In this document: positions 1 through 52,395 of the stretch, piece after piece
Position numbering within the stretch: position 1 is the stretch's first letter
Layout: each line of letters starts with the position of its first letter
Source: Candidatus Uhrbacteria bacterium
GTDB taxonomy: Bacteria > Patescibacteriota > Patescibacteriia > UBA9934
Assembly (NCBI GenBank): GCA_943350635.1
Contig: CALRAI010000004.1
Span: forward strand, 1-52,395
Length of the DNA stretch: 52,395 nt
Direction: 5' to 3'
Notes under the pieces: model-generated
What the model was told of the DNA's origin: nothing
Database searches by the model: none
The model's input: the letters and a program-made list of their open reading frames with translations, nothing else
Made by a program: the position numbers and the translations under genes

Positions 1-881
1 ACCTCTACGGGAATTTCTACAAACGCGCCGTCGACCACGGAATCGTTGGCGGAAAACTGGAATTTGGTTATGTGCGTGCCGTTCGTTTTTGGCGCCGTAA
101 TGGCAAACGTAATATATGCCGTCTCCCCCGGCTTCACGGTCGATGTTGCGCTCGCGATTGTGTCCCCCTTCCATGATCCGTGTTTGAACGATCCGGCGGA
201 CGCTATGCTCAAATCTGGCGCACGCAAACCGTAGCTTTTCCACGTTGTTGTTCCAATATTTTTAAAACCTGCAGATAACGTTATCGCTTTCCCCGCTACT
301 GCTTTCACTTTGTTTGCGGAAACCATCGCGAGCTCTGCGCGATCCGACGAAACAATTACCGGCGTTGCAACTGTTGTGGTCGATGATACCGTCGTAGTCG
401 CTTTCGATGTAGCCGAAGATGTCTTCACCGTGATTTTCAGCGTAAACTCTCCCCCGTCAAACCAAGAATATGTTTCCGAAGCAAGCTTGAATGTTTCGGA
501 ATATGTTCCGGTAATCGACGGGGCTTTGAGTTGAAACGTGAGTGTTGCTGTTTTTCCTTTTGCTACCGATGCTTCCGACATGCGCTTTACCTGACTGGGC
601 GAGAGCCACGTGCCAGGGTCGAATACACTTGTGCGATATTTTGGGCCGTATGTGTACAGCGAAACGTATCCAGGGCCGTCGTTCTTCCAGGTGAAGTCTG
701 ATGTGTTTTGAAATGTTGTGGTGATGGTTTTTATTTCTCCGGGTGTCATGGTTATTGTGCCCGGTGCAGTTACTTGTACGGCAGAATAGATCGCAGCGCG
801 TGCGATTGGAGCAGGAGCGATGGCAAGAACAGCGGCAATAGCAACGAAACCTGCACAAATTCTGCGCAACAATGCAATCAT
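1..881 (-). CDS. Secreted protein with NBR1-type Ig-like repeats (3' end outside window)
   Basis: The reading frame is open from an ATG at 881 to the window edge, so the C-terminus is missing (at least 293 residues). The first ~27 residues form a signal peptide: two arginines, a hydrophobic run, then an ARA cleavage site. Two similar beta-sandwich units follow, around residues 30-135 and 165-293. Each has a W-K-N/S pattern and a TFQL or TFAI strand, as in the NBR1/FW Ig-like domain. A Ser/Thr-rich linker near residues 140-155 separates them. The protein is probably exported and may act in adhesion or as a cell-surface part; that is inference. A -10 like TGCTATACT lies 12 bases before the start. 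Confidence 0.75.
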   Translation of the reverse strand, partial: MIALLRRICAGFVAIAAVLAIAPAPIARAAIYSAVQVTAPGTITMTPGEIKTITTTFQNTSDFTWKNDGPGYVSLYTYGPKYRTSVFDPGTWLSPSQVKRMSEASVAKGKTATLTFQLKAPSITGTYSETFKLASETYSWFDGGEFTLKITVKTSSATSKATTTVSSTTTVATPVIVSSDRAELAMVSANKVKAVAGKAITLSAGFKNIGTTTWKSYGLRAPDLSIASAGSFKHGSWKGDTIASATSTVKPGETAYITFAITAPKTNGTHITKFQFSANDSVVDGAFVEIPVE

Positions 882-910
882 AGATACATGCTCAGTATAG
901 CATCGAGGTG

Positions 911-2128
911 CTATACCGACGAGACTGAAACTCCGTTATGTTTGGTGATTCTATGCGCACAACCACACCGAACCAATAGCCAATAGCTCACCAAAGCACC
1001 CACCAAAAGATATCCCCCTTGTGCCAACAGGCCACCAGAAACACCATACCAACCTACCGCAACGGTTAAACATAATCGGAACATCACATTCGCGATACGT
1101 TCCACAAATGAAATGCCGGAAAGAACGGTGCTGCGAATATTCGACGCAACACGCTCATTCACGTAGTCACTCACGATGGGTGCTTCAAGTCCAAACAGGC
1201 TTTGCGCAAGAATGAATGCTGCCACAATCCCAATCGCGCTCTGCGTGGTGGCCATAACGATGTATCCCAACGCGATTATTGCGTTTACTCCAAGAATAAT
1301 CTTATCGAGCGTAAAATGTCGTTCAAGTACGTAAATGTATCGCACGAGAACCATATTGATTATCGATCCGATCGACAATGCTGCTCCAAACCATATTGCT
1401 GGAACGTGTACTGCAGAAAACGCGGGCTGATACACGCTGTAGAGAAAATATTCTCCAGTAATGGTAAGTCCCGCCACGATGGTAAGGTGGAAAATTGTCG
1501 CATCTTTGCGAATCACATTCATGCTCTTCTTGAGCATGGTCAGCATTCCGCTTCCGTCTGCCGAATCCTTTATCGATGCCCGAATATTCTGTACCGATGT
1601 TGCAATCAGTGCCGCACTCAATAATGATCCGATCGTTGCGACGAAAAGCGGAACGAAGGCTGCATGATCGAACAGTTGAAATACCAGACCGCCAAAAAAT
1701 GCCGAAATGACCATGCCAAAGGTTTGATTCGACAAGAATGCACCGTATTCTTTGCTATATGTTTTCTTTTCTTTCTTTGCGGCTTCAAACACCAACGCCT
1801 CTTCACTTCCACTCAAGAAGGATGCCGCGAGTCCGCCAATGGCATAGCAGGCATACAATCCAAAAACGGTCGGAGAGATTACGATGGAAAGAATGCCGAT
1901 CGCTTCGAGGATGTACCCAATGATGATTGATGTTCTTTGTCCGAATTTGTCTGCGAATAGCCCGGTAGGTATTTCACACAACGACTTTGTGAGACTGTAA
2001 AACACCTGTGAAAACACCACCGCGCTTAGTGCAATACCGTGATCGAGGGTATAGAGCGTGAAAATTGGGAGATAGAAATAGAATCCTTTGAGGATTCCCA
2101 GTATCCGAAATTTCCGCGTCGTCGTCAT
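911..2128 (-). CDS. MFS transporter
   Basis: About 405 residues with roughly 12 hydrophobic helices, typical of the major facilitator superfamily. The signature loop between helices 2 and 3 is visible as GLFADKFGQRTS, and acidic EALVFEA follows helix 5, as in drug or solute exporters. The frame could open 30 bases earlier at 2158, but ATG 2128 is preferred. The upstream ATG lies inside the promoter, and the protein starting MTTTRKFRILG begins just before the first helix. The gene diverges from the flippase gene at 2161. The palindrome ATTGTACAAT (2141-2150) offers a -10 box in each direction. The substrate cannot be read from sequence. Confidence 0.85.
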   Translation of the reverse strand: MTTTRKFRILGILKGFYFYLPIFTLYTLDHGIALSAVVFSQVFYSLTKSLCEIPTGLFADKFGQRTSIIIGYILEAIGILSIVISPTVFGLYACYAIGGLAASFLSGSEEALVFEAAKKEKKTYSKEYGAFLSNQTFGMVISAFFGGLVFQLFDHAAFVPLFVATIGSLLSAALIATSVQNIRASIKDSADGSGMLTMLKKSMNVIRKDATIFHLTIVAGLTITGEYFLYSVYQPAFSAVHVPAIWFGAALSIGSIINMVLVRYIYVLERHFTLDKIILGVNAIIALGYIVMATTQSAIGIVAAFILAQSLFGLEAPIVSDYVNERVASNIRSTVLSGISFVERIANVMFRLCLTVAVGWYGVSGGLLAQGGYLLVGALVSYWLLVRCGCAHRITKHNGVSVSSV

Positions 2129-2140
2129 AGATTGCTGATC

Positions 2141-2150
2141 ATTGTACAAT
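2141..2150. promoter_or_regulatory. Overlapping divergent -10 boxes
   Basis: The perfect palindrome ATTGTACAAT gives TACAAT on both strands. On the plus strand the box ends 10 bases before the ATG at 2161; on the minus strand it ends 12 bases before the ATG at 2128. Both transcripts would be nearly leaderless, and the two promoters would compete for polymerase. Confidence 0.5.
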
Positions 2151-2160
2151 AGAATCATCT

Positions 2161-3591
2161 ATGTCCGAACGCCAAGCTATTGCGAAAAATACGATCATTC
2201 AAGTTTTTGGGAAGATTATTGGAACACTTCTTGGCTTAGCAACGTTCTGGTTCCTGATTCATTCGCTGGACGATGCGGGATTTGGCGCGCTCACCAAAGC
2301 ACAAACGTATGCCTCTCTGTTCGCGATTCTTGTGGATTTTGGCTTGACGCTCACCACCGCGCAAATGATTTCGGAACCTGGAGCAAACGAGAAGAAGATT
2401 CTTGGAACCATTTTCTCGTTGCGTATTGTGAGCGCGTTCCTGTTTCTGAGTTTGGCGCCAATCTCTGCACTGTTTCTCCCAACGACTGGGGATGAGCGAT
2501 TGGCAATTTTGTTCTTTGCGGGATCCTTCTTCTTCAGCTCCATCGCGCAAGTATTTGTAGGAGTATTTCAGAAACGGTTACTCCTTGCTCGTGCAACGCT
2601 TGCGGAAACTGCGAATCGGTTCGTTTCCTTTTGTGGCGTGCTCGCGGTGTGGTATTGGCATCTTGGTCTTGGTGCCGCAGCGTTCGCCTTTGTACTTGGT
2701 GGCATTGTTCACGTGGTGTTGATGCTCGATAGCGTTCGAACCCACGTACCAATTTCGCTTACGTTCGACCGCGCGATTGCAAAAACGATCATTATCAAAA
2801 GCTGGCCGATGGGTGTTTCTATTTTCTTCAACCTCCTCTATTTGAAAGGCGATATTCTGTTCATGTGGCTGTTTGGCCGATCCGATACGGAAATAGGATA
2901 TTACGGCAGTGCATACAAAGTGATCGACGTCGTGACGACAGTACCAACAACACTGATGGGTCTGTTGCTTCCCTTACTGGTGGCTGCGTGGGCAACGCAA
3001 AATCGACCATTGTTCATGAAACGCATGCAAGACGGTTTCGACACGTTGGTGATGCTCGCGATTCCGTTTGCCTTTGGAAGTGTGTTTTGCGGGGTTGCGG
3101 TGATGACACTCATTAAGCCATCGCTTGGCCCAGCTGGTCATGTACTTGCTGTTCTCGGCCCCACAGCAAGTGCAGTGTTCCTTGGTTCGTTGTTCTCTTA
3201 CACCGTTGTGGCCATTGGGAAACAACGCCTGATGATGTTTGCGTATGCGTTCGTAGCCGTTGTTGCGATTGCGGGATACTCGATATTTATTCCTCAGTAC
3301 GGCATGTGGGCCGCGGCAACAACGTCGTTCTGCTCAGAAATGTTGATTGCGATTCTTTCCGCTGCCGTAGTGATGTATTACACAAACTGGAAACCACATC
3401 TTGGCCTGTTCGGAAAATCAATCGCGGCTTCGGTGGTGATGGGTATTGGGTTGTATCTTCTTCGTGACTCGAACGCGTGTATTTCTATTCCGGTTGGTAC
3501 GATTCTCTACATCATGAGTCTTGCAGCGCTTGGTGGGCCGTCACCGAAGTCGCTTCTGAAATTATTCCGACCAGACACTGCTGTTGTATGA
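2161..3591 (+). CDS. Wzx-like polysaccharide flippase (oligosaccharide flippase family)
   Basis: 476 residues with about 12-14 membrane helices and the N-terminal pattern of the MATE/MOP flippases: IAKNTIIQVFGKIIGTLLGL, then a helix with DDAGFGALTKAQTYA. Such proteins move lipid-linked sugar units from the inner to the outer face of the cytoplasmic membrane. The stop codon overlaps the start of the next gene (ATGA), an O-antigen-ligase-like protein, so the two are probably translated together and act in one surface-glycan pathway. No Shine-Dalgarno sequence is seen. The -10 TACAAT ends 10 bases before the ATG, implying a leaderless message. Confidence 0.85.
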   Translation: MSERQAIAKNTIIQVFGKIIGTLLGLATFWFLIHSLDDAGFGALTKAQTYASLFAILVDFGLTLTTAQMISEPGANEKKILGTIFSLRIVSAFLFLSLAPISALFLPTTGDERLAILFFAGSFFFSSIAQVFVGVFQKRLLLARATLAETANRFVSFCGVLAVWYWHLGLGAAAFAFVLGGIVHVVLMLDSVRTHVPISLTFDRAIAKTIIIKSWPMGVSIFFNLLYLKGDILFMWLFGRSDTEIGYYGSAYKVIDVVTTVPTTLMGLLLPLLVAAWATQNRPLFMKRMQDGFDTLVMLAIPFAFGSVFCGVAVMTLIKPSLGPAGHVLAVLGPTASAVFLGSLFSYTVVAIGKQRLMMFAYAFVAVVAIAGYSIFIPQYGMWAAATTSFCSEMLIAILSAAVVMYYTNWKPHLGLFGKSIAASVVMGIGLYLLRDSNACISIPVGTILYIMSLAALGGPSPKSLLKLFRPDTAVV

Positions 3592-4814
3592 TATTTTTCT
3601 TTCTTCTTCTCTTCGCTCTTTCACTATTTACTATCCTCTCTTTGCGGGATCAGAAATTCGGCATTCTCATCCTTTTTTCACTGCTTCCAACATATCTTGT
3701 TCGATTCAGCATTGGACCGATTCCGACGACGTTGCTTGAATGTCTTGTTCTGATCACGATCGTGGTTGCGGTGATTCGATCGCTTATAAACAAGACGACG
3801 CAGCACGACGCCTCTTTGGTATGGCGATCGTTGGGATGGTATCGAGTTCCCCTTATCGTTACGCTGATCGCTGCGATCATTTCTACACTCGTTGCTGCAG
3901 ATGTTCTTTCGGCTCTTGGTATTCTCAAGGCATATTTTATCGAACCAGCGCTTCTCGCATTTGTGGTGAAGTCGGTGATGCATGAGCGAAAAGATGTTGA
4001 ACGCATCATTGATGCACTTTGTGTTTCTGGATCGGCTATTGGATTGCTCGCGATTCTTCAAGTGCTTTTCCATTTCGGCATTCCCGATGCGTGGTCGATC
4101 GAAAATCGTGCAACGTCGCTGTACGACTATCCTAATGCGGTTGGACTGTTCTTGGCGCCGATTGTGGTGATGGGGATGGTGCGATTGCGACGACTCTCTC
4201 CTTTCCATATTCTTGCGATCTTCCTCATGCTCGGCGGAATCGTCGCTGCAAAAACCGAAGCCGCGCTTGTAGCGATTCCTGTAGCCCTTTTTGTCATCGC
4301 GCTCATCGCACCAATCCATCATCGCATCAAAGCAGGAATTGTTGCGTTGTCGATTATTGGAGTATTGATCGCTACGTCGATGATGCCGTCGATCGTGCAG
4401 AAAATTACGCTTCAGGATTCTTCTGGCCTTGTTCGACGAGCCCAGTGGAGCGAAACGTTGCACATGCTTGCGGATAGGCCGTTCTTTGGCGCCGGCCTCA
4501 GCGGCTATGCCATGGCGCTGATTCCGTACCACGACGCCACGTTCTACGAAATTTTCCAGTATCCACACAACATACTTCTCAACATGTGGAGCGAACTTGG
4601 GCTTCTTGGCGTCCTTGCGCACGTGGCTGGGCTTCTCCTCCTTATTCGCACCACATGGCGACGACGCAACGATCCGCTGATCCTTTGTTTTTCTGCGGCG
4701 ATTCTGACAATGATCATTCACGGACTCGTGGACGTTCCGTTTTTCAAAAATGATCTTGCGATTCTGACGGCGTTTTGTTTGATGGGAATGACGGTACCGC
4801 GACGCTCAACATAA
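3588..4814 (+). CDS. O-antigen ligase/polymerase-like membrane protein
   Basis: About 408 residues, almost entirely hydrophobic, starting at an ATG that overlaps the flippase stop. A longer frame opens upstream but would run far into the flippase gene. The Wzy_C (O-antigen ligase) pattern is seen near residues 290-330: a hydrophilic periplasmic stretch with ADRPFFGAGLSGYA, then YPHNILLNMWSELGLLG, which matches the conserved H-N-x3-x3-E-x-G block. These enzymes join or polymerise sugar units on the outer face of the membrane. Coupled to the flippase, the protein likely builds an exopolysaccharide or glycan coat. Polymerase and ligase cannot be told apart here. Confidence 0.8.
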   Translation: MIFFFLLLFALSLFTILSLRDQKFGILILFSLLPTYLVRFSIGPIPTTLLECLVLITIVVAVIRSLINKTTQHDASLVWRSLGWYRVPLIVTLIAAIISTLVAADVLSALGILKAYFIEPALLAFVVKSVMHERKDVERIIDALCVSGSAIGLLAILQVLFHFGIPDAWSIENRATSLYDYPNAVGLFLAPIVVMGMVRLRRLSPFHILAIFLMLGGIVAAKTEAALVAIPVALFVIALIAPIHHRIKAGIVALSIIGVLIATSMMPSIVQKITLQDSSGLVRRAQWSETLHMLADRPFFGAGLSGYAMALIPYHDATFYEIFQYPHNILLNMWSELGLLGVLAHVAGLLLLIRTTWRRRNDPLILCFSAAILTMIIHGLVDVPFFKNDLAILTAFCLMGMTVPRRST

Positions 4815-4853
4815 CTCGCTCATCTACACATTGGTCGGCCCCCTTACGTGTTC

Positions 4854-4918
4854 GTCATCCCCGCGAAGGCGGGGATCCAGAGCATTCAAGAGTGGATCCT
4901 CGCCTTCGCGGGGATGAC
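4854..4918. repeat. REP-like inverted repeat
   Basis: Two 26-bp arms (GTCATCCCCGCGAAGGCG... and its complement) with one mismatch enclose a 13-base loop. A half copy lies at 35803-35828. This GC-rich palindrome type is dispersed in many bacterial genomes. It follows the flippase/ligase pair and may also stabilise or end that transcript. Confidence 0.75.
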
Positions 4919-4970
4919 TGAGGGGAAATACTGAAGCAACCGAAGAGAAATGTCATGCGCTGAAATCGAA

Positions 4971-5004
4971 ACGCCCGCTAGTCCATTGCTGGAATAGCGG
5001 GCGT
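4971..5004 (-). terminator. Hairpin terminator of the secreted-protein cassette
   Basis: A perfect 10-bp stem, ACGCCCGCTA paired with TAGCGGGCGT, lies about 54 bases after the stop of the gene at 5058-5699. On the minus strand it is followed by TTCGATTTC, a weak U tract. Confidence 0.6.
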
Positions 5005-5057
5005 CGTCGTGTGTAACTCGTTGTAACGGTCACACTGGCCGAACCCTGCCGAGCATT

Positions 5058-5699
5058 TCAGCTCTGGCAGCCCGTTCCGTCGCCGAGGGCGATGTAATAG
5101 GGATTGCCGTAGAGTGAGACCCCGCTTGCGGTGCGGAGGGTCTTGATGACGGGCGCCACCTGCCCGGCGATCTGCCCGTACCCCGGGTGGTACTTGATGA
5201 CCACTCCGGTTCGGGCGTCCATCGCGACCTGGTCCGCACCAGGCTCGACGTAAAACATGACACTCGTGCCCGTGAACGTCACCGTGCTCACCGGACCGAC
5301 CCGGACGTACGTCCTGGGCTGGCTTCCGGAACGGACACAAGCATCGATCACGGAGACGAACTCTCCGTCGAGAACGGGGATCGTGCGACCCGTGGTCACA
5401 TCTTGGGCCCAGCCGACGATGATCGGCAGGGAGTTCAAGAAGACGCCCACGGTGTAGCCGTCCCCATCCACAACACGGGCCGGCCCGCTTGCGTTCTGGT
5501 TCTGGGGGATGATCATTGTGCTCCCCCAGTTCGCGACGGTGACGCAGCCCGTGTCCGGACGGCAGCCGTTGGGCGGGAGCACTTTGGCGTACTCCTCGTT
5601 CAGAACGTAGGGGTTCGATGGCGTCCGCGGCGCCATCGGGGTGACGGCGGAGGCGAACGAGACGATGAAGGTGAGGAAGAGGAAGAACGAGTTGAGCAT
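5058..5699 (-). CDS. Secreted protein of unknown function, GC-rich cassette
   Basis: 213 residues starting MLNSFFLFLTFIVSFASA, a clear signal peptide with likely cleavage near residue 18. The start at 5699 is fixed by a Shine-Dalgarno sequence (TTGGAG, 5 bases upstream); the frame stays open further upstream but without coding character. The mature part is rich in Val, Gly and Thr with four or five cysteines (NGCRPDTGC, DACVR, GTGCQS), which suggests a disulfide-bonded beta-rich extracellular protein. Base composition is much richer in GC than flanking genes. It lies 144 bp downstream of a second secreted-protein gene and probably shares its transcript. No family was recognised. Confidence 0.7.
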   Translation of the reverse strand: MLNSFFLFLTFIVSFASAVTPMAPRTPSNPYVLNEEYAKVLPPNGCRPDTGCVTVANWGSTMIIPQNQNASGPARVVDGDGYTVGVFLNSLPIIVGWAQDVTTGRTIPVLDGEFVSVIDACVRSGSQPRTYVRVGPVSTVTFTGTSVMFYVEPGADQVAMDARTGVVIKYHPGYGQIAGQVAPVIKTLRTASGVSLYGNPYYIALGDGTGCQS

Positions 5700-5843
5700 T
5701 AGAACTCCAAGGGTGAAAGTGAAAGACGGTTTTCTTTGTGCAACGACGCCAGCCCCGTGGGGCAACGTCGAGCTGCGAGAAGCGAGAACCTATGCGCCGG
5801 CTCGTGCGGTGGCTGGTTCCTTTCGGTCCAACCACTCTACCCA

Positions 5844-6485
5844 CTACTGACCGCTGCGACACTCCGCGAGCTTGGAGGACGCGACCTTGAGGCCGGTCTG
5901 ACAAGTGGTCAGCGCGCTGCCGTCGGCGACCGGGGTGGTCGGGTCGGCTGCGGGTGCGGCAGGAGGCGGCGAGACGACGGCGCCGGGGATGGCGGGGTGA
6001 GCGCCGAACCCGACCTGTCCCGCATTCAAGCGGTACAGTGCGGCGTGCTGGGAATCGACGTAGCCGACCCCCATCCCACCGATCACACCGTTGTTGCCGT
6101 TGCTCGAGGAGAGCGCGGTTCCGTACTCACGCCAGTCGGCCGCGGGGCCGGTGGCGAGGTGCGTGTCCGAACCGCGGGTGTCGTAACTGACACTGCCGCC
6201 GTTCTTGGCGGCCTCGCCGGCGTTGACGATGAGCGTCGCTTCGGCGACGGAGCGGGTCACGATAGCCTTGGCTTTCGCCTCGGCAATCGCGACATCGCCC
6301 TTGGCATCCAAGCAAATGGCCTGCGCGCGGGCGTTGCTGATGAGGGTTTCGCCGGCGCGGTGTGAATTCCAGGGGGCTGCGACCACCTTGGTGGTGCAAT
6401 CCTGGAGAACCATGTTGGCGCCCACTACAGGCAAGGGGAGAACGGATTCGCCGGCGAAGGCGAGGGACGCGAGAAACAGGATCAT
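5844..6485 (-). CDS. Secreted Ala/Gly-rich protein of unknown function, GC-rich cassette
   Basis: 213 residues from ATG 6485, which follows GGAGTATTTC, the same leader seen before the DGR target gene at 27036. The first residues, MILFLASLAFAGE, form a short signal peptide. A helical Ala-rich segment follows near residues 50-95 (AKAKAIVTRSVAEATL), then a Gly/Ser/Asn-rich part and a Pro/Ala-rich linker near residues 170-185, ending with two cysteines (TTCQTG, AECRSG). It is the first gene after the minus-strand promoter at 6577-6605. Codon use is GC-rich, unlike the neighbouring housekeeping genes, which may point to transfer. No family was recognised. Confidence 0.65.
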   Translation of the reverse strand: MILFLASLAFAGESVLPLPVVGANMVLQDCTTKVVAAPWNSHRAGETLISNARAQAICLDAKGDVAIAEAKAKAIVTRSVAEATLIVNAGEAAKNGGSVSYDTRGSDTHLATGPAADWREYGTALSSSNGNNGVIGGMGVGYVDSQHAALYRLNAGQVGFGAHPAIPGAVVSPPPAAPAADPTTPVADGSALTTCQTGLKVASSKLAECRSGQ

Positions 6486-6576
6486 GAAATACTCCAGACA
6501 GGTGATGCCGATCCTTACGGATTCGGCGGTGTTGTGATGGTGAAAAACGGATAGTTTTGAAGGAATCTGACCTTGT

Positions 6577-6605
6577 ACTATAGCAGAAAAATGGCAAAAA
6601 GTCCA
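6577..6605 (-). promoter_or_regulatory. Promoter of the secreted-protein cassette
   Basis: On the minus strand TGGACT, a 17-base spacer and TATAGT, with TGC before the -10 (extended -10). The gene starts about 90 bases downstream. It faces a similar promoter on the other strand at 6615-6643; both spacers contain CATTTTTCTG. Confidence 0.6.
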
Positions 6606-6614
6606 GGGGATAGC

Positions 6615-6643
6615 TTTACTTCTTGGCATTTTTCTGTTACGAT
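6615..6643 (+). promoter_or_regulatory. Promoter of the membrane-protein cassette
   Basis: TTTACT, a 17-base spacer, and TACGAT preceded by TGT (extended -10). The coding start at 6743 lies about 95 bases downstream and has a Shine-Dalgarno sequence. Confidence 0.5.
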
Positions 6644-6742
6644 CACTTGTCCAAGATATTCGAAGAATTTCGCTATTCTTGGCTGTTTTTTGCCTCTTTC
6701 ATAACCGAACTTCACTGTTCCCTCACCCAGGAGACTTTCAGA

Positions 6743-8362
6743 ATGCCCAGCAATCAACACCCTCTCACCGTTTGGGAGCTGATCCGTATCTGGATTGGCG
6801 GCCGGGAATACGCGGAAAAGCGCGTTCCTGAGCTTATCTCGGCACTCATTTTCGCCCACCAGGACGAAAATGCCGTTGCCGGCACCATCTCCCACTGGCT
6901 GCGAAACAACCTCGTGGATGAAAACCACGTCGTGGCCGTGTACGGCATTGCCCGGATCCTCAAGGGTCGCGGCGGTCGGTTCATGCGTGCGGCGGCAGAA
7001 GCACTGGAAGCCCTCCCGGAAATTTCGGAGGAACTTCAGCGCACGCCAGCCATTCAGAACGCGGCAAGCCTCGAAGAACGTCGCGCGCACTTTGGCGCCG
7101 CGATGAGCGACAAGTTCAACCAGGCGTTCGAGTCGGCGAAGAACCGGCTCCAGCATCTTCCCATCCCCAGCATCAACATCCCAACTGGAGGCCACGTGCC
7201 CGACAACAACAATTCCCCCGGCGTCTTTGGCGCCATCGGCAACTCGGTTTCTAGCGGCGCGAATGCTGTGGGCGGCGCCATCAGCCACGTCCTCGGCGAC
7301 GCGGTGCACATCGCGGACATCGCCACGCGGTTCGTTGGCTTCTTCGCCGGCTTCGCCGTGCTGTACTGCATGATCGTCATGACCATGCTGTGGAATAATC
7401 CCGCCGCACTCCCCGCGTTCGCCGTTGCGTCGTTCTACGCCATGGTCGGCGGCTCGGCCATCGCGCTCATGATCTTCACGTTCGTTCCGAAGGTCGGCAG
7501 CATCCTTCAAGGCGGTGCCGGCGTGGTGCTCTCGCTGTTCTTCAGCAAGCTGCTCGTGATCGTGTTCGTGTGCGGGGAGATCGCATCTCTCCTCACCGGT
7601 CACGGTGACTGGCGCATGTTGACGGGTGGCGTGATCATCCTCGTGATCTGGGACCGTGTGGTAATCGCGCTCTTGCAGAAGGTTCTCGGGATGCCCATGA
7701 TTATCGGCATGCTCGTGAAGGATGCTGTTGATGGTAGCGCGAACGACAAGGCACAAGCCGAGGCCCGCAAGAAGTACTGGGCCGACAACATCGGCTTGGT
7801 GCGAGTCAGCGTGCTCGTGGCCGGCGCAACCACCGGCTTGTGGACGATGCTCACCATCATTCACATGGCTCAGAACCCGACTGGCATCCCCTTGGGCATC
7901 GCGCTCATCGTCGGACTTCTCATCCTGGCAGCGGCTTACGTTCGTATGAACGTGAACCTCTACCGAGACGGGGACTACCCGAAGCATATCGAAGCCGGCG
8001 CGAAAGCCTGGGGAACGTGGCTGTACGACAACGCAATGAAGGCCAACCTCGTGGTTCCGCTCGCTGGCATTGGTGCCCTGCTCGCCTTCTTCTTCCTCAC
8101 GGAACAGACGGTGGACAGCTGGTGGACCAACTTCCGAACGGCGAGCGTCAACACCACGGAATACACCGCAAAAGCGGTGGACAACGGGGTGCGACGTACG
8201 GCGGGCGCGGTAGAGGAACGGATCGACCGAAAGGAAGAGCCGGCGCCCACGAAGCCCAGCGGCAGCTCGAAGAAAGCGGAAGACTACGCGGCCTTTGGCG
8301 GCGCACCCTACTGCAAGAGCATGGCCGACCAGGGCATGGGGAACATCTACCCCTGCGACTAG
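6743..8362 (+). CDS. Multi-pass membrane protein of unknown function, GC-rich cassette
   Basis: 539 residues from ATG 6743, preceded by AGGAG 9 bases upstream. Residues 1-130 are soluble and helical, starting with an acidic and basic stretch (VWELIRIWIGGREYAEKRVP). About seven membrane helices follow between residues ~185 and ~480, and a charged tail of about 60 residues ends with two cysteines (PYCKSM, IYPCD). GC content is clearly higher than in flanking genes. The gene has its own promoter and a strong terminator right after the stop. It diverges from the secreted-protein cassette; a joint role at the cell surface is only a guess. A long antisense frame over this gene is a composition artefact. 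Confidence 0.7.
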   Translation: MPSNQHPLTVWELIRIWIGGREYAEKRVPELISALIFAHQDENAVAGTISHWLRNNLVDENHVVAVYGIARILKGRGGRFMRAAAEALEALPEISEELQRTPAIQNAASLEERRAHFGAAMSDKFNQAFESAKNRLQHLPIPSINIPTGGHVPDNNNSPGVFGAIGNSVSSGANAVGGAISHVLGDAVHIADIATRFVGFFAGFAVLYCMIVMTMLWNNPAALPAFAVASFYAMVGGSAIALMIFTFVPKVGSILQGGAGVVLSLFFSKLLVIVFVCGEIASLLTGHGDWRMLTGGVIILVIWDRVVIALLQKVLGMPMIIGMLVKDAVDGSANDKAQAEARKKYWADNIGLVRVSVLVAGATTGLWTMLTIIHMAQNPTGIPLGIALIVGLLILAAAYVRMNVNLYRDGDYPKHIEAGAKAWGTWLYDNAMKANLVVPLAGIGALLAFFFLTEQTVDSWWTNFRTASVNTTEYTAKAVDNGVRRTAGAVEERIDRKEEPAPTKPSGSSKKAEDYAAFGGAPYCKSMADQGMGNIYPCD

Positions 8363-8392
8363 TGCCCGCAGCGCACCGGCACTGAACGACGA

Positions 8393-8432
8393 AACGACCG
8401 AGGCTACGCAGCCTCGGTCGTTTTGATTTTTC
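8393..8432 (+). terminator. Rho-independent terminator
   Basis: A 13-bp perfect stem (AACGACCGAGGCT with AGCCTCGGTCGTT) and a 4-base loop, followed by a T-rich run, 31 bases after the stop at 8362. Confidence 0.85.
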
Positions 8433-8445
8433 GATGATTGAAGAA

Positions 8446-8829
8446 CTATCCCGTAGCCGTTGCAAGTTGCTCGATAACGAACGTGCTGATGGCGTATGCG
8501 GAGAGCAAGATGATCAGACCAACGACGGAAGTGATGAGAATTTCCTTTGCTTTGTCCACCTTCTTTGACTCGCCTGCTGCCGTCATCCACATGAATCCTG
8601 CCCAAATGATGAGGAGCAAGAAAATAACACCAAGCACGCTAAGTAATGCAGAAATAAGTTTACCAATTGTTGCGGTGAGATCTTCCGATCCGAGTGATGC
8701 ATCGGCATTCACATCGGTGAGATTCGACGTGAGGTCTGGCGATGCGTGAACAAATGGAATACGAAGTGCTGCACCAAACGGTAATGCCACGAGTGCTGCG
8801 CCGATCAGGATGTTCTTCAGTTTCGACAT
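8446..8829 (-). CDS. T4SS-pilin-like two-helix membrane protein (paralogue 6 of 6)
   Basis: 127 residues: signal-like N-terminus (to about residue 30), a hydrophobic helix near residues 60-80, the conserved loop FMWMTAAGESKKVDKAKEI, and a second helix near residues 95-120. This matches the small CPR family annotated as type IV secretion system pilin, related in layout to VirB2. It is the last of six tandem relatives. An AT-rich gap of about 60 bp separates it from the preceding gene, and a possible -10 lies in that gap. The role as a pilus or conduit subunit is inferred from the family; no other secretion genes are in the window. Confidence 0.75.
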   Translation of the reverse strand: MSKLKNILIGAALVALPFGAALRIPFVHASPDLTSNLTDVNADASLGSEDLTATIGKLISALLSVLGVIFLLLIIWAGFMWMTAAGESKKVDKAKEILITSVVGLIILLSAYAISTFVIEQLATATG

Positions 8830-8891
8830 ACGATGTTCAAAAGATTATGTGAATAGTGTATCACGGAGCGAAAGCACTGACCTGTGGATGA

Positions 8892-9239
8892 TTATATTGC
8901 CAGAACTAACGCCCATGTCATTACGAAGAATGAAATGCCGTATGCGCAGATACAGATAATGAGTCCTATTACTGACTGTGAAAGAATTTCTTTCGCCTTT
9001 GTTACTTTCTTCGGTTCGCCAGCAGCTGTCATCCACAAAATACCTGCGTAGAGCATCAAAAAAAGGAAAACAAGTCCTAGAACACTAAAAACAGCATTCC
9101 CGACGTTTTTCAGTGTATCTATTATGGTGGTGGTTGGCGCCGTTCCGCCATATGCTCCATTCGCGGCAGTCGTAAGTGCTCCGCCAGAAAATGGGCTTGT
9201 TGTTGCTGCGGTTGCTGCTGCGAGTATATATTTCACCAT
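8892..9239 (-). CDS. T4SS-pilin-like two-helix membrane protein (paralogue 5 of 6)
   Basis: 115 residues. The N-terminus is short and Ala/Thr-rich rather than a classical signal peptide. Helix 1 is followed by the family loop ILWMTAAGEPKKVTKAKEIL and helix 2 (GLIICICAYGISFFV). The loop is almost identical to that of the neighbour at 9245-9640, so these two are the closest pair. Its ATG lies 5 bases after the stop of that neighbour, so they form one transcript. Same family and inferred role as the adjacent paralogues. Confidence 0.75.
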   Translation of the reverse strand: MVKYILAAATAATTSPFSGGALTTAANGAYGGTAPTTTIIDTLKNVGNAVFSVLGLVFLFLMLYAGILWMTAAGEPKKVTKAKEILSQSVIGLIICICAYGISFFVMTWALVLAI

Positions 9240-9244
9240 AAACG

Positions 9245-9640
9245 TTACGTAATCGCTCCCGTGGTTACCGCACTCAACATTGCATTTGTTAATGCATACG
9301 ACGCAACAATGATCACCACACCAATCACCGAGTTCACCAAAATTCCCTTTGCCTTATCTACTTTCTTCGGTTCGCCGGCTGCCGTCATCCACAAAATTCC
9401 GGCATAGAGCATTAAACAAAAGAATGCGAGTCCAACAAGACCGAGAATTGGTTGAATAATGTAAAAGCCAATAAACGCTGGTAGTGACGAGTTGTTTGCT
9501 CCGGAAATATTCGTACCAAATGCCGCGGTTCCCGTAGTAGAGAGTCCCGTCGATGACGCGTCGATGGTGGTTGCGGCGAATGCCAAGCTTGGCATACTAA
9601 GAAGTACCGCTAAGCCAAGTACCGCAAACAGTTTTCGCAT
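9245..9640 (-). CDS. T4SS-pilin-like two-helix membrane protein (paralogue 4 of 6)
   Basis: 131 residues from ATG 9640, where the signal peptide MRKLFAVLGLAVLLSMPSLA starts and AFA marks the cleavage. The frame continues 25 codons upstream, but that part overlaps the preceding gene and contains a hairpin, so it is rejected as coding. Helix 1, the loop ILWMTAAGEPKKVDKAKGIL and helix 2 follow. The untranslated stretch just upstream (about 9648-9675) folds into a GC-rich hairpin. It may separate this gene from the previous one or tune its expression. Confidence 0.75.
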   Translation of the reverse strand: MRKLFAVLGLAVLLSMPSLAFAATTIDASSTGLSTTGTAAFGTNISGANNSSLPAFIGFYIIQPILGLVGLAFFCLMLYAGILWMTAAGEPKKVDKAKGILVNSVIGVVIIVASYALTNAMLSAVTTGAIT

Positions 9641-9695
9641 AGTGCAGGCCCCAAAGCACAGGGCTTGGGGGCGAGCGTCATGAGAGAACCGGAAA

Positions 9696-10100
9696 CTATC
9701 CTGTTGTTGCACCAACCAAGGAACTCACCACGAAGGAAGCGATAGCGTATGCAGAGAGAATAATTGCCAAACCGATGATACCAGCGATAATGAGGCGCTT
9801 TGCTTCACCAACCTTTTCGTCGTTTCCGCCCGCAGTCATCCACTTAAATCCTCCAAGGAGAATAATCACCACCGCGACCACACCAAGGAAACCGAGCGCC
9901 ACACGAATCAATGAACCAATTGTGGTCGTGAGATCGCCTTGTCCGAGACCTGTGGAGTCGCCGAAGTCGGAGTTGAGCAAGTCCCCTGCTTCAAGCTGAC
10001 CCGTTGTTGCAGCATGTACCACGCTCAAGTGCACAAATGGCAGTGAAATTGCTAAACCGAGCGCCACACTCATTACGAATCGCACCAAAGATTTCATCAT
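9696..10100 (-). CDS. T4SS-pilin-like two-helix membrane protein (paralogue 3 of 6)
   Basis: 134 residues with tandem start codons (ATGATG at 10100 and 10097). The signal peptide ends at VVHA near residue 30. A mature acidic stretch (LEAGDLLNSDFGDSTG) precedes helix 1, the loop FKWMTAGGNDEKVGEAKRL, and helix 2 (GIIGLAIILSAYAIASFVV). A -10 TATACT lies about 29 bases upstream, so this gene may start its own transcript within the array. Its layout is nearest to the paralogue at 8446-8829. Confidence 0.8.
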   Translation of the reverse strand: MMKSLVRFVMSVALGLAISLPFVHLSVVHAATTGQLEAGDLLNSDFGDSTGLGQGDLTTTIGSLIRVALGFLGVVAVVIILLGGFKWMTAGGNDEKVGEAKRLIIAGIIGLAIILSAYAIASFVVSSLVGATTG

Positions 10101-10134
10101 ACGTGGTTAAAAAATAAATGTTGGTAGAAGTATA

Positions 10135-10488
10135 TCACGATACTGTGCCTGCGGTGAGTCCAGATATCAACGCGTTCACAATGGCATAAGAGGCGAAGAC
10201 GACCACGAGGCCAAGAATTGCCCATGTCATGGTGTCTTTTCCTTTGGTTACCGCCTTTTGCTCACCGCGTGACGTCATCCATGTAACTCCCCCATATACA
10301 AACATGAGCAGCGCGGCAGAGCCTATAATTGAGAGCGCGGCCGCAATAACGCGACCAAAGATCAACCGAACGTCGGTTTCGCCGAGAGGATTGATGAGCG
10401 TTACCGAATCCGTGTCAGACGCCGCGAAGGCAATCATTGGCGCAAAAATGATCAGACCTATTACAAACAAAGGGAGAAATTTTTTCAT
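10135..10488 (-). CDS. T4SS-pilin-like two-helix membrane protein (paralogue 2 of 6)
   Basis: 117 residues from ATG 10488, at the signal peptide MKKFLPLFVIGLIIFAPM with AFAA cleavage; a longer frame upstream lies inside the previous gene. Helix 1 is near residues 45-65, the loop is VTWMTSRGEQKAVTKGKDT, and helix 2 follows. The start is 4 bases after the stop of the paralogue at 10493-11053, so the two are translated in tandem. The loop carries Ser-Arg in place of Ala-Ala, as in that upstream neighbour. Confidence 0.75.
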   Translation of the reverse strand: MKKFLPLFVIGLIIFAPMIAFAASDTDSVTLINPLGETDVRLIFGRVIAAALSIIGSAALLMFVYGGVTWMTSRGEQKAVTKGKDTMTWAILGLVVVFASYAIVNALISGLTAGTVS

Positions 10489-10492
10489 AGAA

Positions 10493-11053
10493 TTATTCTG
10501 TGGTAAAGACTCCTTCGACCCCAGTGGAGCCGTCTGATCCAGGTTCAGTATTGTATCGTACCGTTTCTTCAAGCGGCGTTACGGGAACCGACGCCCCCTC
10601 CTTCGTTTTCAATCCGGCAACGATGAAATTAATCGCAACATACGATCCAAAGATAATACACAGTCCGATGACCCCAGCGGTCATTGCTGCTTTTCCTGCC
10701 TCCACCCACTTCTGTTCCCCGCGTGAGAAAAGCCATTTGAATCCACCGTACACGAACACGAAGAGCACTGCCGATCCGCTAATCCCAAGAATAAATGTGG
10801 AGAGGTTCACGAAAACCTGAAGGACGTCTGAAAGCTGACAATTTCCCGTATCACGACATGGACAGTCTGCAGAAGGACTTGTGCAGATTCCTGCAAAAAT
10901 AATTCCTTGTTGATTGCTTTTATCCGTAATAGGGCCATTGATTTCCGAAAAATCCGCCTGAAGTTCTTCCGCCCGAACAACACTCGGCAATATTGACGAG
11001 AGCGAACATGAAAGTACGATGCCGAGCAGCGCAATGCGAAACGATCGGAACAT
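10493..11053 (-). CDS. T4SS-pilin-like two-helix membrane protein, long form (paralogue 1 of 6)
   Basis: 186 residues from ATG 11053, giving the signal peptide MFRSFRIALLGIVLSCS. The extended -10 TGCTATACT ends 8 bases before this ATG, so the message is probably leaderless and this is the first gene of the array. The protein is longer than its relatives. A cysteine-rich insert near residues 50-75 (CTSPSADCPCRDTGNCQ) precedes helix 1, the loop FKWLFSRGEQKWVEAGKAA and helix 2, and there is an extra C-terminal tail. The cysteines suggest a disulfide-stabilised exposed domain. Same pilin-like family by its helix-loop-helix core. Confidence 0.75.
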   Translation of the reverse strand: MFRSFRIALLGIVLSCSLSSILPSVVRAEELQADFSEINGPITDKSNQQGIIFAGICTSPSADCPCRDTGNCQLSDVLQVFVNLSTFILGISGSAVLFVFVYGGFKWLFSRGEQKWVEAGKAAMTAGVIGLCIIFGSYVAINFIVAGLKTKEGASVPVTPLEETVRYNTEPGSDGSTGVEGVFTTE

Positions 11054-11087
11054 ATACGGAAAGTATAGCACGATCGATTTCAACAAT

Positions 11088-12497
11088 TTACAGATAGGTT
11101 TGTGCAATAACTCGCGCAGCGTTGTCCACTGCGTCTTGCGGTTCATCGGCGTAGGTACTTCCGAGAATATCGTCGATAAGTTGATTCATCGCCTTCTCCG
11201 CCGCATCGACATCTTTTCCGCGGTACCACGTTTGTGCGGTAAGAAGTTGTGCTGCAAACACGCCAAGATCCTCATCGTTCAACTGACCGGCGATTAATGA
11301 TCGTAGTGCCGTTGGCTTCTTTGCGTCGGTTAAATAGCTCCCTACGTTCGCAGCGTCGGTGGCGAACATCACAAAATTCCAGGCGTAATCTTGATACTCC
11401 GAGTCCTTCGACACGCCTTCCGCCCAATAATTTCCGTAGTTTACTTGCTGCGTTTGATCTGTGGTGGCACTAATTTGTGGAAGCGACCCAATACCCACAT
11501 TCAGCTTTGGCGCCAGTGTGCGGATAATAGGCAAATGGTAGCTGTATCCCAAGAACATCGCTGTTTGACCATTGACGAATGCGTCCAGAGACGACGGCAT
11601 ATCCGCGTTCCATGTGTACACTTCCTTTGTTGGATTTGCGAAGTCGGTAAAGAATCGCACCGCGTCCACACCTGGCGGCGCGTCACGAGGAGCATCCTTT
11701 GGAATGTCGTTTAATGTGACACGGCCACGTTCGTCCACCATTTGTACACCATTTTGCATCATGAGTACGGAAAGAATGTCTGGCGCACGCTCCACGTTCT
11801 CCGACGTGCCGAGCCCTGCACCGGATTGGGTGACTTTCCCAGCTGCGTCGATTTTTGTGAGCGATTTTACTGCTTGCTGAAAGTCGCTCCATGTGGCTGG
11901 TGGCTGAGGGATTCCTGCTGCGTTCAGCATGTCTTGATTGTAAAAGAGCGCAAGCGTATCCATGGCCATTGGCAAAGCGTAAATTGTGTCCACAGGATCT
12001 GTCTTCGCGTCTTTGATGTACGGCATCACCACGTCGTCAATAACCGCTGGTACAAAGTTCTGCTTGAGCGCCTTCATGCTCATGGTGGATTCGGACGTGG
12101 AAACCATCACCGTTTCTTTTCGCAATGTGCCTTGTGTTTCCAAATGCGAAACATTCACCGCAGCAGGCATTGGCGCGAGCAAATCGATAAAACCCCCAAG
12201 CCATGTGTTGTGTACAGCCATGACATCCGGACCCTTCCCTTCTGCAATGGAACGAATAAGTTCGTCTTGATATTCTTCAAACCGAAGTTTTGTGTATTCC
12301 ACCGTTACGTTGGGATGGAGCGTCTTATATTTATCGATCAACGTTTTCCATGAATCCGCCTCATCGAATACGCCCCACACTTTGAGGGTAATTTTGCTTG
12401 ATGCGGTGGATGCGGTGCTTCCGCCAAAGCATCCAGCACCGGTGAGCATAAGCGTTGCAAAGAGCATTGCTCCAGAAAAGAGTTTGTTGATACGCAT
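11088..12497 (-). CDS. Extracellular solute-binding lipoprotein (ABC sugar-binding type)
   Basis: 469 residues. The N-terminus is a lipoprotein signal with lipobox LTGAGC near residues 18-23. The rest matches family 1 solute-binding proteins: early KITLKVWGVFDEADSW, EYTKLRFEEYQDEL, GPDVMAVHNTWL, and a late PTALRSL segment. Such proteins hand sugars to ABC importers, but no permease or ATPase lies nearby, so the partner is encoded elsewhere or the protein has another role. The start lies 2 bases after the galU stop, so the two are co-transcribed. That pairing with a nucleotide-sugar enzyme hints at carbohydrate handling. Confidence 0.85.
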   Translation of the reverse strand: MRINKLFSGAMLFATLMLTGAGCFGGSTASTASSKITLKVWGVFDEADSWKTLIDKYKTLHPNVTVEYTKLRFEEYQDELIRSIAEGKGPDVMAVHNTWLGGFIDLLAPMPAAVNVSHLETQGTLRKETVMVSTSESTMSMKALKQNFVPAVIDDVVMPYIKDAKTDPVDTIYALPMAMDTLALFYNQDMLNAAGIPQPPATWSDFQQAVKSLTKIDAAGKVTQSGAGLGTSENVERAPDILSVLMMQNGVQMVDERGRVTLNDIPKDAPRDAPPGVDAVRFFTDFANPTKEVYTWNADMPSSLDAFVNGQTAMFLGYSYHLPIIRTLAPKLNVGIGSLPQISATTDQTQQVNYGNYWAEGVSKDSEYQDYAWNFVMFATDAANVGSYLTDAKKPTALRSLIAGQLNDEDLGVFAAQLLTAQTWYRGKDVDAAEKAMNQLIDDILGSTYADEPQDAVDNAARVIAQTYL

Positions 12498-12499
12498 AA

Positions 12500-13369
12500 T
12501 TATACGGAAAGATTTTTCAAGTATGCTCGAAGCCCTTCCTCGACTTCTGGATGCTTTAATCCCATCTGAATCTGTGCGATCACGAATTGCAGCTTGTTTC
12601 CACAGTCGTATCTATCGCCAAGAAACTCGTTGCCATACAGTTTCCCGCCTTGCATAAGGTATGTTCCAAATGCATCAGCAAGACGAATCTCACCGTCCTT
12701 CCCCGGCTCTTGTATAGCCAAAATTCTCAAAATTTCTGGCGTTAAGATTGCGCGGCCAACAAATGCAAGGTTCGACGGAGCTTCCTCTGGCTTTGGTTTT
12801 TCAACAAATTTCGAAATACTCCATTCTCGGTCCCCGAGCAACGTTCCATCGATCACTCCATAGCTCGATACCAAAGCCTTTGGAACTTGTTGCAGCGCAA
12901 TCACGGGACCGTTGTGACTGTTGTATGTTTCGATCAATTGACCAATCGCGGGAGTTTTCCCGTCGATGATGTCGTCGCCAAAGAAGATGGCTACAGATTC
13001 GTCGTCTCCAACGAACGGTGCAGCGGCAAGAATGGCGTGACCATCGCCCAATGGTTTTTGCTGACGAACAAAAGCAAATTTTGCCAACTTGCCGATGGAT
13101 TCTATCGCCTCGAGCTCTTTGAATTTCTTTTTTTGTTCCAGACGATATTCCAATTCAAAGTTACGATCAAAATGATCCTCCAGCGCGCGTTTGCCTATAG
13201 CCGTTACGAAAATAATTTCCTCAATACCTGCAGCAACGGCCTCCTCCACGATGTATTGGATAACGGGCTTATCGACGACTGGCAACATTTCTTTTGGCTG
13301 TGCTTTTGTGGCAGGCAAAAACCGTGTTCCCATTCCCGCCACCGGAATAATTGCTTTCGAAATGCGCAT
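12500..13369 (-). CDS. galU: UTP-glucose-1-phosphate uridylyltransferase
   Basis: 289 residues, the usual length for GalU. The nucleotide-binding start PVAGMGTRFLPATKAQPKEM, the DKPVIQYIVEEA block, the FFGDDIIDG motif for metal and sugar nucleotide, and FVEKPKPEEAPS are all present. The enzyme makes UDP-glucose from UTP and glucose-1-phosphate in the cytoplasm, feeding glycan synthesis. This fits the flippase/ligase pair earlier in the window. The -10 TGCTATACT ends 9 bases before the ATG with no Shine-Dalgarno sequence, implying a leaderless start. Confidence 0.95.
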   Translation of the reverse strand: MRISKAIIPVAGMGTRFLPATKAQPKEMLPVVDKPVIQYIVEEAVAAGIEEIIFVTAIGKRALEDHFDRNFELEYRLEQKKKFKELEAIESIGKLAKFAFVRQQKPLGDGHAILAAAPFVGDDESVAIFFGDDIIDGKTPAIGQLIETYNSHNGPVIALQQVPKALVSSYGVIDGTLLGDREWSISKFVEKPKPEEAPSNLAFVGRAILTPEILRILAIQEPGKDGEIRLADAFGTYLMQGGKLYGNEFLGDRYDCGNKLQFVIAQIQMGLKHPEVEEGLRAYLKNLSV

Positions 13370-13402
13370 ACAAGGAACAGTATAGCAAATCTCAATCCTC
13401 GC

Positions 13403-13431
13403 TTGCTTGTCTCCTGTTTTTTGGCTATCAT
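13403..13431 (+). promoter_or_regulatory. Possible promoter for the tRNA-Ser(CGA) transcript
   Basis: TTGCTT, a 17-base spacer and TATCAT. Transcription would begin about 130 bases before the tRNA. No reading frame with coding character lies in this leader, which is GC-rich. Confidence 0.4.
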
Positions 13432-13566
13432 CACACCGCTCAGAAACAGTGCTCCCAGTTTCAGTTTTACCTCAGTTCCGCCGAACGAAGTGAGGCGAAG
13501 CGAGCGGCCGACGCGTCGCAAGCAATCGACCTCGTCGATGCGAAAGACTGTCGGGCAAGCGAGCTA

Positions 13567-13655
13567 GGAAGGGTGGCAGAGTGGTCGAATGCGCATGACT
13601 CGAAATCATGTATACCTGAAAGGGTATCGGGAGTTCGAATCCCCCCCCTTCCGCC
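13567..13655 (+). tRNA. tRNA-Ser (anticodon CGA)
   Basis: The acceptor stem GGAAGGG pairs with CCCTTCC. The anticodon loop GACTCGAAATC carries CGA, a long variable arm (as in class II tRNAs) precedes the T loop GTTCGAATC, and CCA is encoded. The length is 89 bases. Confidence 0.95.
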
Positions 13656-13657
13656 AT

Positions 13658-13690
13658 CAAAACATCGACCGCATTGGTCGATGTTTTGTT
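13658..13690 (+). terminator. Terminator after tRNA-Ser(CGA)
   Basis: The stem AAAACATCGACC / GGTCGATGTTTT with a short loop is followed by GTTTTC, directly after the tRNA. Confidence 0.8.
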
Positions 13691-13754
13691 TTCTCTTCCC
13701 CTTTTCTCCACATGCTGTACATTAGTATCAAAGAACATCTCTTACCCTCATTCT

Positions 13755-14633
13755 ATGCAATTCAAACACGCATCGCTTCTGCTGTTCGTGGTGCTGCTCG
13801 GAACGGGAATTCTCACTGTTATCGTGATTGAACGACAAAAGGAGCTGGATGAGCAGCGCGACGCTATTTTGAGAAATATCGGCGAACCGATTAACCTTGA
13901 TGTTGATCATGAACCGGACGTTACCAAAACACCGGCACAAAATATCGATCCTGAGTCGCTCACTGAGAATCAGAATCTCTCCCTCTCCGAGGATCTTAAT
14001 GGCGACGGCACGAAAGAGAATATCAGCATTGATATTTCCGGGAATCGTACAGCAGGTACCACGACAACAATCGTGATGAACGGCACGTCGGCAATATTCC
14101 CAGGCAGCAATCCTCAAGGATATTTCGGCATTGTTGATATCGATGCATCCAATATTGAAAAGGAAATTGCGGTGAGCGACATGGGCCCAAGTAGCGACTA
14201 CACCACTGGTTTTTATCGATGGGATGGGAAATCGATTCAGTTCGTTGGAACGGTGCAGGGTTTGTACGGCGATATTGATTTGGACGGAAAGGGCATGATC
14301 ACCACCTCCACTCGCGCAACGATTCTGGACACTTGGTTCTATCGCGATAGCTTCACGCTTGGCACAGATCATCTTCTTCATCACGTCGATGCAGACTTTT
14401 ATGCTCGTGAAGGATCTTCCAACGACGTTGTTGCAACCACCAATCTGCAGTTTCAGATGTCGTCCACCAACACAACAGTTTCGATGACACTTGCTAAAGG
14501 CGAATATGCGACACTTCTTGGGTGTGACAACACCACGTGGTGCAAGCTTTCTGATCTTGAAGGAAATATCGGCTGGCTCGACACGACAACATTCGACCTC
14601 TCGACTCTTGAAGGCCTCTCCTTTGCCGACTAG
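13755..14633 (+). CDS. Membrane-anchored protein with FG-GAP-like region and SH3-like C-terminus
   Basis: 292 residues from ATG 13755. One N-terminal membrane helix (residues 8-25) acts as an uncleaved anchor, followed by a charged spacer (RQKELDEQRD). A calcium-type motif DLNGDGTKEN near residue 80 and GDIDLDGKG near residue 175 resemble FG-GAP/VCBS repeats. The last 60 residues (YATLLGCDNTTWCKLSD, GNIGWL) look like a bacterial SH3 domain, which often binds cell wall. The protein is thus probably exported and wall-facing. An ATG further upstream is in frame but lies before the likely promoter. The mscL gene follows after 6 bases. Confidence 0.65.
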   Translation: MQFKHASLLLFVVLLGTGILTVIVIERQKELDEQRDAILRNIGEPINLDVDHEPDVTKTPAQNIDPESLTENQNLSLSEDLNGDGTKENISIDISGNRTAGTTTTIVMNGTSAIFPGSNPQGYFGIVDIDASNIEKEIAVSDMGPSSDYTTGFYRWDGKSIQFVGTVQGLYGDIDLDGKGMITTSTRATILDTWFYRDSFTLGTDHLLHHVDADFYAREGSSNDVVATTNLQFQMSSTNTTVSMTLAKGEYATLLGCDNTTWCKLSDLEGNIGWLDTTTFDLSTLEGLSFAD

Positions 14634-14639
14634 CGCACT

Positions 14640-14930
14640 ATGCTGAAAGACTTCATCGTGTTCTTAAAGGAATATAACGTTACGTCCTTGGCGATTGCTT
14701 TCGTCATGGGAACCGCAACCACAGGACTCGTAACGTCGCTCGTGCAAGACATGCTCATGCCACTCCTTTCCCCGCTTTTTCTTTCTGGTTCCTGGAAAAC
14801 CGCCGTGCTCCACCTGGGTCCAGTTGCTCTCAACATTGGTGCATTCCTCGGCCAATGTCTCAACTTCTTTCTCATTGCTCTTGTGGTGTTTATCGTGGCA
14901 AAGAAAGTGTTGAAGATAGAGAGGAAGTAA
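14640..14930 (+). CDS. mscL: Large-conductance mechanosensitive channel, short form
   Basis: 96 residues (usual about 130-150). The MscL pattern is clear: LKDFIVFLKEYNVTSLAIAF aligns with the first helix, then TSLVQDMLMPLLSPL at the pore region, and a second helix ending FIVAKKVLK. The channel opens under membrane tension to release solutes during osmotic shock. The loop between the helices is shortened and the C-terminal cytoplasmic helix bundle is missing, as in other reduced genomes. It follows the SH3-like protein gene by 6 bases, so they probably share a transcript. Confidence 0.85.
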   Translation: MLKDFIVFLKEYNVTSLAIAFVMGTATTGLVTSLVQDMLMPLLSPLFLSGSWKTAVLHLGPVALNIGAFLGQCLNFFLIALVVFIVAKKVLKIERK

Positions 14931-14931
14931 C

Positions 14932-14962
14932 AAAATATCGACCAGATCGATCGATATTTTGA
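14932..14962. terminator. Bidirectional terminator
   Basis: AAAATATCGA... pairs with ...TCGATATTTT between mscL (plus) and tRNA-Ser(TGA) (minus). A and T runs on both sides let it serve both genes. Confidence 0.8.
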
Positions 14963-15050
14963 TGGCGGAGGGGGAGAGATTCGAACTCTCGGACCCTTGC
15001 GGGTCAGTGGTTTTCAAGACCACCGCACTAGACCGCTATGCGACCCCTCC
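14963..15050 (-). tRNA. tRNA-Ser (anticodon TGA)
   Basis: On the minus strand: acceptor GGAGGGG / CCCCTCC, anticodon loop GTCTTGAAAAC with TGA, a long variable arm, GTTCGAATC T loop and encoded CCA; 88 bases. Anticodon and class II arm identify serine. Confidence 0.95.
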
Positions 15051-15054
15051 GTGC

Positions 15055-15528
15055 TCATCTGTTCAGAACATTATTTTTCAAATAATGTTCCTCGCTATGG
15101 CAATTTGGACAAATCAATTCAAGATTCGACAAATTGTTATTCTTACGATTTCTATCTTTGTGATGCACGTTCAGTATCTCTGTCTTTGAGTACCCACACC
15201 GCTCACATCGTTGCCCTCGCGCTGCGATTAGTTGATGTTTCACTGCCCGTTGAGAAACAACGTTATTCTTTAACTGCCGGCCGTCATAATAAGTACCCGC
15301 TCTTTGCGTATTCGCACAAGCTCGGCTACAGGTTCGTTTATTTAGACTGGCGAGAATAGGTTTTTCACACACACGACATGGCAATTCCTTTCGACAGGAC
15401 CTTCCATAACACGCTCTGCTGCAATACACTTTTCCGAGGTTACGTTGCATTTCAACTGGCCGCTTATACATCGGCGTATTGCAAATTATGCAAGCGGTGT
15501 TCGGACGTCTTTTATATTGCTCAATCAT
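15055..15528 (-). CDS. HNH endonuclease with zinc fingers
   Basis: About 157 residues from ATG 15528; the -10 TATACT ends 6 bases before it. Three Cys pairs in the first 80 residues (CIICNTP, YCSRACYG, CRVCEKP, CSRAC) form zinc ribbons. The C-terminal HNH fold shows CERCGYSKTEILNVHHKDRN, then NLELICPNCHSEEHY. Such proteins cut or nick DNA and are often free-standing homing or mobile-element nucleases. Its 3' end lies 4 bp from the 5' end of tRNA-Ser(TGA), so insertion next to a tRNA is possible. No intron is seen around it. Confidence 0.85.
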   Translation of the reverse strand: MIEQYKRRPNTACIICNTPMYKRPVEMQRNLGKVYCSRACYGRSCRKELPCRVCEKPILASLNKRTCSRACANTQRAGTYYDGRQLKNNVVSQRAVKHQLIAARGQRCERCGYSKTEILNVHHKDRNRKNNNLSNLELICPNCHSEEHYLKNNVLNR

Positions 15529-15618
15529 CCTACCAGTATACCACACTCAGCAACCTTTCCGGCATTGTTGCGGAGGAATTGTAAGGGAAACTTTGAGTTT
15601 AGGCAATTTCTCATTATT

Positions 15619-15647
15619 TTGACACCTGACACCAATAAAAATATGTC
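15619..15647 (+). promoter_or_regulatory. Promoter-like sequence just before a terminator
   Basis: TTGACA, 17 bases and TATGTC on the plus strand, with a terminator starting only ~8 bases later. If active it would make an RNA of roughly 35 bases. No gene is linked to it. Confidence 0.3.
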
Positions 15648-15654
15648 TGATGCA

Positions 15655-15690
15655 AAAATGACTCCGCCTCGGGGTCATTTTTGTTGACTG
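15655..15690. terminator. Terminator of the copper operon
   Basis: AAAAATGACTCC, a short loop and GGGTCATTTTTG form a stem with A and T runs on both sides. It lies about 70 bases after the cupredoxin gene stop (minus strand). Confidence 0.8.
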
Positions 15691-15756
15691 TTAATAGCCT
15701 CACATGGAACGCTCTTTTCACAACGAAATCTGGAGCGTATTAAGGCTACGTATTCT

Positions 15757-16149
15757 TTATTTGAATGCAATAGCAAAGCTATACATACCCATAGAGCAGG
15801 TGCCATTGAGTGTTGTACCTGCAACTTGTGCGGGAATCTCAATGTCTGTTGTTCCGGATGGTGGAAGATTTGCGCGATAGTCGAGGCTTGGAATAGAAAT
15901 ACTTGATGAACAATCGAATGTTCCGTTGGTCGATACGCGCAATACGGAAGGAACGCCTGCTTGTGCAGTGCTCGTTGCCGGAGAGAATCCTCCTTTGGCG
16001 GTGAGTGCGATAATTTGCTGCCCATTCACGGCGTTTATATTCTCTCCGATGATTGAGGACGATAAAACACTATTGCTATTCTTTGTCATAAAGACCGTTC
16101 CTCCGATGAGAATACCGACACCGAGGATAAACCAGTTTTTTGATTCCAT
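15757..16149 (-). CDS. Membrane-anchored cupredoxin-like protein of the copper operon
   Basis: 130 residues. An N-terminal helix (FILGVGILIGGTVF) anchors a cupredoxin fold: KGGFSPATSTAQAGVPSVL, FDCSSSISIPSL, and TLNGTCSMGMYSF. The Cys of FDCSS and the CSMGM cluster would be the metal ligands, as in the cupredoxin_1 family found near copper exporters. It probably binds copper on the outer face of the membrane. It is the last gene of the csoR-copA operon, 15 bp after the HMA-TauE gene. Confidence 0.8.
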   Translation of the reverse strand: MESKNWFILGVGILIGGTVFMTKNSNSVLSSSIIGENINAVNGQQIIALTAKGGFSPATSTAQAGVPSVLRVSTNGTFDCSSSISIPSLDYRANLPPSGTTDIEIPAQVAGTTLNGTCSMGMYSFAIAFK

Positions 16150-16164
16150 ATACCAGAAATAATA

Positions 16165-17190
16165 CTATATGTTGAGTATAGGAGGAAGAATGCCCGCGGA
16201 AATAAGCGTGCCCAAGAGATTAAATGCCGCAAAGAAGATCACGATAAGTCCGGCAGTTTTGAAGAATACGCCAGACTGTGTTTTCCCTTTAATTCCGAGC
16301 GAGGCAAAACTTAGGAGCGCTAATGCGGGCAGCGTACCGAGCGCAAACACGAACATCGTCATGGCTCCTCCAAGGTAGCTCCCCGTGGTTAACGAGTAGA
16401 TTTGCATGGACTGCGTAAAACCACATGGGAGGAAGAACGTGACGATACCCACGAGTAGCGGCGTAAGCGTGTGATTCACTTTCTTTATCTGCAAAAGATG
16501 TTGGGAAATAAATCGTGGCATGGTTGGCTGCAACTTTTTTGTCCATGAGAAGATATCGAGAAGATTCACACCAAGGATGAGCATGACGAGTGCAACGAAT
16601 ATTCCTAGAATCAACATCCCCGTGCTTCCCAAATGGAATACCGTACCAAGTGCTCCGATTACTCCTCCGAGAACAAAAAATGAAACAAGTCGACCGATGT
16701 GAAATACAATCTGTGGCCGCACCTTGTCGCCTTCCTTCGCGAAGCTCGCAGACACGGAAAGCACGAGCCCTCCCACAACCGCCATACAGGTTGAAAGCGA
16801 TGCGATAATGCCAATGAGGAACACTGTTGGATAACCTACGTCGCCTCCACCAACAAGATTCACAATGCCGAGCTTCTGCAGCATGATAAAGAGCGCGATG
16901 AATATTCCTGCCACAGGTAATGCCGTTGAGAATTCCGACCATTTCACTTTCTGTATCTGGCGTTCGTGCGCGAGCGAATATCCGTGTTTCACCATGATTG
17001 GATCGAGAACCGCGAGAAGCTCCTCCGACGTTTGCTCACCGAAATTTCCTGTAACCTCAACCTGATGCTTTTGCAGCGATGCTTTGACCTTCGTTATGCC
17101 TGGCACATCCGCCAACTCATGTTCAGTGAGCAGAACGCACGAGGCGCAGTGCATGCCGACGACGTGAAATGTATGTGTTGATTCAGTCAT
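16165..17190 (-). CDS. HMA domain fused to TauE/SafE-like (DsbD_2/UreH) membrane protein
   Basis: 341 residues. Residues 1-70 are a heavy-metal-associated domain with the copper site GMHCASC (residues 12-18). After a linker, six or seven helices form a DsbD/UreH-type transporter core with STCMAVVGGLVLSVSA and FFLPCGFTQSMQIY; the paired Cys in the two halves are typical. The protein likely passes copper or electrons across the membrane. The start is 1 base after the copA stop, so translation is coupled. This fusion next to CopA and a cupredoxin recurs in CPR and Gram-positive genomes. Confidence 0.85.
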   Translation of the reverse strand: MTESTHTFHVVGMHCASCVLLTEHELADVPGITKVKASLQKHQVEVTGNFGEQTSEELLAVLDPIMVKHGYSLAHERQIQKVKWSEFSTALPVAGIFIALFIMLQKLGIVNLVGGGDVGYPTVFLIGIIASLSTCMAVVGGLVLSVSASFAKEGDKVRPQIVFHIGRLVSFFVLGGVIGALGTVFHLGSTGMLILGIFVALVMLILGVNLLDIFSWTKKLQPTMPRFISQHLLQIKKVNHTLTPLLVGIVTFFLPCGFTQSMQIYSLTTGSYLGGAMTMFVFALGTLPALALLSFASLGIKGKTQSGVFFKTAGLIVIFFAAFNLLGTLISAGILPPILNI

Positions 17191-17191
17191 A

Positions 17192-19462
17192 CTATATGTT
17201 CTTCATTTTGAGACGAAGTGAGTTCAACACCACGGACACGCTCGACATGGCCATGGCGAAACCGGCAAATACTGGCGAGAGGAGCCATCCAAAGATCGGA
17301 TAGAAGATGCCGCTTGCGAGTGGAATGCCAACGATATTATAGATGAATGCCCAGAATAGGTTCTGGCGAATCGTCCGCATGGTTGCCTTTGAGAGTTCAA
17401 TGGCTTGCGCAATTTTTCGAATGTCGCCCTTGAGTAGGGTGACATCACTCGTTTCGATAGATACATCCGATCCCGTCGCCATAGCAATGCCGACATCTGC
17501 GTGCGCAAGTGCTGGCGCATCATTCACACCGTCGCCCGCCATTGCCACAACTTCACCCTTGCTCTGAAGCTCTTTGATAAGTAGAAGCTTGTCTTGCGGA
17601 AGTACTTGGGCGACGTAGCGATCAATACCAAGTTCTTGCGCCACGGCTTTTGCTGCTTCCTCGTGATCCCCTGTTGCCATAATAACCTTGATGCCAATGG
17701 CGTGTAGTTTCTGAATTGCTTCCTTCGCTTCTGGCTTGATTTGGTCTCCTACCGCAGCAACTGCGAGCACTTCGTCTTTTGTGGTAAGCGCGATCATCGT
17801 TGCACTTTTTGGAGCACCCTCAATCTGCGAAAGAGAAAGATTCAGTGACGTGAGGAGCGCGGGTCCTCCAACAAAGTATGTTGTGCCGTCGATGTCTCCT
17901 TGCGCGCCAGTTCCGGGAAGGCTCTTGAAATTCAACACTTTGCCGATTGTCGCACCTTTTGCGGATGCGTATCGCACAACCGCTTCTGCGAGAGGGTGTT
18001 CAGATTGGGATTCAAGTGTTGCGAAAATATCGAGATATCCATCGCCTTTGAGCGTAATAACTTCTGGTTTCCCTTTTGTGAGCGTGCCTGTCTTGTCCAC
18101 GACGAGCGTTGTGACATTGTGCATTTTCTCCAGAATCTCTGCATTTTTTATAAGAATGCCGTGCTGAGCGCCTCGTCCCACACCAACCATGATTGCTGTG
18201 GGCGTGGCAAGACCAAGAGCACAAGGACATGCAATGACGAGCACCGCGACGAATGACGACAAGCCCAAGGAGAGCGCTTGTGCAAATTGCAACGTCGACC
18301 CACCGATAGCAAGCCAAGCAATGAGTGCAAGGACGGCGATGACGAACACTGCCGGAACAAAGATTGATGAAATTTTATCTGCTAGACGCTGGATGGGCGC
18401 CCTCGATCCCTGCGCGTCCGACACCATGGCAATGATGTGCGCGAGCAAGGTTTCCGATCCTACGCCCATGGCAGTCATGGTAAATGCGCCTGTGGTGTTC
18501 AGCGTGCCTGCGGATATTGTATCGCCAGCGTGTTTCTCCGTTGGCACAGGTTCTCCCGTGAGCATTGATTCATCAAGGAATGATGAACCCTCTACGATTA
18601 CGCCGTCGACTGGAACTTTCATTCCCGGCTTTACGATGACGATATCGCCCTTCTTCACCTGATCAACAGGAATCGTCTGTTCCGCGCCATCACGAACAAT
18701 CGTCGCGGTCTTCACTTGGAAACTGAGTAACTGCGTAATTGCGTCACCAGTTCTTGCTTTTGCACGCGCTTCCAAATATTTTCCAAGCGTAATGAGACCA
18801 ATCACCACAATTGTTACATCGTAATACGTCGCCGACACGTCGAGGTACAGCGATAACGGCGCTTCAAATGCGGAAAGCACGAAGCTGTACACAAAGGCGG
18901 CAACGGTACCAAGTCCGATGAGCGTATCCATGTCTGCGACACCTCGACGGAAAAACATCCAAAGACCACGAAGGTATGGCGTGCCGATAGCAAAAAGCAT
19001 GTACGTGGCAAAAATCGGCAGAAGGTGATGGAAGAACTCATCGACTGTTTCGGAGAATACTGGAAGCACGCCGTACTTTGCCAGGATATCCCACATCATC
19101 ATGCCGGCAGCGAAGACGACGAGTGGCATTGCGATAGCGACCTTCTTCCGTAACACTTCGGTTTCTTGGGCTGACACTTTGGCGTGATCATGACCTCCGA
19201 CGGGGTGCTCTCCGCCCTGTACTGGCTGGGCCCCATGCATTGCTGGGGTCTCTATGATGTGCAACGTGTACCCCATCGGTTCAATGCGTTCTGAGAGTTT
19301 CTGTATGTTCGTCTGTTCGGCATCAAGCGTGATGCGCGCTTCTTCGGTGGCGAGGTTTACAGAAACAGCCTGAACGCCCTCTTGTTTTCCGAGTATCTTT
19401 TCTATGCGCCCAACACAGGAAGCGCAGTGCATACCGGAAATGTGAGCTTTGATATTTTCCAT
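17192..19462 (-). CDS. copA: Copper-exporting P1B-type ATPase
   Basis: 756 residues. One N-terminal HMA domain with GMHCASC (residues 10-16) is followed by a His-rich segment near residues 75-95 (GGEHPVGGHDHAK), which may bind extra metal. The transport site CPC (ACPCALG) is near residue 412, the phosphorylated DKTGTLT near 455, the SEHPLAEAV motif of heavy-metal ATPases after it, and GDGVNDAP near 644. The CPC site and N-terminal HMA indicate copper(I) export at the cytoplasmic membrane. It follows csoR by 3 bases and precedes the HMA-TauE gene by 1, forming one operon. Confidence 0.95.
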   Translation of the reverse strand: MENIKAHISGMHCASCVGRIEKILGKQEGVQAVSVNLATEEARITLDAEQTNIQKLSERIEPMGYTLHIIETPAMHGAQPVQGGEHPVGGHDHAKVSAQETEVLRKKVAIAMPLVVFAAGMMMWDILAKYGVLPVFSETVDEFFHHLLPIFATYMLFAIGTPYLRGLWMFFRRGVADMDTLIGLGTVAAFVYSFVLSAFEAPLSLYLDVSATYYDVTIVVIGLITLGKYLEARAKARTGDAITQLLSFQVKTATIVRDGAEQTIPVDQVKKGDIVIVKPGMKVPVDGVIVEGSSFLDESMLTGEPVPTEKHAGDTISAGTLNTTGAFTMTAMGVGSETLLAHIIAMVSDAQGSRAPIQRLADKISSIFVPAVFVIAVLALIAWLAIGGSTLQFAQALSLGLSSFVAVLVIACPCALGLATPTAIMVGVGRGAQHGILIKNAEILEKMHNVTTLVVDKTGTLTKGKPEVITLKGDGYLDIFATLESQSEHPLAEAVVRYASAKGATIGKVLNFKSLPGTGAQGDIDGTTYFVGGPALLTSLNLSLSQIEGAPKSATMIALTTKDEVLAVAAVGDQIKPEAKEAIQKLHAIGIKVIMATGDHEEAAKAVAQELGIDRYVAQVLPQDKLLLIKELQSKGEVVAMAGDGVNDAPALAHADVGIAMATGSDVSIETSDVTLLKGDIRKIAQAIELSKATMRTIRQNLFWAFIYNIVGIPLASGIFYPIFGWLLSPVFAGFAMAMSSVSVVLNSLRLKMKNI

Positions 19463-19465
19463 ACA

Positions 19466-19732
19466 TTATTTCCGTTTAAGTTTGTACACTTTGAGTATTT
19501 CTTCAACGGCTTTCGTTTCATTGCCCTGTTTTATCTGGCGTAATGCGCAAGTGCTGAGATGTCCTTCGAGAAGAATGTCTTCCACATTGGAAAGGCCTTG
19601 TTTCGCGGCAGACGTTTGCGTAATAACGTCGATACAATACGTATCCTTATCTATCATCTCGTGCAGCCCATGCACTTGTCCTTCAATAATTTTCAGTCGG
19701 CGAAGCAGTGTTTTTTTATTTGCATGGTGCAT
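19466..19732 (-). CDS. csoR: CsoR-family copper-sensing repressor
   Basis: 88 residues from ATG 19732 (MHHANKKTLLRRLKIIEGQV). The alternative start 12 codons upstream would lie inside the operator and -10 box, so it is rejected. The DUF156 fold is clear: IEGQVHGLHEMI, then YCIDVITQTSA with the first ligand Cys and EGHLSTC with the His and second Cys, the Cys-His-Cys copper site. Apo-CsoR binds its operator and copper releases it. The operator sits between the -35 and -10 boxes of this operon, so the protein controls itself and copA. Confidence 0.92.
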   Translation of the reverse strand: MHHANKKTLLRRLKIIEGQVHGLHEMIDKDTYCIDVITQTSAAKQGLSNVEDILLEGHLSTCALRQIKQGNETKAVEEILKVYKLKRK

Positions 19733-19740
19733 ATGCACTA

Positions 19741-19768
19741 ATAATACCCCCAGGGGGGTATTCGTCAA
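19741..19768 (-). promoter_or_regulatory. Copper operon promoter with embedded CsoR operator
   Basis: On the minus strand: TTGACG (19763-19768), a 16-base spacer and TATTAT (19741-19746). The -10 ends 8 bases before the csoR ATG. The spacer carries the G/C palindrome ATACCCCCCTGGGGGTAT (19744-19761), the layout of known CsoR operators, so a bound repressor would block polymerase. Confidence 0.85.
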
Positions 19769-19786
19769 GTCGTCAATTCTTCTGTA

Positions 19787-20305
19787 TTACAACACTTCGT
19801 TCTCGACGGTTATCGATTTCATGTGCGCAAATCGAGGGTCGGTTTTGATGAACGTTCGGCATTCGGCACTGATAGGGCCAGCGATGTACAGGTGTTGAAT
19901 GTTTTTCCAGATCGAGAGGTGTTGGAATTGTGCGATGTGAGGTTCCCAGAGCAAATTCACCCTAGGGTCGGTGATGCGAATACTCGTTACTAGCGGAAAA
20001 AGCCACGGCATCGATTCTGCGAATCCGTCGAAACGTTCTTCTGAATACACACCGTTCACGCCGTATTCCCACACGTCTTCGCTTCGTATTTCATAGAGCC
20101 ATGCCTCTGGAGCACAGCGCTCTGTTGTTGGCCACGTTATGATTCGATCGCGAACGAAATTGATTAACGTAATGCGGTCGGCGTCTGACAACTTCTCTCT
20201 GTCGTTTATCGATTCAAGCTCTCGCAATAACGACGTCCACCGGCGCACGACGTCCGCAGATTTCAGGATTTCTTCAAGAATTTTTCGATTAGACATACGC
20301 AACAT
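19787..20305 (-). CDS. Hypothetical protein
   Basis: 172 residues, no family recognised. It is soluble, has no signal peptide and is rich in Trp, Arg and Glu. The N-terminal half is helical (RKILEEILKSADVVRRWTSL). The last 80 residues show short strand-like stretches with a leucine pattern (LFPLVTSIRITD, FQHLSIWKNIQHLYIAG) reminiscent of leucine-rich repeats. ATG 20305 is preceded by GAGG 6 bases upstream; ATG 20296 is also possible. The divergent neighbour is a membrane protein gene at 20352. Expression is uncertain, but codon use looks genuine. Confidence 0.55.
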   Translation of the reverse strand: MLRMSNRKILEEILKSADVVRRWTSLLRELESINDREKLSDADRITLINFVRDRIITWPTTERCAPEAWLYEIRSEDVWEYGVNGVYSEERFDGFAESMPWLFPLVTSIRITDPRVNLLWEPHIAQFQHLSIWKNIQHLYIAGPISAECRTFIKTDPRFAHMKSITVENEVL

Positions 20306-20351
20306 CGGTTCCTCTACATTTTGAGTTTCTCATGAGAGAATACATTCGTCT

Positions 20352-20927
20352 ATGAAAGAATTCTTCGCGATCGTTTCATTGGTCCTTGGCTTTGCAACAT
20401 TCGTTCCGTATTTTCGAGAAATGTGGCGTGGCACCGCAAAGCCTCATATCTTTTCCTGGATTCCGTGGACAGCTATGACCGGCATTGCGTTTTGGCTTTC
20501 GTTTACCAATGGTGGTGGTGCCGGAGCGTGGCTATTCCTTTTGCAGGCGGTTGGCTGTGGCATCGTTCTTTTGTATGCCATTTTTCATGGCGAACGCCAC
20601 ATTACGCTCCTTGATCGCGTTACGTTTACCGGCACCGTTCTCACCATCATTCTTTACCTTTTCACAAAAAATGCCCTTGTATCCGTTGTGCTCGCCTCCG
20701 TTATTGATACCTCTGCATTTATTCCAACGTTCCGTAAGTCATTTTTGAAACCGTGGGAAGAGCCGGTTCTTGCGTATGGTATTTCGGGATTCAGTTATGC
20801 CTTCGCGCTCCTTGCTGTTGATACGTTCTCATTTGTGACCGCGTTGTATGGTGCGTGTCTTGTGCTTTCAAACGTCGTTTTTGTTGGGTTCGCGTTGTAT
20901 CGCCGCCGCGTATTGAATGACTCGTAA
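20352..20927 (+). CDS. Integral membrane protein, PQ-loop-like
   Basis: 191 residues with six or seven hydrophobic helices and few charged loops. The N-terminal block FATFVPYFREMWRGTAKPHIFSW, with proline in the first helix and a W-I-P-W turn, recalls the PQ-loop/SemiSWEET pattern. A similar element (IDTSAFIPTFRKSFLKPWEEP) recurs in the second half, which suggests an internal duplication. This is judged by eye and is not a firm assignment. A -10 like TACATT lies 5 bases before the ATG. It might move a small solute. Confidence 0.6.
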   Translation: MKEFFAIVSLVLGFATFVPYFREMWRGTAKPHIFSWIPWTAMTGIAFWLSFTNGGGAGAWLFLLQAVGCGIVLLYAIFHGERHITLLDRVTFTGTVLTIILYLFTKNALVSVVLASVIDTSAFIPTFRKSFLKPWEEPVLAYGISGFSYAFALLAVDTFSFVTALYGACLVLSNVVFVGFALYRRRVLNDS

Positions 20928-20999
20928 TTCAAGACCTGGCCCCTTCCTCTTTTTCCAAATCCACGTATTATCGCTACATAACTCTTTACCATCCTGATT

Positions 21000-21401
21000 A
21001 TGCCAAACCGAGTAGCACACTTTGAAATTCATGCGGATGACCTTGAGCGTGCAGCGGCATTTTATCGCGAGGTATTTGGGTGGGATGTTCAAAAATGGCC
21101 CATGCCAGATGGCACGGACTATTGGATGGCGATGACTGGGCCACGTGAGGAAGCAGGTGGTATTAATGGTGGGTTCATCAAGCGACCATGCCCAGCACCG
21201 GCACCAGCACAAGGCTTGAATGGGTACTGCTGCACCATAGTGGTCGATGATTTTGATGCGTCGATGGCCAAAGCGATCGAACATGGCGCAAAAGAAGCCA
21301 TGGCAAAATTCGCCCTCGTCGGCATGGCGTGGCAAGGATACTTCGTCGATACCGAGGGGAACACTGTTGGATTGCATCAGCCAGATGTGAATGCTAGGTA
21401 A
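21000..21401 (+). CDS. VOC-family (glyoxalase/bleomycin-resistance-like) protein
   Basis: 133 residues with the paired beta-alpha-beta-beta-beta layout of VOC proteins: VAHFEIHADDLERAAAFYRE and FGWDVQKWP in the first unit, VVDDFDASMAKAIEHGAKE and GYFVDTEGNTVGLHQP in the second. His7 and the acidic residue in the final strand region are likely metal ligands. Members include glyoxalases and antibiotic-binding proteins; the substrate cannot be inferred. The gene stands alone between the membrane protein gene and the toxin-antitoxin pair. Confidence 0.85.
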   Translation: MPNRVAHFEIHADDLERAAAFYREVFGWDVQKWPMPDGTDYWMAMTGPREEAGGINGGFIKRPCPAPAPAQGLNGYCCTIVVDDFDASMAKAIEHGAKEAMAKFALVGMAWQGYFVDTEGNTVGLHQPDVNAR

Positions 21402-21452
21402 CAAATCAATCCATCAACACAAAACGATTCAGTAATGAGTCGTTTGTCCTAT

Positions 21453-21719
21453 TTATCGATCATAAACATCGTGATCGCCAACGGTAAGAAGATGAACATC
21501 TTTAGGCTTTTCGTCTCCATAACAAAAAACGATACGAATCGACGATGTCACAGAAAAACTATAACAACCCTTCAATCTTCCCTTTAATTTATGAACACGA
21601 AGCGCCTGATGATTTTTCCTCTCTTCAAAGAGAGAAACTTTCTCGAAAATTTCATTTTGAACCGATGCGGGAAATGCCCTTATTCTCCGAAGAAACATTG
21701 GTTCATAAATAATCTTCAT
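21453..21719 (-). CDS. RelE/ParE-superfamily toxin
   Basis: 88 residues. The fold signature is clear: YEPMFLRRIRAFPASVQNEI, VHKLKGRLKGCYSFSVTSSI, RIVFCYGD and a C-terminal LLTVGDHDVYD. The DHDVYD ending is typical of RelE/YafQ-like mRNA interferases that cut messages on the ribosome. It starts 4 bases after the stop of the ribbon-helix-helix antitoxin, so the two form one operon. The terminal Tyr and the Arg/Lys cluster are the likely catalytic residues, by family. Confidence 0.85.
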   Translation of the reverse strand: MKIIYEPMFLRRIRAFPASVQNEIFEKVSLFEERKNHQALRVHKLKGRLKGCYSFSVTSSIRIVFCYGDEKPKDVHLLTVGDHDVYDR

Positions 21720-21723
21720 ACCG

Positions 21724-21945
21724 TTACTTCATTTTCGAAAGAATCGTCCGCAAATCTCCACTTACCCCCTTTCCTTCTCGCATTTCCTGTTGAGCGATGC
21801 GTACATCTTCCACGGCTCTATCTTCTGCGTACCTTGCCAACGCCTGTCGTACCACCTCGGCTTTTGTCGAGGCGGCTCCGGATTTCACCATGCGGTTGAT
21901 GAATGAAACAGTCGCCGAAGATACTGGAATGGAAAGCGTCGTCAT
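21724..21945 (-). CDS. Ribbon-helix-helix antitoxin of the RelE-like pair
   Basis: 73 residues. The N-terminal strand TTLSIPVSSATVSFINRMV and helix ASTKAEVVRQALARYAED match ParD/CopG-type ribbon-helix-helix DNA-binding proteins; the acidic and basic tail probably wraps the toxin. The ATG at 21945 abuts a 20-bp perfect palindrome, the probable operator, and a TATGAT -10 within it ends 8 bases before the ATG. The pair would therefore repress itself. Confidence 0.85.
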   Translation of the reverse strand: MTTLSIPVSSATVSFINRMVKSGAASTKAEVVRQALARYAEDRAVEDVRIAQQEMREGKGVSGDLRTILSKMK

Positions 21946-21964
21946 ATGATATGATCATATCATA
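21945..21964. promoter_or_regulatory. Palindromic operator/promoter of the toxin-antitoxin pair
   Basis: TATGATATGATCATATCATA is a perfect 20-bp palindrome that overlaps the first base of the antitoxin start codon. It contains the -10 TATGAT (21954-21959), so binding of the ribbon-helix-helix antitoxin would cover the transcription start. Confidence 0.75.
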
Positions 21965-21985
21965 CTTTTCTTACCATTTAAACAT

Positions 21986-23050
21986 TTACTTCCCCATCTT
22001 TTCTTTGAACGCATCCACAAATGGAATCTCTTCAGGTTTGACGCCGTTTTTCATGGCGAGGTAATAGCTAACGAAACTGCCAAATTGGAGCACTTCGCCA
22101 ACTTCTTCGAGTGGTTCGTTTCCGCTGGTAACATAGTCGACGACTGCGATTCCCTGCTCTTCCAACATGTCGGCGGTAATCTTTACTCGCTTCTGCATGC
22201 GTTCGCTGTACAAGCCAGATTGCACAATGAAGGCGACGGTTTTTGGCGCAAATGTTTTGGGATAGGTCAGCCCTTCAAGTAAATGATGATTGAGTTCGGA
22301 AAGCGCAAACGACGTTGCAAATTGTTTTGCGGTTTCGTTAATCGAATTTGCGAGAACGTGACCGACGCCGACGAGATGTTCGGCCGCGATAATGAGCACG
22401 ACGGAATCCGCGAGGGATTTCGCGACAGCTTTTGCAGGATTCTCCTTTGTGCGAACGTCCACCGCACACAAATCAATCACCTCCCCCATCGCAATCCGCA
22501 TGCGATCGATTTCTGCGCCAGCAACTTTTAAAAACTTTGCTCGTTCAAACATGCCCATCATGCCGGCAAGCGAAAATCCCGTTCCTAGTCGCGGTTGTTT
22601 TGCGAGCTCGCCCGGATCAAACTGATACAGTGGCCACTTATGCTTCTTGGCACGCTTCGCCAATTCTCCACCAGCACAAATGGCAAAAATCATCGCGCCG
22701 CAATCCATTGCTTCGTCGCCAGCAGCAAGCACTTCCTCCGTGGTTCCAGAAAAACTTGAAAGCACCACCAATGTTTTTTTATCGACGAAGCCAGGGAGCG
22801 AGTATCCGTTGACGATTGTGACCGGGATCTTGATCCGATCGAAAAATGCCGTAATAAGCATGTGCGGCCCGAGCGCTGAACCACCCATGCCCATGATGAC
22901 GACTGACGATGCACGTTTGAACGTCTCTGGCAGCACGAGTTCTCGTGTTTCTTCCCATCCGATACGGATCTGTTCCGGTAAATGTTCGATACCGAACCGA
23001 ATATCAGAAGTATCCAACGTCGCGTACGTCTTGTGGTTATCGAGGTTCAT
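21986..23050 (-). CDS. Bifunctional phosphoglucose/phosphomannose isomerase
   Basis: 354 residues with the double SIS-domain layout of the archaeal/CPR type PGI/PMI. The first sugar-phosphate site reads MGMGGSALGPHML, the second LSSFSGTTEEVL, both with the Ser/Thr pattern that binds phosphate. The C-terminal half contains the conserved ELNHHLLEG with catalytic Glu/His. The enzyme interconverts glucose-6-P, fructose-6-P and mannose-6-P in the cytoplasm and so links glycolysis to nucleotide-sugar synthesis (galU is in this window). AATACT ends 6 bases before the ATG. Confidence 0.9.
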   Translation of the reverse strand: MNLDNHKTYATLDTSDIRFGIEHLPEQIRIGWEETRELVLPETFKRASSVVIMGMGGSALGPHMLITAFFDRIKIPVTIVNGYSLPGFVDKKTLVVLSSFSGTTEEVLAAGDEAMDCGAMIFAICAGGELAKRAKKHKWPLYQFDPGELAKQPRLGTGFSLAGMMGMFERAKFLKVAGAEIDRMRIAMGEVIDLCAVDVRTKENPAKAVAKSLADSVVLIIAAEHLVGVGHVLANSINETAKQFATSFALSELNHHLLEGLTYPKTFAPKTVAFIVQSGLYSERMQKRVKITADMLEEQGIAVVDYVTSGNEPLEEVGEVLQFGSFVSYYLAMKNGVKPEEIPFVDAFKEKMGK

Positions 23051-23104
23051 ACCAACAGTATTCCAATAATCTCTGTAAATGACGAGGAAACTATCCCCAA
23101 AGGC

Positions 23105-24268
23105 TTATCCACGAATCCGTGCAGTTATAGTAGCACGACCAGAAATGTCACCGACGAGTACTGCGCCGACCAGCTTGCCTGCTCGATAGAACTCCTCGAC
23201 AGAGGCTGATTCCGTTGCGACAATCTGCTTCACGTCGTCCGCCGCTTTTCGATCCACGTCACCGATGAATACGATCTGCATTCCTAAAAGGTTTGTTGAA
23301 TAGCTTGAAACCAGATTGAAAGGAACACGATCCCCGCAGATATTTTTCGCAACCGCTCTCCCTTGGCTCTGTGCATTCATCCAGTTTCCGTACACCACTC
23401 GCCTTGCAACATTTGCATCGTAAAATTCTGCGGTATCGCCAATTGCGTACACCGAAGGGTGTGCGGTTTCAAAATATTCGTTGACGAGAATGCCACGGTC
23501 GATTTCTACTCCGCATTCGCGATAAAACGATTGGTCGGGATGCATGCCAATACCAACACCAAGAATCGAACACGGAAGATCGATGCCAGATGACAGTCGA
23601 ACTCCAGAAACTTCACGGTCACCGATGATTGTTGGTTCTGGTTCGTTGGCATGAAGAAGAATCCCGCCGTCGATCGCTTTCTTTGCGAGGACGGATTGTG
23701 AGTGTTCCGAAAGTAACGATGACCAAAAGCCAGCACCACGCATAACCACATCGCACGCAATGCCAAAATGATGAAAGATATTGATGTATTCCAGCGCGAT
23801 AAATCCACCGCCGTATACCACGCCTCTCCGATCTGACGCAGGCTTCATCGATATTTCTTTTAACAGACCTACGAGTTCGTCTGCATCATCTACTCCACGA
23901 AGATACGAAACTCCACGTGGTTCGCCGCCAATCACGTTCAACTCGCCGCCACCAGCAAGAATAATCACGTCGAATGGAAGCTCGCGGCCTTCTGACGTTC
24001 GAACGAATCGATTGGGAATATCGATAGCCTCGGCGCGAACGCCGGGCATGATTTCAATCTTGTGCGATTCGTACCATTCCCATGATTTCAAAAAGACTTT
24101 CTCGCGAGGTACTTTTCCTTTCACATAATGTGGAAGAAGCACTCGAGAATACATTGGATGATATTCCTGTTCGATGATCGTAATCGCAACATCGGCATTG
24201 AGCTTCCGTAATTCTTCAGCTGCGGTCGTCCCAGCGATGCCGCCTCCGATGATGACAATGTTTTCCAT
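23105..24268 (-). CDS. NAD(P)H/FAD-dependent ferredoxin or rubredoxin reductase
   Basis: About 387 residues from ATG 24268. The FAD-binding Rossmann motif IVIIGGGIAGTTAAEELRKL opens the protein. HPMYSRVLLPHYVKG matches the NADH-rubredoxin reductase/nitrite reductase NirB-type branch, and YAIGDTAEFYD is the second FAD contact. A longer frame to 24349 overlaps the ferredoxin gene and was rejected. It lies 17 bp downstream of a ferredoxin gene on the same strand, so it most likely moves electrons between NAD(P)H and that ferredoxin. Confidence 0.88.
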   Translation of the reverse strand: MENIVIIGGGIAGTTAAEELRKLNADVAITIIEQEYHPMYSRVLLPHYVKGKVPREKVFLKSWEWYESHKIEIMPGVRAEAIDIPNRFVRTSEGRELPFDVIILAGGGELNVIGGEPRGVSYLRGVDDADELVGLLKEISMKPASDRRGVVYGGGFIALEYINIFHHFGIACDVVMRGAGFWSSLLSEHSQSVLAKKAIDGGILLHANEPEPTIIGDREVSGVRLSSGIDLPCSILGVGIGMHPDQSFYRECGVEIDRGILVNEYFETAHPSVYAIGDTAEFYDANVARRVVYGNWMNAQSQGRAVAKNICGDRVPFNLVSSYSTNLLGMQIVFIGDVDRKAADDVKQIVATESASVEEFYRAGKLVGAVLVGDISGRATITARIRG

Positions 24269-24285
24269 AAGGCTCGAAATCGATT

Positions 24286-24549
24286 TTACACCTCCGGATA
24301 CAACTGTTTTCCGCTCTCGTCGTAAATAGTGATTGCCAATGTTGGGCACGACTGTGCACCAAGAATGATGTTCTGCATTTCGTCTTCTGTTGCTTCAACG
24401 ATGCGTTCGTACGTTGGCACATCAGCAACACCATGGTCGAGCACCTCGGCCTTATTCTCTGTATTCATCACAAATGTGTCTGGTGCAATAGTTACGCAAC
24501 TTGCTGCACCGATGCAGAGATCAGGATCGACCACAATTCGAAGCTTCAT
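24286..24549 (-). CDS. Small ferredoxin, [4Fe-4S] or [3Fe-4S] type
   Basis: 87 residues from ATG 24549. Cysteines stand at VDPDLCIGAASCVTIAP (spaced as C-x5-C, so one ligand of the usual C-x2-C-x2-C is missing) and in the C-terminal SCPTLAI. This three-ligand set fits single-cluster ferredoxins such as those paired with P450s and reductases. The C-terminal CPT motif is typical. The product probably donates electrons to the co-transcribed FAD reductase or accepts them from it. A TATCAT -10 ends 10 bases before the start. Confidence 0.85.
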   Translation of the reverse strand: MKLRIVVDPDLCIGAASCVTIAPDTFVMNTENKAEVLDHGVADVPTYERIVEATEDEMQNIILGAQSCPTLAITIYDESGKQLYPEV

Positions 24550-24600
24550 AGATGCGGAAATGATAGCGAAAATTCTCAATGAAGGCAAAACAAACCTCTC

Positions 24601-25563
24601 TTAGTGCTCGCCAAACATCCAAAATATATTCTCAACCTTGTTTTGAAGCGTATGAGCATTTCCATGATGTAAAAGTCCAAGATACGAAGCGGCAACCGCC
24701 TCCGTTGGCTTTTCGACGAGATTCTGAAACATTCGTTCTTCAGTTGCTTTTCTCAACGTTCGATACCGTTCACTATGCCTCCAGCCCAAAAAATCTATTC
24801 CTGAAGATAATGTTCTCAGCTCGATCTTTTTTGGATGAATATGTAATCGTAACGTGTTCCACAAAAACTCATCGATCTTTGGCAGTTGATGAAGTAACCA
24901 ATCTCTATCCTTCGATAACACCACAAAGTCGTCGGCATATCGGATGTAGTGTTTTATCTTCAGCACCTGTTTCATGAATTGGTCGAGCTCATTCATGTAC
25001 ACATTTGCAAACAGTTGTGATGTGAGATTTCCAAGTGGAAGACCTTTTCCGGGAATACCACTCGAAAATGACGAAATCACTCGCTCAAAAAGCCACATTG
25101 TTTCCAGGTTAGGAACTCGACGATACAGAATTGATAACAGAACATCATGATCAATGCTCGCAAAGAACTTTCGAACATCGAGTTTTAACACCCAACATGT
25201 TCGCGTATTGTTTTTACTCACTGATCCTGCAAATTTCTGAAACCGATCCATCGCTTTGTGTGTTCCCTTTTCTTCACGACAGGAAAATGAATCTGCAATA
25301 AATAATCGATCGTAAAACGGATACAGCTTTCTATGGATTGCGTGATGGAGCAGTCGATCTCGAACCGATGCCTTATGAATATCTCGCAGCTTGGGATCCG
25401 CAATCCGAAAATGGTAATATGCTTCGTGTTCGTATTGATGAGTAACGAGATCATTGTGAAGCTCGCGGATATTCTCAAGCAAGCGCTCTTTAAACCCCTG
25501 AACATCAAGCTTTTTCTTCTTCCCCACCAAAAATTCAGTCCACGCATCAAGCAGATTTTTCAT
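24601..25563 (-). CDS. Diversity-generating retroelement reverse transcriptase
   Basis: 320 residues, one reverse-transcriptase domain and no maturase, endonuclease or RNase H part. Key motifs: LKLDVRKFFASIDHD (first catalytic Asp, about residues 127-140), LGNLTSQLFANVYMNELDQF (177-196), YADD (209-212) and DFLGW near residue 260. The [LIV]GxxxSQ block in place of the usual QG motif is diagnostic of DGR reverse transcriptases. It copies TR RNA into mutated cDNA in which adenines are replaced, and the cDNA replaces the VR. A GAGG sequence precedes the start. It lies downstream of TR on the same strand, with the avd gene inverted between them. Confidence 0.95.
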   Translation of the reverse strand: MKNLLDAWTEFLVGKKKKLDVQGFKERLLENIRELHNDLVTHQYEHEAYYHFRIADPKLRDIHKASVRDRLLHHAIHRKLYPFYDRLFIADSFSCREEKGTHKAMDRFQKFAGSVSKNNTRTCWVLKLDVRKFFASIDHDVLLSILYRRVPNLETMWLFERVISSFSSGIPGKGLPLGNLTSQLFANVYMNELDQFMKQVLKIKHYIRYADDFVVLSKDRDWLLHQLPKIDEFLWNTLRLHIHPKKIELRTLSSGIDFLGWRHSERYRTLRKATEERMFQNLVEKPTEAVAASYLGLLHHGNAHTLQNKVENIFWMFGEH

Positions 25564-25657
25564 TGATAGTATTTCCTCAAATCTCGCCGTAAAAACCCTT
25601 CTATGAATGTCACCCCCCCCCCGAAACGTCGCTCACGGTAGCGCTTCCCAAAACTCG

Positions 25658-26026
25658 ATGACGAGTGTTCCCGTTTTGCATATATTAAGCGATGTTTATA
25701 AGATGTGGCACATTGCGCTATCAAATATTCCCCGGCTTTCGCGATACACTCTTGGGGCAAAAATCGATCTCCTCTTTTGCGACGCGCTCGAACTCATTTT
25801 ACTCGCCTCGTATACGTCTCGTGATAAAAAACTTGTCTTTATTCAACAAGCCAGTGCAAAATTTGATTCGCTCAAATTCTTTCTGCAACTCGCATGGGAA
25901 ATGAAATTTCTTGATCACAAGACGTATCAACTCATCGCAACACCGCTCATTGATGTAGGGAAAATGCTCGGAAGTTGGATGTCTTCTTTAAAAATGAAAG
26001 CTCCCGATATTTCGGAAGCTTCCTAA
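25658..26026 (+). CDS. avd: Avd-like accessory protein of the DGR (four-helix bundle)
   Basis: About 122 residues from ATG 25658; a frame opens 17 codons earlier through a C10 tract and is rejected. The Avd pattern is plain: IPRLSRYTLGAKID near the first helix, LLASYTSRDKKLVFIQQASAKFD, and FFLQLAWEMKFLDHKTYQ. Avd forms a basic barrel-shaped pentamer that binds the reverse transcriptase and template RNA. It is on the opposite strand to RT, TR and target, unlike the Bordetella phage order where all point one way. Its last codons overlap a hairpin that may end TR transcription on the other strand. Confidence 0.88.
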   Translation: MTSVPVLHILSDVYKMWHIALSNIPRLSRYTLGAKIDLLFCDALELILLASYTSRDKKLVFIQQASAKFDSLKFFLQLAWEMKFLDHKTYQLIATPLIDVGKMLGSWMSSLKMKAPDISEAS

Positions 26027-26394
26027 ACATGTTCCCATTGCTCGGCGAGCACCAGGTAATTGCGATTGAACCTGTTCTGCACGTCGTTGAGGTTCGCGTT
26101 CCGCTTGCCGTCGTTCTCGTTCAACACGAGGACGCAGACGTTCCCGTCGGAATTGCAGCACCCTCGTCAGTATGCACAACGCCATCCGCACCACCACCCG
26201 TTGAATACTCTTCGGGCTGAATATTATTTGGGATATTGAAATCCACCAGCATTGTGCACCAAGGAGTTTATGTTTGGGAAATGTGCAATAGCACGCTGAT
26301 GTTCGCTGTACGAATCCTTCATTCTGGCGAATTGCGGTTTCCAGATTTCGACGGCCCCAAGCCGTAACCGAGGGCGCAAATGTTCTACTGTCCA
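25990..26394 (-). ncRNA. Predicted TR RNA of the DGR
   Basis: A promoter-like TGGTATACT (-10 at 26400-26405, extended -10) precedes this stretch on the minus strand. A hairpin (AAGCTTCCGA / TCGGGAGCTT, 25998-26021) with a following T run would end it. The RNA would carry the template repeat (26040-26161) with about 230 bases of upstream flank. Flanking sequence is needed for priming in known DGRs. The extents are predicted only. Apart from the TR fragment no gene of its own is seen here. Confidence 0.45.
26040..26161 (-). repeat. DGR template repeat (TR)
   Basis: 122 bp that align without gaps to the variable repeat at 26526-26647. Read in the target frame it encodes CCNSDGNVCVLVLNENDGKR and NANLNDVQNRFNRNYLVLAE. 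It is full of AAC/AAT codons, as in TRs, where adenines mark positions to be mutated. An in-frame stop lies just before it and no start codon opens the frame, so it is not a gene. Confidence 0.95.
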
Positions 26395-26407
26395 GCATGA
26401 GTATACC

Positions 26408-26447
26408 AAAACGAGAATCGCGCCCGCCCCTATTCGAGGCGAGCGCG
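26408..26447 (-). terminator. Terminator/hairpin after the DGR target gene
   Basis: CGCGCTCGCC pairs with GGCGGGCGCG (one G-T pair), followed on the minus strand by ATTCTCGTTTT. It lies about 70-100 bases after the target stop. DGRs often carry a hairpin just after VR that aids homing; this one could do both jobs. Confidence 0.65.
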
Positions 26448-26514
26448 ACCGTGCGTAATGACCAAGTGACCAAGTTTCCAAGTACCAGTCCCCAGCATCC
26501 AAGCGTCCGAGCGC

Positions 26515-27036
26515 CTACTCCTTGGGCTCGGCGAGCACCAGGCAACCGCGATAGAACCCGTCCCGCACGACGTCGAGGTACGCGCGCCGCTCGCCGTCGT
26601 ACTCGGACAACACGAGGACGCAGACGCACCCGCCGGAATAGCGGCACTTCTGGCCGAGGATAACGAGGGGGTTCTTGCGCTGGGCGTCGGGATTCTCCGC
26701 CGCCCACTTGATGCCCTTGTCCGGGTTGACCGGTTGCATTGGGGGCTTCATGGCGGCAAGGTACGCGATTGCTTCCGAATCGGTCCAGACGTCCATGTCG
26801 ATCTCGACCGGGCGAACACCGGTGGTGAAGACGAACGCGTCGGCGCCAGGGAAATGGGCATCGTCGATCTCGGGGTTGACATACCCGTCGCAAGCGAGCT
26901 CGGTCATGAGCATCGTGATTCCGCCGGGGATGGTCACCTTGCCGTCCAGGATCGCGAGGATGTATTTGACGGTGGCGACGGCCTTGGGGCTGGTGTCGGC
27001 GAGGAGGGAGGCGATGCGGGAGAGGAAGGTGTCCAT
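26515..27036 (-). CDS. DGR target protein with C-terminal variable region
   Basis: 173 residues, GC-rich, starting at an ATG preceded by GGAGTATTTC. Residues 130-170 are encoded by the variable repeat and carry the scaffold CVCVLVLSEYDGERRAY, then DVVRDGFYRGCLVLAEP. Substituted positions are those where TR has Asn or other adenine-containing codons. The invariant hydrophobic strands with variable exposed residues fit a ligand-binding C-type-lectin-like fold; that fold is inferred, not shown. The first 130 residues match no family I know. No signal peptide or membrane segment is seen, so the export route is unclear. A strong promoter (27094-27122) drives it. Confidence 0.88.
   Translation of the reverse strand: MDTFLSRIASLLADTSPKAVATVKYILAILDGKVTIPGGITMLMTELACDGYVNPEIDDAHFPGADAFVFTTGVRPVEIDMDVWTDSEAIAYLAAMKPPMQPVNPDKGIKWAAENPDAQRKNPLVILGQKCRYSGGCVCVLVLSEYDGERRAYLDVVRDGFYRGCLVLAEPKE
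26526..26647 (-). repeat. DGR variable repeat (VR)
   Basis: 122 bp at the 3' end of the target gene, 486 bp from TR in the same orientation. It differs from TR at 21 sites, 20 of which are adenines in TR (30 adenines in total). The remaining difference (T to C) is at the 5' edge. The last 17 coding-strand bases, CCTGGTGCTCGCCGAGC, are identical in both and would be the initiation-of-mutagenic-homing end. Confidence 0.95.
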
Positions 27037-27093
27037 TGAAATACTCCGAAGGTGGGGGGTTTGAGGGAACTTAGGGTGAAAACTTGCCTAAGA

Positions 27094-27158
27094 ATCATAG
27101 CAAAAAAATGACGCTTTGTCAAGGAAAAAACGTCATTTCTTGGCTAATGTGAGCGAAG
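27094..27158 (-). promoter_or_regulatory. Strong promoter of the DGR target with an upstream palindromic motif
   Basis: On the minus strand: TTGACA (27117-27122), a 17-base spacer, TATGAT (27094-27099) with TGC before it (extended -10). A motif CTTCGCTCACATTAGCCAAG (27139-27158) lies 16 bases upstream of -35. The same motif stands at the same distance from the promoter of the 3D-domain gene at 37052. The untranslated leader would be about 50 bases. Confidence 0.7.
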
Positions 27159-27184
27159 TTTTGAGAACTGTGTTTTTTACATTT

Positions 27185-27400
27185 CTACGCAGTTTTTCGT
27201 TCCAGGCGTGTTAGTCGGGTTTCGTGATCGTCGAGTTGAGGAACGATATTTTCTGCAATAAAATCCGTCACCTCTTCAATAACACGCCTTTCGGTTCCCC
27301 GTAAAAGTGAGTGCATTTCGTCACGAATCTCACGCTTTAAAATGGCGTTATTTTCTGTAAGCATCTGACGTAGCACCTGAATGTCGTTTGTATCGAGCAT
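27185..27400 (-). CDS. Small coiled-coil protein
   Basis: 71 residues, fully helical with heptad spacing: VLRQMLTENNAILKREIRDE, then VEEVTDFIAENIVPQLDDH and LTRLERKT. No membrane segment. Small proteins of this build are frequent in CPR genomes and have no known role. It lies between the DGR and nifS, with its own start and intergenic gaps on both sides, so it is probably monocistronic. Confidence 0.6.
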   Translation of the reverse strand: MLDTNDIQVLRQMLTENNAILKREIRDEMHSLLRGTERRVIEEVTDFIAENIVPQLDDHETRLTRLERKTA

Positions 27401-27529
27401 AGGAAATATGCTTTACGCAAGCCGCTTGGACGATCCCTCCCTCGCCTCAAGATTGCGTGAATGAAAAATGTACCCATGGGATTTTTCTATCCTATCACGG
27501 TTGATGATTGAGAAAAAGTGGATAATCTC

Positions 27530-28681
27530 TTAGCCAAATCTCGCCGCCAAAACGATGTCGCGCACGGCGGTGATGGTGCGGAGAATGTCTTGATCTGATG
27601 TGGAGCGACCGAGGGTGAAGCGGACGCTGGAGTTGATGCGATCCGGAGAAAGTCCAAGGGCGGCGAGCACGTGGCTGGGTTCGGAGCCGCCTTTGCAGGC
27701 AGAACCGGTGGAGACTGCGATGCCGGCGGCGTCGAGTCGGATGACGAGCTCCTCCCCCTCAATTCCTTTGAACGACACATTCACGTTGTTTGGTAATCGG
27801 CGAATGTGGTCCCCGTTCAACTGTGTGCCATCGATTTCGAGTAGGCCGGTCATGAGACGCTCACGAAGCGGAAGGATGCGCGCCACTTCACCATCACGCA
27901 TTTCCGTTGTCTCGACCAACGCCGATGCGAAGCCAACCGCTCCGGCAATATTTTCCGTGCCGGGTCGGCGACCGGATTCTTGTTTGCCACCACCGAACAC
28001 AGAAGACCACGGAGTGTTTCTACGGATGAAGAGTGCGCCGGCGCCTTTTGGACCGTATATTTTTGGACTCGACAGCGTGAGAAGGTCAACGTGAAGCGAC
28101 GCAACGTCGATCGTAAGATAATTCGGTGCCTGGCTCGCGTCGGAGTGAAAGAGTGGGTACACCGATCCATTTTTCTTCCGCCATGCATCGATTGCTTTCC
28201 CGATGTGATGAATGTCGTGGACAACGCCGATCTCATTATTCGCCATCATTACCGATACGAGAACGGTGTCCGGTCGAAGTGCTGCAACGATCGATTCCCC
28301 ATCAACGTGGCCGCGATCGTCAACGGGAAGGACGGCTACGTCCGCACCAGCGGCACGAAGTGCGCCAAGTACTGCAGCGTGTTCGGTGGCAACGGTGACG
28401 ACATGTTTTCCGCGCATCGATGCCGCCTTTAGCGCTCCAAAAACTGCAAGATTGATCGACTCTGTTGCACCGGATGTGAGCACAATCTCGTCTGTGTGCG
28501 CACCAATGCATTGTGCGATCGATTCATGACATGCACGAAGAATATTCGATGAGCGCACGCCTTCATGATGAATGCTGGAAGGATTCCCCACTTCCGCAAG
28601 TAATACCGGTTCCATAGCCATCCACGCCACTGAGGAAAGTGGTGTTGCGGCGGCGTGATCGAGGTAGATTCGCTTTTTCAT
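27530..28681 (-). CDS. Cysteine desulfurase (NifS/IscS family)
   Basis: About 383 residues from ATG 28681. The aminotransferase class V fold is plain: IYLDHAAATPLSSVAW at the start, SGATESINLAVFG for the PLP phosphate, LTLSSPKIYGPKGAG with the PLP lysine, and STGSACKGGSEPSH with the catalytic Cys. The enzyme takes sulfur from cysteine for Fe-S clusters or tRNA thiolation. Its start is 2 bases after the stop of the thioredoxin-like gene upstream, so they share a transcript, and the VIT1-type gene is just above that. Confidence 0.92.
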   Translation of the reverse strand: MKKRIYLDHAAATPLSSVAWMAMEPVLLAEVGNPSSIHHEGVRSSNILRACHESIAQCIGAHTDEIVLTSGATESINLAVFGALKAASMRGKHVVTVATEHAAVLGALRAAGADVAVLPVDDRGHVDGESIVAALRPDTVLVSVMMANNEIGVVHDIHHIGKAIDAWRKKNGSVYPLFHSDASQAPNYLTIDVASLHVDLLTLSSPKIYGPKGAGALFIRRNTPWSSVFGGGKQESGRRPGTENIAGAVGFASALVETTEMRDGEVARILPLRERLMTGLLEIDGTQLNGDHIRRLPNNVNVSFKGIEGEELVIRLDAAGIAVSTGSACKGGSEPSHVLAALGLSPDRINSSVRFTLGRSTSDQDILRTITAVRDIVLAARFG

Positions 28682-28683
28682 AC

Positions 28684-29676
28684 TCACGATCGGCATCCGC
28701 CAAATGTGAGGGCATACATTCGTACACCTGCGGTTTTCACGTTCAATTTTAGCGTGGCGCTGTGGTAATGATCGCCACGAACAATAGAATACATCCGATG
28801 ATTCGTAAGATGAATGTGTGTTTTTCCTGATTCGTCGATGACGATATCGGTTCCTGCCATGGTGGCGGGGATTGGCTTTCCGTCGAGAGTAACGTCAATA
28901 ACCGCTTCCCGATTATCAAGTGCACCCATAACAAGATTCACGTCGAATGCGCTGTATTGGATGCGGAGAAACTCTGTTGCTGACGGAAGCGATCGCGTGT
29001 GCTCAATGTATTCCGACGACTGTCGCCAGTGCCCATGAAGATACGGCGCGTCGTCCTCATGATCGGCATCGTCGTTGAATGCCGCCTCCGAATCGGGAAG
29101 AATGTCGTGCGCATTGCCCAATGAACCACGAAGATATCCAAGATACGTTTCCGGCGTGGTGCGATGACATACGCCACGTTCCACTGTTCTGTCTGGCGCA
29201 ACAATCGGCATGTGTGTTGCCCCAGCATCTGTAAGCGCCGATTGGATTGCTGCTGCTATTGCTCCAGCACTGCCTTCACCGGCGTGGTCGAACACGATCG
29301 TTCCTTTTCGGTCGACAAGGAAAACATGCGGCCACACGCGGTTTGCGAACAGATTCCAGATTTTGAAATCATTGTCGAGAACAACGGGATATTCGATGCC
29401 GAGTTCCGCAATTGCTGTACGCACGTTTGCTTCGTCCTTTTCAAAATCAAACTCTGGTGAGTGCACGCCAATCACCGTGAGTCCGAACGAAGCGTACATT
29501 TTGTGCATTTTTTGTATCGTTGGCACAGTTCGCGCACAATTCACACACGAATACGTCCAGAAGTCGATGAGCACCGACTTGCCGCGAAGCTGCTTCATGG
29601 TGAGTGGCTCCGAATTCAGCCAACACAAACCCTTAGGGAATTCTGGTGCTCGAGTTTTTCCAAAGGTGCGAAACAT
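28684..29676 (-). CDS. DipZ-like thioredoxin-fold protein
   Basis: 330 residues. Residues 30-145 are a TlpA/AhpC-like domain: LIDFWTYSCVNCARTVPTIQ holds the redox pair CVNC, followed by VHSPEFDFEKDEANVR and a cis-Pro region near RVWPHVFLVDRKG. The C-terminal half (from about residue 180) resembles the extra beta-rich domain of the DipZ soluble part (ETYLGYLRG, HWRQSSEYIEH, VIDVTLDGKP). No signal peptide or transmembrane part is seen, so it appears as the free-standing soluble portion. It stands 3 bases after the VIT1-type gene and 2 before nifS, suggesting a redox or metal theme. Confidence 0.8.
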   Translation of the reverse strand: MFRTFGKTRAPEFPKGLCWLNSEPLTMKQLRGKSVLIDFWTYSCVNCARTVPTIQKMHKMYASFGLTVIGVHSPEFDFEKDEANVRTAIAELGIEYPVVLDNDFKIWNLFANRVWPHVFLVDRKGTIVFDHAGEGSAGAIAAAIQSALTDAGATHMPIVAPDRTVERGVCHRTTPETYLGYLRGSLGNAHDILPDSEAAFNDDADHEDDAPYLHGHWRQSSEYIEHTRSLPSATEFLRIQYSAFDVNLVMGALDNREAVIDVTLDGKPIPATMAGTDIVIDESGKTHIHLTNHRMYSIVRGDHYHSATLKLNVKTAGVRMYALTFGGCRS

Positions 29677-29679
29677 ACG

Positions 29680-30390
29680 CTAGACGCCAGCTGATGCGTG
29701 AAAAAGCATTGGAACAATAACTCCTAGTCCGTAACCGATCGCCGCGGCACTCGTAGAAATAACGAACATTTCTGCGCCAGAGCGAAGCACGCTTGTTCCT
29801 GTGAGTTTTGCTTTCAAAACGCCCACACCAAATAGGGCAGCTAATGTAACAATAATCGTAAGCGGAATCGCGATATCAATCGGGAATAAGAAATATGGTG
29901 CCAACGTGAAAAAGCCGCCAAGCACATAAAAGCCGCCCATAAACATTGCCGCAATAATCGGCGACGCGCTCACGCTTGGTGCATAGCGATATTCGCATCG
30001 AGAGACTTCTTTGAGCCACAGCTTCCGTTCACGACCAATTGCCGCAACCGCAATATCGATCTCCGATTTTGAAAATCCCTTCCGTTGGAACAGATCGTGA
30101 AGCGACTCGATGTCGGAAACTCGCTCGTGCAATACTCGAGCATGGTCCTGCCGCGCCCGTTCGTCGTACAAATCTTTTGCTGATTTCGATGATAAATAGC
30201 TTCCTGCGGCCATCGATACCGCCTCCACACACACCAGCACCACGCCGGTGAGCACCACGTAAAAAGGATTGTGCGTGCCAACCGCCACACCGGTAATGGT
30301 TCCCAACGTCGAAACAAGGCTGTCCTCCAGCCCAAACACCACGTCGCGCACGTTTTCTCGAAGCTTCGACCACACACCTCCTCCGATCAT
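29680..30390 (-). CDS. VIT1/CCC1-family Fe2+/Mn2+ transporter
   Basis: 236 residues. The family start is seen: VRDVVFGLEDSLVSTLGTIT, with the Asp/Glu pair that binds metal, then a helix ending GVAVGT. A helical cytoplasmic domain with many acidic residues (about residues 75-125) separates helix 2 from the last three helices. The protein moves iron or manganese across the membrane. It is the first gene of an operon with the DipZ-like protein and nifS, which suits iron supply for Fe-S cluster building. TAAAAT ends 7 bases before the ATG. Confidence 0.85.
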   Translation of the reverse strand: MIGGGVWSKLRENVRDVVFGLEDSLVSTLGTITGVAVGTHNPFYVVLTGVVLVCVEAVSMAAGSYLSSKSAKDLYDERARQDHARVLHERVSDIESLHDLFQRKGFSKSEIDIAVAAIGRERKLWLKEVSRCEYRYAPSVSASPIIAAMFMGGFYVLGGFFTLAPYFLFPIDIAIPLTIIVTLAALFGVGVLKAKLTGTSVLRSGAEMFVISTSAAAIGYGLGVIVPMLFHASAGV

Positions 30391-30440
30391 ATGCAGTATT
30401 TTATCATGCCAGAGCAGAACATGTGCTAGAATCCTTCTAT

Positions 30441-30824
30441 ATGGAGTTTTCTGTCCATTATTCTCCGTTTCTCGAAAAAACCGTCATCGTTTTGACGAAC
30501 ACCGAAAAAGCTCGGGTGCTTTCGGTTGAAGGGCGAGAGGTGACCGAACTTGATGAGATCACGATCAAGATCGCAGAAATGGACGACTTCGAGGCGCAGA
30601 AGGCAGCACAAATCATTGCCCTGGCGAAAAAGATTTCGAAAACTATCGAAAAACTTCTGAGTTCAGGTCATTCTGCCGCGATGCTCTGCGTACCCGAAGT
30701 GAATCGCGAACAACTTTTTGCCGCCATGGATCCCGCAATCGTCGAAAAGATTGCCACCGTTATTCCAAAAAACCTCTGCGCAATGAAGCTTGATGTCGTG
30801 ATGCGGATTATTTTGGAGAGCTGA
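30441..30824 (+). CDS. Small protein of the host-attachment/eRF1-like type
   Basis: 127 residues from ATG 30441; TAGAAT ends 8 bases before it. The sequence KTVIVLTNTEKARVLSVEGREVTEL matches the first strands of the bacterial eRF1-like/host-attachment family, and the C-terminus (AIVEKIATVIPKNLCAM) continues that pattern. Function is not established in this family. The gene lies divergent from the VIT1-type operon and upstream of a NUDIX gene on the same strand. Confidence 0.6.
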   Translation: MEFSVHYSPFLEKTVIVLTNTEKARVLSVEGREVTELDEITIKIAEMDDFEAQKAAQIIALAKKISKTIEKLLSSGHSAAMLCVPEVNREQLFAAMDPAIVEKIATVIPKNLCAMKLDVVMRIILES

Positions 30825-30874
30825 TGATGGGGTCAGGTCGATGATTGTCGGTTTTTGAAATTGAACGTGTGTCT

Positions 30875-31330
30875 ATGCGCAAACCTGGAGCAAAAGCTAT
30901 TGTTGTTTATCAAGGAAAAATATGCCTTGTGCTTCGGGATAATAATCCTGCAATCGCGAACCCGAACAAATGGAATACGCCGGGTGGTGCCATTGAGGAG
31001 GACGAGACGCCAAGAGAAGCGATGCTTCGTGAACTAAAGGAAGAAATCAATCTCGACGCTACCGACCTTATCGAGACTGGGGTTACCACTTACGCCGACG
31101 GTAGCGTTGTTCATCGCTATTTTGTTCCCGTTACCGAAGGACAGTTTGCATCAATATATCTTGTTCACGAAGGACAGAAGCTTGAATGGTTTACGCTGGA
31201 AGAAGCTCTCAAACTCGTCGATACGCCACATCTCTCGATCTATCTCGAGACCCACGTCAATGATATTCGGGCTCTTCTCGAAGGAAAACGTGATTTCGAA
31301 TCAAGGAATGAAATGCTCACAATACGATGA
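30875..31330 (+). CDS. NUDIX hydrolase
   Basis: 151 residues from ATG 30875; a TTG ten codons upstream is also in frame. The Nudix box is complete: GGAIEEDETPREAMLRELKE with REL and the EE pair follows the G-x5-E-x7-RELxEE pattern. Such enzymes hydrolyse nucleoside diphosphate linked to X, here perhaps a damaged nucleotide or a nucleotide sugar; the sequence does not decide. It is a cytoplasmic protein 50 bp after the small eRF1-like gene, so the two may share a message. Confidence 0.88.
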   Translation: MRKPGAKAIVVYQGKICLVLRDNNPAIANPNKWNTPGGAIEEDETPREAMLRELKEEINLDATDLIETGVTTYADGSVVHRYFVPVTEGQFASIYLVHEGQKLEWFTLEEALKLVDTPHLSIYLETHVNDIRALLEGKRDFESRNEMLTIR

Positions 31331-31336
31331 CGTTAA

Positions 31337-31380
31337 CTATCCTGGATTGCCGCGTCGCGATTACGCTTCTCGCAATGACG
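31337..31380. repeat. REP-like dispersed repeat
   Basis: CCTGGATTGCCGCGTCGCGA..., TTCTCGCAATGACGGAAT resembles the GTCATTGCGAG...GCAATCC palindrome type scattered in many genomes. It fills the gap between the NUDIX and helicase genes and may serve as a terminator for both. Confidence 0.4.
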
Positions 31381-31413
31381 GAATGGAACGGAATGGAAAC
31401 GAAATGAACGCTG

Positions 31414-33126
31414 TTATTTCCTTTCGCTTTCTACGATCCACTGGATTATTCGGAGGTCGTCGTATGAGTATTTTCCTTGGAAGTGGTCGAAGACGGGGCG
31501 GAGGAAGCGACCGCGGGTTTTGAGCTCGATGATGACGGGTGCAATGGTGGAGTGGATTTCTGTTACGTTGTTCTTTAACCGATCGAATACATCGGAAGAA
31601 AGCTGATCGAGTGACTGCACCTCTTCCAAATGGCCGACGATGGTGCCGACGGTGCGCGATCGTTCTTTTGCAACATCCATGATCGACTTGCCGCTGATGA
31701 TGAGCGCAAGCGTTTCCGTCCATCTTGGTTCTTTGGCTTTCTTTGCGGGTTTCGATGGAAAGTAATTTGCGAGTGCATCGATGGTTTCGCGAACCACTGG
31801 CTCTTTCTTGCCGCCACACGCCTTGATAAATGCATCGGCGTCCGCGATACGATCGGACTCTGATCGATTTCCAATAATCGATTCCGCCGCGAGTGACTGT
31901 GCTAAAAATTCTTCGTCTTTAGCTAACACATTGGGATCGACCTCTAGCGCACGTTCGTTGATGCCACCAAGAAACAGCCCAGCCAACGATCGAACGCGAG
32001 AAAGCGCAACGTAGCCCTGGCCGTATGCAAACGCGGTGCCGAGATCGATGAATGCGCCATCGAGGGACATTCCTTGGCTTTTGTGAACGGTCATTGCCCA
32101 TGCTAAACGCAATGGTAATTGTCTGAGTAGCGCAATGGGAGAGTTGTTATCACCGTCAATGCTCCACATGCCAGGCTGCACACAAATCATGCGGCCCGAT
32201 TTCATTTGCACGACGGGATATTTCGTCTCGCCATCAAAGTCGACGACGTCCCCAATCGATCCATTAACGTATCCTTCTGCTGGATTATTTCGTGTGAACA
32301 TCACCCGAGCGCCGATTTTGACGGTTAATTTTTCCGGCGACAAGCACCCCTTCTTCATCTGCTCGACGAGCTTCGGGCTTCCAGAACTCGTCATTGTATA
32401 TGTTTTTTCTTTGCCGCCGAGCTTGCGCAGGCGATCGATGTTGATGCGATCCACGTCCGCATTGTGGGAATACAGTTTTGTGATATCGGCGTCCTCCGAC
32501 ATTCTGCGACGGTCGCGCAGACTCTCAATGTGATCCTCGGTGAGCGATCCCGAACGAAGTGCGGTAAGAATGTTTAAAAATATTGGATCCTCCTGACGAT
32601 GTTGTTCCGATAAATAACACACAGTGAGATTCGCATCGGCCCAGGACCGCGCAGAAAATGCGAATCGTGCAGGCGGCTCGTCAAAACGCGTGACTGGAGG
32701 GAGCTGAAAAAAGTCACCAACGAGCACAATCTGAATTCCACCGAACGGAGCGTCAGAATCTTTCAGTGTGCGACACATGAGATCGACTGAGTCCAGCATC
32801 GCCGCATCGAGCATGGAAATTTCGTCGATGATGAGGACTTGTGTTTTTTTCATGCGCGTCATCAGCGCACTGTTCGTCTGCATTTCTTTGCATTCACGGC
32901 GTGTGATGTATTTCCGAATACCTAATCCACTCCACGAATGAATCGTCATCCCACTAATATGCGTTGCCGCGATTCCCGTACTCGCCGTCATTGCCGGAGA
33001 AACGCCCCTCGATTGTAAAAACTTCACGTATTCGCGAATAGTATGGCTTTTTCCTGAACCCGGCTGACCGGTGAGAAATACGTTGGCTCCTGTTTTGAGA
33101 ATATCGAGAGCGTCGAGTTGAGTCAT
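31414..33126 (-). CDS. PIF1-like helicase with C-terminal helix-turn-helix
   Basis: 570 residues. Walker A GQPGSGKSHT (residues 20-29), Walker B LIIDEISMLD near residue 98, VGDFFQLPPV near 136, and the late motif TVHKSQGMSLD near 350 define a superfamily 1B helicase of the PIF1/RecD type. The last 100 residues (GKSIMDVAKERSRTVGTIVG) look like the helicase-associated helix-turn-helix of the HTH_40 type. It unwinds DNA 5' to 3' and can resolve G-quadruplexes or aid repair and replication. TAGAAT ends 9 bases before the ATG. It lies next to a toxin-antitoxin pair. Confidence 0.9.
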   Translation of the reverse strand: MTQLDALDILKTGANVFLTGQPGSGKSHTIREYVKFLQSRGVSPAMTASTGIAATHISGMTIHSWSGLGIRKYITRRECKEMQTNSALMTRMKKTQVLIIDEISMLDAAMLDSVDLMCRTLKDSDAPFGGIQIVLVGDFFQLPPVTRFDEPPARFAFSARSWADANLTVCYLSEQHRQEDPIFLNILTALRSGSLTEDHIESLRDRRRMSEDADITKLYSHNADVDRINIDRLRKLGGKEKTYTMTSSGSPKLVEQMKKGCLSPEKLTVKIGARVMFTRNNPAEGYVNGSIGDVVDFDGETKYPVVQMKSGRMICVQPGMWSIDGDNNSPIALLRQLPLRLAWAMTVHKSQGMSLDGAFIDLGTAFAYGQGYVALSRVRSLAGLFLGGINERALEVDPNVLAKDEEFLAQSLAAESIIGNRSESDRIADADAFIKACGGKKEPVVRETIDALANYFPSKPAKKAKEPRWTETLALIISGKSIMDVAKERSRTVGTIVGHLEEVQSLDQLSSDVFDRLKNNVTEIHSTIAPVIIELKTRGRFLRPVFDHFQGKYSYDDLRIIQWIVESERK

Positions 33127-33141
33127 AGTTTCGATATTCTA

Positions 33142-33390
33142 CTACACATCTCGATACGTTGATTCTGAACGACGATCAACGGAGATGATTTTGCTTTGCG
33201 TCTCCGAAACTTTTCGAAAAATGATTCGAAAGTCACCAATGCGAACCCGATATTTATCATCAACATCCTGCAGCTTCTTCACATCCAACCCCAAAAGATC
33301 TCCCACGATAATTCGATCGATAACCTCAAGAACACGATCTCGTTGTTTTGAAACGAGCTTTCGCAAAAGCTTCTCCACTTTATCCACCAT
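33142..33390 (-). CDS. RelE-family toxin (mRNA interferase)
   Basis: 82 residues: VEKLLRKLVSKQRDRVLEVI then DVKKLQDVDDKYRVRIGDFR and IIFRKVSE. KYRVRIGDFRIIF is the hallmark strand of RelE-like toxins. Its stop lies 15 bp from the PIF1 helicase start on the same strand. It starts 1 base after the stop of the Phd/YefM-like antitoxin gene, so translation is coupled. Confidence 0.85.
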   Translation of the reverse strand: MVDKVEKLLRKLVSKQRDRVLEVIDRIIVGDLLGLDVKKLQDVDDKYRVRIGDFRIIFRKVSETQSKIISVDRRSESTYRDV

Positions 33391-33391
33391 A

Positions 33392-33637
33392 CTATTTCAT
33401 CGCCCTTAGCCGACGAGCAAGTTCTTTTGCAGGAATTCCACCTTTATAAAATTTCGTAAAATCAACGACCGTCTCCCATTTTTCGTCATTGTCTTCATCG
33501 ACCTCATCGGTTAACGCAACAATCTTAAACAATGGGCGCGATCGCTTCGTTACCACAAAAGAATGCCCCTTTGAGACTTGTTTTGCGTATTTTTCAACGT
33601 CTTTTTGTAATACCGCAAGTCCAATATTTTTATTCAT
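33392..33637 (-). CDS. Phd/YefM-like antitoxin
   Basis: 81 residues. The Phd/YefM N-terminal fold is recognisable (LQKDVEKYAKQVSKGHSFVV, TKRSRPLFKIVALTD). The C-terminal tail (ETVVDFTKFYKGGIPAKELA) would embrace the toxin. This differs from the ribbon-helix-helix antitoxin at 21724, so the two modules are of separate descent. The region before the start holds TATAGC ending 9 bases from the ATG. Confidence 0.8.
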   Translation of the reverse strand: MNKNIGLAVLQKDVEKYAKQVSKGHSFVVTKRSRPLFKIVALTDEVDEDNDEKWETVVDFTKFYKGGIPAKELARRLRAMK

Positions 33638-33692
33638 ATTCTGTAGGCTATATTTCGAGAATACAACGAATTCAGCATCCTGTCACAATATT

Positions 33693-35480
33693 CTACTCCG
33701 GCAAATATCCTCCACTTTGCAGTTTCCACAGCCGATCGTACATGCCACCTTTCTTGAGGAGTTCGGCATGGGTGCCTTGTTCTACCACTTTTCCGGCATC
33801 GAGGACGACGATACTGTCGGCCATGTAGACGGTGCTGAGCCGGTGTGCGATGACGATCGTGGTTCTTCCCTTCATCACTTCTCGCAATGCTTCTTGCACC
33901 TTGGATTCCGTCTCCGAGTCGAGCGCGCTCGTCGATTCGTCCAACACCAAAATCGGCGGGTTCGATAAAAAGACCCTCGCCAAACTCAATCGCTGGCGCT
34001 CACCACCGCTTAATTTCACCCCACGTTCACCGACGATGGTGTCGTATTTCTTGGGCAACTTCATGATGAACTCATGTGCCTGCGCTTTTTTACACGCCGC
34101 CATGACCTGTTCCTTCGATGCTTTCGGTTGCGCAAACCGAATGTTGTTCAGCACACTATCGTTAAACAACACTGTGTCTTGTTGGACGATGCCGACAGCG
34201 TTGCGCAGATCTTCCATCTTTACTGTTTTGATATCGATCCCGTCGATCCTCACCCTTCCGTCTGCGGGATCAAGGAATCGATTCAGAAATTTTACAAATG
34301 TGCTCTTCCCGCTTCCTGAACGGCCAACGAGCGCCAAACTCCTACCCGCCGCAATCGTAAGGCACAGATCCTGGATCGCGTCATCCTTCTTTCCCGAATA
34401 CCGATACCGAACGCTATCGAATTGTATTTCGCCCTTCACATTCTTGAGTCTCCGTGGTGCATTACCCTCTCTGATCTGATTTTCTTCAAACCAATCTTTG
34501 GCCAATCGTGCAAATGCTGCACGCGCCTCCCCCATTCTTCGCATGATGTCGGCGAGAAGATAATCGAATGGTGCAAGAATGTAATTGAGCATTCCTAAAA
34601 ACGTCACCATTTTTCCTACCGTTAACGATCCTTCCGCGATAAACCATACTCCAGTCACAAGAACGATGATACGTGACCCCAAGCGTACAACACCATTTCC
34701 GGCTCCCAAACATGCCCAAAGATAGTTTAAGGTATTTTGCCGAAATGTTACCTCGGTTATTGCTTTTCTTTGATTTTTTTCAATACGTTCTTCACCGGCA
34801 AAAATCTTAATGGGAAGAATGTTGGTGAGTGTTTCGTGAATGCTTTTGCTCAATGCTTCCCAGGATTCCATGAGTTTTTCTTGTTTCTTCTCCGTTCCTC
34901 GCTGCACCACAAACGTGAGAAACATTGCAAAAGGAATCGTTGCGAGCGCCGCTATTGTCATGCGCCAGTCCAGTACAAGGCCGCTTATGAATACACAAAT
35001 GAACGTTACCATCGATGGGAGCGCGTCCGGCAATAACCTTCCACTCACATCAAACGATTTTTCCCACGCTTTATCTAATCGCTTTGATATTGCACCACTT
35101 GAATCCTTCCCAAATCGATCCGCGTCCCAGTACAACATCTTCCGCAATGCTCGATACATGAAATCGTTGCTCGCATGATTCCCGATCCACCACCCCAGCA
35201 ACTGTGCGCCTTGTGATAATCCAATACTCAACAGAAATGCTCCGGCCCAAATACCGACCAACGGAAGAATACGTGAAAAAAGATCCGGCCCACCAACGAA
35301 CAAGACGTCGATAATTCTCCCGTACACGATAGGCTCAGCAACCTGCGCTAACGAAGCAACAACGATGAACCCAATAACAAAAACGTAACGACCAAGATAT
35401 TTCTTTATACTTGGCCCCAACATCAACCAAAACTCACGCCACGTGAGTTTGTGCTTCACTTTTTCATCGTCCTCCGACAT
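33693..35480 (-). CDS. ABC exporter, membrane and ATPase fused
   Basis: 595 residues from ATG 35480; TATACT ends 6 bases before it. The frame is open 93 codons further upstream, but that part covers tRNA-Cys and a repeat. Residues 1-330 carry the ABC type 1 membrane domain (six helices); residues 350-595 the ATPase: Walker A LVGRSGSGKSTFV, the Q loop, signature LSGGERQRLSLARVF, Walker B PILVLDESTSALD, and AHRLSTVYMAD as the H loop. A homodimer probably exports lipid, peptide or drug; the substrate cannot be read. Confidence 0.92.
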   Translation of the reverse strand: MSEDDEKVKHKLTWREFWLMLGPSIKKYLGRYVFVIGFIVVASLAQVAEPIVYGRIIDVLFVGGPDLFSRILPLVGIWAGAFLLSIGLSQGAQLLGWWIGNHASNDFMYRALRKMLYWDADRFGKDSSGAISKRLDKAWEKSFDVSGRLLPDALPSMVTFICVFISGLVLDWRMTIAALATIPFAMFLTFVVQRGTEKKQEKLMESWEALSKSIHETLTNILPIKIFAGEERIEKNQRKAITEVTFRQNTLNYLWACLGAGNGVVRLGSRIIVLVTGVWFIAEGSLTVGKMVTFLGMLNYILAPFDYLLADIMRRMGEARAAFARLAKDWFEENQIREGNAPRRLKNVKGEIQFDSVRYRYSGKKDDAIQDLCLTIAAGRSLALVGRSGSGKSTFVKFLNRFLDPADGRVRIDGIDIKTVKMEDLRNAVGIVQQDTVLFNDSVLNNIRFAQPKASKEQVMAACKKAQAHEFIMKLPKKYDTIVGERGVKLSGGERQRLSLARVFLSNPPILVLDESTSALDSETESKVQEALREVMKGRTTIVIAHRLSTVYMADSIVVLDAGKVVEQGTHAELLKKGGMYDRLWKLQSGGYLPE

Positions 35481-35571
35481 GAGGGAAGTATAGCGCAATT
35501 CGTTTTTGCCTCGACGCCCGGGTTCTGATACGATTCGGTCGGTTGGCAGTACTGGGGTTTCGTATTTGAGG

Positions 35572-35659
35572 CTAGTTTCGATGAAGATCGAGGAAAGCTT
35601 CTGAGACGTACTTTTCTCGGTACGTTGAAGAAGTTTCCGATGATCTGAGTCGAAAATAG
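35572..35659. other. Long hairpin element, copy B
   Basis: A hairpin of about 88 bases with outer stem CTAGTTTCGA / TCGAAAATAG, a middle stem (AGATC, GGAAA, CTTCT) and a tip ACGTAC...GTACGT, followed by GACCAAA. A relative at 44512-44597 has the same plan with compensatory changes in the outer stem. It lies about 90 bases upstream of the ABC exporter start and before tRNA-Cys. No coding sense was found in it. Confidence 0.6.
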
Positions 35660-35682
35660 ACCAAATACGGAAGCCCCACCCT

Positions 35683-35758
35683 GGCCGTGTGGTGAAGTGG
35701 TTAACACAGCGGTCTGCAAAACCGCGATACGCCGGTTCGAATCTGGCCACGGCCTCCA
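35683..35758 (+). tRNA. tRNA-Cys (anticodon GCA)
   Basis: Acceptor GGCCGTG pairs with CACGGCC. Anticodon loop GGTCTGCAAAACC carries GCA, T loop GTTCGAATC, and CCA is encoded; 76 bases. Confidence 0.95.
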
Positions 35759-35795
35759 AGAAAAATACTCCGAGTGATCGGAGTATTTTTCTTGG
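35759..35795 (+). terminator. Terminator after tRNA-Cys
   Basis: AAAAATACTCCG pairs with CGGAGTATTTTT and a T run follows immediately. Confidence 0.85.
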
Positions 35796-35802
35796 AGCGC
35801 CC

Positions 35803-35828
35803 TGGATCCCCGCCTGCGCGGGGATGAC
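35803..35828. repeat. REP-like repeat, half copy
   Basis: TGGATCCCCGCCTGCGCGGG continuing to GATGAC matches one arm of the inverted repeat at 4854-4918. It is between the tRNA-Cys terminator and the lipoprotein stop. Confidence 0.65.
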
Positions 35829-35840
35829 AATTTCGTGAAA

Positions 35841-36443
35841 TTATTTCGTCTGCACTGTTCCTGTTGTTGCTGCGGGAACAGTGTCTGTTGGTTGCGTGAC
35901 GACTTTCGCGGAAAGAATCACCGACCGTGCAGCCGATTCATCCTGACCGTTTACCCATACGGTAAACATATACTTTGCACCGTCGGCGGTCTTGAAATAA
36001 TAGGTTGTGGTACAGGAACCGGGAACGCAGTCTTTTACTACAGGGGCCGCTTTGAAGAATCCGTTGCCAAGATCCTCTGCGTCCTTTGGAATGGCTCTGC
36101 GAGGATCGAGTGTGTCGACGTCAATTTTTGTGTAGTTCGTTGTGACGTAACTTTCTACGGAAATTGATGCAGCTGGAGTTGTGGTTCGCGCGATTGGTTT
36201 ATTTGTACTCTGAAGCGTGATCATTTCCATGGTGTGGTTCACGTCCTCCGAAAGCGTTGGGAGTTCTGTGTTTGGCTGCGCGTATCCTTCAACCTGCACC
36301 CAACCCGATGGAAGATCGAATGCGAGATCCCATTTTCCCTCCACCGTATCGCTCCCGGTGATGGACGACATTATGCCCGAGGAACATCCTGCACCCGTCA
36401 TCAGGAGCACTGCCGTTCCAGCCGCGAAGAGAAGTCTTTTCAT
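35841..36443 (-). CDS. Lipoprotein of unknown function
   Basis: 200 residues from ATG 36443. The lipobox MTGAGC (about residues 15-20) directs lipid attachment. The rest reads like a beta-rich PsbP/DUF1795-type domain (DLAFDLPSGWVQVEGYAQPN), with a TTTYYFKTADGAKYMFTVWV strand near the end and one Cys pair (DCVPGSC). TAAAAT ends 8 bases before the ATG. It lies between tRNA-Cys and the 3D-domain gene. No partner is implied by the neighbours. Confidence 0.65.
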   Translation of the reverse strand: MKRLLFAAGTAVLLMTGAGCSSGIMSSITGSDTVEGKWDLAFDLPSGWVQVEGYAQPNTELPTLSEDVNHTMEMITLQSTNKPIARTTTPAASISVESYVTTNYTKIDVDTLDPRRAIPKDAEDLGNGFFKAAPVVKDCVPGSCTTTYYFKTADGAKYMFTVWVNGQDESAARSVILSAKVVTQPTDTVPAATTGTVQTK

Positions 36444-36461
36444 ATACAAGTATTTTAGACC

Positions 36462-36490
36462 AAAAAAAGACTCCCGACAATGCGGGAGCC
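36462..36490 (-). terminator. Terminator after the 3D-domain gene
   Basis: GGGCTCCCGCATTGTCGGGAG then TCTTTTTTT on the minus strand, right after the stop at 36501. Confidence 0.85.
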
Positions 36491-36500
36491 CTTTTCTTCC

Positions 36501-37052
36501 TTATTTTCGATACACCTCGATCGCCACTGTTCGTACACCGAATTGGCGCGCGTCGTGAATTTCCTCCATCCAGATATCGATTCGCTTGTCGTACCGTGGG
36601 TTCATACGATCTTCCACGGTAAAAACCTGGTCACCGAAATATGCAGGAATCTTAATTAACGTTCCCATTGGCAAGAAGTTTGCCGCGATCACCCCAGGGC
36701 GCGTGTGCGTTCCCGACGCAGTAATAAAGGGGGTATCGTCGGTTTGTTCTGGAACGCTGTTATACGCAGATGCCGTTACATGCAGCGTATATGAAGGATT
36801 TCGAAGATCCGCTGTAGGCAAAACACCAAACGGCAACGTTGCATTCTGCATTGCAGCAATTTCCAGTTCTGTTGCCCGATTCACAGAAAATGCAGACGCC
36901 GTGGCACGAGCAGCGGAAGGAAGGACGAAGTATCCCGCACAAAGCATCAGCACACCAAGCGTGGCCACTTCTACCGGAGAACGTTTGAGGATCGTTTTGA
37001 GGCGTTTGAACATAGGATATAAAAAAACGGCTTTTACTGCCGAATTTTTCAT
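36501..37052 (-). CDS. Secreted 3D (Asp-Asp-Asp) domain protein
   Basis: 183 residues from ATG 37052; a methionine 13 residues later (MFKRLKTILK) is an alternative. An N-terminal helix with an ARA site (LVLPSAARA region) suggests export. The C-terminal 3D domain is clear: TASAYNSVPEQTDD, GVIAANFLPMGTLIKIP, and VEDRMNPRYDKRIDIWM, in which the Asp residues match the family. Such domains occur in MltA- and RpfB-like peptidoglycan-cleaving or remodelling proteins. The gene is divergent from a penicillin-binding protein gene, so both probably shape the cell wall. Confidence 0.85.
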   Translation of the reverse strand: MKNSAVKAVFLYPMFKRLKTILKRSPVEVATLGVLMLCAGYFVLPSAARATASAFSVNRATELEIAAMQNATLPFGVLPTADLRNPSYTLHVTASAYNSVPEQTDDTPFITASGTHTRPGVIAANFLPMGTLIKIPAYFGDQVFTVEDRMNPRYDKRIDIWMEEIHDARQFGVRTVAIEVYRK

Positions 37053-37058
37053 GCGAAC

Positions 37059-37087
37059 AGTATAGCATTTTGCAGGCATTTTGTCAA
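37059..37087 (-). promoter_or_regulatory. Promoter of the 3D-domain gene
   Basis: TTGACA (37082-37087), a 17-base spacer and TATACT (37059-37064) with TGC before it; the -10 ends 6 bases before the ATG. An upstream motif at 37104-37123 lies 16 bases from the -35. Confidence 0.8.
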
Positions 37088-37103
37088 CGTTTTTTCGTAT
37101 CTT

Positions 37104-37123
37104 TTTGGCTAATGTAAGCCAAA
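37104..37123. promoter_or_regulatory. Palindromic motif between two divergent promoters
   Basis: On the minus strand TTTGGCTTACATTAGCCAAA: 7-bp perfect arms (TTTGGCT / AGCCAAA on the plus strand) around a 6-base centre. Similar motifs are at 27139-27158 (same distance from the -35), 52073-52092 and 44652-44668. It could bind a dimeric regulator. The regulator is unknown. Confidence 0.5.
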
Positions 37124-37139
37124 TTTATCCACTGTTTTT

Positions 37140-37168
37140 TTGCCCTTTTCTTCAGCACCGCGTATGAT
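37140..37168 (+). promoter_or_regulatory. Promoter of the penicillin-binding protein gene
   Basis: TTGCCC, a 17-base spacer and TATGAT, about 31 bases before ATG 37200. The ATGs at 37140-37170 in frame would then lie in the promoter. Confidence 0.5.
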
Positions 37169-37199
37169 GCAAGTACCGTCAAACATTTTCGAATATTCT

Positions 37200-40124
37200 A
37201 TGCAGCGCTACGGCAAATATCGTGCGAACCTTCACAAAAATCCTTACATTGCCGCATTCCTTCACCGATGGAAGGCTTTTACTAAAGGTTCTATGATTAA
37301 AAACATTATTCTTGGAGGAATTGCACTCGTTTTGCTGGGGGGACTCTTCCTCTTTCTTGGCTACCTTTGGGTCGCACAAACCCTCCCCTCTGCTGACGAC
37401 ATCATGAACCGCGATGTTGCCCAGTCCACAAAAATCTTCGATCGAACTGGAACGCACCTGCTTTACGAAATTGCAAAAAATGAAAAGCGTACCGTTGTTC
37501 CATTTGAACAAATGCCAGAGGACCTTATTAACGCCACAATTACCGCAGAGGACCGTAAGTTTTATAACCACAATGGTATCAACTACCTCAGTATTGCTCG
37601 CTCTGTCTACGAAAATATTAAGTGTGGATGTAAGGCACAGGGAGCATCAACCCTTACGCAGCAAATGGTGCGAAATGTTATTTTAACCTTGGACAAAACA
37701 TTCCTCCGAAAAATAAAGGAAATTTTACTCTCCTACGCCGTGGAAAAGAAATTTACCAAGGAGGAGATTCTGAGTTTGTATCTGAACCAAATTGGATACG
37801 GCGCCACCAATTACGGGGTGCAATCTGCAAGCTGGGCGTATTTTAACAAGGACGTGAAAGATTTAACGCTCGCAGAATCTGCAACACTTGCGGCAATGCC
37901 AAAGCAGCCAAGTAGGTATTTGCGGGATCCTGAACTCCTCAATGAACGTCGCGATTGGATTCTGGAAGGCATGGAAGAGCTTGGGTACGCAACCCACGAC
38001 GAAGTGCTCGCCGCAATGGCACAAGAAACGCCCGTCGTTGCAAAGCTCACGAATATCACCGCGCCACACTTTGTGCTTTGGGTGAAGGATCAGCTTGAAA
38101 CAACGTACACGGAACGCGAGGTAGAAACAGGCGGGCTTAAGGTGATCACCACTCTCGATTACGACAAGCAGATGGCTGCGGAGGCTGCGGTTAAAGATAC
38201 CGTCGACACAAAAGGCGTCGCCTTTGGCTTTAATAATGCAGGACTTCTTGCGATAGATCCTAAAACCGGACAGGTTCTTGCCATGGTTGGAAGCGCGGAT
38301 TATTTTAATGACGAAATTCAAGGCCAGGTAAATGTTACCGAACGTCCGCTCCAACCGGGAAGCAGCATGAAGCCGCTTATCTATGCGGCATCGTGGGAAA
38401 AAGGGTATACGCCAAACACTATTTTATGGGATGTGAACACCACATTCCCTAGCACCACCGGGCCATATGAACCACGAAACTTTGATAATGGAGAACATGG
38501 CTATGTCACCATGCGAAAGGCGCTGCAAGGCTCGTTAAATATTCCCGCCGTTAAAACGCTCGCACTCGTTGGCGTGGACAACGGCATTACCTTCCTGGAG
38601 CGCATGGGATACACCACGCTTGGCGATAGATCGCGTTTTGGACTTTCCCTCGTGCTTGGTGGTGGAGAGGTTACGCTCATCGACCATCTTCGCGCATACG
38701 GAACCTTCGCGAACAACGGTATTCAGCATGCAACAACGGGCATTGTTAGCGTCGCGGATTCTACTGGCGTCATGCTTGAGGAATGGAAAGCGGAGGATCA
38801 CGTTGGTACGTCCGTCATCGATGCGAATCTTGCCGCCACGGTGAGCAACGTACTCTCAGACAACAATGCGCGAGCCTATATTTTCGGTACGAATAGTGCG
38901 CTTCAGCTTCCTGGTCGTCCTGTTGCTGCAAAAACAGGAACAACGAACGACTTCAACGATGCGTGGACGATGGGTTACACACCGTCGCTTGCTGCTGGCG
39001 TGTGGATTGGAAATACCGATGGTACGACAATGTATAAAAACGCTGAGGCCGTCTTTGTTGCTGCGCCACTGTGGAAGACCTTTATGCAAAAAGCGCTCGA
39101 CAGCACTCCAGTGGAACAGTTCCCCGCAGCAACAATCGCACAAACTGGGAAAAATATGTTGGACGGGAATATTCCAACAAGTACGTATACAATTGATACT
39201 TCTAGCGGAAAGCTTGCGACAGCCCTTACACCAGAGCGATTCAAGAAATTGGAAACCTGCGGGGAGTTCCACACCATTTTGCATTACGTGACCCTTGCTG
39301 ATCCTCGTGGACCCGCCCCAGCCGATCCCACCGTTAACCCCGACTATTCGGCGTGGGAAGGCGCAGTGCAATCATGGATCGCCAAACGCAACGCATCACT
39401 CAAGCCCGGCGAACCGGTGCTCACAACGTGTAAAGACGTTCCAACGGAAACTGATGATGTTCACACAGAACAGAATGCACCAACACTTCATTTCACTTCC
39501 CCCACAAGCGGCGAGTCGTTTGAGAGAACAATCAGCACCGTGCTTAATGCATCGGTTCGTCGGAATTTCTCTCGTGTTGAATACACTATCGACGGCTCGG
39601 TGGTTTCCACTGGCCACAACATGAACGGGGACACTTTCGTACTTCCAAGTTGGGTAACCGTCGGCGATCATATTCTTGGCGCCACCATTTACGACGACGT
39701 GGACAATAGTGCGAGCGATAGCGTTTCCATAACCATCACCGAAGCTGCCGGCGATACCGCAACGTTCCATATTACGAATCCGTTCTCTAATCAAACAATC
39801 GACAATACTGGAACTGCATACAATGTGGTTGTGGAAGTCCCCAATATTAACGATATCAACTATCTTGAGGTAACCGCGGAAAATCTCTGGACCGGTGAAA
39901 CGAAAATGATCGGCAGTACAAACACCCCTTCTTCAATTACAAGTATTACGTGGAATATCTCTACTAGTGCCCGCTACCAACTTGTGGCCCGCGCTGCAAC
40001 CCCCACCGGTAGCACCCTAGAATCGAGTCCGGTGATTGTAACTGTTACTACGCCTGCGCCGGCAGCAACAGGGATTCCTGTAGAAGGCGTCGTAATTACG
40101 CCACCAATAGTGCCGGTCCTATAA
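37200..40124 (+). CDS. Class A penicillin-binding protein (bifunctional peptidoglycan glycosyltransferase/transpeptidase)
   Basis: About 974 residues from ATG 37200. After a short basic cytoplasmic part and one membrane helix (residues 35-60), the GT51 domain follows with AEDRKFYNHNGIN, QGASTLTQQMVRN and KKFTKEEILSLYLNQIGYG. The transpeptidase domain has SxxK in QPGSSMKPLIYA, SxN in GSLNIPAVK and KTG in AAKTGTTNDF. Two C-terminal Ig/FN3-like domains (about residues 750-960) end the protein. It builds and crosslinks peptidoglycan outside the cytoplasmic membrane. The pairing with the divergent 3D-domain gene fits wall synthesis. Confidence 0.95.
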   Translation: MQRYGKYRANLHKNPYIAAFLHRWKAFTKGSMIKNIILGGIALVLLGGLFLFLGYLWVAQTLPSADDIMNRDVAQSTKIFDRTGTHLLYEIAKNEKRTVVPFEQMPEDLINATITAEDRKFYNHNGINYLSIARSVYENIKCGCKAQGASTLTQQMVRNVILTLDKTFLRKIKEILLSYAVEKKFTKEEILSLYLNQIGYGATNYGVQSASWAYFNKDVKDLTLAESATLAAMPKQPSRYLRDPELLNERRDWILEGMEELGYATHDEVLAAMAQETPVVAKLTNITAPHFVLWVKDQLETTYTEREVETGGLKVITTLDYDKQMAAEAAVKDTVDTKGVAFGFNNAGLLAIDPKTGQVLAMVGSADYFNDEIQGQVNVTERPLQPGSSMKPLIYAASWEKGYTPNTILWDVNTTFPSTTGPYEPRNFDNGEHGYVTMRKALQGSLNIPAVKTLALVGVDNGITFLERMGYTTLGDRSRFGLSLVLGGGEVTLIDHLRAYGTFANNGIQHATTGIVSVADSTGVMLEEWKAEDHVGTSVIDANLAATVSNVLSDNNARAYIFGTNSALQLPGRPVAAKTGTTNDFNDAWTMGYTPSLAAGVWIGNTDGTTMYKNAEAVFVAAPLWKTFMQKALDSTPVEQFPAATIAQTGKNMLDGNIPTSTYTIDTSSGKLATALTPERFKKLETCGEFHTILHYVTLADPRGPAPADPTVNPDYSAWEGAVQSWIAKRNASLKPGEPVLTTCKDVPTETDDVHTEQNAPTLHFTSPTSGESFERTISTVLNASVRRNFSRVEYTIDGSVVSTGHNMNGDTFVLPSWVTVGDHILGATIYDDVDNSASDSVSITITEAAGDTATFHITNPFSNQTIDNTGTAYNVVVEVPNINDINYLEVTAENLWTGETKMIGSTNTPSSITSITWNISTSARYQLVARAATPTGSTLESSPVIVTVTTPAPAATGIPVEGVVITPPIVPVL

Positions 40125-40130
40125 ATTCGA

Positions 40131-40156
40131 AACGCCCCGGCGGCTGCTGGGGCGTT
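40131..40156. terminator. Bidirectional hairpin terminator
   Basis: AACGCCCC pairs with GGGGCGTT between the convergent penicillin-binding protein gene and the GC-rich gene at 40183. T runs are weak on both sides. Confidence 0.6.
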
Positions 40157-40182
40157 CGTGGTTGGCGTGCGTACTGAGGCTG

Positions 40183-40659
40183 CTACGCTTCGGGAAGGGG
40201 CTGGAACCAGTCTGGCGCCCAACCCCTGCGATCGAAGAGATACAGGCCCACGAGGTGGCGTGGAGCGAGCACTTCGTCGGGATCCTCGGCGGTGTGCTCT
40301 GGGAACATCCACCGAAGGTATTCTTCCTCGTTGCTGTCGAGCTCGTACCGGTACCGTGGCGTCTTTCGTGCCTCGAGGTATGCCATTGCGAGGAACCAGA
40401 GACTTGCTTGGCTCACTTCTGGCGATTTTTTTACCCGCCGTTGAGCCATCTCCGCAAGCATGTCTGCAATGGCGCACGCCGGCAGCCATGCGACGGAGAG
40501 CGACCGGGCCTGTCCGTTCCGTACCGAGCGATCGAAGAGCGATGCCGCGCGCACAAGGAACCTGTCGATAGGCTCCCAGCGTCGAAGCGCGCTCGCATCG
40601 TTCGCTGACATTTGTTTTTTTATCCGTTGAACCGAACTCGTGTGAACCAATTCTTGCAT
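40183..40659 (-). CDS. Hypothetical GC-rich cassette protein
   Basis: 158 residues from ATG 40659, preceded by TTGGAG 7 bases upstream, in the style of the other GC-rich cassettes. The protein is soluble and helical, with many Arg, Ala and Leu (WEPIDRFLVRAASLFDRSVR, then EVSQASLWFLAMAYLEARK) and a Trp-rich end (RRGWAPDWFQPLPEA). No family was recognised. It sits between the penicillin-binding protein gene and a coiled-coil gene, with hairpins on both sides. Confidence 0.6.
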   Translation of the reverse strand: MQELVHTSSVQRIKKQMSANDASALRRWEPIDRFLVRAASLFDRSVRNGQARSLSVAWLPACAIADMLAEMAQRRVKKSPEVSQASLWFLAMAYLEARKTPRYRYELDSNEEEYLRWMFPEHTAEDPDEVLAPRHLVGLYLFDRRGWAPDWFQPLPEA

Positions 40660-40672
40660 GAGAATCTCCAAG

Positions 40673-40696
40673 AACTCCGCTTACTGTAGCGGAGTT
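40673..40696. terminator. Hairpin before the GC-rich gene at 40183
   Basis: AACTCCGCTTACTGTAGCGGAGTT has 10-bp arms, directly after the stop of the coiled-coil gene on the minus strand and 14 bases before the ATG at 40659. It may terminate the upstream gene or act in the leader of the downstream one. Confidence 0.5.
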
Positions 40697-40714
40697 TTAC
40701 GCGTTTCGTCAATG

Positions 40715-41554
40715 CTATCGACCCACGAACGCTGACTTTGGATCAATGTCGTGTTTGGATACACTTTGGGTGTTTCCTGCCTTTTTGTAGTTCCACAGTA
40801 CTGCTCTCATTGCGAGTCCTTGCGCATTTGGATTTCCCCGATGTTCCCGAAGAAGCATTAAGAGCTGTTTTGTAATAAAGGCCGCATCTCCAACCCGCAC
40901 TTCTCCAATAGTCACGAGCTCAGCAGCAAGACTTTCGGATGTATCTTTTTCGCTTTCGTCTATTGCCTCCTGCGACGGCCCGCCCTGCGCTCGAACGCGC
41001 TCCAAAAGCATTGAATGATTGGAGGCAGCAACATCGTCTCCGTCTGCTCGGGCTGAACTTATTTCCTCTTCCAAAAGTCCACAGCATTCTTTCGCTGCGG
41101 CTGCACGGTCGATATCGCTCGTATTTTCATCGTCCAAGATGTCTCGTAGCGCAACAATGCGATCGAATCGTTTGATCCGTATTTCCTGAATAAGCTGCTC
41201 TGCTGCGGCGATGTCCTCCGTGTTTCGATCACGAGATACCTGGAGTGTGTGGAGTGTGGGATTTTTTCGTCTGAGAAGCTGCGCAGCAAATCGCTCCATG
41301 TTTTCGACTGTCGTCAAAATATTTGCGCCTGTTCCACCATTCACAACTTCGCCGATTTCGGCGTTCATTATTCCCTGAGCTTCCAGAAAAAATGCGTGCT
41401 CCTCCTCTGGGGTGAGCTCCGCCGCCCCGCCAAGTAATTTTCCAATCTGCTCCTGCGCGAGCGCACGGATTTCGCGATATCCCCTTGATTCTTCTTGCAA
41501 TTCTGCTTCAAGAGCATTTCGACGCAACAACGTTTGTTCATTCCCAATGGCCAT
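40715..41554 (-). CDS. Coiled-coil protein of unknown function
   Basis: 279 residues, acidic and almost wholly helical (LLRRNALEAELQEESRGYRE; NTEDIAAAEQLIQEIRIK), with no membrane segment or signal peptide. Two Cys (ECCGLLEEE) lie near the middle. The extended -10 TATACT ends 8 bases before the ATG and no Shine-Dalgarno sequence is present, so the message is probably leaderless. It lies downstream of dnaN on the same strand with a gap of about 80 bp. A structural role is possible, but I recognise no family. Confidence 0.6.
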   Translation of the reverse strand: MAIGNEQTLLRRNALEAELQEESRGYREIRALAQEQIGKLLGGAAELTPEEEHAFFLEAQGIMNAEIGEVVNGGTGANILTTVENMERFAAQLLRRKNPTLHTLQVSRDRNTEDIAAAEQLIQEIRIKRFDRIVALRDILDDENTSDIDRAAAAKECCGLLEEEISSARADGDDVAASNHSMLLERVRAQGGPSQEAIDESEKDTSESLAAELVTIGEVRVGDAAFITKQLLMLLREHRGNPNAQGLAMRAVLWNYKKAGNTQSVSKHDIDPKSAFVGR

Positions 41555-41637
41555 ATGGGAACAGTATACAACATCGCAGCTCGATTTTTACGCAGTTGCC
41601 GAGACCTGGTGTAATCGAACGAGTACAGCCTAAGAAA

Positions 41638-42771
41638 CTATTGCCGAATTGGCATCACGATGTAGAGATATTTTTCGTCGGGCAAATTAAACGGAGTAAC
41701 GACACATGGCTGCATGGCGTCGATAAATTTGAGGACGATTTTTTCGGAAGTCATGGCATTTACACCGTCCAGAAGATACCGGAAGTTGAGCACTGCGGAG
41801 TTTACGGCGCCAGTCATTTCGCCCTCCACGGTAACGGTGTTTTCTCCTCGACCAACGTCCGTTGCCGAAAGTGTAACTGTTTTATCGACGGGATTCGCCT
41901 CGAGACGCACGTCGAACAGACCAGCCTTTGAAAATAGGCTCGTTCTTTTAATTGCTTGAGCAAATGCGGATTTATCGATGGTAATCTCCGTGGACGACGA
42001 CTTGGGGATAATCTGTCGATAATCGGGATATACTCCCTCTACCGTCCGCGATGAGAGTTCAACGGTACCGTAACGGAATACAATCTGATTTTCCGTGAGC
42101 TCAACGTCGATGTTCTCTGGGTTTTCTACGCTATCGCGCAGCACACTGAGGATTCGTCGCAATTCCCCGAGCGTTCGTGAAGGCACGATCGCTTTGCGCT
42201 CGCCTTCTGCCGATTCTCCAAGAGCGATAATCTTCTCCCCGAGTCGATAGCTATCAGTTGCAGCAAGAATGAGCTGCTTATTCAACCCATCGAAGTGCAT
42301 GAATACGCCGGTGAGTGCTTGTCGAGCTTCGTTCGTTGCTACGGCAAAGAGCACCTGACCGAGTGCTGCGTCGAGGGCGGCGGCTGGAACGAGGAATCGT
42401 ACGCCACCGGTAACTGGAGGGATCAATGGAAATTCATTTGCTGGAATGCCGTTAATTTTTGTTTTCGTCTTTTCGCACACGATCGACACCGCATGATCGA
42501 GAAGATCGAGATCGACACGCTCATTCGGTAAAAGATTCACGTAATCTGCAAAGAGCTTTGATGGAAGCGTGTATTCCCCCGGTTGATCGACCTTTCCACG
42601 AATGGTACAGGTGATGGTGAGTTCAAGATTTGTTGCGGTGAGTTTAAGACCTCCGATATCGGCTCGAAGCAGAACGTTATTCAAAATGGGCAAATTCACA
42701 TTCTTTCCAGAGATGTGACTCGTGATAGCGAGTCCTTGATACAAATTTTCTCGCGTGCAAGAGAGCTTCAC
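41638..42771 (-). CDS. dnaN: DNA polymerase III beta subunit (sliding clamp)
   Basis: 377 residues. The three-domain clamp is recognisable: MKLSCTRENLYQGLAITSHI, LRADIGGLKLTATNLELTI, and C-terminal KYLYIVMPIRQ, the usual MPxR ending. The start is a GTG at 42771, translated as Met. Binding the clamp loader and polymerase, the ring slides on DNA. It sits after dnaA with a 288-bp gap that contains further DnaA-box-like sequences. A TATATAGAT -10 lies about 20 bases before the start. Confidence 0.95.
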   Translation of the reverse strand: MKLSCTRENLYQGLAITSHISGKNVNLPILNNVLLRADIGGLKLTATNLELTITCTIRGKVDQPGEYTLPSKLFADYVNLLPNERVDLDLLDHAVSIVCEKTKTKINGIPANEFPLIPPVTGGVRFLVPAAALDAALGQVLFAVATNEARQALTGVFMHFDGLNKQLILAATDSYRLGEKIIALGESAEGERKAIVPSRTLGELRRILSVLRDSVENPENIDVELTENQIVFRYGTVELSSRTVEGVYPDYRQIIPKSSSTEITIDKSAFAQAIKRTSLFSKAGLFDVRLEANPVDKTVTLSATDVGRGENTVTVEGEMTGAVNSAVLNFRYLLDGVNAMTSEKIVLKFIDAMQPCVVTPFNLPDEKYLYIVMPIRQ

Positions 42772-43059
42772 AATCAGGAAATTAATATCTATATAAGAAC
42801 AGTAGTAACAGTAAGGGGTGTGTATGAAGTGGATAATCGATCTGCGCCTGCGGCAGTATAGCGATCCGTGATTTTCTGCGGTGGACGAAACGTGTGGATG
42901 ATTGTGATTGAGCTGTGTGCAACTCGTTGATGTTGATTTTGTTCTGCTTTTCGTCCCCCATCTATCCTACCGTTTTCCCCAGGGATTTACACCTGGTTAT
43001 CTACGGGCTTTTCCCCAGTTCATACACAATTCACAGGGATGTCCCCTTTTGTTCACATG

Positions 43060-44448
43060 TTATCCCGCATAGAGCTTCTGCTTAATAAGCTCGAGATCCT
43101 TTTGAAGTTTTTCATCGGTTTTTACGAGGTCGGAGATCTTTCCGTATGCGTGCATTGCTGTGGTGTGATCGCGTCCACCAAGCTCATCGCCAATGGCGGG
43201 ATACGACGTTTTCATCTCTTCTCGCATCAAATACATGATGATTTGGCGAGGGAACGCAAGTTTCTTTTCTCGAGATTTTCCAAGAATATCGTCGATAGTA
43301 ATGTCGAAATATTCGGAGACAATAAGAATAAGCTGGCGCGGAGTCACGGTTTTCCGTACATTTTCCGATTCAAAACTTGCGATGATTGGTTTTACTGTTT
43401 CGAGTGTTGGTGCGATGTTGCGGAACTGGTGAATGGCAATGATTTTGTTGAGCGCACCCTCGAGTTCGCGAATATTGGAATAAATATTCGACGCAACGTA
43501 GTGAAGGATCTCGCGATCGAGTGAAAATGCCTTCTCGATACACTTGCGTTGAAGAATTGCGATTCGTGTTTCCAGATCCGGCATGCCAACGTCCACAAGC
43601 ATTCCCCACTCTAATCGAGACTGAAGACGTTTTTCGAGACTGGTGATGGATTTTGGTGGACGATCGGATGAAATAACGATCTGACGCTGCTCTTGGTGGA
43701 GCGCGTTGAAGGTGTGAAAGAACTCCTCCTGCGTTCCTTCTTTTCCGGTGATGAATTGAATGTCGTCGATAAGGAGAAGATCTACATTGCGGTAACGATC
43801 TTTGAATTCCTTTCCTTTTCCGGATCGGATGGCGTTGATGAAGTCGTTGGTGAATCGCTCACAGGTTACGTAAAGAATGCGAACATTTGGATTGCGTCGG
43901 CGCATTTCGTTGGCGATGGCGTGAAGGAGGTGTGTTTTTCCCAGTCCGACGCCGCCGTAAATGAAAAGTGGGTTGTAGGCTTGACCGGGTTGAGCAGCCA
44001 CTGCTTGTGCCGCGGCATGAGCGAGCTCGTTCTGTTTGCCGACGACGAATGTTTGAAATGTGTATTGCGGATTGACGGTGATAGTTCCTGTTCCGCCTAC
44101 CTCTGCACTTCCTGTGGGCACAAATCCGTAGTCCTCCGCGTTCTCCTTGGTTTGTGCGGGTTTCTTTTCCTCAAGAATGAGGGGCTGAGGTGCGTCGGTT
44201 CGTGTGGCGACGCGATATGTGAGGCTCCGAACGGCCTGATTGGTGATGCCTTGAATGGTTTCGAGAATATCGCGGTGGTGTTTCTTGCTAATCCACTGTT
44301 GGGTGATGGTGTTGGGAACGCCAATAACCACTTCTCCGGTTTTGTAGTCGCATACAAATGTCTTGCGAAACCACGTGGTGAAGTGGGCCTTGCTGACTTT
44401 TAGCTCCATTTCACCCAAGACCGCTTCCCAGAGCTCGTGAGTATTCAT
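43060..44448 (-). CDS. dnaA: Chromosomal replication initiator DnaA
   Basis: 462 residues from ATG 44448 (MNTHELWEAVL); an earlier methionine at 44481 is less likely. Domain I is N-terminal. Walker A YGGVGLGKTHLL (about residues 158-169) and Walker B LLIDDIQFI are clear, and domain IV ends with the DnaA-box-binding signature GGRDHTTAMHAYGKI. The protein opens the origin at clustered DnaA boxes. It lies next to dnaN, and the gap towards rpmH contains two perfect boxes. Confidence 0.97.
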   Translation of the reverse strand: MNTHELWEAVLGEMELKVSKAHFTTWFRKTFVCDYKTGEVVIGVPNTITQQWISKKHHRDILETIQGITNQAVRSLTYRVATRTDAPQPLILEEKKPAQTKENAEDYGFVPTGSAEVGGTGTITVNPQYTFQTFVVGKQNELAHAAAQAVAAQPGQAYNPLFIYGGVGLGKTHLLHAIANEMRRRNPNVRILYVTCERFTNDFINAIRSGKGKEFKDRYRNVDLLLIDDIQFITGKEGTQEEFFHTFNALHQEQRQIVISSDRPPKSITSLEKRLQSRLEWGMLVDVGMPDLETRIAILQRKCIEKAFSLDREILHYVASNIYSNIRELEGALNKIIAIHQFRNIAPTLETVKPIIASFESENVRKTVTPRQLILIVSEYFDITIDDILGKSREKKLAFPRQIIMYLMREEMKTSYPAIGDELGGRDHTTAMHAYGKISDLVKTDEKLQKDLELIKQKLYAG

Positions 44449-44511
44449 AGTCGAAGACACATCAAGGACGAGATTTATCACCTCAGTCGATCAGAACATT
44501 TTCATTTGCGG

Positions 44512-44597
44512 CGAGTTTGGGTGCGCGGCGAGAAAAGCTTTTGAAGCGTACTGAGCGGTACGATGAAAAAGTTTTCGATGCTGCAAGCCCAAAATCG
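44512..44597. other. Long hairpin element, copy A
   Basis: Same plan as the element at 35572-35659: outer stem CGAGTTTGGG / CCCAAAATCG, a middle stem (AGAAAAG, GCTTTT with AAAAAGTTTTC) and the tip CGTAC...GTACG, followed by GACCAAA. It sits about 70 bases upstream of the dnaA start. Relative to copy B three outer base pairs are changed on both sides. No coding sense was found. Confidence 0.6.
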
Positions 44598-44603
44598 ACC
44601 AAA

Positions 44604-44979
44604 GGAGGATGTTCTGTGGCATCATAGGTGATTATCCACAGCATTGAAAGCTTCGGCTATTAGCCAAATGTTTGTAGAAAGTGGATGAATGTGTGGATAA
44701 GTGTACAAAAAAAGGGGACAACTGCCGATGTTATGCACATTTTGGGCGGGAATCGCAGAAAATGATTTTGCGACGCAGCGACTTGCCGTTCGACGGGTCC
44801 TGTCACCGCGGACCTCATTACGGTGCTCGACTCGCACGTGAGGTTTGTTGAGAACCATCGTCTGTGTGCTGTGCGAGCTGCGCTCCGTATGGGGGCCTCC
44901 CGCGGTGCCACCCGTCTATCCGCTTCGCCGCTATGTCCGATTGACATGCTATACTTAAAGGCGTAAAGTCTTGCCACTT
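44604..44979. other. Probable replication origin (oriC)
   Basis: The dnaA-rpmH gap contains two perfect DnaA boxes, TTATCCACA at 44632-44640 and TGTGGATAA (its complement) at 44692-44700, 52 bp apart in opposite orientation. A weaker TTCATCCAC lies at 44681-44689. An AT-rich stretch with GTGTACAAAAAAAGG follows. No gene is seen here; the rest is a GC-rich leader towards rpmH. Gene order (dnaN, dnaA, origin, rpmH, rnpA, yidD) is that of classic bacterial origins. Confidence 0.8.
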
Positions 44980-45132
44980 ATGCCTAAGCGAACGTATCAG
45001 CCCAAAAAGCGGCAACGCGCAAAGGTGCACGGGTTCCGGAAGCGCATGAAGTCCAAGGATGGACGTATCGTCTTAAAGCGTCGCCGAGCCAAGGGCCGTA
45101 AGAGACTCACCGTCACCGCACGTCCCCGTTAG
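44980..45132 (+). CDS. rpmH: 50S ribosomal protein L34
   Basis: 50 residues: [20 protein letters not shown] and [11 protein letters not shown], rich in Lys and Arg, match the invariant L34 signature. The ATG at 44980 follows the extended -10 TGCTATACT (44950-44955). The gene leads the origin-side transcript, with rnpA after a terminator-like hairpin. Confidence 0.95.
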
Positions 45133-45148
45133 TAGGCCATTCATCCAG

Positions 45149-45181
45149 ATCCGACTCGTAAGGGTCGGATTTTGGTATCAT
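45149..45181 (+). terminator. Hairpin plus -10 box between rpmH and rnpA
   Basis: ATCCGAC pairs with GTCGGAT and TTTTGG follows; then TATCAT (45176-45181) ends 6 bases before the rnpA ATG. rpmH may thus end here and rnpA have its own leaderless start. Confidence 0.55.
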
Positions 45182-45187
45182 TTCCCT

Positions 45188-45526
45188 ATGCTCAGCAAGG
45201 ATCATCGTTTGCGGCACGAAAAAGATATTGGAAAGGTTCTCAAGTCGAGAGCTGGGGCTTTTGATAATGCCTGTGGGGTGAAAATGGTGAAAAACGATCT
45301 TGATTTTTCGCGCTTCGCTGTGGTGGTTGGCACTAAGGTGAGTAAGAAGGCGGTTGATCGTAATCGCATTCGTCGGCAATATCGGGAGATTTTGCGATCG
45401 ATGATGAGCATGATTAAGCCGGGATTCGATGTGATTTTGCTGACGGCGAAGCCCGCGCTTCCATTGGACTATCATCAAAAGGAAGCAAAGTTGAAAGGCA
45501 CGTTGCATCGCGCGAAATTGTTATGA
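45188..45526 (+). CDS. rnpA: Ribonuclease P protein component
   Basis: 112 residues. The family box is present: FSRFAVVVGTKVSKKAVDRNRIRRQ with the RNR(I/L)RR motif, preceded by the LSKDHRLRHEKDIGKVLKS block. With the RNase P RNA, which is elsewhere, it trims the 5' ends of tRNA precursors. The gene ends in a 4-base overlap with yidD (ATGA). Confidence 0.93.
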   Translation: MLSKDHRLRHEKDIGKVLKSRAGAFDNACGVKMVKNDLDFSRFAVVVGTKVSKKAVDRNRIRRQYREILRSMMSMIKPGFDVILLTAKPALPLDYHQKEAKLKGTLHRAKLL

Positions 45527-45771
45527 CCGCGCAAATCATCATCCGCCAAATTGCGACGATGCCGATTGTGATCTATCAACAGACGCTTTCTCTTGACCAT
45601 GGTCCGATGAAATCGATGTATCCGCATGGGTTCTGTCCGTTCTATCCTTCATGTTCCGAATATTGCCGACAGTCGATTTTGAAGGATGGTGTTCCGCTCG
45701 GAATTGCAAAAGGAGCGATTCGTATTCTTCGATGTCATCCGTGGACGGAGGGCGGAATTGATACACCATAA
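45523..45771 (+). CDS. yidD: Membrane protein insertion efficiency factor YidD
   Basis: 82 residues, starting in the rnpA stop overlap. The YidD signature is complete: SMYPHGFCPFYPSCSEYCRQ and LRCHPWTEGGIDTP. It assists insertion of membrane proteins near YidC. In most bacteria yidC comes next, but here a hairpin and unrelated genes follow, so yidC must lie elsewhere. Confidence 0.93.
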   Translation: MTAQIIIRQIATMPIVIYQQTLSLDHGPMKSMYPHGFCPFYPSCSEYCRQSILKDGVPLGIAKGAIRILRCHPWTEGGIDTP

Positions 45772-45777
45772 CAAAAA

Positions 45778-45800
45778 TTCAGAGCGAAATGCTCTGAAAA
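45778..45800 (+). terminator. Terminator after yidD
   Basis: TTCAGAGC pairs with GCTCTGAA around a short loop, followed by AATAG. It marks the end of the rpmH-rnpA-yidD transcript. Confidence 0.5.
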
Positions 45801-45896
45801 TAGTCAGTTCCTCCGCCACTAGAGTTCTGGCGAAGGAACCTCTTGCTTGGAGTATATCGAGCGAGAATATTGATGCAAGCCACGGATGGGGACAAT

Positions 45897-46121
45897 TCAC
45901 TCCTCTCTGATTTCTATGAGTTTTTTATTGGATATTTTTCCGGATTTTATAAGGATTCTTGATTGCGGGACGTTAAAATATTCTGCGAGAAGCTTTATGA
46001 GTTCGTCGTTTGCTTTCCCATCAACCGGCGCCGATTTCAGCCGCACGATCAACGAACCATCCTTAGCCTCATCGACCTGAGATTTTCCCGAATTTGGTTT
46101 TACAGTAACCGCGATTATCAT
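45897..46121 (-). CDS. DUF167 (YggU) family protein
   Basis: 74 residues: [20 protein letters not shown] then [20 protein letters not shown]. This matches the small DUF167 family; its function is unknown. It stands about 40 bp downstream of the HD-domain gene on the same strand and is probably translated from that transcript or from its own start. Confidence 0.88.
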
Positions 46122-46160
46122 ATTCGAATCGATTCAATTTCCATGATGGCATCATGATAG

Positions 46161-47174
46161 CTATGTTTCCTGTTCCGCCTTGAGAATCGCAGCGAATTCC
46201 TTGGGGAGATTTACGCAACGGGGCGCTGATTTTAGATAGGTCATTTGTTCTGCGAGCTTTTTGAGTCCTGGAAGCAGCGCGGTTGTTTTTATCAATTTTC
46301 CATCGATTACGACGAGCGGATCAATCCAGCGAAACTTTTCTCTTGCCACAATCGGACTTGAGGAATCGCCAAGTTCGATTGGGGCACCTGCAGCGATCCA
46401 TTGAAAGAAAAGAGCGAAGACTGGATCGTTCGATTCCCACAACTTTCCAAGAATTGCGTCGTCTGTTCCAAGCAAATCTTCTTTTACGATGATTCCCATG
46501 GTTAGTGCTCGCTTTATCATTGCAGCAAGCGTGAAGAACAGCGAAACTCCGGAATGGCTTGCTCGTATAGTATCGGTGTCGATGCTGAGTCTAGAAAAAC
46601 GATCGGCAACGTATGCATTGTTACATGCAAAAACACCATTGTGATTGACGAGGTGCTTCAGGAAAACGTTGCGGATTTCTTCAACCGTTGTTTGTTGTGT
46701 GTTGAGGCCGTCGCGAAACGTGTAGTCGATTCTGTCCGCACACAACGCGCCGCTTGGTTGTTCTAGAAGCGTAAATTGTTCCTCGTTAAAAATGACGTCC
46801 CTCGAAATTCCAAATCCTTCTACGATTCTTGCAAGTTCTTCAAGGTGCGGATTAATTTCAAACACTTTATGGTGCGCCTCTTGATCGATGAAGTCGTCAA
46901 ACACATAGTCGATAACGTGTGAAAATGCGAGGTGATTCGCGTCGTGCAACAATCCTGCGATTTGCTCTTCCCTGCTTGCACCAAATATCTGTAATAGCTG
47001 ATATGCGCCGATGCAATGTTCTCCTCGTGTAGTATTCCAACTTGGATCCATTAGAACCGTTGCTCCGTTTTGATTCACGTGAAATAGTCGTTGAAACGCA
47101 GGGCTTTCAATGAGCGCGATTGCACAAGGGTCGACAATTTCGAATTCGCCGTACACTTTGTCGTTGACGAGCAT
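46161..47174 (-). CDS. HD-domain phosphohydrolase
   Basis: 337 residues. The HD motif is seen as RGEHCIGAYQLLQI and GLLHDANHLAFSH (His-Asp pair), giving the metal centre, and LCADRIDYTFRDG further on. The order of motifs resembles dGTPase/SAMHD1-like enzymes that remove phosphates from nucleotides. The start is 2 bases after the endonuclease IV stop (ATG next to TAA), so these two and the DUF167 gene form one operon, hinting at nucleotide quality control. Confidence 0.85.
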   Translation of the reverse strand: MLVNDKVYGEFEIVDPCAIALIESPAFQRLFHVNQNGATVLMDPSWNTTRGEHCIGAYQLLQIFGASREEQIAGLLHDANHLAFSHVIDYVFDDFIDQEAHHKVFEINPHLEELARIVEGFGISRDVIFNEEQFTLLEQPSGALCADRIDYTFRDGLNTQQTTVEEIRNVFLKHLVNHNGVFACNNAYVADRFSRLSIDTDTIRASHSGVSLFFTLAAMIKRALTMGIIVKEDLLGTDDAILGKLWESNDPVFALFFQWIAAGAPIELGDSSSPIVAREKFRWIDPLVVIDGKLIKTTALLPGLKKLAEQMTYLKSAPRCVNLPKEFAAILKAEQET

Positions 47175-47176
47175 AA

Positions 47177-48025
47177 TTATTTTCTCAAGCTTTTCAATAA
47201 CGCCATGTCCTCTTCTCTGCTTCCTGGTTCCTCTTCCCCATCGAATGGCGTTTCAAGGATGAGGTCGATGTGTTGGAGTTTTGGATGTTCGACGATGTAT
47301 TTGAAGGCGTTGGCGCCGATGAAGCCGTGTCCAAGGTGTTGATGACGATCTTTGTGGCCGTCGAATTCGATCTTACTGTCGTTGCAGTGTGACGCGACCA
47401 ATTTATCGAGGCCGATGATGCGATCGAAGTCCGCAAAAGTCTGGTTGACCGCTTCTTTGGTTCGCAAATCGTAACCTGATGCGAAGGCGTGTTGCGTGTC
47501 GAAACAGACGCCGATTTCTTTGCCGCGTTTCGCGCCGTTGATGAACTGGGCGATTTCTTCGAACTCATCTCCCATCACGGCTCCTGCGCCAGCACTGATT
47601 TCGATGAGGAGCTGACACGATCCTTCGTATCCGTCCATAATCCGATCGAGTCCTTTGATGACGGCTTCAACGCCCGCTTCCTGCCCCACTTCCTTCGCCG
47701 ATCCTGGATGAAACATAATCGCCTTTGCGCCAATTTGTGTGCCGCGATCGAGTTCCTCACGAAGAATTTTTACGGATCCAAAACGCGTCGTATTTTTCGC
47801 CGAAGCAAGATTTACAATATATGGTGCATGAATGTACACGTCCTTGATGTCGTTTTCTTTCATCGACTCACGAAACTTTATTGCATCCTCGTCGCTTATT
47901 GGTTTTACTGCGAACATTTGCGGAGAACGGGAAAAGATTTGAATCACTTCACATCCCAAAAGCTTGCCCGCTGGCCCCGCCTTCCAAAGCCCTCCCGCTG
48001 CCGAAACGTGTGCGCCAAATCGCAT
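47177..48025 (-). CDS. nfo: Endonuclease IV
   Basis: 282 residues. The AP-endonuclease 2 fold is plain: FGAHVSAAGGL at the start, CFDTQHAFASGYDL with metal-binding His, SHCNDSK, and DRHQHLGHGFIG near the end. Three zinc ions bind the His/Asp/Glu set. It cuts DNA next to abasic sites for repair. The ORF6N gene stop is 5 bases upstream and the HD-domain gene follows 2 bases after, so they are likely co-transcribed. Confidence 0.95.
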   Translation of the reverse strand: MRFGAHVSAAGGLWKAGPAGKLLGCEVIQIFSRSPQMFAVKPISDEDAIKFRESMKENDIKDVYIHAPYIVNLASAKNTTRFGSVKILREELDRGTQIGAKAIMFHPGSAKEVGQEAGVEAVIKGLDRIMDGYEGSCQLLIEISAGAGAVMGDEFEEIAQFINGAKRGKEIGVCFDTQHAFASGYDLRTKEAVNQTFADFDRIIGLDKLVASHCNDSKIEFDGHKDRHQHLGHGFIGANAFKYIVEHPKLQHIDLILETPFDGEEEPGSREEDMALLKSLRK

Positions 48026-48030
48026 AGAGA

Positions 48031-48537
48031 TTATTTATGTTTGTCCTTGAATCGAATATCGCTTTTCTTTCCGCTGTCCTCAATGGTTTGGCGGAGTGCA
48101 TCGAAAACGATTTTGAATTGTTCGTCGTATTGTTTTTCGAGGAAATCGAGGCGCAGGCGGAGATCGGAGTGTTCGATAGCCATATCTCGGAGATAGATGA
48201 AGGTGCGAATGATTTGAATGTTTACGGCGATAGCTTGTTTGCTCTTAAGGATGCTTGAAAGCATAGCGATGCCGTGTTCGGTAAAAACGAAGGGCAAGTA
48301 GCGTTGACCTCCCCAACTTGAGGTCACAATTTGTGACCTCAAGTTGTGAAACTCCTTCTCTGTAAGGCGAAAGGCGAAATCCTCAGGAAATCTTTCCACG
48401 TTTCTTTTTACGGATTGTAGTAATACTTTTGTTTCAAGTCCATACAATTTTGCTAAGTCTCTATCCAGCATGACCTTCTTTCCTCGAAAAACATAAATTC
48501 GATTTTCAATTATTTCTATCGGTAATAGTGATGCCAT
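48031..48537 (-). CDS. ORF6N (KilA-N-like) domain protein
   Basis: 168 residues from ATG 48537 (MASLLPIEIIENRIYVFRGK). The ORF6N domain shows VMLDRDLAKLYGLETKVLLQ, NLRSQIVTSSWGGQRYLPFV and FTEHGIAMLSSIL; the last 60 residues are a coiled coil. Such proteins bind DNA and often come from phages. The 33-bp stretch coding for NLRSQIVTSS is a perfect palindrome (48314-48346). A set of similar palindromes stands in its upstream region. The gene is the first of an operon with nfo and the HD gene. Confidence 0.88.
   Translation of the reverse strand: MASLLPIEIIENRIYVFRGKKVMLDRDLAKLYGLETKVLLQSVKRNVERFPEDFAFRLTEKEFHNLRSQIVTSSWGGQRYLPFVFTEHGIAMLSSILKSKQAIAVNIQIIRTFIYLRDMAIEHSDLRLRLDFLEKQYDEQFKIVFDALRQTIEDSGKKSDIRFKDKHK
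48314..48346. repeat. 33-bp perfect palindrome inside the ORF6N gene
   Basis: Arms of 16 bp, CAACTTGAGGTCACAA and TTGTGACCTCAAGTTG, flank one central base. The stretch encodes NLRSQIVTSS on the minus strand. Four shorter palindromes of the same type lie in the intergenic region upstream. Confidence 0.9.
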
Positions 48538-48566
48538 AGAAAATTTATTGAACAATAAGATTTTTT

Positions 48567-48705
48567 AAGATCACAATTTGTGATCTTGAGGTGCCAAATT
48601 GGCGCCTCAAGTTTTGAACTAGATTACCACTAAAAATATACTGAATCGAATTGGAGGTCGCAAATTGTGACCTCCAATCTTGATGTCGCAAATTGCGATA
48701 TCAAG
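48567..48705. repeat. Array of four palindromes upstream of the ORF6N gene
   Basis: P1 48567-48587 (10-bp arms, perfect), P2 48585-48611, P3 48651-48677 and P4 48679-48705 (13-bp arms, one G-T pair each). All share the form of a GTCxCAA-type half, one central base and TTGxGAC. They occupy the ~170-bp gap between the ORF6N gene and the TrmB-like gene; no gene is seen in it. Confidence 0.85.
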
Positions 48706-48710
48706 TTTTA

Positions 48711-49469
48711 CTATCCTAGCGTATTCCAAATTCCACTAAACAATTGCCGTAAGTTCTCTGCCATCATTGCGTCGTGGATTTCGATAAGAGAGTATGGGTG
48801 TTGTTTGGTGTTGATCATGGTTATGAAGCTCCCCATCACCCAGGTTGTTGCGGTGAATGACGCTGCGCCGTTCCAGAATCGGATCTGGCGATTAGTGTAG
48901 CCCTTTGTTTTCATCGACTCTTCGACATCTGATTCGTTGCTGAGAAGATGTAATTTTGGTGGATTCGCTTGTTGCCAATACCAATCAATCCATTCTTGAT
49001 AGTGTTCGACTAGGCTTGGATCTTGGAATCCCCAATACTGCGTTTTTGTTTTTTGAATGCTCGCGTTCCACAGCGGCGTTTGCTTGTATAAATAGCTTTC
49101 GATCTCCTCTTCCGGAATAAACACAATCTTCGGAATTGAATACTTCGAGCTCTGCGCGATTTTCTTCAGTTCGCTAATAGCTTGATTCACCGTCGCCTTT
49201 TTTGTGTCGAGTGCTTTTTGTTCGCGATTCACGAGAATAGCGAGATCCTCTGGCTGTTTTGCGATAAGTGATCGCGAAGAACCGCCGAGATCTTCAAGAA
49301 TAACGCCTTTCTTCACCAACTCTTTCGAAACACTGTAAACGGTTGGCCTACTAATCCGCGTTAACTTCGCAATCTCCGCTGGAGTCATCGCTCCGTGCTG
49401 CAGCAACGCCAAATACACCTCGCTTTCCTTGTCGCTAAACCCTAGTTTTCCGAGCGTTTGTTTTGACAT
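48711..49469 (-). CDS. TrmB-like transcriptional regulator 1
   Basis: 252 residues. The N-terminal winged helix (KLGFSDKESEVYLALLQHGA, MTPAEIAKLTRISRPTVYSV) matches TrmB regulators. The rest (about residues 110-252) is a PLD-like ligand domain common in CPR (EEEIESYLYKQTP, WNASIQKTKTQYWGFQDP). It probably senses a small molecule and controls nearby genes; the target is unknown. TATCTC ends 8 bases before the ATG. The palindrome array lies just after its stop. Confidence 0.85.
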   Translation of the reverse strand: MSKQTLGKLGFSDKESEVYLALLQHGAMTPAEIAKLTRISRPTVYSVSKELVKKGVILEDLGGSSRSLIAKQPEDLAILVNREQKALDTKKATVNQAISELKKIAQSSKYSIPKIVFIPEEEIESYLYKQTPLWNASIQKTKTQYWGFQDPSLVEHYQEWIDWYWQQANPPKLHLLSNESDVEESMKTKGYTNRQIRFWNGAASFTATTWVMGSFITMINTKQHPYSLIEIHDAMMAENLRQLFSGIWNTLG

Positions 49470-49495
49470 ATGTGATTGAGATACCGATTCTCATT

Positions 49496-49578
49496 CATCC
49501 TGAGGCACGCCGAAGGATCTCTCGTAGGTTATTCGGAGTTATTCCATCGAGAGATTCTTCGCATGCGCTCAGAATGAC
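49496..49578. repeat. REP-like inverted repeat
   Basis: Arms of about 30 bp, TCATCCTGAGGCACGCCGAA... (49496-49525) and its partner (49549-49578), with several mismatches. The TCATTCTGAGCGCAGCGAAGAAT type is widespread. The gap 49470-49774 holds this repeat, twin AAGCTTTAT units and a promoter-like TGGACA-17-TATTGT (-10 at 49730-49735); no other gene is seen. Confidence 0.7.
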
Positions 49579-49774
49579 TGAAATTTCATTCCAGAATCTG
49601 ATTATTCCCTCATTCTCTCTCATCGTGGGCAAGTTGTCAACAGTTCATCAACAGCATAAAAAGCTTTATGTAGTAAGCTTTATATGAATATTACGTCTAT
49701 ACGATGTGGACAAAAGTGCGGATTTTTGGTATTGTGGTTTGTTCAAGAGTGATCACCGATTGGCGGTATGAAAC

Positions 49775-50233
49775 TTGGGCAAAACACCTTGGAATAACAA
49801 CATAAACATTCTCATTGTGAAAGACTTACAAGCTGAAGATCTTGAACACGATACGATGGTTCTGATGCACGAAAATTATGACGAGGCTGTTTCCAAATAC
49901 GGTCTTAAAATGGCTTTGGCGCATGCGGATCCTCGTATATATTCTGATTATGTTGAATCTTTCGAAGTGATTGGCCGAGCAAAAATTCCTGATAATTCTT
50001 GCGGAAATGTTATTTATGCACTTCTAAATCAGTTTCCGGATTCGATGACGGTAAGTTTCTTTCTTGGCATCTCTCCGTTATTTCTGGAACTTTTTCTAGC
50101 GGGACAAAAGCAGGACGATAGCGTAGCGCGAGGATTGAGATGGCACTCATCTCTCCTCGCGCCCATTTCCCAGAAGCTGAATGGTCGGCTTCTCGGATCC
50201 GGAACTCTTCAACACTTCGAGGTACTTCAATGA
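49775..50233 (+). CDS. Hypothetical protein (start uncertain)
   Basis: Up to 152 residues, starting at TTG 49775; GTG 49817 or a later ATG are possible. No family was recognised. It is soluble with acidic N-terminal parts (LQAEDLEHDTMVLMHENYDE) and a hydrophobic centre (VSFFLGISPLFLELFLAGQK). The stop overlaps the start of the next gene (ATGA), so both are translated from one message. A nine-codon ATG frame (49768-49797) before it runs in another phase, which could be a leader peptide. Confidence 0.5.
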   Translation: MGKTPWNNNINILIVKDLQAEDLEHDTMVLMHENYDEAVSKYGLKMALAHADPRIYSDYVESFEVIGRAKIPDNSCGNVIYALLNQFPDSMTVSFFLGISPLFLELFLAGQKQDDSVARGLRWHSSLLAPISQKLNGRLLGSGTLQHFEVLQ

Positions 50234-51114
50234 CATTCCTTCAAACTCAAACAAATGCCCCTTTTCAATCTCGCACTCATCCGACACGTATTCGTACGGA
50301 AAATGTAGAAGTTGATGATATTATTTGTGTAGATGAAAGGTATTTTATGCTCGTCCAATCCATTGATATGCGTTGGATTTCTGGGTGCCGTATTGAGGAC
50401 GGTTCTCTTGTTTCTGCAGCGTATGATGGTGCAAGAACTAGTTCGTGGTATGTTCAGGAAGAATTCGGTGGCCTTGCGGCCCTCATTGTACGCAACACGG
50501 CAGGGTTTCCTCACTATCACCCCCATTCCATGTACGCCACCATACGTAACCCTCGGTTTAACCTTAGTAAAATCACCGATAAACAAGACGTGCTCGCTGC
50601 AATCGTGATGCACCCTGATTCTGGTGGGAAGTTACGCGGAGAAGCACTCGGTCTTATTCGAGAGCAGTCGTTGTTTGCTGCTCTTGTGATGCATCCCGAT
50701 TTTGATACGCGCCTGATTCCTGCGGCTTTTGCTCGTATTCAGGATCAAGAGCTGAAGGACCGTTTCGTCATGACCCAAGTGTCTGCTAGGCTGCTTTCCG
50801 CTTATTACGAAGACAATCCGTATATCGATGCAGAACGCGCTGCAATTGCTAGGGCTACGGACATTGATTTGCTCTTAAGAGTTCTTCGCATTCGCGAGTG
50901 CTTCAGAGATTTGATTTTTGATCGCATTGCTTTGATGAAGTGTGTTGGATTGTGTGGTTTTTCGGATGAGAATGCAGCTCTTCTTCGACGACAAATCACG
51001 TACAGCATCGAAAGCCTCGAAAGCAGTATTCGGTTTATGGAAGGTCCAAGGGCATGTCGAAAAAATTATAACGACTATGTTCTTAGGGTGAAATGGCTCA
51101 AGGCATGGCTCTAG
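50230..51114 (+). CDS. Hypothetical protein, HEAT-like helical repeats
   Basis: 294 residues from ATG 50230, overlapping the upstream stop. After a Thr/Gln-rich start, residues 20-130 look like a small beta-rich domain (VEVDDIICVDERYFMLVQSI). From about residue 130 short helical repeats such as KQDVLAAIVMHPDSGGKLRG and FAALVMHPDFDTRLIPAAF recur with period near 25-40, like HEAT-type repeats. No family was recognised. A terminator follows at 51138. Confidence 0.6.
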   Translation: MTFLQTQTNAPFQSRTHPTRIRTENVEVDDIICVDERYFMLVQSIDMRWISGCRIEDGSLVSAAYDGARTSSWYVQEEFGGLAALIVRNTAGFPHYHPHSMYATIRNPRFNLSKITDKQDVLAAIVMHPDSGGKLRGEALGLIREQSLFAALVMHPDFDTRLIPAAFARIQDQELKDRFVMTQVSARLLSAYYEDNPYIDAERAAIARATDIDLLLRVLRIRECFRDLIFDRIALMKCVGLCGFSDENAALLRRQITYSIESLESSIRFMEGPRACRKNYNDYVLRVKWLKAWL

Positions 51115-51137
51115 GAGTTACATTGCGCACGTTACGG

Positions 51138-51177
51138 CCGAGCTTGCGGAGAAATCTGCGGGCTCGGTTTTGTTTTC
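51138..51177 (+). terminator. Terminator after the two unknown genes
   Basis: CCGAGCTTGCGGA pairs with TCTGCGGGCTCGG (three G-T pairs), then TTTTGTTTT. Confidence 0.75.
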
Positions 51178-51221
51178 ATTATTCCTGAACCTTTACGATT
51201 TTCCAGAGCTCGGCGTTTTGC

Positions 51222-52016
51222 TTACCACACCGGTTCCGTTTTTTCACCAAAAGAATGAAGCGCATCGAACGTTGCGCCAAGAATGTCTGCGATGCCTTGG
51301 TGGGTGATGGTCATGACGAGGGCGGTTTCGGGGAAGAGGAAGGCCACTTTATTTTGGTAAATGAACATGAGCTGTTGCATCTTGAGAATCGATTCTGGCA
51401 TCAGCGCAAGATTCCATTTTCGCGACTGCATGCGTTCGAAGTTTTCCGAAGAAAGTAAGCTTCGGGGCACGGTTTGGCATTCCTCGGTGAAGAGCGCTTT
51501 TGTGCTGATTGTACGGTCAACGATTCGTGAAAAGAAAATGCTCCAGGTTTCGTGGCTGAGGAGTTTTAATTCCTGCTCCATCGATGCTTTTCCTTGCAGA
51601 ACACGAAACAATGATCCGATTGGCATTGAAGAAATTTCGTCGTATACCCTGAAGTATCCAGTTCGTGATTCTGACACTTCGATCATCGGTGTTTCTGCAG
51701 ACGCTTTTTGCGCAGCTTCGAGTTGCGGAACAAGGCCTCGAAGATCCGTCGCCCATTGGCTCACTTTTCCTGAAAGCTCACTCGGCGCAATCGGAATGAA
51801 GATTTGGAGCTGACCCTTTCGAGATTCTTTTAACAATCCGTCGCGAACTAGCTTTTTGACGTGAAAATAGACTTTTGTTCTTCCCTCTCCTGTTTTTTGC
51901 GCGATCTGTGTTGCGGTTCCCGATCCAAGAGAGAGCGCCGCGAGATACGTTTCGGCCTCAATCGCGCTTCGACCGAGGTGAACGAAGATGGTTTTGATTT
52001 CAGTTTGGAGGCTCAT
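51222..52016 (-). CDS. TrmB-like transcriptional regulator 2
   Basis: 264 residues. The winged helix (IFVHLGRSAIEAETYLAALS, then KTGEGRTKVYFHVKKLVRDG) leads to a ligand domain of about 150 residues (RTGYFRVYDEISSMPIGSLF). It is a distant relative of the regulator at 48711-49469, with the same build. It diverges from the GC-rich gene at 52187. TATTCT ends 9 bases before the ATG. Its targets are not known; the divergent gene is one candidate. Confidence 0.8.
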   Translation of the reverse strand: MSLQTEIKTIFVHLGRSAIEAETYLAALSLGSGTATQIAQKTGEGRTKVYFHVKKLVRDGLLKESRKGQLQIFIPIAPSELSGKVSQWATDLRGLVPQLEAAQKASAETPMIEVSESRTGYFRVYDEISSMPIGSLFRVLQGKASMEQELKLLSHETWSIFFSRIVDRTISTKALFTEECQTVPRSLLSSENFERMQSRKWNLALMPESILKMQQLMFIYQNKVAFLFPETALVMTITHQGIADILGATFDALHSFGEKTEPVW

Positions 52017-52072
52017 ATATTTGGCAGAATACAGCGAAGTTTATAATCTGTCAAATAAAATTTGCTACAGAA

Positions 52073-52124
52073 TTTGGCCTATGTTAGCAAAATAGTTGAA
52101 ACATTGCCAAAAAAATGCTATAGT
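52073..52124 (+). promoter_or_regulatory. Promoter of a GC-rich cassette with palindromic motif
   Basis: TTGAAA (52096-52101), a 17-base spacer and TATAGT (52119-52124) with TGC before it. The motif TTTGGCCTATGTTAGCAAAA (52073-52092) lies 3 bases before the -35. It is related to the motifs at 27139 and 37104, but the spacing to the -35 differs. Confidence 0.55.
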
Positions 52125-52186
52125 GTTTTGTCGAGCGATGAACGCAAACCATCGTCGACCAACTTCCCTCATCCTTCGAGGTTCTC

Positions 52187-52395
52187 ATGCTCCTTCACTC
52201 TTCCACCGAAGTCATCGATACCATCGTTGCCCGTCTTCTCAATGCCACCGGTCCGATTGCCGTTATGGCTGGCCACTTCTCCCTCGTCCACCATCGCCAG
52301 ACCGGCAAGCTCGTTCCTGGTGTGATTGATGATATTGAAGACGAAGCAACACGGAACTTCGTTGCCCAGCATCACTACATGGGCAGCTTTCCACT
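52187..52395 (+). CDS. Hypothetical GC-rich cassette protein (3' end outside window)
   Basis: At least 69 residues from ATG 52187, preceded by GAGG 5 bases upstream. The visible N-terminus (MLLHSSTEVIDTIVARLLNA, then GPIAVMAGHFSLVHHRQTG) has no signal peptide. GC-rich codon use, the extended -10 promoter and the leader style match the cassettes at 5058-8362, 26515-27036 and 40183. No family was recognised. Confidence 0.55.
   Translation, partial: MLLHSSTEVIDTIVARLLNATGPIAVMAGHFSLVHHRQTGKLVPGVIDDIEDEATRNFVAQHHYMGSFP

Follow-up and report, generated by a model that had tools for sequence, protein, structure and literature searches.

In prokaryotes, targeted hypermutation of proteins is best known from diversity-generating retroelements (DGRs). 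They are unusually common in Patescibacteria, where their targets are unexplained, and their mechanism is known mostly from one phage element. The locus described here lies on a 52,395-nt stretch of a contig of Candidatus Uhrbacteria (this whole stretch is referred to below as the window). It raises the question of whether a pair of repeats that differ almost exclusively at adenines records the action of such a retroelement and, if so, how the template RNA of that element is organized.

The first-pass annotation had reported two 122-bp repeats, a template repeat (TR) and a variable repeat (VR), aligning without gaps at an offset of 486. A program recount yielded the same gapless alignment (122 of 122 positions), and a repeat search returned the same pair. 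In the coding sense of the target gene, which is the minus strand, the repeats differ at 21 positions and, just as had been claimed, 20 of these fall on TR adenines, of which there are 30; A>G accounts for 11 of the changes, A>T for 7 and A>C for 2. The other 92 sites are identical in 91 cases, and the sole exception, a T>C difference at position 5 of 122, is located near the 5' edge. Many non-adenine differences or indels on realignment would have refuted the annotation; there was 1 non-A difference and no gap. That chance divergence cannot account for the pattern was corroborated by a Fisher exact test of the adenine restriction (p = 1.4e-14) as well as by the comparison with a binomial expectation that had been suggested as a check (p = 1.1e-11). 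None of the differences in VR is a change to A (0 cases), and the similarity between TR and VR ends sharply at both edges. The final 17 nt of TR and VR are identical and divergence follows immediately beyond, at the place of IMH and IMH*; a function of these ends can be inferred at most. The adenines of TR occupy codon position 1 (12) and position 2 (18), never position 3 (0), and 10 codons are AAY, in which the substitution of A is unable to create a stop codon. The annotation had also proposed that a genome-wide search with TR as the query might reveal further VR copies. This search recovered the TR and VR of the locus itself, but no further VR copy of this TR; the other matches were a weaker one to the TR of a second cassette (contig C31) and hits at chance level.

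Family-wide, public-genome and phylum-wide searches yielded about 60 further cassettes of relatives, and the adenine-restricted pattern was seen again in about 55 cassettes. Pooled over cassettes, 493 of 908 TR adenines were changed, compared with 5 of 2,698 other sites, although the latter count is biased low because four cassettes were excluded and the pair finder penalizes non-A differences. The most common change is A>G (11 of 20 at this locus, 287 of 493 in the pooled set), which would be compatible with a different cause of the differences, namely, RNA editing-like or deaminase mutagenesis. This explanation can practically be dismissed, however, given that A>T and A>C are frequent as well, that RT and Avd are linked to the locus, that the pattern is repeated in so many cassettes, and that non-A changes are homogenized from TR to VR, a concerted evolution that contradicts editing.

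The homogenization became apparent from the orthologous cassettes of two congeners (L060 and L062). Wherever the three TRs have different letters at a non-A column, each VR agrees with the TR of its own cassette, with 1 deviation among 30 cases (29 of 30). VRs of different species were unequal in 43 of 87 comparisons for all-A columns, versus 18 of 270 for non-A columns. Judging from these alignments, TR-to-VR concerted evolution continued past the species split, that is, homing has recurred. At position 5, both congeners have C in TR and in VR, which is why the T>C exception most plausibly reflects a C-to-T change that this particular TR underwent after the last homing and that has not been passed to VR. 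The claim that mutagenic homing has acted at the locus is upheld by the combination of the adenine-restricted pattern, an RT with the motifs GNLTSQ and YADD, an Avd, and the concerted evolution in the congeners; on sequence evidence, the locus is a DGR of a Patescibacteria genome. Past and repeated homing is documented in these comparisons, and present-day activity is at most inferred. It cannot be ignored that population data are lacking, that avd expression may hang on a C10 tract (see below), and that one TR mutation is not yet found in VR, all of which would be in line with a decayed cassette with homing confined to former times and with RT or Avd since inactivated or silenced. We nevertheless deem decay improbable, because the reading frames of RT and avd are open with their motifs kept, and because the agreement of TR and VR at 91 of 92 non-A sites argues that homing was recent.

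In TR sense, the cassette consists of the target gene with VR at its 3' end, a hairpin, a leader, TR, an inverted avd and the RT gene (Table 1).

Table 1. Features of the retroelement cassette (positions refer to the window; strand relative to the contig).
Feature	Position	Strand	Remarks
Cassette, approximate extent	24574..27599		Missing at this site in two congeners
Reverse transcriptase (RT), 320 aa	24601..25563	-	RVT_1; YADD, GNLTSQ
avd (bAvd)	25607..26026	+	Inverted relative to TR and RT; start 25607 or further in (e.g. 25658)
C10 tract	25613..25622	+	Directly after ATG TCA of avd, in frame
Intrinsic terminator of template RNA	25996..26023	-	12-bp stem, ATTTTT tail; overlaps last avd codons; sequence call
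Tail 3' of TR (GGG-AACAU-GUUUA)	26024..26036	-	Predicted partner of leader segment
TR (template repeat)	26040-26161	-	30 adenines; repeat search and recount
Structured leader RNA, conserved, directly 5' of TR	26162..26394	-	R1 match 26169-26393, 166.8 bits
Leader segment UAAACUCC	26263..26270	-	Predicted pairing with TR 3' flank; family-wide test
-10 box TATACT of template RNA	26400..26405	-	TG at 26407-26408; sequence call
Hairpin, GC-rich, followed by T-rich tail; lies between target stop codon and leader	26416..26450	-	Terminator-like; 76 nt after VR
VR	26526-26647	-	Ends 11 nt ahead of target ORF end, stop codon counted
Target (variable) gene, 173 aa	26515..27036	-	VR at 3' end
Promoter-like site of target gene	27094..27122	-	TTGACA-17-TATGAT, 11 of 12, TG before -10; consensus scan only

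The genome (949 kb in 54 contigs) contains three complete cassettes, each with its own TR/VR pair: the one in the window, one on contig C31, with 19 of 21 TR/VR differences at A, and one on contig C1, with 18 of 18. The third cassette (C1; L018 7534-9795, minus strand) diversifies the C-terminus of a 753-aa ORF, which is far bigger than the other targets and has a different N-terminus. In two congeners, the sequences that flank the cassette here (window positions up to 24573, and 27600 or 27666 onwards) follow one another with 82 and 143 nt in between, and the orthologous cassette is found on another contig. From this arrangement it follows that the cassette (about 24574-27599) has, as far as the assemblies tell, either moved or been lost at one site and acquired at a different one. 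A small coiled-coil-like ORF (MLD-NDIQ ... PQLDDHETRL-RLERK) lies upstream of the target in two cassettes (window about 27200-27401, minus strand; L011 7577-7825, minus strand), and its relatives occur at several other places in the genome, with or without a cassette.

The RT matches the RVT_1 profile (1.8e-23), is 35-41% identical to the RTs of phage DGRs, and has its nearest named relative in a Ca. Uhrbacteria MAG. Models of group II introns, retrons and DRTs were considered as alternative identities and score far below their cut-offs. In a tree built without the Roux 2021 reference set, the RT clusters with RTs from other Patescibacteria and away from eight phage/virus RTs, but support is low. 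A DGR of another kind was encountered on a Ca. Shapirobacteria contig (L058): its RT groups with the phage RTs, its target ORF has 420 aa, and its 22 TR/VR differences are restricted to A; neither Avd nor leader was found there. The Avd matches Pfam bAvd over the cut-off (6.5e-12) and NCBIfam DivGenRetAVD under the curated cut-off (2.4e-17). In all loci where it was found (38/38), avd is positioned between TR and RT on the strand opposite to RT, and the same inversion was observed in an independent set of loci with both genes (26/26). In contrast, the annotated phage DGRs that served as controls (BPP-1, ACA1, Lagaffe, Magia) have an avd that runs colinear with RT and is situated 5' of TR. Both the cassette as such and its inverted avd are thus well established at the sequence level.

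The target ORFs of the cassettes were chosen by stop-free TR frames and AAY codons. For the target protein in the window, sequence searches of Pfam, NCBIfam and PDB gave no significant match. An AF2 model of the full target, built from 6 sequences, was set aside (pLDDT 48.7). A model of the VR domain (pLDDT 81.6) displays strands after helices and has no significant match among solved or viral structures; a C-type lectin-like protein reached only E = 1.5. The C-type lectin fold is usual, albeit not universal, for the VR domains of DGRs, and for this target the model neither shows nor excludes it. Any function of the target is an inference. By analogy, the hairpin between the target gene and the leader may, in addition to its terminator-like appearance, serve like the homing-aiding hairpin of BPP-1.

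Directly 5' of TR, non-coding DNA is strongly conserved over a leader of ~230 nt, the onset of conservation lying just past a -10 box (TGnTATAcT) that precedes TR by 211-284 nt in most cassettes. RNAalifold on six close cassettes, with TR included, gave no clean consensus. From the leader alone, in a sequence-only alignment of 16 diverse cassettes, a structure of 43 pairs was derived, 35 of which have compensatory changes on both sides. Paired cells amounted to 87.7%, versus 39-47% with slid partners, and 0 of 500 shuffles reached any of the measures. Since the structure stems from the same alignment that was used to count the pairs, the slid control favours it, and the independent support is provided by searches with a covariance model, R1. 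This model finds leaders outside its training set beside Avd and RT with up to 194 bits. In the genome under study, it matches in exactly three places, all of them cassettes, and phylum-wide it matches in 69 of 380 Patescibacteria genomes. For 74 of the 95 matches, a listed RT follows 641-858 nt downstream in the same orientation, and an RT is present in 65 of the 69 R1-positive genomes versus 44 of the 311 R1-negative ones. In view of the related RTs in these 44 genomes, some relatives may lack the leader or possess a diverged one. R1 did not match any of the eight phage/virus DGRs. In Rfam 15, the leader is unmatched (best E = 3, far below gathering), and the only Rfam matches in the window are tRNAs. 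In one relative (L055, about 2795-3521), a second leader (180 bits) and a second inverted Avd are present on the contig of the main cassette, so that two cassettes are close together; in another (L046), leader, inverted Avd and RT are present and no TR/VR pair was found in the 11.7 kb searched.

Because the leader always adjoins recombining repeats, it could in principle be a DNA element, such as a recombination or replication signal, rather than an RNA. This possibility appears very remote, as the helices of the leader contain 153 G-U pairs but only 23 A-C pairs, and as conservation sets in at the conserved -10 box. The excess of G-U over A-C implies that selection acts on the RNA of the TR strand, and a leader RNA on this strand is therefore taken as a result of the comparative analysis.

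The 3' side of TR is organized in a similarly uniform manner. A terminator-like hairpin followed by a T-run was detected on the TR strand in 51 of 56 cassettes, starting at a median of 12 nt after TR, compared with 3-14 in control windows; the avd strand, examined over the same interval, gave 5. Between TR and this recurrent hairpin lies a segment that can base-pair with a part of the leader that is conserved and single-stranded. The mean duplex energy was -9.23 kcal/mol for own leader-tail combinations versus -7.04 for swapped ones (p = 5e-5), and in the best register 73% of the cells pair versus 64% in permutations (0/2000); relatedness was not removed in these permutation tests. At several pairs, both partners have changed, as in L073 (leader AAUGAAUA with tail UAUUCAUU) and in L061 (leader CAUGAAC with tail GUUCAUG). 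The leader-tail helix of the window contains a 5-nt bulge. Pairing of the leader with the tail 3' of TR would leave TR looped out.

A unit without its own RT was found in genome G096 (L125, G096:C4:125000-134000). It consists of leader, TR and target, with neither RT nor Avd adjoining, and the closest RT found is >40 kb off; nevertheless, its 26 TR/VR differences are all at adenines. To judge from its gene content, this unit fits a self-contained template RNA that is used in trans. In L095, leader, TR and target are likewise present without an adjoining RT or Avd.

How these features relate to the phage paradigm is the central issue. In BPP-1 (mtd-avd-TR-brt), a 3' spacer, the structure of which recruits the RT-Avd complex and which holds the priming adenine, is required (PMC12875486). 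The locus shares with BPP-1 the RT, Avd, TR, a VR at the 3' end of the target and the A-specific replacement, which is clearly evident here. BPP-1 has an avd that is colinear and 5' of TR, and a gap of 144 nt between TR and brt with the 3' spacer; the locus instead has a structured leader 5' of TR, a terminator after TR, and an avd inverted between TR and RT. Neither the colinear avd 5' of TR nor the structured spacer 3' of TR that define the BPP-1 layout is thus realized, but a read-through RNA is not excluded. TR and RT share a strand and are 480 nt apart, so that such an RNA is possible, and, given the spacer requirement of BPP-1, the main rival interpretation is an ordinary DGR of the BPP-1 type in which an RT-binding spacer 3' of TR resides within the antisense avd or the RT leader, while the 5' leader only regulates the transcription or stability of TR. 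We consider this unlikely, though not negligible, in the face of the TR-strand terminator found so soon after TR in nearly all cassettes, the leader-tail pairing, and the leader-TR unit with 26 A-only changes far from any avd or RT.

The interpretation that we favour, and regard as probable, is that of a chromosomal Patescibacterial DGR in which the target has been overwritten by A-mutagenized copies made from a discrete leader-TR-tail template RNA. Adenine-mutagenized copies of TR have repeatedly replaced the 3' end of the target gene. The template would most likely be a discrete RNA of about 400 nt, comprising the ~230-nt leader transcribed from its own -10 box, TR, a short tail and the intrinsic terminator, whereas the convergent avd and the RT gene would form separate units diverging from the region with the C10 tract. 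The leader would fold into its conserved helices and pair with the tail 3' of TR, and it would most likely act as the 3' spacer of BPP-1 does, by recruiting RT-Avd and setting the priming site at the 3' end of TR, after which the cDNA would replace VR by homology. Binding of RT-Avd to the leader, the priming role of the leader or of its pairing with the tail, and the replacement of the spacer are inferences: transcript data are lacking, terminator and promoter are sequence calls, and biochemical evidence that links leader and RT is lacking as well.

Apart from the tract at the start of avd, the window has no C/G run that reaches 9. Homopolymer or dinucleotide tracts in the avd/RT start region were present in 48 of 63 cassettes (e.g. 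L018, L054, L067), mostly G8-G13 in RT sense, with a few (GA)20 or TG/GT repeats. In the same loci, 27 G/C runs of 9 or more were counted in 5.3 kb of avd/RT start regions versus 2 in 412 kb elsewhere; the eight phage/virus DGR loci yielded no such tract. That the kind of repeat varies while the tract itself persists favours slippage, and we regard the idea that the tract marks slippage, i.e. phase variation of avd or RT, as a strong lead from comparative data rather than a result. In a frame test, an ATG within 30 nt can match the Avd frame at some tract length in 25 cassettes, and it is in frame at the assembled length, which is uncertain, in 5 of these 25; as this is no more than expected by chance, phase variation of the coding frame is not shown. 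The poly-G/C contingency loci of Campylobacter and Neisseria likewise carry G/C tracts of 8-13 at gene starts and retain the tract while the repeat type changes. In contrast to them, the tract here is at the start of a retroelement accessory gene, and length variation in populations can at most be inferred.

A more far-reaching proposal, which we put forward only tentatively and would not yet rely on, combines these leads. The 5' leader, docked to the 3' flank of TR, would replace the 3' spacer in the loading of RT-Avd and in priming; as a loading and priming module it would enable leader-TR units to be served in trans, and slippage of the tract would switch the hypermutator on and off in a phase-variable manner.

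DGRs in CPR/Patescibacteria are already known, and genomes with several DGRs have been noted. DGR clade 2 of Roux et al. (2021) is restricted to Patescibacteria/CPR, its RT clade being confined to Patescibacteria (PMC8144416), and it shares with the locus the host group, the cellular location, targets without recognizable domains and a C-terminal VR; in the text searched, no description of a 5' leader RNA, inverted avd or tract was found. In Thiohalocapsa PB-PSB1, several DGR loci per genome, some of them without RT, have been reported (PMC10907252). Multiple loci in one genome, with RT-less ones among them, are features in common with the cassettes described here, but the host group is different, the RT belongs to clade 5 and the targets are conflict systems. 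The 5' leader RNA, the universal inversion of avd, and the tract are undescribed in the literature searched, which did not include Paul 2017, Wu 2018 and Handa 2025, and appear to be new insofar as no description was found. The locus is filed as a DGR with a variant template-RNA layout.

A modelled template RNA with predicted ends allows DGRs to be found from RNA alone. It also predicts that the minimal portable template is the leader-TR-tail unit, and it allows the question of priming to be tested in another system, one very unlike the first. If the tract switches the machine, the cells would pair random diversification of the target with random on/off control and, if true, such switching would explain how a hypermutator can be maintained although good variants should not be lost continually.
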